From contig NZ_JAGDWX010000020.1 of assembly GCF_023256195.1 (NCBI RefSeq), forward strand, positions 1 through 34,931: a stretch of DNA of 34,931 nucleotides, given 5' to 3'. Source of the DNA: Acidithiobacillus sp. GTDB lineage: Bacteria > Pseudomonadota > Gammaproteobacteria > Acidithiobacillales > Acidithiobacillaceae. The notes beneath the pieces are model-generated. The model saw nothing but the letters and a program-made list of their open reading frames with translations, made no database searches and was not told where the DNA came from. This document shows, one piece after another, positions 1 through 34,931 of this stretch; position 1 is the stretch's first letter, and the number at the start of each line of letters is the position of its first letter. A program made the translations under genes and the position numbers.

Positions 1-55
1 GAGCAGCGGCCTTTTAAGCCGTGGGTCATGGGTTCGAATCCCATCGCTCCCACCA
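1..55 (+). tRNA. tRNA-Lys (UUU anticodon), 3' portion
   Basis: The window opens inside a tRNA. Visible are the anticodon arm (stem 6-10 paired with 18-22, seven-base loop 11-17, anticodon TTT at 13-15), the variable region, a perfect five-pair T arm (28-32 with 40-44 around loop TTCGAAT), the 3' strand of the acceptor stem at 45-51, discriminator A at 52 and an encoded CCA at 53-55. Anticodon UUU reads lysine AAA/AAG codons. The D arm and 5' acceptor strand lie upstream of the window, so identity rests on the anticodon only. Confidence 0.9.
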
Positions 56-90
56 CATACACATCATTTCGGACCTTCTTCGGTCTGGAC

Positions 91-789
91 TCATTCGGGC
101 CTGGGCCAGTGGGCCGCATCCGGATCCAGCCAGACCTCAGCTCCGGCGCCGACTACGGCCGCGGGAATATGCTCACCAGAACGCCAGCGGGCGACGGCAT
201 CGGCCTTACCTGCTCCCGTGACCAGAAAGAAGATCCGCCGACTACGGCGCAGACGCCAAGCGCTCAGAGAGATGCGCTTCGGTGGGGGCTTGACAGCATC
301 GAACACCGGCAGCACGGCCGGTGCATCGGCCTCCATGCCCCAATCGCCGCCTGGAAAAAGGCTCGCACAATGGCCGTCTTCCCCCAGACCCAGCAACACC
401 AGATCGAAATCCTGTGATGGCAAGGCGCGGGCGTAGATGGCCGCGGCCTCTTCCAGCGTTCCGGCCAGCGTCAAACGATGGTGCTGCCGAGCGGGGATGG
501 GTACCTTTGCGGTCCACTGCGCCGTAACCATGCTGTCGTTGCGCTGCGGATCTCCCGCCGGAAGGTAACGCTCGTCACCGTAATAGAGGTGCCAGTCCTG
601 CCAACGACGACCCAGCTGCGGCAGACGGGCGTAGGTCGCAGACGGGGTGTGACCTCCCGCCAGCACCAGGTGGAAGGCGCCACGCTGGGCGATGGACTCC
701 GCCGCGATACGGGCGATGGCCTCGGCCAGTGCCTGCGCGAGCTCGTCGGCGTCGCGGTGGATGTGCCAGTTGGGTGCGACAGGCGCCAT
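91..789 (-). CDS. pgl: 6-phosphogluconolactonase (Pgl/DevB type)
   Basis: Predicted cytosolic enzyme of 232 residues hydrolysing 6-phosphogluconolactone to 6-phosphogluconate in the oxidative pentose phosphate pathway. The family signatures are visible: an N-terminal glycine-rich LVLAGGHTPSATY phosphate-binding loop, the HLYYGDERYLP segment, and the GLGEDGHCASLFPG motif. The length fits the family (about 230-240). The reading frame is open further upstream, but the ATG at 787-789 overlaps the TGA of the upstream VIT gene by one base, which is a typical coupled start and leaves the usual N terminus. No zwf or gnd is visible nearby; the only operon partner is the metal transporter. It converges on the tRNA-Lys gene with 35 bp between them. 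Confidence 0.88.
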   Translation of the reverse strand: MAPVAPNWHIHRDADELAQALAEAIARIAAESIAQRGAFHLVLAGGHTPSATYARLPQLGRRWQDWHLYYGDERYLPAGDPQRNDSMVTAQWTAKVPIPARQHHRLTLAGTLEEAAAIYARALPSQDFDLVLLGLGEDGHCASLFPGGDWGMEADAPAVLPVFDAVKPPPKRISLSAWRLRRSRRIFFLVTGAGKADAVARWRSGEHIPAAVVGAGAEVWLDPDAAHWPRPE

Positions 790-1547
790 CAGATGCCCTG
801 TGCCCCCAGCAGGTGACCGATGATGGTGGTGGCGACCAGGGACAGGGCGCCCCAAAAAAGGACGCGCAGGGAACCGCGCCACATGGGCGCACCGCCAGCG
901 CGGGCGGCAACGGCGCCAAGGCTCGCGAGGAGCACCAGGGTGATTGCAAAGAGCAGCGGCAAGACCACGGCCCGCGGCGCAAAGGCTGCGGCCAGGACCG
1001 GAAAGACGGCTCCCGCCGCAAAGGACAGGGCAGAGGCACCGGCGGCCTGGATGGGACGCGCCTGCGCCATCTCCGTCAGTCCCAGTTCGTCGCGAGCGTG
1101 ACTGCCCAGAGCGTCGTGCTCCATGAGCTGGGTTGCCACCTGCCGCGCCAAGTCTTCATCCAGACCGCGCTTGACGTAGATGTGGGTCAGCTCCAGCAGC
1201 TCCATCTCGGGATTCTTGCGCAGCTCCCGGGCCTCGATGGCGAGATCGGCGGCCTGGGTGTCGGCCTGGGAACTGACCGAGACGTACTCTCCTGCGGCCA
1301 TGGAAAAGGCGCCGGCGACCAGGGCGGCGATGCCGGTCAGCACCAGCTGCTGGGTGCTCGCCTGGCTGGCGGCAACACCGGTGAGCAGCGCCGCCGTCGA
1401 CAGCAAGCCATCGTTGGCACCGAGGACGCTGGCGCGCAACCAGCCCACTTGTTCGTGGTGGTGATGTTCATGGTGCTCGTGCTGCATCGCTTCTTGCCGG
1501 CGGGCGCTGCGGGCGGCGAGAGCGGCGCTTGGCGTTTCGGAAGTCAT
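789..1547 (-). CDS. VIT1/CCC1-family iron/manganese transporter with His-rich N terminus
   Basis: A 252-residue membrane protein of the VIT/CCC1 family, which moves Fe(II) or Mn(II) across membranes, usually out of the cytosol. The first transmembrane helix carries the family sequence ASVLGANDGLLSTAALLTG, the second contains FSMAAGEYVSVSSQ, then comes the cytoplasmic metal-binding helical region (about 90-150), and further hydrophobic helices follow (roughly 165-250). Residues 23-31 hold seven histidines in nine positions just before the first helix, which may bind metal. The start at 1547 is chosen because AGAGG lies 11 bases upstream; a longer open frame to 1613 lacks support. It overlaps pgl by one base, so the two are probably co-transcribed. 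Substrate choice between iron and manganese cannot be read from sequence. Confidence 0.88.
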   Translation of the reverse strand: MTSETPSAALAARSARRQEAMQHEHHEHHHHEQVGWLRASVLGANDGLLSTAALLTGVAASQASTQQLVLTGIAALVAGAFSMAAGEYVSVSSQADTQAADLAIEARELRKNPEMELLELTHIYVKRGLDEDLARQVATQLMEHDALGSHARDELGLTEMAQARPIQAAGASALSFAAGAVFPVLAAAFAPRAVVLPLLFAITLVLLASLGAVAARAGGAPMWRGSLRVLFWGALSLVATTIIGHLLGAQGI

Positions 1548-1598
1548 GGCGGAAACCTCTCTGGGCGGCTGTCGACTCAGTTTAAGAGGCGCGCGACC

Positions 1599-1627
1599 TT
1601 GGGTCCAGCGCAACGCAGTGCTAGTCT
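1599..1627 (+). promoter_or_regulatory. Possible promoter of cysM
   Basis: TTGGGT at 1599-1604 and TAGTCT at 1622-1627 are separated by 17 bases, followed 36 bases later by the cysM ATG. Both hexamers match the sigma-70 consensus only at three positions, so this is a weak call; the spacing and location are the main support. The intergenic space to the divergent VIT gene is 115 bp. Confidence 0.3.
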
Positions 1628-1662
1628 GTGATCATCTCGGTACGCGCGCGGAGAAGCACCAC

Positions 1663-2547
1663 ATGGCCGGATTGGAAGACTGGGTCGGCAACACTCCCCT
1701 CTGCCTTCTGCAGCGGCTGCATCGTCCCGGCAGGGTGCGCGTCTTTGCCAAACTCGAAGGCAACAATCCGGCGGGGTCTGTCAAGGATCGCGCCGCCACC
1801 CACATGATCCGGCGCGCTCTGGAGCGCGGTCGTATCGGTCCCGGCACCCGCCTCATCGAGCCTACCAGCGGCAATACCGGCATCGCTCTGGCCATGGCCG
1901 CGAGCGTCCGCGGGCTTCCCATCACCCTGCTCATGCCGGAAAACATGAGCATGGAGCGGCGTCAGGTGATGCGCGCCTTTGGCGCCGACATCCTCCTCAC
2001 CCCTGCCACACAGGGCATGGAAGGTGCCATCGAACGCGCCCGCGCCATGGTGGCAGCGGGCGAGGGCGTCATGCTGGATCAGTTTTCCAACCCCGACAAT
2101 CCCGAAGCCCATTACCTCAGCACGGGTCCGGAGATCTGGCGCGATACCCGCGGCAGCGTCACCCACTTCGTCTCGGCCATGGGCACCACGGGCACCATCA
2201 TGGGCACCTCCCGCTACCTGCGCGAGGTGCGCCCGGATATCTGCATCGTCGGCGTGCAACCCTGCGAGGGATCGCAGATTCCGGGTATCCGGCGCTGGCC
2301 CGAGGCCTATCTGCCCGCCATCTACGACGCCTCCCGCGTGGATCGTATCGTCGACGTGGGCCAGGACGAGGCGGAAGAGATGACCCGGCGTCTGGCCCGC
2401 GAGGAGGGCATATTGGCCGGTATCTCCTCCGGGGGCGCCATGGTCGCGGCCCTGCGAGTGGCTGCCGAGCTGGATTCCGGCACCATCGTCAGCATCGTCT
2501 GCGACCGGGGCGATCGCTACCTCTCTACCGGCGTCTTTCCTGCCTGA
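1663..2547 (+). CDS. cysM: Cysteine synthase B (O-acetylserine sulfhydrylase)
   Basis: A 294-residue PLP enzyme of fold type II that makes L-cysteine from O-acetylserine and sulfide or thiosulfate. The PLP lysine is K41 in NNPAGSVKDRA; TSGNTG (substrate loop), GTTGT (phosphate clamp) and a late ISSGGA segment follow in the expected order. CysM rather than CysK is favoured by the N-terminal VGNTPLCLLQRL start, the GNNPAGSVKDRAA lysine region, the RRWPEAYLPAIYD stretch and the length near 295. The start ATG at 1663 is preceded by GGAGA with about eight bases of spacing; an open frame to 1546 runs through the region upstream of the divergent gene and is not needed. The next gene begins 8 bp downstream. 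Confidence 0.93.
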   Translation: MAGLEDWVGNTPLCLLQRLHRPGRVRVFAKLEGNNPAGSVKDRAATHMIRRALERGRIGPGTRLIEPTSGNTGIALAMAASVRGLPITLLMPENMSMERRQVMRAFGADILLTPATQGMEGAIERARAMVAAGEGVMLDQFSNPDNPEAHYLSTGPEIWRDTRGSVTHFVSAMGTTGTIMGTSRYLREVRPDICIVGVQPCEGSQIPGIRRWPEAYLPAIYDASRVDRIVDVGQDEAEEMTRRLAREEGILAGISSGGAMVAALRVAAELDSGTIVSIVCDRGDRYLSTGVFPA

Positions 2548-2555
2548 GCAGAGCC

Positions 2556-4607
2556 GTGCATCGCCTGCCGCAAGAGGCTGTCGTCGTCCTTGGCTTCGGC
2601 CTTCTGGTGGGCCCGATTCCGACCACGGCCACCACCCTGGACATCCACGCCCAAAGCCTCAGCGGGCCCGGCTTCTCGCTGCAACAACCGAGCTTACGCT
2701 GGCATATGCAAAGCGCCGACAGTGGCCACATCGAGCTCTCCAGCGCCGCGCTGCAACTGAGACAACGCCGTGGCTGGCAACGGGCACGCTTCTCCTGCAG
2801 TCTGCACACCGCGGGCCCCTGGCGCTGCGAAGCTGGCTCCGGGCAGATCCTGTCCCAGGCCTTCGGACCCTTGTCCCTGCATTTTTCCGCGGACATCGCC
2901 GCCCTGGGCGGTCAGGCCAAGACCGAGCTGCGGCTGCGTGGCAATGGCCTGGGGAACTGGCAGGGATCCTGGCAGAGCAGGGCCGACGGTGTCTGGCACG
3001 GTCGGTGGCGAGGCCAGACGCCGGCCCGAATCTGGCTTGCTCCCTGGCTACCGGCACACTGGCGCAGCAGCGGCACGCTGGTCCTGGCGGGACAGGCGCA
3101 GGGGTCCTCCTGGCACGATCTGGGGGTCGTCGCGGTGGAAGGGGAGGCGCAGGATCTCGGCTGGCAGAGCCCCGACGGTCTGAAAGCCGCCGAGCACGGT
3201 AAGGCCCGCCTGCGCCTGGTGGCCGTGCACGACAAGGAATGGCAGGGAAGCGCCGTCTTGCACTGGCAGCAGGGTGCCATACTCTGGACCCCCTGGTTTG
3301 CGCAAGCGCCCAAAGAGGGTGCCGTCCGCCTCTCCAGCAACTGGGTGCTGGGCAGCCGGTCCTGGCAGTTGCGCGGCGGGGAGCTCACCTGGCCGGGCCT
3401 GGGGCAGGCGAGCTTCCAGGCCGAGCGCGTCGGCAAGCAGCCGGTGCATTGGTCCCTGGATGCCCGAGACGTGCAGATGCAGCCCTTCTACGCCCACTGG
3501 ATCCGGCCGGTCATGACTGCCGGCAGCGTACCGGCACGCCTGGATGCCGCCGGAGTCGCCCAGATCGCCCTGAGCTTCGGGCCCGGCTTGCGCTCCGCCC
3601 GCTGGCGTTGGCGCGATGGAGCCCTGACAGATCCGCAGGGACATCTGCGCATCGATGGCATCACCAGTTCCGGCCACTGGTCGGCCACCGCTGCGGGCCA
3701 GGCGCGCCTCGACTGGCGCGCGGGGAGCGTTTATGCGCTACCTTTCGGCGCTCTGGATGGCGACTTCAGCCTGGGCCCGGAGAGCCTCGTGTCGCGCAGC
3801 CCCATGCAGGTAACCATGCTGGGCGGTAGCGTCGGTGTGCGGGATCTGCGAGCAAATTGGCACGGTGGCGGCCTTTCCTTGCGTATGAATGGCATCCTGC
3901 GAGATCTGCAGTTGGCGCCCCTGACCCGCGATCTTGGCTGGCCGCCCTTTACCGGAACCCTGTCTGCCAATCTGCCGCAGCTGGAATACGCCGGCGGACG
4001 GCTGAGCACCGACGGCACCCTCTCGGCACAGGTCTTCGGTGGGCAGGTGGATGTGCAGGATCTGGCCATCTCCCACTTTCTCGGAACGGCGCCCGTGCTG
4101 ACGGCAGATATCCGCTTCCAGAATCTGCAGCTGCGACCCATGACGGACGTTTTCCACTTCGGTTATATCAACGGGGCTTTGGACGGCTATATCCACCACC
4201 TCGTGCTCTTGGATTGGCGGCCCGTGAGTTTCGACGCCCGTCTTTACTCTCGGCGGCAGCCGGGGCTGGAGCAGGAGATCAGCGCAACGGCCATCGAGAA
4301 TCTGAGCCGTCTCGGCGGTGGCGGTGGCATCGGCGGAATGTTCCAGAGCCTGTATCTGCGGCTGTTCAAGACCTTCCACTACGAGAAGCTCGGCTTGGGT
4401 GTCCGCCTCCGGGATGGCGTTGCCGAGCTTTCGGGCGTCGGCGGCTCCGACGCGTCGGAGCCAAGCGATCATTTCATCCTCCTGCAGGGGGCGGGGCTGC
4501 CCAGGGTGAACATCGTGGGGTACAATCGGCGCACGCAATGGAGTGAGCTCGTGTCCCGTCTGATGGCTGCCATCCGCGGTGAGACGCCCATACAAGGAGG
4601 TCCCTGA
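2556..4607 (+). CDS. ydbH: YdbH-type AsmA-like intermembrane lipid transport protein
   Basis: A 683-residue protein with a hydrophobic N-terminal segment (about 8-25, anchor or signal) followed by a long beta-rich body of alternating strands, as in AsmA-like bridge proteins. The C terminus has features of the YdbH branch: a FDARLYSRRQPGLEQEIS stretch, an ENLSRLGGGGGIGG loop, LYLRLFKTFHYEKLGLGVRL and the terminal VNIVGYNRRTQWSELVSRL. The next gene encodes a DUF1318 (YdbL) lipoprotein, the expected genetic partner. In E. coli, YdbH with the small lipoprotein YnbE bridges the periplasm and helps outer-membrane lipid homeostasis. The start is GTG at 2556, 8 bp after cysM, with only a poor ribosome site. 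The identification rests on C-terminal pattern plus context; overall identity to E. coli YdbH is probably low. Confidence 0.72.
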   Translation: MHRLPQEAVVVLGFGLLVGPIPTTATTLDIHAQSLSGPGFSLQQPSLRWHMQSADSGHIELSSAALQLRQRRGWQRARFSCSLHTAGPWRCEAGSGQILSQAFGPLSLHFSADIAALGGQAKTELRLRGNGLGNWQGSWQSRADGVWHGRWRGQTPARIWLAPWLPAHWRSSGTLVLAGQAQGSSWHDLGVVAVEGEAQDLGWQSPDGLKAAEHGKARLRLVAVHDKEWQGSAVLHWQQGAILWTPWFAQAPKEGAVRLSSNWVLGSRSWQLRGGELTWPGLGQASFQAERVGKQPVHWSLDARDVQMQPFYAHWIRPVMTAGSVPARLDAAGVAQIALSFGPGLRSARWRWRDGALTDPQGHLRIDGITSSGHWSATAAGQARLDWRAGSVYALPFGALDGDFSLGPESLVSRSPMQVTMLGGSVGVRDLRANWHGGGLSLRMNGILRDLQLAPLTRDLGWPPFTGTLSANLPQLEYAGGRLSTDGTLSAQVFGGQVDVQDLAISHFLGTAPVLTADIRFQNLQLRPMTDVFHFGYINGALDGYIHHLVLLDWRPVSFDARLYSRRQPGLEQEISATAIENLSRLGGGGGIGGMFQSLYLRLFKTFHYEKLGLGVRLRDGVAELSGVGGSDASEPSDHFILLQGAGLPRVNIVGYNRRTQWSELVSRLMAAIRGETPIQGGP

Positions 4608-5327
4608 GTGGAAACCCGTCTGGAAACAATGCGTCGTCTGGTTCGGAGCATGCTGGGCCTGGCCATGGTCGCCCTGCTCTCGGCCTGTGTCACCGTCAAC
4701 ATCTACTTCCCCGCGGCGGCGGCTCAGAAGCTCGCCGATCAGGTGGTGGAACAGGTCTACCGTGCTGCAGAAAAGGGCAAGGTCGACGTCCACGAGAAGG
4801 GGACGGCGCCCACGGACGCAAGCCCATCCTCGCCCAGTGCCCGCGGCCAGAGTTCCGCGGCTTTGGCGCCATCGGCCTGGGTCCGGCCGCGGGCGACCTC
4901 CCCCTGGTGGGAGCGCAGCGCCGGGGCGGTGGCCAACACCGTCTTCACCACGGTTAGCGGCACGGCAGAGGCAGCCGCCGACCTCAATGCCTCCAGCCCC
5001 GGGGTAGTGGCGGCCCGAGCCGAGCTCGAGTCTTTGGCCGCGCAGATGCAGCCCTACTTTGTCAGCGGAGCTGTGGGCTACACCAGCGCCGGTCTGGTCG
5101 CTGTGCACGATGCCGACGCGGTCTCCCTGGCCCAACGTGCTGCCCTCCCGAGCCTCGTGAGCAGCTACAACCGTGCCCTCGACAACCTGTATCAGCAGAT
5201 CGCCGACGCCAACGGTCATCCGGAGTGGAAGGCGCAGATTCAGGAAACCTTCGCCCAGGCCTGGATCCGTAAGGCACCGCCCGGCTACTGGTATCAGACC
5301 GCCGGCGGGAGCTGGCAGCGCAAGTGA
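4608..5327 (+). CDS. ydbL: Outer-membrane lipoprotein with YnbE-like N terminus and DUF1318 (YdbL) domain
   Basis: A 239-residue predicted lipoprotein. A basic N terminus and hydrophobic stretch lead to the lipobox LLSAC with lipidated Cys27. The mature protein begins VTVNIYFPAAAAQKLADQV, the sequence typical of DUF1318 lipoproteins, continues with an Ala/Ser/Pro-rich linker (about 65-105), and ends in the DUF1318/YdbL module (about 150-239) with VSSYNRALDNLYQQIADANG and PPGYWYQTAGGSWQ. The GTG start at 4608 directly follows the ydbH stop and has a strong AAGGAGG at 4594-4600; ATG at 4629 is an alternative. E. coli encodes a small lipoprotein (YnbE) and a periplasmic protein (YdbL) separately; here one polypeptide seems to cover both. 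Its likely role is to partner and regulate the upstream YdbH. Confidence 0.78.
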   Translation: METRLETMRRLVRSMLGLAMVALLSACVTVNIYFPAAAAQKLADQVVEQVYRAAEKGKVDVHEKGTAPTDASPSSPSARGQSSAALAPSAWVRPRATSPWWERSAGAVANTVFTTVSGTAEAAADLNASSPGVVAARAELESLAAQMQPYFVSGAVGYTSAGLVAVHDADAVSLAQRAALPSLVSSYNRALDNLYQQIADANGHPEWKAQIQETFAQAWIRKAPPGYWYQTAGGSWQRK

Positions 5328-5399
5328 GCCGCGGCACGGAGCGGGCGTGTCGGGCGGCCGGGCAGGGACGCCTTTGCCGCCGCTGACTGAAGGCCACTC

Positions 5400-6722
5400 A
5401 TGACTCGCCCCAGGCCTTTGCGGGACATGCCGGTGGAGCGCGTCGACGTCACCGGTATCGATGGCGAAGGGACCGGCGTCACCCGTGTCGATGGCAAGGT
5501 GCTCTTCGTCGCCGGAGCCCTGCCGGGAGAGCGGGTGCTGGTCCGCCGCTATGAGGGTACGCCGCGCTACGATCGGGCACGGGTGCTGGAGGTGGAAAGA
5601 GCCTCGTCGCAACGGGTCGTCCCCCCCTGCGCCCACGCCGGCGTGTGCGGCGGCTGCAGCCTGCAGCACCTCGAGCCCGGTGCCCAGATCGCCGTCAAGC
5701 AACGGCAGCTGGAGGATCAACTCCGGCACATCGGGCGGGTGCGCCCGGGACGGATCCTGCCACCCATCCAGGGACCCAGTCTGCACTACCGCAGCAAGGC
5801 GCGACTGTCGGTACGGGTGCCGAAGACGCGCGGTGCCCTAGTGGGCTTTCGCGAGTACCACTCGAGCTTTGTCACGGCCATGGAAAGCTGCCCCGTGCTG
5901 GATGCGCGGGTCGGCGAGCGTATCCTCGATCTGCGCGCCCTGGTGGCCCGCCTCCAGCATCCGCAGGCCATCCCCCAGTGGGAGGTGGCCTGTACCGCGG
6001 AGCACGCCGTCCTCATCCTGCGCCACCTGGAGGACCTAGGTGCCAACGATCTGCGCCTGCTGCAGGGCTTCGCCGACGAACACGGCCTGCATATCCTTTT
6101 GCAGGGTGGCGGTCCCGAGAGCCTGCGGCCGCTACCCGGCGCAGAGCTGCCGCAGCTGAGCTATACCCTGCCGGAGTTCGACCTCGATCTGCAGTTTCAG
6201 CCCCTGGGTTTCATTCAGGTCAACCAGTGGGTCAATCCGGTCCTGGTACGGCGCGCCATGGCCCTGCTCGCGCCGGAGCCCGGTGAGGACATCCTGGATC
6301 TCTTCTGTGGGCTCGGCAATTTCACCCTGCCCATGGCGCGCCTGGGCGCTCGCGCGCTGGGCATCGAGGGGGATGCTCGCCTGGTCGCCCAGGCGCAGCG
6401 CAATGCCGAGCGCAACGGTCTCAGCGCGCATGCGCGATTCCTGACGGCAGATCTGACCCAGACCGCCCTGGCCGACCTGCCCGGTGGAGCCGGCGTGCGC
6501 AAGATGCTCATCGATCCGCCCCGCTCCGGGGCCATCGACATCCTCAAGGGCATCGGTCCCGCCCTGCGGCACCTGGTGTACGTCTCCTGCAACCCCGATA
6601 CCCTCGCCCGCGACAGTGCCTATCTCGTGCAACAACAGGGCTTTCGCCTGGAAGCGGCGGGGATCGTCAATATGTTTCCGCACACGGCTCATGTCGAATC
6701 CGTCGCCCTCTTCACCCGCTGA
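5400..6722 (+). CDS. rlmD: 23S rRNA (uracil-1939-C5)-methyltransferase RlmD
   Basis: A 440-residue SAM- and [4Fe-4S]-dependent methyltransferase making m5U at 23S rRNA position 1939. An N-terminal TRAM RNA-binding domain spans about residues 10-68. The cluster cysteines are C77, C83, C86 and C164. The catalytic domain shows [10 protein letters not shown] (substrate loop), [12 protein letters not shown] (SAM motif I, 300-311), DPPRSG (372-377), nucleophile C397 in [13 protein letters not shown] and general base E433 in HVES. RlmD is preferred over TrmA and RlmC because it has both the TRAM domain and the cysteine cluster at this length. The ATG at 5400 has AAGG shortly upstream. The 3' end overlaps the next gene by 32 bp. 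Confidence 0.93.
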
Positions 6723-7227
6723 GTACGCCTGGCTCTGGGTGGACGCCCGCCAGCAGCGGGTCGAATTGCGCCAGGGCAGCCGGATCCGCTGGTCGGCTCC
6801 GGCCTCCACGGCCCGTGCTGGCCTGGGCGAGCTGCGCGACAGCGGCTGCACGCCGCGCGGCTGGCATGAAATCCGGGCGCGCATTGGGGCCGGTCTGCCG
6901 GCCACGGCCATCCTGCGCGGGCGTCGCTGGACGGGTCGCTGCTGGTCCGCCGCCGACGGCGAGGAAGCGGACTGGATCCTGGGCAGGATTCTCTGGCTCT
7001 CGGGTCTGGAGTCGGGACGTAACCGCGGCGGTCCGGTGGATACCTTTCGTCGCTACATCTATCTGCACGGAACGGCCCAGCGCGGACGGCTGGGGACGGC
7101 GGCGTCCGCCGGTTGCGTCCGCCTCGCGCCCGAGGACATCTGTGCGCTTTTCGAGCTCTGTCCACCGCGGCTGCCCGTCTACATCGGTGTCGATACCCCC
7201 CTGTCACCACCGCCCCGGAGATACTGA
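6691..7227 (+). CDS. YkuD-fold L,D-transpeptidase/L,D-carboxypeptidase, apparently cytosolic
   Basis: A 178-residue YkuD (Ldt) domain protein. The active-site signature is H126 in YIYLHGT and Cys142 in [10 protein letters not shown], spaced as in HX14-17(S/T)XGC; the position before GC is Ala rather than the common His, a variation also seen in functional family members. [13 protein letters not shown] and [14 protein letters not shown] are typical of the short proteobacterial subfamily. No signal peptide or anchor is visible: the sequence begins [18 protein letters not shown], directly into the fold. The start at 6691 lies inside rlmD (32 bp overlap); GTG at 6739 is the only later candidate before conserved sequence. 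Proximity to nagZ suggests muropeptide recycling (L,D-carboxypeptidase) rather than cross-linking. Confidence 0.85.
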
Positions 7228-9327
7228 ATGTCCTGGTTTCCTTTGCCGCGCTGGCGCCGTGGTCTGGATGTCTTCAATCCCAAAAACTTCGAGAGCGTCA
7301 CTTTTGCCGCCTTCCTTGCCTGGGTGGGGCTCGGGGCCGACGCGCTGTCGTCCTCGGCCTACGGTCCACCGGAGATCTACTACGCCCTCAAGGGACACGA
7401 ATACCTCTCGGTCTTCCTGGCCATCGGCATTCCCCTGACGGTATTCATCATCGCGGCCGGTTACAAGCAGGTCATCTCCCTTTTTCCCGAAGGCGGCGGC
7501 GGCTACCACACCGCCACCACCCTGCTGCATCCGCTGGCCGGCCTCGTGAGTGGTTCGGCCCTGATCATCGACTACATCCTCACCGCCGCCATCTCCGTCG
7601 CCTCGGGCACCGAGGCCGTGCTGAGCCTCCTGCCGGGTGGCTGGTACGCCTGGCGGATTCCCATCGATGTCGGCATCCTCCTGTTCCTGGTGATGATCAA
7701 TCTGCGGGGGGCAAAAGAATCCATCAAGATCCTCTTGCCCATCTTTCTGGGCTTCATGCTCAGCCACATACTGGTGCTGGGCTGGGGCCTCTTCTCGCAC
7801 CTGCCGCAGCTGCCGCAGGTGGCCCAGGATACGGTGCGCGGCACGCAGAGCGATCTCGGCCACTTCGGCCTGATCTTCATCGTCGCCCTGGTGTTGCGTG
7901 CCTTCAGCATGGGTGGTGGTACCTATACCGGTCTCGAAGCCGTGGCCAATGGCGTGCACATGCTGCGCGAGCCACGCGCCCAGACCGGTCGACGGGCCAT
8001 GAATTACCTCGCCGTTTCCCTATCCTTGGTGGCGGGCAGCCTGATCTTTCTGTATCTGCTCTATCACGTTCAGGTCGTCCACGGTCAGACCCTCAATGCG
8101 GTGCTCTACCGCGGCATCACCGAACACTGGACGGTGGGGAATCTGAACCTGGCGCCGGCGGCCCTGTGGTTCACGCTGCTGACGGAGGGGCTGCTGCTCT
8201 TCGTCGGTGCCAACAACGGTATCATCACCGCGCCCATCGTCATGGCCAACATGGCCGTGGATCGCTGGCTGCCGGAGCGTTTTTCCTATCTATCGGATCG
8301 CTTCGTCGCCCGCAACGGCGTCCTTCTCATTGGCGCGGCGGCCATCGCCATCCTGTTGGCCACCGGCGGCCAGGTGCGCGTGCTGGTGGTGCTCTACAGC
8401 ATCAATGTGTTCATCACCTTTACCCTGACCATGGCGGGACTCTCCCGCTACTGGTGGCGGCAGCGCGGACAGCATCCCGCCTGGGCCAAGCGCCTGACCG
8501 TCAGCACCGTCGGCCTGGTGGTGACGGCGTCCATCCTGCTCATCACTATCTTCGAGAAGTTCGATGCCGGCGGCTGGTTCACCCTGTTGGTCACGGGCAT
8601 CGTCATCGTCCTGGCCTGGTTCATCTACCGGCACTACCAGGAGCTCGGCAAGCTCACCCGCGAGCTGGACGAGACCATGCTCGACATCGTCCCCGAGGAC
8701 ATCCAACCAGGGCCGCCCCTGCCTTTGGATCCGCGCGCCAATACCGCCGTCTTCTTCGTCAACCGCTTCGACGGTCTGGGCTTGCACACCCTGCTGACGG
8801 CGCACCGCATGGTGGGCGGTTTCGTCACGAACTATGTCTTTCTCCTGGCAGGCATCGTCGGCCAGGGGGAGTTCAAGGGACGCAAGGCTGTGGAACAGCT
8901 CAAGGTCTATGTCGAGACCGAGGGCAACCAATACGTGGCCTTCTGCCGCAGCCAGGGCATGCCGGCCACCTGGTTTGCCACCTACGGCACCGACCGTATC
9001 CAGGCCATGGAAGAACTGGCCAAGGTAGCCATACGCTACTTCCCTCAGAGCATCTTCTTCGCCGGGCGGGTGATCGACTCCAAACATCGCAATGCCATCT
9101 GGGGCATCCTCCACGACGAGGTCAGCTTCATCATCCAGGATCGCCTGCAGCACGACGGCTTCAGCATGATGATCGTGCCGGTGCACGTGCACGGCTTCAG
9201 CAGCCAGCTGGCCAGCATCTCCCTGCCCATTTCCATGCCACCGGACCTCGAACTGGTACAGGCCGATCCCGCCCGGGGTAAGCCAGCTTCGGAATCGGAT
9301 ACCCATGACCCAGCCTTCCGCACCTAA
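7228..9327 (+). CDS. APC-superfamily transporter, KimA-like (possible K+ importer)
   Basis: A 699-residue integral membrane protein with about 12 helices in residues 25-490 and a cytoplasmic domain of about 200 residues. Helix 1 has GLGADALSSSAYGPPEI, followed by FPEGGGGYHTA and IIDYILTAAISVASGTEA, then LRAFSMGGGTYTGLEA. Compared from memory with Bacillus KimA (YdaO), the K+-site residues appear conserved with the same spacing: D38 and Y45, Y116/T119/S123, T234 and E237. This supports potassium over amino acids as substrate, though annotation pipelines would likely say amino acid permease. The C-terminal domain (about 490-699) differs from KimA and has VFFVNRFDGLGLHTLL and IIQDRLQHDGFSMMIVPV, perhaps a regulatory USP-like fold. 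ATG follows the previous stop directly, with CGGAG upstream. Confidence 0.82.
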   Translation: MSWFPLPRWRRGLDVFNPKNFESVTFAAFLAWVGLGADALSSSAYGPPEIYYALKGHEYLSVFLAIGIPLTVFIIAAGYKQVISLFPEGGGGYHTATTLLHPLAGLVSGSALIIDYILTAAISVASGTEAVLSLLPGGWYAWRIPIDVGILLFLVMINLRGAKESIKILLPIFLGFMLSHILVLGWGLFSHLPQLPQVAQDTVRGTQSDLGHFGLIFIVALVLRAFSMGGGTYTGLEAVANGVHMLREPRAQTGRRAMNYLAVSLSLVAGSLIFLYLLYHVQVVHGQTLNAVLYRGITEHWTVGNLNLAPAALWFTLLTEGLLLFVGANNGIITAPIVMANMAVDRWLPERFSYLSDRFVARNGVLLIGAAAIAILLATGGQVRVLVVLYSINVFITFTLTMAGLSRYWWRQRGQHPAWAKRLTVSTVGLVVTASILLITIFEKFDAGGWFTLLVTGIVIVLAWFIYRHYQELGKLTRELDETMLDIVPEDIQPGPPLPLDPRANTAVFFVNRFDGLGLHTLLTAHRMVGGFVTNYVFLLAGIVGQGEFKGRKAVEQLKVYVETEGNQYVAFCRSQGMPATWFATYGTDRIQAMEELAKVAIRYFPQSIFFAGRVIDSKHRNAIWGILHDEVSFIIQDRLQHDGFSMMIVPVHVHGFSSQLASISLPISMPPDLELVQADPARGKPASESDTHDPAFRT

Positions 9328-10342
9328 AGCCGTCTCTCTCCCCCGTGGCCCGCTCATGGTGGATCTCGATGGTGTGGCCCTGGACGCGGCCGAGCGTAAC
9401 CTTCTGCGCGATCCGGCCGTGGGCGCCGTCATCCTCTTTGCCCGCAACTGCGTGTCTGCCGCGCAGGTGGCAGAGCTTTGCCGGGAGATACATGCCCTGC
9501 GTGATCCGCCTCTGCTCATCGGCATCGATCAGGAGGGCGGGCGGGTGCAGCGCCTGCGCCAGGGCGTCACGCGCTTTCCGCCGCAAAGAGCTCTAGGCCG
9601 CCTGGCCGAAGCCGAGGGGATCGAGAGTGCCATCGCGATGGCTCGCGACTGGGGCCGGTTGCTGGCCGCCGAGTTGCGCGAGCTGGGCATCGATCTCGAT
9701 TTCACTCCCTGCGTGGACATCGACTGGGGAGTGTCCGAGGTCATCGGCGATCGGGCCCTGAGCGAGCGGCCGGAATGGGTGGCGCAACTGGCTGGAGCGC
9801 TGTGGTCGGGCCTGCAGGAACAGGGGCTTGCCGGTGTCGCCAAGCATTTTCCCGGGCACGGCGCGGTGACGGCAGACTCGCACACGAGCCTGCCCGAAGA
9901 TCTCCGTCCCTGGCCACTGCTGCAAGCAGACCTGCAGCCTTTTCGGGCCCTCATCGCCGCCGGTATCCCGGCCATCATGCCGGCACACTGCCTCTACCCC
10001 GCCGTCGACCCGCGCGACCCCGCCGGCTTCTCGCAGCGCTGGCTGCAGGGGATCCTCCGCGAAGAACTGGGCTTTCAAGGTATCATCGTCAGCGACGATC
10101 TGGTCATGGCCGGTGCCGCCGTGATCGGTGACATGGCTGCGCGCGTGCAGACGGCCCTGAGTGCGGGTGCCGAACTCCTGCTAGTTTGCAACGACCGATC
10201 GGCGGTAGAGGAGGCATTGACGGTCCTGCATCGACACCGTCTGCCGCAACCCCGGCTGGAGGCGTTGCAAGGCCGCCCGGCAGCCTCGGTGCTCCGCCCC
10301 GCTGCGCGCGATGCGATCCGCGCGCGGCTTGCCAGACTCTGA
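9305..10342 (+). CDS. nagZ: Beta-N-acetylhexosaminidase NagZ
   Basis: A 345-residue GH3 enzyme, cytosolic, which removes GlcNAc from GlcNAc-anhydroMurNAc muropeptides during peptidoglycan recycling. Characteristic segments: GAVILFARNC, IGIDQEGGRVQRL (72-84), DFTPCVDID, the catalytic loop KHFPGHG (180-186) with DSHTSLP after it, PAIMPAHCLYP, and the nucleophile D264 in IIVSDDLVMAG. The length matches the single-domain Gram-negative NagZ. The start ATG at 9305 lies inside the preceding transporter gene (23 bp overlap); no strong ribosome site is seen, so translational coupling is likely. It is the last gene of the run starting with rlmD, and the upstream YkuD enzyme may act on the same muropeptides. 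Confidence 0.95.
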   Translation: MTQPSAPKAVSLPRGPLMVDLDGVALDAAERNLLRDPAVGAVILFARNCVSAAQVAELCREIHALRDPPLLIGIDQEGGRVQRLRQGVTRFPPQRALGRLAEAEGIESAIAMARDWGRLLAAELRELGIDLDFTPCVDIDWGVSEVIGDRALSERPEWVAQLAGALWSGLQEQGLAGVAKHFPGHGAVTADSHTSLPEDLRPWPLLQADLQPFRALIAAGIPAIMPAHCLYPAVDPRDPAGFSQRWLQGILREELGFQGIIVSDDLVMAGAAVIGDMAARVQTALSAGAELLLVCNDRSAVEEALTVLHRHRLPQPRLEALQGRPAASVLRPAARDAIRARLARL

Positions 10343-10372
10343 GCCATGGCCTGCCCGCCACAGGGCAAGCGC

Positions 10373-10400
10373 TTGTTTTTCGCGGGGCAACAGGTAGAAT
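10373..10400 (+). promoter_or_regulatory. Promoter of the rpsF ribosomal protein operon
   Basis: TTGTTT at 10373-10378 and TAGAAT at 10395-10400 are 16 bases apart. The -10 hexamer matches the sigma-70 consensus at five of six positions. Transcription would begin near 10407, leaving a leader of about 75 bases before rpsF. Confidence 0.55.
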
Positions 10401-10406
10401 ACGCGC

Positions 10407-10480
10407 TCACCTTTTTTCCGGTGTCTCCTTGTTCGGACGATCGGCGTCCGGACTCCCCGTGAACCGTAAGGAGCTATATT
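10407..10480 (+). promoter_or_regulatory. Structured rpsF leader, possible S6:S18 autoregulatory element
   Basis: The leader contains a nine-pair hairpin: 10431-10439 pairs with 10445-10453 around loop ATCGG, with one G-U pair. CCGGT at 10418-10422 can also pair with ACCG at 10463-10466, which would close a larger stem just before the Shine-Dalgarno AAGGAG at 10468-10473. In many bacteria S6 and S18 repress their operon by binding a hairpin with an adjacent CCG in this position. The structure and location fit, but I cannot verify the binding motif by covariance, so the assignment is tentative. Confidence 0.4.
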
Positions 10481-10861
10481 TTGCGGCATTACGAAATTGT
10501 TTTTCTGGTCCACCCCGACCAGAGCGAGCTGGTCCCCCAGATGATCGAACGCTATCGCGGCATGATCGAAGGCGACGGCGGCACCATTCACCGTCTGGAA
10601 GACTGGGGTCGACGCCAGCTGGCCTATCCCATCAAGAAAGCCCACAAGGCCCACTACATCCTCATGAATGTCGAATGCTCCGCCGCCGCCCTGGCGGAAC
10701 TGGAAGACGCCTTCCGCTTCAGCGACGCGGTCCTGCGCCACCTGATCCTGGCACGGGACGAGGCCATCACTGAGCCCTCCTTCCTGGCGCGGGACGACAG
10801 TGACCGCCGTGAGCGCAGCGAGGGTCAGGAAGAAGAAACGCAAACGGCGGCCGCGGAATAA
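10481..10861 (+). CDS. rpsF: Small ribosomal subunit protein bS6
   Basis: A 126-residue ribosomal protein S6, which pairs with S18 on the 30S platform. [21 protein letters not shown] at the start, [24 protein letters not shown] in the middle and a charged C-terminal tail (Asp/Arg/Glu-rich, about 105-126) are as expected. The start is a TTG at 10481 with AAGGAG seven bases upstream; no ATG or GTG alternative preserves the conserved N terminus. It is the first gene of the rpsF-rpsR-DUF2232-rplI-dnaB cluster, 39 bp before rpsR. Confidence 0.97.
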
Positions 10862-10900
10862 GGCCATCGTCGGAGCATCATCAGTCTAGGAGTTCGCATC

Positions 10901-11179
10901 ATGGCATTTCAGCAAAGAGATCGGGACCGGGATCGGGATGGCGATGATCGCCGCGGTGGCGGTGGCTTCTCCCGGCGGCGCAAGTTCTGTCGTTTCAAGG
11001 CGGAGGGCGTCAAGGAGATCGATTACAAGGATCTCAAGACCCTTCAGGCCTTCGTCGGCGAAACCGGCAAGATCGTGCCCAGCCGCATCACCGGTACCAG
11101 CACGCTTTACCAGCGGCAACTGGCGACGGCCATCAAGCGGGCCCGCTTCCTGGCGCTCCTGCCCTACGTCATCCGCTGA
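10901..11179 (+). CDS. rpsR: Small ribosomal subunit protein bS18 with Arg-Asp N-terminal extension
   Basis: A 92-residue S18. The conserved core starts at about residue 25 with RRRKFCRF and continues through [13 protein letters not shown], the [19 protein letters not shown] segment and a C-terminal [13 protein letters not shown]. Family members are commonly about 75 residues; the extra length is a low-complexity leader with four alternating Arg-Asp pairs (residues 6-13), then acidic and Gly-rich residues to about 22. The ATG at 10901 has AGGAG at 10887-10891, so the extension is translated from the best-supported start. Confidence 0.96.
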
Positions 11180-11197
11180 GCGCGGGTTGCTGCGAAG

Positions 11198-12118
11198 GTG
11201 AACAGGGCAGACCAGTCTTCGGGTTTCCTGGGCTGGTTTCTCAGTGGCCGCTGGCAGGCCAGCGCCGCTGTTGTCCTGCTTTTCGCGTTGGCGCGGCTGT
11301 TGCCGGTGCTGGCTCTGCCCCTCCTGATCAACGTCGTTGCCTTGCTGGCACTGGTGACCATGCAGGCGGGACGCAGGGAGAGTCTGGAGGTGCTGGCCAT
11401 CGCCACCGTCGGCGTCGGCATAGTCACCTGGAGTCCGGCCTTCGCCCTGGCCTTCGTGCTGCTGGGCTGGCTCCCCGGTCGTCTCATCGGCGAAGGTCTG
11501 CTGTGGCGTGAAGACTGGCGGGGCCTGCTCTGGGCCCTGGCCATTCTGGGCGTGCTGTGTCTAGTGGTGACGCTCTGGGTCCTGCCGGGTGCCACGGGCC
11601 CCGAATACTGGCAGAGTCAGTTCGGAACGCTCCTGAAACCCCTGGCGGATCGTCTGAGTGCCCAGCAAAAGGAGGCCATCGATCTCGTGGTCCCTTTCAC
11701 GCCCGGGGTGGTTTCCCTGGCGGTAGTACTCATGGGAACGGTGGCTGGGGTTCTGGCAAGCCGGTGGCGCGAACGGCTGCAGGGCGATCTGCGGGTACGG
11801 CGGCCTTTTTCGACCCTGGTTCTGCCGGACTGGTGGATCTGGCCGTTTCTGCTCGCTACCGCAGCCAGTCTGGTGCTGACGGGTCTTGGCCTGTGGTGGG
11901 TAGAAAACTTGACGCTTTTCTTGAGCGCCTTCTACCTGCTCCAAGGCCTCAGTCTGGTACACCTGTGGTTCGCGCTGCGGAGCTGGCCGGCCTGGGGGCT
12001 GGTGGTATTCTATCTGGGGCTGATCCTGCTCTCGCGGCTCGCCTTGCCGGTGATGCTGCTGGGCATTCTGGATCGTTTTTTTTCCTGGCACGGACGCCTG
12101 CGGCCACCGGGACAGTGA
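11198..12118 (+). CDS. DUF2232 (YybS-like) integral membrane protein
   Basis: A 306-residue protein with about eight hydrophobic helices, among them segments near 22-55, 65-97, 108-130, 168-188, 215-235, 238-260 and 268-292. Sequence character and position between rpsR and rplI match the DUF2232 protein found at this site in many proteobacteria. Its biochemical function is not established. The start is GTG at 11198 with GCGAAG immediately upstream, 18 bp after rpsR. It is likely co-transcribed with the ribosomal genes, and a hairpin separates it from rplI. Confidence 0.75.
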   Translation: MNRADQSSGFLGWFLSGRWQASAAVVLLFALARLLPVLALPLLINVVALLALVTMQAGRRESLEVLAIATVGVGIVTWSPAFALAFVLLGWLPGRLIGEGLLWREDWRGLLWALAILGVLCLVVTLWVLPGATGPEYWQSQFGTLLKPLADRLSAQQKEAIDLVVPFTPGVVSLAVVLMGTVAGVLASRWRERLQGDLRVRRPFSTLVLPDWWIWPFLLATAASLVLTGLGLWWVENLTLFLSAFYLLQGLSLVHLWFALRSWPAWGLVVFYLGLILLSRLALPVMLLGILDRFFSWHGRLRPPGQ

Positions 12119-12128
12119 CAAGAGAAGA

Positions 12129-12151
12129 GGTACCGGTACCGTGCCGGTGCC
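12129..12151 (+). other. Intercistronic hairpin between the DUF2232 gene and rplI
   Basis: GGTACCGG at 12129-12136 pairs with CCGGTGCC at 12144-12151 (eight pairs, one G-U) around a seven-base loop. No T tract follows, so it is not a classical terminator; it ends 14 bases before the AGAGGAAA ribosome site of rplI. It could be an RNA-processing or stabilising structure, or a regulatory site for rplI. Confidence 0.4.
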
Positions 12152-12178
12152 GCACGCAATCTTTAGAGGAAAGTCCAC

Positions 12179-12625
12179 ATGAAAGTCATACTGTTGGAAC
12201 GCATCAACAAACTCGGACGCCTGGGTGATGTGGTCGAGGTGCGCCCTGGCTACGGCCGTAATTTCCTGGTGCCCCAGGGCAAGGCGGTCCTGGCCACGCC
12301 CAGCAATCTTGCAAGCTTTGCCGAGCGCAAGGCAGCCCTCGAAGCGGCCGAGCAGGAGCGTCTGCAGGCAGCGCAGGCACGTGCCGCGGCCTTGGCGGAT
12401 GTGGTCCTGCGCATCGCTCTGCAAGCCGGCGAAGACGGTCGTCTCTTTGGCTCCGTCAGCCATCACGATATCGCCCGACTGCTGGGTGAGATGGGCCACC
12501 AGGTGAGCCACAGCGAGGTGCGTCTGGCCGAAGGCCCCATCAAGCGTGTGGGCGAGCACACCGCCCGTCTTCACCTCCACCCCGAAGTCGAGCTCGACAT
12601 CAACGTGGTGGTGGAGCGCGCCTGA
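12179..12625 (+). CDS. rplI: Large ribosomal subunit protein bL9
   Basis: A 148-residue L9. The N-terminal RNA-binding domain shows MKVILLERINKLGRLGDVVEV, RPGYGRNFLVPQGKA; a long charged helix (about 42-75, AERKAALEAAEQERLQAAQA) connects to the C-terminal domain with GEDGRLFGSVSHHDIARLL. Full length for the family. The ATG at 12179 is preceded by AGAGGAAA. It ends 16 bp before dnaB. Confidence 0.97.
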   Translation: MKVILLERINKLGRLGDVVEVRPGYGRNFLVPQGKAVLATPSNLASFAERKAALEAAEQERLQAAQARAAALADVVLRIALQAGEDGRLFGSVSHHDIARLLGEMGHQVSHSEVRLAEGPIKRVGEHTARLHLHPEVELDINVVVERA

Positions 12626-12641
12626 GCCCGGAGCCCCGGGC

Positions 12642-14015
12642 ATGGATTACGATGCTGCGCTTCGGGATGGGGGTGCCGTCAAGGCTTTGCCCTATTCCCT
12701 GGAGGCCGAGCAGGCGGTCATCGGCGGCCTGCTCATCGATCCCGAAAGCTGGGATCGCATCGCCGACCTGCTGAGTCCGGAAGACTTTTACCAAAGGCGG
12801 CACCAGGTTCTCTATCGATGCATCGGCCAGATGCTTCTGGAACAGAAGCCTCTGGACGCCATCACCCTCGCCGAGTATCTGCAGGATCACGAACTCCTGG
12901 CGGAGGCCGGCGGCGTCGCCTACGTGGTGGAGCTGGCCAATGCCACACCCTCCGCTGCCAATGTGCCTGCCTATGCCAGCATCGTGCGGGATCGCGCCAT
13001 TCTGCGCTCGCTCATCCACGCGGGGAGGGAAATTGCCGACCTCGCCTATCGACCCGAGGGGCGGGACGCCCAGACCCTTCTGGAAGAGGCCGAGCGCCGG
13101 ATCTTTGAACTGGCCCAAGGTCAGAAGCAGAACGGCGCGGTCTTCACCCGCGTCAAGGACGCGCTGCCGCGGGTCATCGATCGCATCGAGGCCAATGCCC
13201 GCGAGCGTAAGACCGTCACAGGTCTGCCCACGGGCTTTGCCGATCTGGACGAAAAGACCTCTGGACTCCACCCCGGTCAGTTGGTCATCGTTGCGGGAAG
13301 ACCGAGCATGGGCAAGACCGCCTTCGCCATGAACATCGCCGAGCACGTCGCCTGCTCCGAAGGCTTGCCGGTGGCCGTGTTCAGTATGGAAATGCCGACG
13401 GAAGAGATCGTCCTGCGCGCGCTGTCCTCGCGCGGGCGGGTGGATCAGCACCGCCTGCGCAATGGCAGCCTGGGCAATGACGACTGGCCGCGTATCGCCA
13501 CGGCCATCGGTGAACTGGGCAAGGCGCCGCTCTTTACGGACGATTCCGCGGCACTCACGCCCGGCGAACTACGTTCCCGAGCGCGTCGTCTCAAGCGCGA
13601 ACAGGACCTGCGCCTGATCATCGTCGACTATCTGCAGCTGATGCAGGTACCGGGTCGCTCCGACAACCGCGTCGCGGAGATATCCGAAATCAGTCGCTCC
13701 CTCAAGGCCCTGGCCAAAGAGCTCCAGGTTCCGGTCATCGCCCTCTCCCAGCTCAATCGCAGCCTCGAGAACCGCACGGAAAAACGACCGCAGATGTCCG
13801 ATCTGCGCGAATCCGGCGCCATCGAGCAGGATGCCGACCTCATCCTGTTTCTCTATCGCGACGAGGTCTACAACAAGGACAACGAAGAGGTGAAAGGCAT
13901 CGCCGAGGTCATCATCGGCAAACAGCGCAATGGTCCCATCGGCACCGTGCGCATGAGCTTCTTCGGCGAATACACCCGCTTCGAAAACTACGCTCCGCCC
14001 GGCGCTTACAACTAG
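12642..14015 (+). CDS. dnaB: Replicative DNA helicase DnaB
   Basis: A 457-residue hexameric 5'-3' helicase that unwinds DNA at the replication fork. The N-terminal DnaB domain (about 15-115) begins at LPYSLEAEQAVIGGLL; the C-terminal RecA-like domain contains Walker A GRPSMGKTAFA with K225, FSMEMPTEEI, the Walker B region LIIVDYLQLM and the arginine-finger region around LSQLNRSLENR and LRESGAIEQDAD. No intein interrupts the Walker A or the C-terminal motifs. The ATG at 12642 has GGAG at 12630-12633; a longer frame to 12546 overlaps rplI and is out of keeping with DnaB N termini. It is the last gene of the cluster. Confidence 0.96.
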   Translation: MDYDAALRDGGAVKALPYSLEAEQAVIGGLLIDPESWDRIADLLSPEDFYQRRHQVLYRCIGQMLLEQKPLDAITLAEYLQDHELLAEAGGVAYVVELANATPSAANVPAYASIVRDRAILRSLIHAGREIADLAYRPEGRDAQTLLEEAERRIFELAQGQKQNGAVFTRVKDALPRVIDRIEANARERKTVTGLPTGFADLDEKTSGLHPGQLVIVAGRPSMGKTAFAMNIAEHVACSEGLPVAVFSMEMPTEEIVLRALSSRGRVDQHRLRNGSLGNDDWPRIATAIGELGKAPLFTDDSAALTPGELRSRARRLKREQDLRLIIVDYLQLMQVPGRSDNRVAEISEISRSLKALAKELQVPVIALSQLNRSLENRTEKRPQMSDLRESGAIEQDADLILFLYRDEVYNKDNEEVKGIAEVIIGKQRNGPIGTVRMSFFGEYTRFENYAPPGAYN

Positions 14016-14049
14016 TCCACAGCGGCAACGCCCTGCGACATGGCCTTTC

Positions 14050-14077
14050 TTGACAATTTGCGCTTCTATTCTAATTT
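14050..14077 (+). promoter_or_regulatory. Promoter of the outer-membrane protein gene
   Basis: A perfect -35 hexamer TTGACA lies at 14050-14055 in an AT-rich stretch. The best-spaced -10 is TAATTT at 14072-14077 (16 bases); TCTAAT at 14070-14075 matches better but is only 14 bases away. The transcript leader would be about 60 bases. This shows that the gene is expressed apart from the dnaB operon. Confidence 0.5.
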
Positions 14078-14143
14078 TAGGTAGGCGGTTTGCATCTTAC
14101 TACGGCCAACCGCTGCATATACCAGCAAAGACGGAGGAAGAAC

Positions 14144-15037
14144 GTGGAGATCAGATCATTTGCAATCGTCCTTGCGTTTGCGACGCTTGGTACGAGCACA
14201 CTAGCCCAAGCGCAGAACACTAATCCCATAGTGGCCACCAACAATGAGATTGGTATTGCTGCAACGGGTACCCTCATGAACTATCAGGAGCATATCTCCC
14301 CTGCCCCTACCTATGGCTCCGATATCGAATCGGGGTGGATGCCGGGTTTTGCCATCCATCTGAGCGGGATGAACAACAAACTAACCCCCAATCTATATTT
14401 TGCGATCAATTACAATTACGCATCCGGCTCCATAGCGTATCACGGCTCCACTTCGGTCGAGCATCTCAACACTAGCGATAATGCCACTACCAACCGCGTT
14501 TTGGCACGCTTAGGTAAAGGGTTTGTCCTCTCATCAAATAACATGCTCACGCCCTATGTCGCAGGCGGATACCAGAACTGGGACCGCAGACTGCAAGGAC
14601 CTGGCGGCTATAACGAGTATTATCATGCTGGGCTCGTAGGTGCTGGGGTACTCTTCCAGCACGCATTCTCGCCGCGCCTGGTGGTCGGCGTCGATGGTCA
14701 GTTCCTGGCAGTCGTAGGCGCTGGAATAAACGTCCCCGGGACAGTGCAAGTCAGCGGTCCTTTCACCGTTGCGGACACGGGCTTCAACGGCGGCTTTGGC
14801 ACCAGTGGCCAAGAGCGCATCAAAATCAGTGCAGACTACGCCATGAGCAGCCAATGGCATATCTTCGGCGGCCTGAACTTCACCCACTTCACCTATACCG
14901 GTACCAAAGAATATCCTTTTACGGAAACCATCAGCTATAACGGAACCCCCATTATCCAGTCCCCTGGAACGGTCAAGGAGCCTCCCTCCTCAACCAATCT
15001 TTTTGGCATGGAGTTGGGCCTGGCTTACAGCTTCTAG
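14144..15037 (+). CDS. Predicted outer-membrane beta-barrel protein
   Basis: A 297-residue secreted protein. The first 21 or so residues are a signal peptide (VEIRSFAIVLAFATLGTSTL then AQAQ, with cleavage probable after AQA). The remainder alternates short amphipathic strands rich in aromatic, Gly, Asn and Ser residues and ends with GMELGLAYSF, a terminal aromatic residue typical of barrels inserted by BAM. Paired strands such as LYFAINYNYASGS, MLTPYVAGGYQNW and WHIFGGLNFTHFTYTG support a small (8-12 strand) barrel. I cannot place it in a named family. The start is GTG at 14144 with GGAGG at 14133-14137. Base composition is near 50% GC, well below the flanking genes, and suggests a separate history. 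Confidence 0.75.
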   Translation: MEIRSFAIVLAFATLGTSTLAQAQNTNPIVATNNEIGIAATGTLMNYQEHISPAPTYGSDIESGWMPGFAIHLSGMNNKLTPNLYFAINYNYASGSIAYHGSTSVEHLNTSDNATTNRVLARLGKGFVLSSNNMLTPYVAGGYQNWDRRLQGPGGYNEYYHAGLVGAGVLFQHAFSPRLVVGVDGQFLAVVGAGINVPGTVQVSGPFTVADTGFNGGFGTSGQERIKISADYAMSSQWHIFGGLNFTHFTYTGTKEYPFTETISYNGTPIIQSPGTVKEPPSSTNLFGMELGLAYSF

Positions 15038-15118
15038 CTTTCGCAGCCACCGCATACAGTCACTCTGCGGCATAGAGCGGCTCGCGCCTTTTTGGCGCGG
15101 TCGGGTTACACTACAACC

Positions 15119-16216
15119 ATGACTCGTCCCGTCCGTGCCTGTATCTCCGCTTCCGCCCTGGCGCACAATGTGGCGGTGGCGCGGGCGCGGATGCCGGGTT
15201 CGAGGCTCATGGCGGCGGTCAAGGCCAATGCCTACGGGCATGGCCTTGCGGTATGCGCGCCGATCCTGGCGGCAGCGGGAGTGGATGCCTTTGCGGTGGC
15301 CGGCATGGAAGAGGCCGAGACCCTGCACGGGCTGGGGCTCGCCCCACCCGCCTGCCTACTGGCCGGGCCCTTCGCTGCAGAGGAAATTCCCCTGGCCGCC
15401 GCCCACGGCCACCAACTGGTCATCCATCGGCGCGAGCAGCTGGCCTGGCTGCAGCAGAGTCGCTGGACCGAAACGCTCTCCCTGTGGATCAAGGTGGATT
15501 CGGGCATGCACCGCCTCGGCTTTGCCCTGGCAGACCTGGATCGAGTCTTCGCGGATCTGCAGGCCGTCCACTGCCCCACTCGTATCCATGGGCTACTCAG
15601 CCACATGGCGCGCAGCGATACCCCAGCCGACCCCTACAACGACCAACAGATAGGGCTTTTCCGGGAGGCCATCCTTCGCTGGGGCGAACATACCCTGGGC
15701 GAGCACTCGCTGGCCAACTCCGGGGCGGTGCTGGCGCTCTCCTCGGCGCGCTTTCCCTGGATGCGCCCCGGTCTCATGCTCTACGGACTCTCGCCCTTTC
15801 CCGACGCTGCCGGCAGCGATCTAGGTCTGCGCCCGGCACTCTCCTGGCAGGCGCAGATCATCGCCACCCGCCGTCTCGCCGCTGGGGAATGGCTGGGCTA
15901 CGGCGCAGCCTATCAGGCCCCACGGGATCAGCGGGTCGGGGTGGTCGCCTGCGGTTACGGCGATGGTTTTGATCGCCACCTGGGGCAGGGCACAGCGATC
16001 TGGATCGGCGCCCAGCCTAGCCGGACCCTGGGGCGTGTCAGCATGGATCTGCTCTTTGTCGATCTCGATGGCTGCGCTGCCGGAGAAGGCGACTGGGTCA
16101 CCCTCATGGGCGCCGGTGGCGAGCCGCTGGAACACCTGGCGGGGCAGTTGGATACCATCCCCTATGAACTGGGGACCCGCATTCAGGCGCGGGTGCCGCG
16201 GCTGGTCGTGCCGTGA
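15119..16216 (+). CDS. alr: Alanine racemase
   Basis: A 365-residue PLP enzyme converting L-alanine to D-alanine for peptidoglycan. K35 in AAVKANAYGHG forms the internal aldimine; the opposing catalytic tyrosine is Y261 in EWLGYGAAYQAP. Other family signatures are IKVDSGMHRLGF, GLLSHMARSD, SLANSGAVL, RPGLMLYG, CGYGDGFDR and RVSMDLLFVDL. The ATG at 15119 aligns with the usual N terminus. No Shine-Dalgarno is seen, and TACACT at 15107-15112 would place the transcription start almost at the ATG, so the message may be leaderless. The stop overlaps the radA start (GTGA). Confidence 0.95.
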   Translation: MTRPVRACISASALAHNVAVARARMPGSRLMAAVKANAYGHGLAVCAPILAAAGVDAFAVAGMEEAETLHGLGLAPPACLLAGPFAAEEIPLAAAHGHQLVIHRREQLAWLQQSRWTETLSLWIKVDSGMHRLGFALADLDRVFADLQAVHCPTRIHGLLSHMARSDTPADPYNDQQIGLFREAILRWGEHTLGEHSLANSGAVLALSSARFPWMRPGLMLYGLSPFPDAAGSDLGLRPALSWQAQIIATRRLAAGEWLGYGAAYQAPRDQRVGVVACGYGDGFDRHLGQGTAIWIGAQPSRTLGRVSMDLLFVDLDGCAAGEGDWVTLMGAGGEPLEHLAGQLDTIPYELGTRIQARVPRLVVP

Positions 16217-17571
16217 GTCGCGAGCGCAGTCTCTACGTCTGCCAGGACTGCGGTGGCGTCAGCCCGAAGTGGCTGGGGCGCTGCCCCGACTGCGGCGCCT
16301 GGAACAGCCTCGTGGAGCAGCGGGTCGAGCGCGACGACAGTCGCAGGGGGAGCAGCTCCGCCTATGCCGTAGCCAGCGCTCCGGAGTTCCTCCACAGCAT
16401 CGCTGCCGATGCCACGGAGCGACAATCCACAGGCTTGCAGGAACTGGATCGGGTCCTGGGCGGCGGACTGGTAGCAGGCGCCGCCATCCTGCTGGGGGGC
16501 GAACCCGGCATCGGCAAGTCCACCCTCATGCTCCAGATCGCCGAGGGCCTCGGTCGCGAACGTCCCGTCCTGTACGTGACGGGCGAGGAATCCTCGGCAC
16601 AGGTGGCGCTACGAGCCCGGCGTCTGCAGGTACGGGGAGAGGGCATCCGCGTCGTGGCGGAAAATCACTGGGAGGTCATCGCCGGTATCCTGGAGGCAGA
16701 AAAACCGGCCATCGTTCTGGTGGACTCCATCCAGACCCTCTTCAGCGACAGTCTGCAGTCGGCGCCGGGTTCCGTCGCCCAGGTACGCGAGTGCGCGGCT
16801 CGTCTGGTACGCCACGCCAAAAGCTCCGGCGCCAGCGTCTTTCTGGTGGGGCATGTGACCAAGGAAGGTGCGATTGCCGGCCCCCGGGTCCTGGAGCACA
16901 TGGTGGACACCGTCCTCTACTTTGAAGGGGAGGCCGGCAGCCCGTATCGCCTGATCCGGGCCATCAAGAACCGCTTCGGCGCGGCCAACGAGCTGGGCGT
17001 CTTCGAGATGCGCGAAAGGGGCTTGCAGGAGGTACGCAATCCTTCTCGCCTGTTCCTCTCCCAGCACGAGCGACCGGTACCCGGCAGTGTCGTGCTCGCT
17101 ACCCAGGAAGGCACCCGCCCTCTCCTGGTGGAGGTCCAGGCCCTGGTCACGCCCAGCCCTTTGGCCAATCCGCGGCGGGTGGCCATCGGTCTCGATCCCA
17201 ATCGTCTGTCCTTACTCCTGGCCATCCTGCACCGCCACGGCGGTAGCTTTTTCTTCGACCAGGACGTCTTCGTCAATATCGCTGGCGGCATTCGCGTCGA
17301 TGAGCCTGCTGCGGACCTGGCCGTGGCCATGGCCCTGCTGGGCAGCTTCCGCAATCGTCCCCTGCCCGACGGCACGGTAGTCTTTGGCGAGTTGGGTCTA
17401 GCCGGGGAGGTACGACCTGTGGCGGCCACGGACACGCGTCTGCTGGAGGCGGCCAAGCTCGGTTTTTGCCGTGCCATTTTGCCGCGGGGCGAACATCCAA
17501 AGATGGCGGGGTTCACGACTTTGCCCTGTGCGCGCTTTCAGGACGCCGTCGACGCCGCCTTTGCCAGCTGA
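16213..17571 (+). CDS. radA: DNA repair protein RadA (Sms)
   Basis: A 452-residue RecA-like ATPase that promotes branch migration during recombination and repair. It has an N-terminal C4 zinc finger (C10, C13, C24, C27), Walker A GGEPGIGKST with K102, the KNRFG motif at 252-256 and a C-terminal Lon-protease-like domain (about 290-452) with NIAGGIRVDEPAADLAVAMA. The GTG start at 16213 overlaps the alr stop by four bases and puts the zinc finger at its normal position. Length is normal for the family (450-460). Confidence 0.96.
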   Translation: MSRERSLYVCQDCGGVSPKWLGRCPDCGAWNSLVEQRVERDDSRRGSSSAYAVASAPEFLHSIAADATERQSTGLQELDRVLGGGLVAGAAILLGGEPGIGKSTLMLQIAEGLGRERPVLYVTGEESSAQVALRARRLQVRGEGIRVVAENHWEVIAGILEAEKPAIVLVDSIQTLFSDSLQSAPGSVAQVRECAARLVRHAKSSGASVFLVGHVTKEGAIAGPRVLEHMVDTVLYFEGEAGSPYRLIRAIKNRFGAANELGVFEMRERGLQEVRNPSRLFLSQHERPVPGSVVLATQEGTRPLLVEVQALVTPSPLANPRRVAIGLDPNRLSLLLAILHRHGGSFFFDQDVFVNIAGGIRVDEPAADLAVAMALLGSFRNRPLPDGTVVFGELGLAGEVRPVAATDTRLLEAAKLGFCRAILPRGEHPKMAGFTTLPCARFQDAVDAAFAS

Positions 17572-17724
17572 GCGGGCTCTGGGCGGCGTGACTTTGGCCC
17601 TTGCAGCGAAGTCTGGCGATGGGTTATGGTGACCGTGTCCGATCTCGTTCGGATCACATTATCTACTTATATATCATACTGGTAGAAAGTTCTTTTTCGA
17701 ACCGATGCAAGAGTGGAGGGCTTC

Positions 17725-18111
17725 ATGAAGCACAGGATTTCGACGCAGCATTCCCCGCGAGCACAGCACAGCGCGACCCGTTTCGGTGGTCTCATCCTCG
17801 CCGCCGGCGCGAGCCTGCTCCTGGCCACCAGCGCCTTCGCTGCCCCGAGCCCGCAGCTGAGTCCCACGCAGCTTCACCAGTTTGCCGGTGCCGTCAAGGA
17901 CCTGCAGGCGCTCAACAACCAGGTACATCAGGAGGCCATGAATCCCAAGCTGACACCCGCGCAGAAGGAAAAGCTCAAGAACGAATACATGGCCAAGACC
18001 AACTCCATCCTCGCGCAGCACCATCTAACGGCGCAGCGCTATACCGAACTCCTGCAGGAAACCCAAAGGGACCCCGCCTTTGCCAAGGAAGTCGAAGGCG
18101 CCATGCGCTGA
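17725..18111 (+). CDS. Secreted DUF4168-family protein
   Basis: A 128-residue exported protein from the ATG at 17725, with GGAGGG at 17715-17720. A basic N terminus and hydrophobic stretch (about 20-38) end in SAFA with cleavage probable before APSP. The mature part has the DUF4168 pattern: LSPTQLHQFAGAVKDLQALN, a charged helix KLTPAQKEKLKNEYMAK, then HHLTAQRYTELLQETQRDPAF. The fold is probably helical; function is unknown and a periplasmic location is expected. The 150 bp upstream includes an AT-rich stretch (17656-17680) suited to a promoter, though no clear hexamer pair. It is a single-gene unit ended by a strong terminator. Confidence 0.7.
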   Translation: MKHRISTQHSPRAQHSATRFGGLILAAGASLLLATSAFAAPSPQLSPTQLHQFAGAVKDLQALNNQVHQEAMNPKLTPAQKEKLKNEYMAKTNSILAQHHLTAQRYTELLQETQRDPAFAKEVEGAMR

Positions 18112-18165
18112 GCTGCAGCAAGCACGCCTCGGCACCTGCCCTCTCCGGAGGCTAGGCCCGGCAGA

Positions 18166-18190
18166 CCCCTACCCCGCGGTAGGGGTTTTT
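18166..18190 (+). terminator. Rho-independent terminator after the DUF4168 gene
   Basis: CCCCTACC at 18166-18173 pairs perfectly with GGTAGGGG at 18178-18185 around CCGC, followed by five T residues (18186-18190). It lies 55 bp after the plus-strand gene. Read on the minus strand the hairpin has no T tract, so it serves the plus-strand transcript. Confidence 0.9.
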
Positions 18191-18193
18191 GTT

Positions 18194-21001
18194 TCAGTCG
18201 GATCCCCCGACACGGCTGGCATCGGGGATGTGAATGGCGTCCAGCAGAGCGCTGGACAAACGGCGGTGTTGCTTTTCCAGCTCTTCCATCTGCTGTACCC
18301 AATGCTGCCCATCCCGGTCCGCAAAAGCGGCAATGGCATCGTGATAGTCCCGATACACCGCGAGAATCCCTTGGGCTTGCGCCTCGGGTAAGCGGCAGAT
18401 ATCCCGGTAGGTTGGGCAGTTGCTGGGATCGCGCAGGGATGGCAGGTCGAGGATGGTCCAGGACTGCCGCAGGGCCTTGCGCAACACCGCGTGTTCGGTC
18501 ATCTGCTCGGCATAGATCCCCAGCAGGCTGCGCTGCCCCGTCTGCCGCAGCGGCGCGCAGCCGGATATGAGAAACTCGCGCAGAGAGGCCAGGGGCATGG
18601 GGCGGGCGATGGCATATCCCTGCAGGTAGCGCACCCCCAATACCGCCACGGCGTCACGGATGGCCGCCGTTTCCACGCCTTCGGCCACCAGCTCCACATC
18701 GAGACTGGAGCTCAACTCCAGCAGGGCCTCGACGAAATGCAGGTCGCCGGGGCGCTCCTCCAAACCCCGGACGAAGGCCTGATCCAGCTTGATCTTGTCG
18801 ATGGGTAGCTCCTTCAGACGCAGGAGCGAGGAGTACCCGCTGCCGATGTCGTCCAAAGCCAGTCGGACACCGATGGCCTTGAGATCCAGGAGATGATCCT
18901 GAGCCAGGCGTCGATCGAGGAAGTCCCCGCTCTCCAGCAGCTCGAAGACCACGCGATGAGGAGCGACCCGCTGCCCCAGCAACGTGTGCTGCACGCACTT
19001 GAGGCAGGTGACGCCGATGAGCTGAGGATCGAGGTTCACCGATACCCACAGCTCCGGGTCCAGATCGCTCAGCGCAGTCAGAGCGGCCAAGGACTGCTGC
19101 AAGATCTGCTGAGACAGGTCGAAAAGGTCGGTTTCCTGGAACTGGGGCAGGAAGTCACCAGGGGCGAGGACGGTGCCGTCCTCCCCGCGTATCCGCGCCA
19201 GCGCCTCGATCCCAACCACACGGCCCGTCTGCTGATCCCAGATGGGCTGAAACCAGGCCTCGGCACCCTGAACGCGAAAGCGTTCCCGCAGGGGGTAGAG
19301 CCGTTTGGCACTTTGGGGAGCCTCCCAGAAGGACCAAGGCCGCAGACGCTGCCCCTTTTGCTGTTTGGCGGCGAACAGAGCCTGATCCGCCTCCCGCAGC
19401 AGCTCATCCAGATTCCCCTGGGCGGAAAAGGGATAGATGCTGATCCCCATGCTGACGCCAATGTGCGCTTCTACCCCGTCGCGCAGGTGGTAAGGCTGGC
19501 GCAGGGCCCGCTGAACCTTGTCGAGAATGGGCTCCAACTCATCCAGCTGACGCAGTCCCTCCAGTATCAGGACAAACTCGTCGCCTCCCAGACGGGCGAT
19601 GGCATCGCTGCGGCGCAACTGATCGCGCAGTCGCTGGGCCACCAGCACCAAAAGGGCATCTCCCTGATCGTGGCCGTAGCGATCGTTGATGGGCTTGAAA
19701 TCGTCCAGATCCAGCATCACCACCGCCAGAAGGCGCTCGTCCGCATCGGCGCGACGTTGCGCCCGCAGCAGTTCCTCGTCCAGCGCGCGGCGATTGAGCA
19801 GATCCGTCAGCGGATCGTGGCGCGCCAGACGCTCCAAGGTCGCTTCGCGAGCCTTCTGATGGCTGGTATCGAAAAAGTGCGCGATATAGTGGCTGACCTG
19901 CCCGCTCCCGTCCTGCACAGCGGTGATGCTCAGAAACTCGGGATAGACCTCGCCATTCTTGCGGCGATTCCAGATCTCCCCTTGCCAGGCTCCCTCCAGC
20001 TCGATCTGCCGCCACATGGCCTCATAGAACTCCGCGCCCTGTTTGCCCGAATGCAGGATGGCCGGCGTCAGGCCCCGTACCTCCTCCAAGCTGTACCCGG
20101 TGACGCGGGTGAAGGCCTGATTGACCTTGACGATGCGCCTTTTCGCATCGGTGATCATGATGCCTTCCTGGGACTCGAAGGCTCGGGCCGACAAACGGAG
20201 TTCCTGTTCCTTTTCCCGAGACTGGGTCACATCCCTCTGCACCGAGACGAAATGGGTGACCTGTCCATGCGCGTCCATCACTGGGCTGATGTTGAGAGCG
20301 TTCCAGAAAGGCGTGCCGTCGCGGCGATAATTGAGGAGCTCGCCGTGAAAACCCCGACCCTCGGCAAGGGCGTTGCGCAGGCTCTGCCGCATGGCCGGAT
20401 CCGTATCGGGTCCCTGCATGAAACGGCAGTTCTTGCCCAGGATATCGTCCAGCTCATAGCCGCTGAGGCGCAGGAAGGCTGGGTTGGCGTAGACCACCCG
20501 CTGCTCGGCATCCGTGAGCAGCACGCCCTCGTCGATGGCGCGCAGGGCCGCCGCAAAGCAACGGTCCCGCCCGTCCCGTTCCTCTTCGAAGAGCACCTCG
20601 GCGATGACGGCAGCGATGCTCTCCAGAATCCGCACCTGCTCGGAATTCGGGGCGCGCTCGGTGAAACTCGACAAGGCAAAAGTGCCGAGAACATTGCCGA
20701 AACTGTTGCGGATCGGGGTGGACCAGCAGGCCAGCAGGGTGAATTCCTCAGCCAGATCCCGAAGCCCCGCCCAGCGCGGATCGCGCAAGGTTTGGCTGAC
20801 GAAGACGGAATCGTTGCGCAGCACGGCGTTGCCACAGGAGCCGCTCTCGGGCCCCGGACGCAGGCCGTCCAGACGCAGGCGCGCCGCCTCCGGAACGCTC
20901 GGCGCGGCAAAGAGGCGCAGAACCCCGTCGCCGTCCAGCAGCATGACCGAGGCCAGCGCTCCCTCCGTCAATCTCTCAGCCAAGAGACAAAGACTTTCCA
21001 C
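18194..21001 (-). CDS. GAF-LOV-PAS-GGDEF-EAL protein: predicted blue-light-responsive c-di-GMP enzyme
   Basis: A 935-residue cytosolic signalling protein. GAF (about 1-140) has ESGSCGNAV and CWSTPIRNSFGNVLGTFAL. PAS-1 (about 150-262) is a LOV domain: photoactive Cys192 in GKNCRFMQG, flavin-contact N224, N234, N237 and Q255 in LLNYRRDGTPFWNALNIS and VQRDVT. A second PAS (about 268-385) lacks this cysteine motif. GGDEF (about 390-555) has an intact GGDEF at 472-476 and an RxxD inhibitory site R463-D466. EAL (about 570-815) keeps E599, N656, E687, D717/D718, K738, E774 and Q794. A further helical segment (820-935) is unassigned. The start is GTG at 21001 with a poor ribosome site; protein-like sequence continues 29 codons upstream without a usual start codon. 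It probably makes or degrades c-di-GMP according to light and GAF input. Confidence 0.9.
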   Translation of the reverse strand: MESLCLLAERLTEGALASVMLLDGDGVLRLFAAPSVPEAARLRLDGLRPGPESGSCGNAVLRNDSVFVSQTLRDPRWAGLRDLAEEFTLLACWSTPIRNSFGNVLGTFALSSFTERAPNSEQVRILESIAAVIAEVLFEEERDGRDRCFAAALRAIDEGVLLTDAEQRVVYANPAFLRLSGYELDDILGKNCRFMQGPDTDPAMRQSLRNALAEGRGFHGELLNYRRDGTPFWNALNISPVMDAHGQVTHFVSVQRDVTQSREKEQELRLSARAFESQEGIMITDAKRRIVKVNQAFTRVTGYSLEEVRGLTPAILHSGKQGAEFYEAMWRQIELEGAWQGEIWNRRKNGEVYPEFLSITAVQDGSGQVSHYIAHFFDTSHQKAREATLERLARHDPLTDLLNRRALDEELLRAQRRADADERLLAVVMLDLDDFKPINDRYGHDQGDALLVLVAQRLRDQLRRSDAIARLGGDEFVLILEGLRQLDELEPILDKVQRALRQPYHLRDGVEAHIGVSMGISIYPFSAQGNLDELLREADQALFAAKQQKGQRLRPWSFWEAPQSAKRLYPLRERFRVQGAEAWFQPIWDQQTGRVVGIEALARIRGEDGTVLAPGDFLPQFQETDLFDLSQQILQQSLAALTALSDLDPELWVSVNLDPQLIGVTCLKCVQHTLLGQRVAPHRVVFELLESGDFLDRRLAQDHLLDLKAIGVRLALDDIGSGYSSLLRLKELPIDKIKLDQAFVRGLEERPGDLHFVEALLELSSSLDVELVAEGVETAAIRDAVAVLGVRYLQGYAIARPMPLASLREFLISGCAPLRQTGQRSLLGIYAEQMTEHAVLRKALRQSWTILDLPSLRDPSNCPTYRDICRLPEAQAQGILAVYRDYHDAIAAFADRDGQHWVQQMEELEKQHRRLSSALLDAIHIPDASRVGGSD

Positions 21002-21141
21002 GAGGTCCCGGGCACCGTCGAGAACCGTACCCGACTTATCCTGTACTACCGAATCTAAGATAGCTCCACTCCCCTTCCAGCGAGCTCAGGTCCAAACCTC
21101 TCCGTGTTCCCGTCTCGGCTGTCCAGAGACCTGCCCACCGA

Positions 21142-21675
21142 TCAGGACGGCAGGTAGGGTGCTACGCCGAAGGTTTCGAACACGGTATCGATGGCTTGAT
21201 GCTGCGCTCCGTGGACCACGGCATCGAAGATGTCCTGATCCGTCCAGCCCAGACGGCGCAATTGCTCTACCTCTTTTGCGCCGACACTGTGTGGATCATG
21301 CACCGCTTTGAGGACATAGTCCAGAAGGGCATTTTCCCGATCTGTCAATGGACCCTGCGCCGGTTGCTTGCGCGCCTTGGCGATGGCCTCCTTGCTGAAT
21401 CCGGCATTGAGGAGCAATGCCTCATTAAACCCAATACAAAATTTGCAGTTGCCTTCTTCCGACAGGATATATCGCAACAAAGCCAAGAAATTGGCAGACA
21501 GATGCGGATGCTGACCAAAATATCCCAGATTTTGCCATTGACTGCGCAAAAGCGCGGGACTCACGCCAAAGAGCTGCAAACCTTCGGGCACTCCGCCAAA
21601 AGCTTTTTGTATCTCGCCATAGATTTGCGCTAGTTCGCCTTGTGCCTGTTCCGGAGGGGTAAGTTTTAGGTCCAT
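21142..21675 (-). CDS. AhpD-like (carboxymuconolactone decarboxylase family) protein
   Basis: A 177-residue member of the AhpD/CMD superfamily, all-helical, often thiol peroxidases or partners of them. The redox pair is C77 and C80 in EEGNCKFCIGFNEALL. In classical AhpD the motif is CxxCxxxH; here the last position is Asn84. A peroxidase-related or dehydrogenase-associated role is possible, and peroxidase activity is not assured. The ATG at 21675 is chosen over 21696 because AAAGGAG lies 9 bases upstream of it. The promoter and an overlapping inverted repeat are directly upstream. The downstream LOV-GGDEF-EAL gene starts 140 bp later on the same strand. Confidence 0.82.
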   Translation of the reverse strand: MDLKLTPPEQAQGELAQIYGEIQKAFGGVPEGLQLFGVSPALLRSQWQNLGYFGQHPHLSANFLALLRYILSEEGNCKFCIGFNEALLLNAGFSKEAIAKARKQPAQGPLTDRENALLDYVLKAVHDPHSVGAKEVEQLRRLGWTDQDIFDAVVHGAQHQAIDTVFETFGVAPYLPS

Positions 21676-21752
21676 CGCAATTTGCTCCTTTCGCATTCCG
21701 CTTAATTAGGACAACGCGGGCTGAACGCCAAGTGAGTCGGCCCGCTCTTATT

Positions 21753-21781
21753 ATCATACCGATCGGTCGGTATTTAGTCAA
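21753..21781 (-). promoter_or_regulatory. Promoter of the AhpD-like gene
   Basis: On the minus strand TTGACT (21776-21781) and TATGAT (21753-21758) are separated by exactly 17 bases; each matches the sigma-70 consensus at five positions. Transcription would start about 70 bases upstream of the ATG. It is one of the best promoter matches in the window. Confidence 0.7.
21756..21773. promoter_or_regulatory. TetR-type operator within the AhpD-like promoter
   Basis: ATACCGA at 21756-21762 and TCGGTAT at 21767-21773 form a perfect inverted repeat with a four-base centre TCGG. Size and sequence resemble operators of TetR/AcrR repressors. It fills the spacer between -35 and -10, so a bound protein would block RNA polymerase. 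No regulator gene of this family is in the window. Confidence 0.65.
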
Positions 21782-22003
21782 AGGCGATGGCGCTTGCGTT
21801 CGCGAAAGCGTGAATCCGCTCCATGAGTATTCGCTACCTTACTCATTGGCGAAGCTCTCCGCAGAGGACTATACCTAGGGCGATAGCCTGACAATCGTGA
21901 CAAGAGGAGCGAGCGCGTCCACCGCACCCCGGGGCTTTCCACAATCGGCAAGAGGCTCTCCTCTGAGCGCTGCGGCGGTGAACACGGTCCTCGGGGGGAC
22001 GTT

Positions 22004-23542
22004 GTGACCCAGGATTTCGACATTTTAGTAGTGGGCGGGGGCATCAACGGCGCCGGTATCGCGCGGGATGCCGCCGGACGCGGTCTCAGCGTGGCGCTGG
22101 TGGAACAGGACGATCTCGCCTCCCACACCTCGTCGGCCAGCACCAAGCTCATTCACGGCGGGCTTCGTTATCTGGAGTACTACGAATTTCGTCTGGTTCG
22201 CGAGGCGCTCATGGAACGCGAACGCCTGTTGGCCATCGCGCCGCACATCATCTGGCCATTGGAGTTTGTGCTCCCGGAGGGACCGGGCAGCCGCTCCCGC
22301 TGGAAAATCCGTGCCGGCCTGTGGCTCTACGATCATCTTGCCCCGCGCCAGACCCTGCCGGCATCCAAGCCGCTTCGCTTTGGGCCGCATCCGGCAGCCG
22401 AGGTGCTTCAGAGCAGCTACCGGCACGGATTCAGCTACTCCGACTGCTGGGTAGAGGATAGCCGCCTGGTGGTATTGAACGCCATGGACGCCGCTGCCCA
22501 CGGCGCGCAGATCCTGACCCGCACCCGCCTCGAAAAAGCCTCGGCGGAAGGCGGCCGCTGGCGTGCTCAGTTGCGGCATCGCGGTGATGGCCACGGCAGT
22601 GAGATCAGCGCTCGCGTCCTCGTCAACGCCGCGGGCCCTTGGGTGGGGGACGTCCTCCACGGCCCACTGGGACTGCAAACGGACAAGACCGTGCGCAAGG
22701 TCAAGGGCAGCCACATCATCGTACCGCGGCTCTATGAGGGCGAGTTCGCCTTTATCCTGCAAAACCCGGATAAACGCATCGTTTTTGCCATCCCTTACGA
22801 GCACCGATTCACTCTCATCGGCACCACCGACATCCCCTATGAAGGGGATCCAGCATCCCTGACCATCTCCGCCGAAGAAACCCAGTACCTCTGCGACAGC
22901 GTCAACCGCTATTTCCGCCGCGCCGTACATCCAGAAGACGTGGTGCGCAGCTATGCCGGCGTCCGTCCCCTGTACGACGATCACGCCGCCAACGCCTCGG
23001 CCGTCACCCGCGATTACGTCCTCGACCTGCAGGACGACGGACACCCGCCACTTCTGTCCGTATTCGGTGGCAAGATCACCACTTATCGTCGTCTGGCGGA
23101 ACACGCGCTGAGCCTGCTACAACCCGTTCTGCAGTTTGCGGACAGGGCTCCCTGGACCGCGTCCCGTGCCCTGCCGGGAGGGGATCTGGGCGGGCGTACC
23201 TTTGCCGACTTCGCCCACGACCTTGGCCAGCGCTATCCATTCCTCGCGCCGGAGCTTGCTTGGCGCTTAGCGCGAGCCTACGGCAGCCGCGCTGAGCTCT
23301 GGCTCCGGGGAGCCCAAAGTTTGGGTGACCTGGGCGTGGATTTCGGAGGCGGCCTGACCCAGGCCGAGGTGGACTACCTCTGTGACCAGGAATTCGCCCA
23401 GGAAGCCGAGGATATCCTCTGGCGTCGTTCCAAATTGGCCTTGCACCTGCCCGAGGAATCGGGCGTGCGATTGGCGCAGTATCTGCGCGCTCGGAAAGAA
23501 GGAAAGGAGAACCATCCAACTACCAGGCAACGACGGGGTTGA
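22004..23542 (+). CDS. glpD: Aerobic glycerol-3-phosphate dehydrogenase
   Basis: A 512-residue FAD-dependent, membrane-associated dehydrogenase oxidising sn-glycerol 3-phosphate to DHAP and passing electrons to quinone. The FAD-binding VVGGGINGAGIARDAAGRG is at the N terminus, followed by SSASTKLIHGGLRYLE, NAAGPWVGD, TLIGTTDIPYEGDP, RSYAGVRPLYDD and FGGKITTYRRLAEHAL; the C-terminal DAO_C domain ends the protein. The length is normal. GTG at 22004 has a G-rich ribosome site (21993-22000). It is the first gene of the glpD-glpK-glpF-dhaK-dhaL-dhaM operon. Confidence 0.95.
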   Translation: MTQDFDILVVGGGINGAGIARDAAGRGLSVALVEQDDLASHTSSASTKLIHGGLRYLEYYEFRLVREALMERERLLAIAPHIIWPLEFVLPEGPGSRSRWKIRAGLWLYDHLAPRQTLPASKPLRFGPHPAAEVLQSSYRHGFSYSDCWVEDSRLVVLNAMDAAAHGAQILTRTRLEKASAEGGRWRAQLRHRGDGHGSEISARVLVNAAGPWVGDVLHGPLGLQTDKTVRKVKGSHIIVPRLYEGEFAFILQNPDKRIVFAIPYEHRFTLIGTTDIPYEGDPASLTISAEETQYLCDSVNRYFRRAVHPEDVVRSYAGVRPLYDDHAANASAVTRDYVLDLQDDGHPPLLSVFGGKITTYRRLAEHALSLLQPVLQFADRAPWTASRALPGGDLGGRTFADFAHDLGQRYPFLAPELAWRLARAYGSRAELWLRGAQSLGDLGVDFGGGLTQAEVDYLCDQEFAQEAEDILWRRSKLALHLPEESGVRLAQYLRARKEGKENHPTTRQRRG

Positions 23543-23549
23543 ACCCCGT
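23533..23549 (+). other. Hairpin at the glpD-glpK junction
   Basis: ACGGGG (23533-23538) pairs with CCCCGT (23544-23549) around TTGAA; the glpD stop codon lies in the loop and the glpK Shine-Dalgarno AAGGAG starts two bases later. No T tract follows. It may influence glpK translation or mRNA processing. Confidence 0.4.
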
Positions 23550-23563
23550 GAAGGAGCGGTATC

Positions 23564-25066
23564 GTGTCCGATCAATTTGTGGGAGCCATCGACCAAGGAA
23601 CCACCAGTACCCGCTTCATGGTCTTCGACCGCCAGGGCAAGGTCATCACCTCGGCGCAGAAAGAGCACAAGCAGATCTATCCCCAACCCGGCTGGGTCGA
23701 GCACGACCCCATGGAAATCCTGGACAACACCAATGAGGTCATCGGCGCCGCCCTGGCACGGGCCAAACTGAGCGCCGAGAACCTGCTGGCCGTGGGCATC
23801 ACCAACCAGCGGGAAACCACCGTGCTCTGGGACCGCCATAGCGGTGTGCCGCTGACCAATGCTCTGGTGTGGATGGATACCCGCAACGACGCCTTGGTGC
23901 AGCGTTTCGCCCGAGACGGCGGCCAGGATCGCTACCGAGAGCGCACCGGCCTGCCGCTGGCCACATACTTTTCCGGGCTCAAGCTCGCCTGGATCCTAGA
24001 GAATGTTCCAGGTGCTCGTGCCGCCGTGGAGCGGGGCGACGCCCTCTTTGGCAACATCAACACCTGGCTAGCCTGGCAGCTCACCGGCGGACCCAAGGGG
24101 GGGCGCCATATCACCGATGTCAGCAATGCCAGTCGCACCATGCTCATGGATCTCGCCAGCTGTCGCTGGGACCCCGACCTGCTCCAAGATTTCCGGATCC
24201 CGGCGGAGTGCCTGCCTGAGATCCTGCCCTCTTCCATGGTCTACGGCGAGATGTGCTGTGCCCCCCTGCGCGGCACCCCCCTGGCGGGCATGCTCGGCGA
24301 CCAGCAGGCAGCGCTTTTCGGCCAGACCTGCTTCCGCCCCGGCGCGGCCAAGAATACCTATGGCACCGGCTCCTTTCTGCTCATGAACACCGGCACGGAA
24401 CTGGTACGCTCCAAGGCCGGCCTGCTCTCCACCGTCGCCTACCAGCTGGCCCAGCAAGCGCCGGTCTATGCCCTGGAGGGTGCCATCGCCATCACCGGCG
24501 CCCTGGTGCAGTGGCTGCGGGACAACCTGCGCCTCTTTGACGTCGCCGGCCAGATCGAACCCCTGGCCCGCAGCGTTCCGGACAACGGCGACGTGTACTT
24601 CGTGCCCGCCTTTTCCGGTCTCTATGCGCCTTACTGGCGGGACGATGCCCGCGGCATCATCGCCGGCCTCACCCGCTTTGCCACCAAGGCCCACATCGCC
24701 CGCGCGGCGCTGGAATCCACCGCCTACCAGGTGCGCGATGTGGTGGAGGCGATGGAGCAGGACAGCGGCATTCCCCTGCGACGCCTGCGCAGCGACGGCG
24801 GCATGGTGGTCAACGAACTGCTTATGCAGTTTCAGGCGGACATCCTGGCCAAGCCGGTGATCCGGCCCAAGATGATCGAGACCACGGCCCTGGGCTCCGC
24901 CTACGCCGCCGGACTCGCCGTCGGCTACTGGAAAAGCCTGGACGACCTGCAAAGCAACTGGGGTGTGGACCGAGAATGGGAACCGGCCATGGCCGAGTCC
25001 GAGCGCACCCGTCTCTACCGTTCCTGGAAGAAGGCGGTGGAAAGGTCCTTTGCCTGGGTGGAGTGA
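23564..25066 (+). CDS. glpK: Glycerol kinase
   Basis: A 500-residue FGGY-family kinase forming sn-glycerol 3-phosphate from glycerol and ATP. Clear signatures: [18 protein letters not shown] (phosphate 1 loop), [22 protein letters not shown], the glycerol-binding [10 protein letters not shown] region, [48 protein letters not shown] and [19 protein letters not shown]. Length matches GlpK (about 500). GTG at 23564 has AAGGAG seven bases upstream. It would act on glycerol brought in by GlpF and feed GlpD. Confidence 0.97.
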
Positions 25067-25087
25067 GAGACGAGGAGGAAAACCATC

Positions 25088-26086
25088 ATGGCAACACATG
25101 CAGATCCACTCTATGGCGTCAAAACCGGCTGGCGCGCCGAATCCATCTGGTCGGAGATGCTCGCCGAATTCTTTGGGTGCTTCGTTCTGCTCGCCTTTGG
25201 CGCCGGCTGCGTCGCGGTGGCAGTGGTTGGTCTGACGGAATCCGATCGTACCCTGGTGATCTTCCAGGGCGCCGGTGGTTGGATGCTCATCGTCTGGGGC
25301 TGGGCCTTTGCGGTGATCATGGCCATCTACGTGGCAGGCGGGGTGACCGGCGCACACATCAATCCCGCCGTCACCCTCGCCTTTGCCATCAAAGGGGATT
25401 TCCCCTGGCGCAAGGTCCTCCCCTATTGGATTGCCCAGGTTGCCGGCTGCTTCATGGGCGCGGCCATCGTCTTTCTCGACTACTTCAAGGCCATCAACGC
25501 CTGGAATCTGGCCCACCACGTAGCCAGTCGCGCCGACCCTTCCGGCATGACCACCTTCAGCATCTTTGCCACCTTCCCGGCGGCCTACTACCAGAACCAG
25601 ATGGGTCTCGCCCTCCTGGATCAGGTTATCGCCACCTTCTTTCTGGTGCTCTTCGTCTTCGCCATCATCGACAACATGAACGTGGGACCGAGGTCCAATC
25701 TGGCGCCGTTCATGGTAGGCCTGGCCGTTGCCGCCATCGGTGCCTCCTTCGGTACCGGCACGGGCTATGCCATCAATCCGGCCCGCGACTTCGGGCCGCG
25801 CCTCTTCTGCTGGCTGGCGGGCTGGGGGCCCAATGCCTTCCCCGGCCCTCACGGTTACTGGTGGGTGCCCGTCCTGGGTCCCTTGATTGGTGCGAGCATC
25901 GCGGTTTTCGCCTACGATTGGTTCATCAGCCGCACGCTCTGCGCCCGCGCCAAGCTGCTTCAGGAACGGCAGCCCCACGTCGAGCAGCACGGCCTCGGCT
26001 TCAAGCTGGAGAAGCTGCAGACGGCGCTGGAGGAGGTCCGCAAGGAAGTGGACGCGCGCAAGGCAAAGGAAGGAGCATCGCAATGA
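25088..26086 (+). CDS. glpF: Glycerol uptake facilitator (aquaglyceroporin)
   Basis: A 332-residue MIP-family channel of the inner membrane with six transmembrane helices and two half-helices. The NPA boxes are at 92-94 (GAHINPAVT) and 230-232 ([13 protein letters not shown]); Asp234 after NPAR marks the glycerol-conducting branch. E. coli GlpF has about 280 residues; this one has an additional charged C-terminal tail (about 290-332, [20 protein letters not shown]) that could form a cytoplasmic coiled coil. The ATG at 25088 has GAGGA upstream, and the stop overlaps the dhaK start. Confidence 0.95.
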
Positions 26087-27090
26087 AAGCCCTCATCAAT
26101 CGGCCCGAAGACATCGTCCGGGAAGCCCTGGAAGGCATGGCCCTGGCCCACGCCGACCTCATCCGGGTGGAGCAGGATCCGCGCTTCGTCCTACGCGCGG
26201 ACGCTCCGGTGCAAGGTAAGGTCGCCCTCGTTTCCGGCGGCGGCTCCGGGCACGAACCCATGCACGGTGGTTTGGTGGGCCCCGGCATGCTGGACGCGGC
26301 TTGCCCCGGCGAGGTCTTCACCAGCCCCACGCCGGATCAGATCGTTGCCGCCGCCCAGGCCGTGCACGGCGGTGCCGGCGTACTGCTCATCGTCAAGAAC
26401 TACACGGGCGACGTGCTCAACTTCCAGATGGCCACAGAGCTCCTGGCCGACGCCGGCATCCCCACGGAGACGGTACTCATGGACGATGACGTGGCCGTTA
26501 CCGACTCCCTCTACACCGCCGGTCGCCGCGGTGTGGGCGCCACGGTGCTGGCAGAGAAGATCTGCGGTGCCGCCGCAGCAGCCGGCCTGCCCCTGGCGCA
26601 GGTCGCCCGCATCGGCCGCGAGGTCAACGCGTCGGCCCGCTCCATGGGCCTGGCCCTCAGCCCCTGCACCAACCCCCAGGCGGGCCAGGCCAGCTTCACC
26701 CTCAAAGACGACGAGGTCGAGTTCGGGATCGGCATCCACGGCGAACCGGGGCGCAGCCGCATCCCCATGGCGTCAGCGGATACACTGACACAGATGCTCC
26801 TGGAGCCTATCCTGCAGGATCTGCCCTTTGCGCGCGGCGATGAGGTACTGCTGTTCACGGACAGCCTGGGCGCTACTCCACTGCTGGAACTCTACATCGT
26901 CCACCGCGCCGCCGAGCAGCTCGCCAACCAGCACGGCCTCAAGGTGAGTCGTCGTCTGATAGGCCCCCTCATGACCAGTCTGGACATGGCCGGTGTGGCC
27001 CTCACCCTGTTACGCCTCACCCCGGAGTTACGGGGCTACTGGGATGCACCGGTGCGCACACCGGCGCTGTGCTGGGGTCTAGCGCGATGA
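26083..27090 (+). CDS. dhaK: Dihydroxyacetone kinase subunit DhaK
   Basis: A 335-residue DHA-binding subunit of the PEP-dependent dihydroxyacetone kinase. His219 in GIGIHGEPG binds the DHA carbonyl covalently; His57 in SGGGSGHEP and Asp110 in KNYTGD are the catalytic pair equivalent to those of the E. coli enzyme. The length is that of PTS-type DhaK; ATP-dependent kinases are single chains of about 550-600 residues. The ATG at 26083 overlaps the glpF stop (ATGA) and is preceded by AGGAGC. Phosphate arrives via ADP bound to DhaL. Confidence 0.95.
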
Positions 27091-27722
27091 CGACCACTCT
27101 GGACCCCGTCTTGGAGCAAAGTCGCCTGGAACGCTGGTTGGATTGCGTGCAGACGCGTCTGGCCAGCGAGAAAGAATCCCTCAATGCCCTGGATGCGGCC
27201 ATCGGCGATGCCGATCACGGTAGCAACCTCTTTCGCGGCTTCAGCAAGGTCCAGGAAAAACTCCAGAGCGCGCCACCCGAGGACATCCCTGCCCTTTTCA
27301 AACTAGTGGGCATGACTCTCATCGGCTCCGTGGGCGGTGCATCCGGCCCCCTCTACGGCACCTTTTTCCTGGAAACAGCGAAAGCTTTACCCCAGGAACG
27401 CAAAAGCGTCGACCTGCAAACCCTTGCCCAAGCCCTCACGGCAGGACTTCAGGGCCTGCAGCGCCTGGGTAAGGCGGAAAAGGGCGACAAAACCATGGTG
27501 GACGCTCTCGCCCCCGCCATCGAGCGCCTGCAGCAGGGTGCCGATCTGAGGGCGGCCGCCGCAGCGGCACGCCACGGCCTGGAGGCCACCATACCCCTCA
27601 TCGCTCGCAAGGGCCGAGCCAGTTATCTCGGGGAGCGCTCCCAGGGGCACGCCGACCCGGGCGCTGCATCGGCGACCCTCTTGCTGGAGTGCCTGGCGCG
27701 TGACGACGACAGCGCCGCCTGA
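27087..27722 (+). CDS. dhaL: Dihydroxyacetone kinase subunit DhaL
   Basis: A 211-residue helical subunit holding ADP as a cofactor. Mg-binding aspartates D36, D41 and D43 are in [26 protein letters not shown] and [13 protein letters not shown] contact the nucleotide, and [18 protein letters not shown] closes the site, as in other DhaL proteins. In the cycle, DhaM rephosphorylates ADP on DhaL, and DhaL then passes the phosphate to DHA in DhaK. The ATG at 27087 overlaps the dhaK stop by four bases; the frame open from 27069 lies inside dhaK and is not needed. Confidence 0.95.
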
Positions 27723-30096
27723 ATTCCAGGCGCGGCAAGGCAAGGTCGCCCTGCTGCTGGTAGGCCACAGCCGGCCCATGGCCGAGGCCCTATTGACCCT
27801 GCTACGGCAAGTGGCCCCCGAGCTGCGGGTGGGCATCGCCGCCGGTGCGGGCGAGCGGGGCGAGGAACTGGGCACGGACGCAACCCACATCCTGAGCATG
27901 CTCCAGGAGCTGGACAGCCCTGCCGGGACCGTGGTCCTGCTGGATCTGGGCAGCGCACTGCTGAGCGCGCAAACCGCCATCTCCCTACTGGACACGGATC
28001 CACAAGGGCGGGTCACCCTCTGCCCCGCTCCCTATGTCGAGGGTGCCCTGGCGGCGGCCATAGCAGCGGCGGGGTGTAGAGACGCCCAACAGGTCTGCCA
28101 CGAGGCGCGCCAGGCTCTTGCCAGCAAGGTAGAGCAGCTGACACCCGCCGACCCTGCCACAGCGCCGCAGGCGTCGGCACCCCGTGAATCGTCCGGCTCC
28201 GAGCACATCCAGAACCTTGCTCAGGCAGAGCTGACTCTCACGGACCCCGCCGGTCTTCACCTCCGCCCTGCTGCAGCCCTCCTGCGCGCTGCGCAGAAGG
28301 CCGACGAGGGCTACCTCGCCCGCGCGGGCAGCGACCGTCTCATTCCACTGGACAGCCTGAGCCGGCTGTTGCGCGAAGAGCTGCGCCAAGGAGAGAGAAT
28401 CCGCCTCTACGCCGGTGGTGCCGATGCGCGAGAGCAGCTTGCCGCCATGGTGGCGGCGCTCAACTCCACCAACCCGGATGGCTCTGGCCAAGCCCCGGCC
28501 GTGGCGGCCACCGAGGCAGAGCCCCTAGGCACCCGACCGCGCACAGCGGTACCGGGTCGGGCCATGGGACCCATCTACACATTGCGGCAGCCGCAAGCTT
28601 TTGCCCTGCCCCCTACCGCCGACGATCCCGAGGCGGAGCTCGCCCGGATCCACAAGGCCTGGGCACAGGTAGAGGGAGAACGGCCGCAAGGCGATATCCT
28701 CGCCGCGCAGGGACTCTTTCTGCAAGACCCGGCGCTGCGGCGCGAGACGGAACATCGCATCCGCACCCAAGGGCTCAGCGCCCCCGCCGCCTGGATCGCC
28801 GCAGTACAGACGGTCCGCACCGAACTGGAGCGCATCCGCGACCCTATCCTGCGCGCCCGCCTCAGCGATCTGGATGACCTCAGCCTGCGGGTTCTCCAGG
28901 CCCTGGGGCTCGCTGCGGAATGGCAGCTGCCCGATAGGAAGGGATATATCCTCCTCGCCGACGATCTGCCGCCCTCCCTTGCCCGCAGACTCTCTCCGGA
29001 CCGGGTGCTGGGGGTCTTGGATCGCCGCGGCGGCCCCCGCTCTCACGCCGCCATAGTGCTGCGCGCCGCCCATATCCCTTACCTGGTGGGTCTGGGTGCG
29101 ATAAACGTGGCCGATGGTACCGAGGTCGCCATGGATGCCGATACCGCTCAGTACTGGATCGACCCACCCGCCTCGGTGCGCGCCACCTTTCTGGCAAAAA
29201 CCCACTCAGACGCGGATCTGCAAAGCAACCACGGCGATCTTGGGCAACTCACGTTCGAAGACGGGAGCGTCGTCGAGCTCTGGGCCAATGTATCCAGCCG
29301 CGCCGAGGCGGAACAGGCCGCCGCCCTTGGGGTAAAGGGGGTGGGACTGCTGCGCAGCGAAATGCTCTTCCTGGGTGCAAGCCGAGCGCCTTCGGAGACA
29401 GAACAACTCCAGCAGTTCACGGAGCTGCTGGAGCCTTTGGGGCAGCTTCCCGTCGTCCTACGCCTGCTGGATGCCGGCGCCGATAAGCCTTTTCCATTCC
29501 TGCAGCTTGACCGCGAACCCAATCCCGCACTGGGCCTGCGCGGGATTCGAGCCCTGGAGCGTCGGCCGGACTTCTTTCACCAGCATCTGCGTGCCGTCCT
29601 ACGTGCCGGCCATGGCCGCGATCTGCGCCTGCTGCTGCCCATGGTCACCATCCCCCAGGAAGTCGCGCGCACCCGCGCGCGCCTGGAAGCCGTACACCAA
29701 GAGCTGACCGCCGAAGGACTGGCGCACCGCTGGCCCATTCCCCTGGGGGTCATGGTCGAAGTGCCTGCCGTGGCGCTGCGCATCGACGATTTTGTCCCCT
29801 TGGCCGATTTCTTCTCCATTGGGAGCAATGACTTGGGCCAATACACCTGGGCCGTAGACCGCGAGCAAGGGGATCTCTGCGAGATCGAGGAGAGCGGGGG
29901 CGCCGCCCTACTGGAACTCTGCGCCAGAGTCGCGAGGCAGAAGCACAGGCCCGTTTCCGTCTGTGGCGAGGCCGCCGCCGACCCCAACATGGCCCGCACC
30001 TTCATCGCCCAAGGTATCCGTCGCCTGTCCATGGCGCCGGCGCTCTTGCCTGCCTTGGTGAGGGCTCTGCGGGGGGATGGCAAGCTCGGAAACTGA
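27700..30096 (+). CDS. dhaM: DhaM: EIIA(Dha)-HPr-complete Enzyme I fusion phosphotransferase
   Basis: A 798-residue protein with three phosphotransfer modules. EIIA of the mannose/DhaM type (about 16-140) has His23 in LLVGHSRPMAE. HPr (about 175-255) has His187 in GLHLRPAAALLRAAQ. Enzyme I (about 283-798) has the phosphohistidine H449 in GGPRSHAAIVLR, the PEP-binding domain with GVGLLRSEMLFLG, PLGVMVEVPAVALR, SIGSNDLGQYTWAVDR and the catalytic Cys755 in VSVCGEAAADP. E. coli DhaM (about 472 residues) stops after the Enzyme I N-terminal domain and depends on separate EI and HPr; this protein appears able to take phosphate from PEP directly. GTG at 27700 overlaps dhaL by 23 bp, with GGAG about 10 bases upstream. 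A weak GGGTC/GACCC hairpin (30105-30118) follows the stop. Confidence 0.93.
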   Translation: MTTTAPPEFQARQGKVALLLVGHSRPMAEALLTLLRQVAPELRVGIAAGAGERGEELGTDATHILSMLQELDSPAGTVVLLDLGSALLSAQTAISLLDTDPQGRVTLCPAPYVEGALAAAIAAAGCRDAQQVCHEARQALASKVEQLTPADPATAPQASAPRESSGSEHIQNLAQAELTLTDPAGLHLRPAAALLRAAQKADEGYLARAGSDRLIPLDSLSRLLREELRQGERIRLYAGGADAREQLAAMVAALNSTNPDGSGQAPAVAATEAEPLGTRPRTAVPGRAMGPIYTLRQPQAFALPPTADDPEAELARIHKAWAQVEGERPQGDILAAQGLFLQDPALRRETEHRIRTQGLSAPAAWIAAVQTVRTELERIRDPILRARLSDLDDLSLRVLQALGLAAEWQLPDRKGYILLADDLPPSLARRLSPDRVLGVLDRRGGPRSHAAIVLRAAHIPYLVGLGAINVADGTEVAMDADTAQYWIDPPASVRATFLAKTHSDADLQSNHGDLGQLTFEDGSVVELWANVSSRAEAEQAAALGVKGVGLLRSEMLFLGASRAPSETEQLQQFTELLEPLGQLPVVLRLLDAGADKPFPFLQLDREPNPALGLRGIRALERRPDFFHQHLRAVLRAGHGRDLRLLLPMVTIPQEVARTRARLEAVHQELTAEGLAHRWPIPLGVMVEVPAVALRIDDFVPLADFFSIGSNDLGQYTWAVDREQGDLCEIEESGGAALLELCARVARQKHRPVSVCGEAAADPNMARTFIAQGIRRLSMAPALLPALVRALRGDGKLGN

Positions 30097-30333
30097 GTTT
30101 GGCCGGGTCCTCAGACCCTCTCCCGCATGCTGTGGTAAGCTGTTGCGCGATAGACCCTAGGAAACGCCAACCATGTCCCTCAGTGCCACAATGATCCAGA
30201 CCCTTCACGACTTCACTCACAGTCCGGAAGTTCAGCCGTGACGCGGGTTGCGGCCTATCCAAAAGTACAGGGGATTTAGGCGGGTGCGGCTTCATAATTA
30301 CGGTGGGGGTCGCCCCCGAGAGCTGGAACGCTG

Positions 30334-31785
30334 ATGGCTGCCGCCCGTAATCCATCCCCTTGGATTCCTTGGTCTTTGGCTCTGGGAGACCTCTTGGCCT
30401 TCGCCCTGGCGGTCTACTTCAGCCGATTGTCCCACGCGTTTTACTACGGCGAGAGTCCCTTGCGGGTCCTGGCCAGTTGGTGGGGCAGCCTGGCCGAAGT
30501 CAATATCCTGCTTTTCCTTTTCCTTGCAAGTTTGGGCATCCTGGCCTTTCTCCTCAAAGGTCATTACGCCCGCCGCAAGGTCTTTTGGGACGAGGTGGGC
30601 GACATCATCACCGTCTTCACGGTGCTCCTCGGTCTCAACGCCGCCATCGCCTTCAGCGGCAAATGGCCCTTGTCCCGCCTCTGGCTCTTTTCCGCATGGC
30701 TCCTCGCCCTGCTCCTCCTGCCCGGTTTGCGCTTGCTGCAGCGCTGGATCTTTCGCCGCCTGGGGCTGTGGAGTCGCCCCGTCGCCATCATCGGCACCGG
30801 CGCCAACGCCCTTGAGGCCATGCGCGCCATACAAAGCGACACCCTGCTGGGCTACGAGGTGCGCTGGCTACTGAGCCCCGAAGAGATCCCGCCCAAGCCA
30901 TCGCCGGCCAACGCCTTCCAACCCACCGTCCTTGCCCTCGGCCGCGATCCTCTGGCCACCTTGCGCACCCTCGGCAGCCCCCAGGTCGTCCTCGCCCTGG
31001 ACAATAACCATTGGCAAATCCAGCAGGATCTCCTGCGCCTTCTGGGGCTCTATTACCCCAATCTTGCCATCGCCCCCGCCCTGCGAGGCCTTCCGCTCTA
31101 TGGTCTGGAGGTGATGCACTTTTTCAGCCACGAAGTTTTCATGCTGCGGGTGCGCGACAACCTGGCACGACCCGGGCCCCGCCTGGTCAAACGCGTCTTT
31201 GACGTACTGACCGCAGCAGCACTCACGCTACTCTTGAGCCCCCTGCTTCTCTGGATTGCCTGGCGCATCCGCGCGGAGGATGGTGGGCCGGTGCTCTTTC
31301 GTCAAGAACGGGTCGGTCGCAATGGCAAGCCTTTCTGGTGTCTCAAATTCCGCAGCATGGTCCCCGATGCTGAGGCACGCCTGCAGCAGTACCTCTTGGA
31401 AAAACCCACTCTCGCCGCCGAGTACCAGCACAACTTCAAACTGCGCGATGACCCCCGAATCACCCGCATCGGTCGCTTTCTGCGCCGAAGCAGCCTCGAC
31501 GAACTGCCCCAACTCTTCAACGTCCTGCGCGGCGAAATGAGCCTGGTAGGCCCGCGGCCGCTCCTCGCCCGGGAACTCAGCCGCTACGGCGACAACATCG
31601 CCTTGTACACCTTGGTGAATCCCGGCATCACGGGCCTCTGGCAGGTCAGCGGCCGTTCCGAGACCAGCTTTGCCGACCGCAGCAATCTCGACGCCTGGTA
31701 TGTACGCAACTGGACACTCTGGTACGATATCGTGATTCTACTGCGGACGGTGCGCGTCGTGTTTCGGCGGGAAGGGGCCTACTGA
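30334..31785 (+). CDS. WbaP-type polyprenyl-phosphate hexose-1-phosphate transferase
   Basis: A 483-residue membrane enzyme that starts exopolysaccharide or O-antigen synthesis by loading a sugar phosphate onto undecaprenyl phosphate. About four N-terminal helices (roughly 12-140) and a soluble nucleotide-binding-like segment (148-275) precede the catalytic domain: KRVFDVLTAAALTLLLSPL, FRQERVGRNGKPFWCLKFRS, IGRFLRRSSLDELPQLFNV, GEMSLVGPRPLLARE and NPGITGLWQVSGRSETSF. The N-terminal half and length fit WbaP rather than the short WecP/PglC enzymes; galactose or glucose is the probable sugar. The ATG at 30334 follows a 237 bp gap containing a GGGGG-TCG-CCCCC hairpin (30305-30317) and no convincing gene. 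Confidence 0.88.
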   Translation: MAAARNPSPWIPWSLALGDLLAFALAVYFSRLSHAFYYGESPLRVLASWWGSLAEVNILLFLFLASLGILAFLLKGHYARRKVFWDEVGDIITVFTVLLGLNAAIAFSGKWPLSRLWLFSAWLLALLLLPGLRLLQRWIFRRLGLWSRPVAIIGTGANALEAMRAIQSDTLLGYEVRWLLSPEEIPPKPSPANAFQPTVLALGRDPLATLRTLGSPQVVLALDNNHWQIQQDLLRLLGLYYPNLAIAPALRGLPLYGLEVMHFFSHEVFMLRVRDNLARPGPRLVKRVFDVLTAAALTLLLSPLLLWIAWRIRAEDGGPVLFRQERVGRNGKPFWCLKFRSMVPDAEARLQQYLLEKPTLAAEYQHNFKLRDDPRITRIGRFLRRSSLDELPQLFNVLRGEMSLVGPRPLLARELSRYGDNIALYTLVNPGITGLWQVSGRSETSFADRSNLDAWYVRNWTLWYDIVILLRTVRVVFRREGAY

Positions 31786-31786
31786 A

Positions 31787-33292
31787 TTGAGTTCCAAGCG
31801 CGCTACGGAGACTGCTGGCGATACACCCAGCTCGCCGCGCATCGCCCATTCGACCTTGATCAACCTCTCGGGCCTGCTGGTCCCCACCATTGTGGGACTC
31901 GTCACCGTCCCCTGGTATCTACGGCTCATCGGGGAGGTGCGCTACGGTGTGCTTCTCCTCGCGTTTACCCTCCTGGGCTACTTCGGCGCCTTCGATCTTG
32001 GACTCGGACGAGCCGTTGCACAGCGCATAGCACGTCAAGAGGACAGGGCAGAGCGCAACCGCACCTTCTGGACAGCGTTCATTCTCAGCGCGGGCATGGG
32101 CGTATTGGGCGGAATCATCCTCTATTTCCTCGGTCACTGGCTCTTTGCGGAGATTTTCCAGATACCAGCCGCACTGCGTGGCGAGGCCCAGAAGGCCATC
32201 CCCTGGCTCGCCGCCATTGTGCCCCTGATTGCCCTCATCTCCGTCCTGGCGGGCACCCTCGAAGCGCGCCAAGCCTTCCTCTCCCTCAATGTCAGCCAGA
32301 TCATCGGCGTCATCGGCCTCCAGACCTTTCCGCTTCTGAGCGTCGTCCTCGGGCATGGCAGCATCGCCACCCTCGTCGCCGCCGCGCTCGCCGGACGCCT
32401 TCTGGGGGTATTGGTGATGTTCTGGTTGACGGCACTCAGGCTACCTTTCCTGGGGTGGCCGCAGCCGCAGCGCTCGGAGATCGGCCCGCTTCTGCGCTTT
32501 GGCGGGTGGGTGAGTGTTTCCGGTGCCGTCATTCCACTACTTACCATCCTTGACCGTATCCTCATCGGCGCGCGTCTCGGCGCCGCCGCCGTCACCGCCT
32601 ACACGGTACCGTTCAATCTTACCCAACGTCTCACCTATCTGCCCTACGCCCTCAGCACCACCCTCTTTCCGCGTTTTTCGCAGGCGCAAGGGGAGGACGC
32701 TAAAAGGCTTTTGCGCCAAGCCGTCATCGCTCTTACCGCTATCCAGACCCCTTTCATCGTCCTCGCCATCCTGCTCATGCACCCCTTCCTCATCCTCTGG
32801 ATCGGCGCGGACCTCGCGGCAAAGATGGCCCCGGTGGCCATCATTTTGCTGCTGGGCATCTGGATCAATGGCCCTGCTTATATCCCCTATGCATACATGC
32901 CCGCCCAAGGCCGTCCCGATCTCATGACCAAATTTTATCTGACAGAACTCGTACCGTTTCTGCTCATTCTCTGGGCACTGATCGCCTGGCTGGGCATCGT
33001 GGGAGCGGCACTGGCCTGGGCGATACGGAGCAGTGCAGACGCCATTTTTTGTTTCGTGGCCACGGGCACCACCAAAACCTACGGGCGAGCCATCAGCCTT
33101 ACCTTGATCCCCGTCATCGCCGCCGCGCTCATCGCGTCTGTCGCGCTGCCCGCATCTCTGGTCATTCCAATGGGGGGGGCTATTCTCGCGGTTTCCCTGG
33201 GCACATCCTACTACCTGCTGCCGGTAGCGCTACGCGTTCGCATGACATTCTGGCGAAAATCCGCACTGTCTCCGCATTCCTCGGAGTGGTAA
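31787..33292 (+). CDS. Wzx-like polysaccharide flippase
   Basis: A 501-residue membrane protein with 12-14 hydrophobic helices and the MOP/PST-superfamily character of lipid-linked oligosaccharide flippases: LINLSGLLVPTIVGLVTVPWY with a following LGYFGAFDLGLGRAVAQRIAR near the N terminus, LLRFGGWVSVSGAVIPLLTI and AYTVPFNLTQRLTYLPYAL in the middle. It would move the undecaprenyl-linked unit begun by the preceding transferase to the periplasm. The start is probably TTG at 31787, one base after the previous stop, with GAAGGGG just upstream. Family and position agree; substrate is unknown. Confidence 0.82.
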   Translation: MSSKRATETAGDTPSSPRIAHSTLINLSGLLVPTIVGLVTVPWYLRLIGEVRYGVLLLAFTLLGYFGAFDLGLGRAVAQRIARQEDRAERNRTFWTAFILSAGMGVLGGIILYFLGHWLFAEIFQIPAALRGEAQKAIPWLAAIVPLIALISVLAGTLEARQAFLSLNVSQIIGVIGLQTFPLLSVVLGHGSIATLVAAALAGRLLGVLVMFWLTALRLPFLGWPQPQRSEIGPLLRFGGWVSVSGAVIPLLTILDRILIGARLGAAAVTAYTVPFNLTQRLTYLPYALSTTLFPRFSQAQGEDAKRLLRQAVIALTAIQTPFIVLAILLMHPFLILWIGADLAAKMAPVAIILLLGIWINGPAYIPYAYMPAQGRPDLMTKFYLTELVPFLLILWALIAWLGIVGAALAWAIRSSADAIFCFVATGTTKTYGRAISLTLIPVIAAALIASVALPASLVIPMGGAILAVSLGTSYYLLPVALRVRMTFWRKSALSPHSSEW

Positions 33293-33293
33293 C

Positions 33294-34115
33294 ATGACCG
33301 CCCCCATGGACAGAATCAAAGCGGCCATCCGCAAAACACCCTTGTTTGGTCCGCTCAAGTGGCTTGCCGCACTCCTGGGGCGGAGCAGTTACCCCTTACC
33401 GTTCTCCCACACCTTACCTGCGGAACCATTTCTGGAACGCGCCATAGCACGTATCGGTCACGCTCCCGATCCGGATCGCCAGGAGGAAGAGTTTTATAGT
33501 TATTTTAGCGAAATATGGGCAGAAGGTTATGAACAAGGCCTGGCACAGCAGTATGCCGCCTATTTGCCTCATCTACCCAAAGGCCATACCTTGCCATTTC
33601 TAGATATAGGCTGCGGCGCCGGTGAATTTATCCAATTCTTGACTGCTCGTGGTATTCGCGCGCAAGGCATTGATAGCAATGCCACGGAGATCGCCAGGGC
33701 GAAAGAGCAGGGCCTTGATGCCTATTGTGCCGATGCCCTCAGCTATTTACATGAACATAACGAGTGCTTTTCCGGCATCTCGATGATCGAAGTTATTGAA
33801 CATATTCCCCCAGAAGCTATCCATGCACTCTTATCAGCAGCCTACCGGGCGTTGGCATATGGTGGTGTGGCGTTGGTAGAAACCATCAACGTCAAGCACC
33901 CCATAGCTTTCCACAGTTTTTACACCGACCCTACCCACACCCGTCCAGTTCCATCGGATTTTTTGGCATTTCTAATGCAGTGGCACGGATTTCAAGACGT
34001 GCAGGTGATCTATACCACTCCGCTAGCCTTTAGCTATGAACAGTCCCGTGATCCTAGCAGGGCTTATTTTTCTTATGCGGTCATTGGACGCAAAATGGAT
34101 GGACTAGCGTGTTGA
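33294..34115 (+). CDS. Class I SAM-dependent methyltransferase in a polysaccharide locus
   Basis: A 273-residue soluble protein with a Rossmann methyltransferase domain. SAM motif I is FLDIGCGAGEFIQFL (residues 102-116, Asp104 and Gly106-Gly110), then QGIDSNATEI (acidic second strand) and a post-I region YCADALSYL, followed by SMIEVIEHIPPEAIHALL. The N-terminal 100 residues are specific to the protein. A sugar O-methyltransferase acting on the glycan is a sensible guess from position, but the acceptor is not determinable. ATG at 33294 follows the flippase stop by one base with CGGAG at 33282-33286. The GC content drops within this gene. Confidence 0.8.
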   Translation: MTAPMDRIKAAIRKTPLFGPLKWLAALLGRSSYPLPFSHTLPAEPFLERAIARIGHAPDPDRQEEEFYSYFSEIWAEGYEQGLAQQYAAYLPHLPKGHTLPFLDIGCGAGEFIQFLTARGIRAQGIDSNATEIARAKEQGLDAYCADALSYLHEHNECFSGISMIEVIEHIPPEAIHALLSAAYRALAYGGVALVETINVKHPIAFHSFYTDPTHTRPVPSDFLAFLMQWHGFQDVQVIYTTPLAFSYEQSRDPSRAYFSYAVIGRKMDGLAC

Positions 34116-34931
34116 GAGCCGCTATTAGAAAGTTGGCGCGCGCTTCGCTGACAAATCCCCGAGCGATCGCTATCGCTCGGAGGATTTTACGCCCGTTTCC
34201 TAAGCTCGAGGAAGAAGTGCGAGTTTGGGTTTACCTGCTCAAGAGAAGACTGATCGGCCAAAACCCAATTGTATTGGCATCCGACAAAAGCGCTCGTGAT
34301 GCATGCACGGTGGCCTGCGAAGGTCACCGGCTTCTGATAGATATATCGGAACTGGTATTACGCGATATTCATACAGGCATTCAACGTGTCGTACGTAGCA
34401 TCCTACAGGAGCTTTTGCGCAATCCTCCAGCAGGCTACGTCGTCGAGGCAGTATATGCGGACGCAGCAGGTCGACTCTGTTATGCGCACAGATTTCTCGC
34501 TAGTCTGTCCGATAAGAGTCCTCAAGAGCTTGACGATCCTCCGGTGGTGGTGAAGTCTGGAGATATTTTTTTCTGTCCCGACCTCCACTTGGCGTACCCC
34601 TTTCGCACGCTGGCAGTGTTGAGGCAGCGGGGATTACGTGTGATTTTTACCATCCACGATATCATCGCATTAAGTAATCCGAAATTATTTCCCAAGGCTT
34701 ATAACATCGGTTTCTCAGACTGGTTTACTGGAGTGATGACGGTCGCAGATACAATCGTCTGCGTTTCTCGCGCCGTGGCAGACGAGGTTCAGGACTGGCT
34801 GAGAGAACATCCGGGCCAGCGCGATCGGCCCCTACCCATCGGCTACTTCCACTTGGGCGCAGACATCGAAGCCAGTAAACCCACCTTGGGCGTGGAGGAC
34901 GAGGGTAAGGAGGTACTTGCCGCCTGTGCAG
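34109..34931 (+). CDS. GT4-type glycosyltransferase, truncated by the window end
   Basis: An open frame of 274 codons runs to the end of the window without a stop. The start is GTG at 34109 or TTG at 34112, overlapping the methyltransferase stop. Visible are LLIDISELVLRDIHTGIQRV (about 80-99), VYADAAGRLCYAHRF, the GDIFFCPDLHLAYP segment, VIFTIHDIIALSNPKLFPKAY and VADTIVCVSRAVADEV, which match the N-terminal, acceptor-side half of family 4 (GT-B) glycosyltransferases that act on surface glycans. The nucleotide-sugar-binding half with the E(x7)E motif would lie beyond the window, so the donor sugar cannot be guessed. The first 60 residues are basic and unlike typical GT4 starts. Confidence 0.8.
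   Translation, partial: MLRAAIRKLARASLTNPRAIAIARRILRPFPKLEEEVRVWVYLLKRRLIGQNPIVLASDKSARDACTVACEGHRLLIDISELVLRDIHTGIQRVVRSILQELLRNPPAGYVVEAVYADAAGRLCYAHRFLASLSDKSPQELDDPPVVVKSGDIFFCPDLHLAYPFRTLAVLRQRGLRVIFTIHDIIALSNPKLFPKAYNIGFSDWFTGVMTVADTIVCVSRAVADEVQDWLREHPGQRDRPLPIGYFHLGADIEASKPTLGVEDEGKEVLAACA

Follow-up and report, generated by a model that had tools for sequence, protein, structure and literature searches.

On the reverse strand of the window (the whole stretch of 34,931 nucleotides analyzed here) lies a gene whose product is rather likely to be a soluble one-component blue-light receptor, predicted to change c-di-GMP mainly through its EAL phosphodiesterase domain. In the scheme that we propose, FMN would sit in the LOV domain, and blue light would drive the formation of an adduct between Cys192 and the flavin. 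The signal would then pass from the C-terminal helix of the LOV domain through the second PAS domain to GGDEF-EAL, and the c-di-GMP level would shift, mainly by an altered phosphodiesterase activity of EAL. The GAF and the C-terminal CZB-like domains would add chemical inputs.

The Pfam matches of GAF_2, PAS_9, GGDEF and EAL in this protein were all far below chance, PAS_9 being found in two stretches with the best one at residues 158-260. The LOV domain that the first-pass annotation had placed in a GAF-PAS-GGDEF-EAL protein was borne out by profiles, by structural relatives and by conservation (Table 1). Opposite the gene, a long antisense open reading frame runs from 18893 to 21058.

Table 1. 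Features of the LOV gene and of its predicted product.
Feature	Position in the window	Strand	Basis or remark
GAF-LOV-PAS-GGDEF-EAL-(CZB-like) protein, 935 aa from GTG	18194..21001	(-)	ORF, Pfam
Probable 20-codon N-terminal extension, ATC start at 21059-21061	21002..21061	(-)	Orthologue comparison
GAF domain, residues 4-136	20594..20992	(-)	Pfam GAF_2, E 9e-14
LOV domain, residues 150-262	20216..20554	(-)	NCBIfam LOV profiles, PDB LOV matches
Cys192 codon, predicted flavin-adduct cysteine	20426..20428	(-)	Sequence; invariant in 6/6 orthologues
Second PAS domain, residues 270-384, not LOV	19850..20194	(-)	Profile scores
GGDEF domain, residues 393-551, GGDEF and RxxD intact	19349..19825	(-)	Pfam, alignment
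GGDEF signature, residues 472-476	19574..19588	(-)	VGDEF in the A. caldus orthologue
EAL domain, residues 571-801, catalytic residues complete	18599..19291	(-)	Pfam, alignment
C-terminal helical domain, residues 810-928, possibly degenerate CZB	18218..18574	(-)	

The first-pass annotation had suggested a comparison of the first PAS domain with LOV and other PAS profiles, and LOV was clearly preferred. When scanned alone against NCBIfam, this domain obtained 127-129 bits with the blue-light LOV profiles (blue-light-activated histidine kinase, the YtvA family and two related families), with E about 1e-37, against 77 bits with NifL. Likewise, LOV crystal structures were the closest solved sequences in the PDB (E to 1e-34); the best PDB match obtained 122 bits, and no single domain of the FAD redox PAS of MmoS scored above 58. 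A flavin redox PAS of the NifL or MmoS kind was thus rejected as the best match, since LOV profiles and structures scored higher. For the second PAS domain the pattern was reversed (DibA 144 bits, NifL 73, LOV 42). The first PAS domain carries the motif GKNCRFMQ with Cys192, and its prediction as a canonical FMN-type LOV domain with an adduct-forming cysteine is well supported.

In spite of the cysteine, the protein may in reality respond to oxygen or to the redox state of its flavin. Under such a reading, the flavin PAS would serve as a redox or oxygen sensor resembling NifL, MmoS or DosP, and the cysteine would be a relic or an extra. A published comparison places most PAS domains of Acidithiobacillus c-di-GMP proteins among the sensors of oxygen and redox state (PMC6416229). 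Sensing of this kind is required by a chemolithotroph, and the overall architecture of the protein resembles that of DosP. However, the LOV profiles lead NifL by about 50 bits and N-C-R is strictly conserved in the orthologues of two genera, which makes a redox or oxygen sensor improbable.

The host is a member of the Acidithiobacillaceae, a sister species of the acidophilic sulfur oxidizer Acidithiobacillus caldus and itself probably a sulfur oxidizer, so that the guess of a chemolithotroph from acidic sites, made from the sequence of the window, was a good one. Six orthologues were found, in A. caldus and in a second genus, which we infer to be probably 'Igneacidithiobacillus', a name given to the sister genus (PMC8528912, PMC11021618). 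The A. caldus orthologue, at 260-263 kb (L076:8067-10967), is 88% identical and has the same neighbourhood. As the positions of the 15 GGDEF matches on the A. caldus chromosome parallel the numbering of the 15 ACAty GGDEF genes of PMC4331095, the orthologue of strain ATCC 51756 can be named ACAty_c0259 by map position only.

In both genera the LOV gene adjoins radA and alr. The same-strand gene upstream of it (21142-21696) resembles a peroxidase-related (AhpD-like) family, at a score below the family cut-off, and this neighbour is common to the window and A. caldus. Because of the shared radA/alr neighbourhood in both genera and the peroxidase-related neighbour in A. caldus, vertical inheritance of the LOV gene from the common ancestor of the two genera is likely. 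The tree built from LOV domains had many open forks, the Cys-less domains described below and the sister-genus orthologues each forming a strongly supported group. It did not join the window LOV to those of the sister genus, so shared descent rests on the locus and on whole-protein similarity.

Residues N191, C192, R193, Q196, N224, N234 and Q255 were identical in all six orthologues from the two genera, and the LOV domains of the sister-genus orthologues are only about 51-55% identical to that of the window. Thus, the LOV hallmark GKNCRFMQ and its cysteine, already pointed out in the first-pass annotation, are not only present but conserved. From the list of flavin-contacting residues given there, N224, N234 and Q255 were retained, but N237 is a serine in the sister genus. 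R209 fits this list better; it is kept in the sister genus, is replaced by His in A. caldus, and is presumably the second FMN-phosphate arginine, as judged from an alignment to YtvA.

Between the window gene and that of A. caldus, dN/dS was 0.086 overall, 0.090 in LOV, 0.075 in GGDEF and 0.068 in EAL. The gene is therefore under purifying selection, including its LOV domain. These values bear on the idea that the LOV domain is vestigial, the protein being constitutive or acting through its GAF or C-terminal domain. The change of R209 to His in A. caldus and, in the related genome G014, a degenerate LOV domain that reads Y-C-T would suit such a loss, but the LOV value of 0.09 is like those of the catalytic domains and the pocket residues are kept in all six orthologues, so that we regard a vestigial LOV domain as very improbable.

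LOV-like domains were also observed elsewhere. On contig C25 of the same genome, two neighbouring GAF-PAS-GGDEF genes (L084:4103-5758 and L084:8030-9616) contain a LOV-like PAS; both domains are devoid of N-C-R and of R209 and have kept both Asn and the Gln. In the LOV tree they group with similar domains from other members of the family as one clade; in A. caldus, the map positions of their counterparts correspond to ACAty_c1177 and c1184. As these two Cys-less domains of the same genome have lost N-C-R, the full LOV signature is not the default of this PAS lineage. The degenerate domain of G014 belongs to a GAF-PAS-PAS-GGDEF relative (L081:7009-8847) in which no EAL domain was present in the open frame as read; its decayed motif, GRYCTILQ, retains the Cys and has lost the flanking Asn and Arg. 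At L025 and L028 (genomes G003 and G011), the motif is GRDCKFLQ: the Cys is kept, Asn is changed to Asp and Arg to Lys, and the second Arg is absent.

In the window protein, the GGDEF motif, the RxxD I-site and the metal and catalytic residues of EAL are all intact. None of the EAL residues that correspond to E, N, E, DD, K, E, E and Q in active enzymes varies among the orthologues. The GGDEF signature is likewise intact in the sister genus, whereas the A. caldus orthologue has VGDEF, in agreement with the published prediction of ACAty_c0259 as an inactive cyclase (PMC4331095); loss of cyclase activity through this substitution is itself a prediction. A DibA phosphodiesterase equivalog of NCBIfam was also tried as a name for the protein and was rejected (515.9 bits, below the curated cut-off of 980).

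The first-pass annotation had considered both enzymes active and had proposed that light might select between synthesis and breakdown. The first statement holds for the residues of the window protein but does not extend to A. caldus. The second corresponds to a bifunctional switch, in which light would tip one and the same protein towards synthesis by GGDEF or towards breakdown by EAL; besides the intact sites of the window protein and the intact GGDEF of the sister genus, it can draw on LadC, where LOV drives a cyclase more than 10,000-fold (PMC10396304). This proposal is weakened by VGDEF in A. caldus: the closest orthologue is predicted to have lost the cyclase (PMC4331095) while its gene is still under purifying selection, and we hold a bifunctional switch to be unlikely. 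Since the A. caldus gene has VGDEF and yet is under such selection, the function that has been kept is most simply a phosphodiesterase. Hence the output common to both species would most likely be light-controlled c-di-GMP breakdown by EAL, the reading that we prefer. VGDEF in A. caldus also suggests that the GGDEF domain, though it looks catalytically competent in the window species, is probably secondary or allosteric.

Comparison of the orthologues also bore on the start of the gene. The GTG listed as start in the window (21001) is GTA in the A. caldus gene, and 20 codons upstream the sister-genus orthologues that reach there have ATG or GTG, the window having ATC and A. caldus ATT. From these two facts, the true start is probably the ATC at 21061, 60 nt upstream of the GTG, and the comparison is most simply explained by a rare ATC/ATT start. 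In the window, a GGGGAG sequence resembling a ribosome-binding site is found at 21069-21074, seven bases before the ATC.

The AlphaFold2 model of the protein had a mean pLDDT of 85 and a pTM of 0.45, so the individual domains can be trusted and their arrangement is not reliable. Its best multidomain fold matches were DosP and PA0861, followed by LadC (8c05) and Brucella LOV-PAS constructs. In this model, the last 120 residues are helical. Among the CZB-type ligands, His, Cys and His are kept in the window protein and the fourth is Tyr, which is His in the sister genus, whose C-terminus keeps His, Cys and HxxxH. However, the C-terminus gave no Pfam match to PF13682 (CZB) and nothing significant when its model was searched with Foldseek. 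In pairwise profile searches it did not match the A. caldus globin-GGDEF-EAL proteins, which end in a canonical CZB. Its only alignment, with hhalign (80%), was to the C-terminal part of a globin-GAF-GGDEF-EAL paralogue, which Pfam does not recognize as CZB either; the CZB of DgcZ was its top VIA match, at Z 9.2, which is not above the helical background. That the C-terminus is a degenerate CZB domain is therefore suggestive only. CZB proteins containing EAL are known (PMC8262984). The paralogue (L112:3097-6300) has the architecture protoglobin-GAF-GAF-GGDEF-EAL, and it ends in what resembles a degenerate CZB (CRLGRFL, HxxxH).

The host genome (1.98 Mb in 37 contigs) contains 7 GGDEF matches, 4 EAL matches (3 over the full domain) and 2 PilZ. 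No BLUF domain was found in it. Two genes of the photolyase/cryptochrome family (L115:1423-2919 and L116:63-1619) are consistent with some exposure to light. LOV-GGDEF(-EAL) is a known kind of protein, as about 18% of the 1390 bacterial LOV proteins in a published survey couple LOV to GGDEF, with or without EAL (PMC4844311). A light-controlled c-di-GMP switch had been called unexpected in such a host; given this share, the photolyase genes and the Qipengyuania flava circuit described below, it is less so. In the literature searched (open-licence papers), no LOV domain was linked to Acidithiobacillus or Acidithiobacillia, and no chemolithotroph was described with a LOV domain and photoreceptor. 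A LOV-c-di-GMP protein was apparently not previously recognized in the Acidithiobacillus group, whose sensors have been read as oxygen/redox sensors.

In A. caldus, for which a gene knockout method is available (PMC4331095), c-di-GMP governs motility and attachment, and it is linked to biofilm formation in biomining acidophiles. Its inputs there are, in the published view, oxygen and redox state, and light would join them if the LOV input is a conserved one. A wider proposal, which we put forward tentatively and with more doubt than belief, is that two sister genera of extreme-acidophile chemolithoautotrophs adjust c-di-GMP by blue light and, through it, attachment or sulfur metabolism, the output having been rewired between sister species (both cyclase and phosphodiesterase in the window species, the phosphodiesterase alone in A. 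caldus). The pair formed by GGDEF here and VGDEF in A. caldus is a natural experiment on the output that is under light control.

Several known systems can be compared with the window protein. In SL2 of Synechococcus elongatus, a light-activated phosphodiesterase (PMC8846402), as in the protein known here from its sequence, a canonical LOV domain with its Cys precedes GGDEF and EAL on the same polypeptide; the host of SL2 is a phototroph, however, and as described SL2 is devoid of the GAF, second PAS and C-terminal CZB-like domains. In LadC, LOV also controls GGDEF, but this domain is the sole effector, in a light-activated cyclase. DosP and PA0861 (RbdA) share the PAS-GGDEF-EAL order, but their PAS domains are not LOV, and DosP senses oxygen by heme. 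The closest relative, ACAty_c0259, differs by VGDEF and by His in place of R209, and its description in the literature is without a LOV domain. Finally, in Q. flava, a deep-sea alphaproteobacterium, a LOV kinase (LOV-1477) acts through a cyclase (DGC-2902) and a PilZ protein (mPilZ-1753) on thiosulfate dehydrogenase (PMC10267684). There, LOV resides in a histidine kinase and the cyclase is a separate protein. By analogy, a sulfur oxidizer that relays blue light by way of LOV and c-di-GMP makes a similar biology plausible here, and the link between LOV, c-di-GMP and sulfur in the deep-sea bacterium would then extend to acid environments.

Follow-up and report, generated by a model that had tools for sequence, protein, structure and literature searches.

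A palindrome in the promoter of an Acidithiobacillus AhpD-like gene as the likely operator of a trans-encoded NemR/AcuR-like TetR repressor

Introduction

Several TetR-family repressors with stress-related or metabolic targets have been described. For Escherichia coli NemR, a regulatory sulfenamide switch involving Cys106 and Lys175 has been reported (PMC5297802). In Rhodobacter sphaeroides, the AcuR operator (acuR-acuI-dddL) is described as overlapping the promoter and the acuR mRNA as leaderless, and AhpD-family genes lie beside some acuR-like genes (PMC3017554). AltR of Pantoea ananatis is a NemR-related TetR protein with a key cysteine, Cys100, and promoter-overlapping inverted repeats at several genes of its cluster (PMC13178969). 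The allicin-resistance cluster of Pseudomonas combines AhpD and an old yellow enzyme (OYE) with tetR, and most of the resistance is attributed to AhpD (PMC7119367). In Stenotrophomonas maltophilia, the thiol-responsive TetR protein DitR controls an MFS exporter operon from a single operator box, placed between the -35 and -10 elements (PMC9342713). In these accounts, the four repressors NemR, AcuR, AltR and DitR are released by thiol chemistry or by a ligand, and their operators lie on or in promoters.

Here, we describe a palindrome in the promoter of an AhpD-like gene of Acidithiobacillus sp. It lies in a contig stretch of 34,931 bp, referred to below as the window, and had been singled out from the sequence of the window as a TetR-type operator.

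Results

A palindrome overlaps the promoter of an AhpD-like gene

The minus-strand promoter TTGACT-17 bp-TATGAT matches the consensus at 10 of 12 positions (Table 1); a scan of 1601 bp gave one promoter of this quality, where shuffled sequence gave 0.3 on average. Of the 17 spacer bases, 15 (21759-21773) lie within the palindrome, as do the three leading bases of the -10 hexamer. The original prediction, that an 18 bp repeat fits exactly into the 17 bp spacer, was correct in placing a perfect 7-4-7 repeat on the promoter, but the repeat is longer than the spacer and extends into the -10 hexamer.

The palindrome by itself is unremarkable and proves nothing, since the window has nine perfect 7-4-7 repeats, compared with a mean of 4.3 and a maximum of 8 in 30 first-order Markov simulations. 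At ≤3 mismatches the specific motif occurs once in the window, and at least once in 33 of 100 shuffled windows. It is the comparative evidence, namely a copy at a tetR promoter and conservation at orthologous genes, that marks the palindrome as a putative operator and supports its assignment to the TetR type. The AhpD-like gene also has a GC-rich hairpin in its 5ʹ leader (21716-21745, minus strand); a similar pair of arms, changed on both sides, occurs in a sister species (genome G001), in which the minimum-energy fold differs.

Table 1. Features of the AhpD-like locus, the candidate regulator, and predicted operator sites that recur in the sister species.
Feature	Position	Strand	Basis or remark
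Operator ATACCGATCGGTCGGTAT, ATACCGA-TCGG-TCGGTAT	21756..21773		Perfect 7-bp arms, 4-bp centre
-35 hexamer TTGACT	21776..21781	minus (21781-21776)	Promoter scan; TTGA here in 13/13 site-bearing orthologues
-10 hexamer TATGAT	21753..21758	minus (21758-21753)	Promoter scan; 3 bp overlapped by operator
AhpD-like gene, CxxC = CKFC	21142..21675	minus	Likely start ATG 21675; longest frame from 21696
Ribosome binding site AGGAG of AhpD-like gene	21685..21689	minus (21689-21685)	Read from sequence
Candidate regulator P0002 (C22 TetR), 204 aa	C22 1872-2486		PF00440 TetR_N
Recurring site: ahpD	window		Gene family search and G001 alignment
Recurring site: tetR	C22		Gene family search and G001 alignment
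Recurring site: dienelactone hydrolase and OYE	after C22 tetR		
Recurring site: second OYE	C28:61370		
Recurring site: nitroreductase	C8:82563		
Recurring site: hydroxyacid dehydrogenase, then short-chain dehydrogenase	C21:38910		
Recurring site: MFS exporter	C28:86506		
Recurring site: outer-membrane efflux protein	C35:1077		

The likely regulator is encoded on another contig

The original prediction noted no regulator near the palindrome, proposed that one acts from elsewhere, and called for a genome scan for the same repeat and adjacent TetR genes. The genome comprises 1.98 Mb on 37 contigs, and in it a search for the motif ATACCGANNNNTCGGTAT found two perfect copies; when up to 2 mismatches were allowed, it found 13 sites, whereas the reversed control motif gave 2. 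The other perfect copy is at C22:1842-1859, 12 bp 5ʹ of a tetR gene whose promoter reads GTTGACAAA-operator-TATTAA; the TTGAC-operator arrangement is common to this promoter and that of ahpD. A domain search of the whole genome found two TetR_N genes only, on contigs C12 and C22, and none in the window. We therefore rejected a window-encoded regulator, in agreement with the prediction, yet a related TetR gene does adjoin ahpD in 32 distant loci (see below). Because the promoter of the C22 tetR gene holds the only other perfect operator in the genome, the C22 TetR is most probably the regulator of the window operator, and we consider this sequence-based assignment to be strong.

The C22 protein scores 43.8 to 46.5 bits against PF00440, over the cut-off of 24, and its C-terminal domain is TetR_C_13. 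Its best NCBIfam model is AcuR (NF051457), at 93.1 bits, under the equivalog cut-off of 247. Its closest fold neighbours are tied: 3bru (Z 19.9, rmsd 2.5, 190 aligned), PA2196 (4l62, Z 19.6) and NemR (4yze, Z 19.4, rmsd 2.1, 186 aligned). Identity to E. coli NemR is 20%; in the alignment, NemR Cys106 and Lys175 correspond to Cys111 and Lys180, which are invariant in 9 aligned rows and in 21 family rows. We classify the predicted protein as NemR/AcuR-like.

The C22 tetR gene is followed by an operator-like GTACCGAGCGGTCGGTAG (2527-2544) and by two genes whose products match PF01738 (dienelactone hydrolase) and PF00724 (old yellow enzyme). No acuI or DMSP lyase gene was seen beside it in a 6-kb stretch. 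The -10 hexamer of C22 tetR lies about 10 bases before the ATG (L005:1834-1872), so that the transcript, like the one reported for acuR, probably has no leader. The C12 TetR gene (G000:C12:125158-125793; L016:1453-2088) lies just 5ʹ of an argB-like frame and has GACCGGTTGGTCGGTC upstream.

The operator is conserved at tetR and ahpD in Acidithiobacillaceae

We compared 29 genomes of the Acidithiobacillaceae (Acidithiobacillus and Igneacidithiobacillus). A match to the C22 tetR gene was found in 27, comprising 26 clear orthologues (66-100% identity) and a distant match in G019 (27%). All 26 orthologues have the operator at ≤2 mismatches within 150 bp upstream. For ahpD, the operator is present at ≤3 mismatches in 13 of the 14 close orthologues (≥66% identity), and at ≤2 mismatches in 10; these counts exclude the G019 match, which is in two broken pieces, and the distant homologues L042-L045. 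At the same limits, 200 permuted palindromes gave means of 0.025 for tetR and 0.115 for ahpD, with maxima of 2 and 4. Every conserved operator, at tetR and ahpD orthologues alike, is preceded by a TTGA -35 element. The original prediction had staked its case on the repeat being kept upstream of orthologous genes in relatives, and these counts bear it out.

The exception among close ahpD orthologues is G025, an assembly that is 96% complete with 5% contamination. It lacks the ahpD operator and has no tetR match either, a joint absence that is suggestive only; the site at its second OYE gene is retained even though tetR was not found. In a second ahpD group (40-46% identity), ATACCGACTAGTCTGTAT is present in 8 of 11 loci. 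One family genome, G011, retains paralogues of tetR and ahpD side by side, with a site at 3 mismatches. In the window's genus and genus g4, nine genomes have a tetR orthologue, and each carries a further copy of the operator 3ʹ of that gene.

The likely regulator and its target are adjacent in distant relatives

A profile search of genome contigs with the ahpD alignment gave 57 loci. We examined 55, the other two being the partial matches L227 and L228, and sorted 38 as outside Acidithiobacillaceae. A TetR gene lies directly 5ʹ of ahpD on the same strand in 32 of these 38, and 31 of the 32 encoded proteins are 43-51% identical to the C22 TetR (the remaining one, 24%). A site at ≤2 mismatches is present in 27 of the 32 adjacent loci, between the genes in 24 and only before tetR in three; the other five have no such site. 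If only the 150 bp before ahpD are counted, 21 of the 32 have a site, whereas permuted palindromes averaged 0.035 and never exceeded 3. At L231, a 48% identical TetR gene adjoins ahpD with a 3-mismatch site; the distant homologues L042 and L232-L234 have no such operator near ahpD.

Hence, as judged from these comparisons, regulator and target are adjacent elsewhere and split in the genome studied here, with the operator kept. We infer that adjacency is the ancestral arrangement. The bacteria named as hosts of this wider set of ahpD genes are largely sulfur-cycle bacteria; they include Sulfuriferula, Sulfuricella, Parasulfuritortus, Acidiferrobacteraceae and Sulfurovum, and several of these have the tetR-ahpD pair.

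Predicted sites are dispersed among genes of a putative electrophile-defence regulon

The same motif search of the sister species gave 17 sites, and 8 of the 13 sites in the window's own genome recur there in aligned DNA (Table 1). Identity over the eight sites is 98%, compared with 67% for their flanks, a difference inflated by the choice of pairs that match in both species. Some sites beyond those at tetR and ahpD have 2 mismatches. In other members of the family, sites occur before genes for a zinc alcohol dehydrogenase with a ChrR-type cupin, an aldo-keto reductase and a short-chain dehydrogenase (the cupin, the alcohol dehydrogenase and the aldo-keto reductase were each assigned to a family from one example); sites at the second OYE gene and at the MFS gene are likewise found in other members. 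The scatter of the eight recurring sites agrees with the suggestion that the operator belongs to a dispersed regulon, and the best reading of the comparisons is a predicted electrophile-defence regulon under a NemR/AcuR-like repressor, with the AhpD-like gene included.

Five sites with 2 mismatches (on C14, C17 and C19, and two on C18) were treated as background; they are absent from the G001 list and overlap mechanically listed open reading frames. The efflux site on C35 was left outside the core regulon: although conserved in the sister species, it may belong to the C12 TetR. A wider core pattern, ACCGACCGGTCGGT at 2 mismatches, was uninformative (23 sites versus 29 for the control).

The AhpD-like protein

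The AGGAG ribosome binding site is nine bases from the ATG at 21675, which is likely to be the start rather than the ATG at 21696; in the sister species, AAGGAG likewise precedes the ahpD ATG. The protein (P0001) scores 18.6 bits against PF02627, under the Pfam gathering score of 23, and 42.1 bits against TIGR01926 (peroxidase-related enzyme), under the subfamily cut-off of 81.8. Its predicted structure (pLDDT 91.1) aligns with 2prr (Z 19.3, rmsd 2.6, 176 aligned), and the modelled protein has an AhpD fold. The CKFC cysteines are Cys84 and Cys87; two of 22 aligned rows are without the first. Asn91, three residues past CxxC and invariant in the 22 rows, occupies the usual place of a histidine, a place that we take from Mycobacterium tuberculosis AhpD. 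The protein may act as a thiol reductase on a substrate that is not peroxide. The ahpD paralogues L046 (in G008) and L039 (in G022) form a subgroup that is ~40% identical and has neither the first cysteine of CxxC nor the operator.

A gene for a GAF-PAS-PAS-GGDEF-EAL protein (18194-21001, minus) lies 3ʹ of the AhpD-like gene on the same strand, and co-transcription of the two is possible; a GAF-like frame is also found 3ʹ of ahpD in the sister species. A glycerol cluster (glpD, glpK and a DhaK-type kinase gene; 22004-27090, plus) begins across the ahpD promoter. Its long kinase frame has about 370 residues ahead of the DhaK match, and the kinase probably starts further in than the frame.

Discussion

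We propose, with good though not full confidence, that the palindrome is the operator of a trans-encoded NemR/AcuR-like TetR repressor, the C22 protein, which would control a dispersed electrophile-defence regulon that includes ahpD. The operator, its likely regulator, their conservation and the set of sites all derive from comparison between genomes. When no inducer is present, a repressor dimer would sit across the spacer between -35 and -10 and the edge of the -10 hexamer, blocking RNA polymerase at the AhpD-like gene. The same repressor would act at its own promoter and at the dispersed gene set: the dienelactone hydrolase and OYE, the second OYE, the nitroreductase, the hydroxyacid and short-chain dehydrogenases, and the MFS exporter. 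The repressor would be released on being modified or bound by reactive electrophiles, whether quinones, enones, aldehydes or other compounds that react with thiols; this would probably involve Cys111 together with Lys180. Among the detoxifying thiol enzymes induced in this way would be the AhpD-like CxxC protein. We infer the binding, the repression, the inducer and the cysteine switch.

What would the repressor sense? Our proposal of electrophiles derives from the gene content and from the two aligned residues. A regulon of two OYEs, a nitroreductase, dehydrogenases, a hydrolase and an exporter suggests reactive electrophiles rather more than it does peroxide. We set aside an ordinary peroxide regulon of the OxyR/PerR type, because the form of the operator and the genes in the regulon both indicate something else. 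A more specific version, which we offer as a speculation with the odds well against it, is that the repressor senses sulfur electrophiles (thiosulfinate-like or sulfenylating compounds) arising from the cell's own sulfur oxidation, with the AhpD-like CxxC protein, Asn for His, as a dedicated reductase. This suggestion comes from the largely sulfur-cycle hosts of the ahpD group and from the role of AhpD as the main thiosulfinate-resistance gene in the Pseudomonas cluster.

Other explanations of the palindrome concern chance, the protein that binds it and what that protein senses. That the repeat is a functionless product of chance would fit the number of perfect 7-4-7 repeats in the window, nine against a Markov mean of 4.3, and this count alone would not lead us to reject it; the sequence-specific conservation at 13 of 14 ahpD orthologues, 26 of 26 tetR promoters and 27 of 32 distant tetR-ahpD loci does, and leaves chance a negligible probability. 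Binding mainly by the C12 TetR, or by both proteins, would place ahpD in another or a mixed regulon. The C12 protein is the sole other TetR_N protein found in the genome, the repeat upstream of its gene has the same CCG-N6-CGG core, and the efflux site at C35:1077 is intermediate between the C22-type and C12-type repeats. However, the outer bases of the C12 repeat differ (GACCG rather than ATACCG), the arms in the window are identical to those at the C22 tetR promoter, and nearly all of the TetR proteins adjacent to ahpD (31 of 32) are 43-51% identical to the C22 protein, to which the C12 protein is only 28% identical. We consider such a role for C12 at ahpD improbable, although, given the relatedness of the two repeats, the two regulators may overlap.

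We also think it improbable that the C22 TetR works like AcuR as a ligand sensor, responding to acrylate or another small metabolite, with a catabolic or metabolic regulon. AcuR gives its best NCBIfam match (93 bits), and the C22 tetR mRNA also seems to be leaderless; AcuR itself is described as combining release by acrylate, a promoter-overlapping operator, a leaderless mRNA and AhpD-family genes near some acuR-like genes (PMC3017554). Nonetheless, the score is under the cut-off (247), the 6-kb stretch around C22 tetR has no acuI or lyase gene, and the targets, with two OYEs, a nitroreductase and dehydrogenases, are typical of systems that clear electrophiles. The AcuR-kind and electrophile readings overlap, since acrylate too is an electrophile.

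If our preferred reading, a dispersed electrophile-defence regulon under the C22 TetR, is correct, an orphan palindrome becomes part of a stress regulon predicted for bioleaching acidophiles that oxidise iron and sulfur. The likely regulator can be named, the operator code is testable, and a poorly annotated AhpD-like gene gains a physiological setting. The locus also provides an example of a regulator that is beside its target in distant relatives and apart from it here, with the operator retained. No such regulon was found among the matches listed in our search of the literature on Acidithiobacillus, a search outside which most subscription journals fall.

How does the predicted system compare with those already described? 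E. coli NemR (nemRA-gloA), a TetR protein autoregulated through a short palindrome and with an adjoining OYE gene, resembles what is predicted for the C22 TetR. Upstream of nemR we read from the genome a box, TAGACCGACTGGTCTA, which is our own assignment with no cited footprint and which shares ACCGAYYGGT with the sites described here. NemR differs in its low identity (20%), in the outer bases of its operator, and in controlling one local operon with no adjoining AhpD gene. AcuR differs in its operator, TAATAGAC-N6-GTCTATTA, and in its inducer, acrylate, and the AcuR model score of P0002 (93 bits, cut-off 247) also sets the two apart. The AltR and allicin clusters are cluster-specific rather than dispersed, with thiosulfinates as inducer and CAATCTAC-N6-GTAGATTG as operator, and DitR has a CATAC-N5-GTATG repeat, cysteines 92 and 127, and a local operon. 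Thus, TetR repressors released by thiol chemistry or by ligands were already known; what is new here is the predicted dispersed regulon of Acidithiobacillaceae and its operator code.
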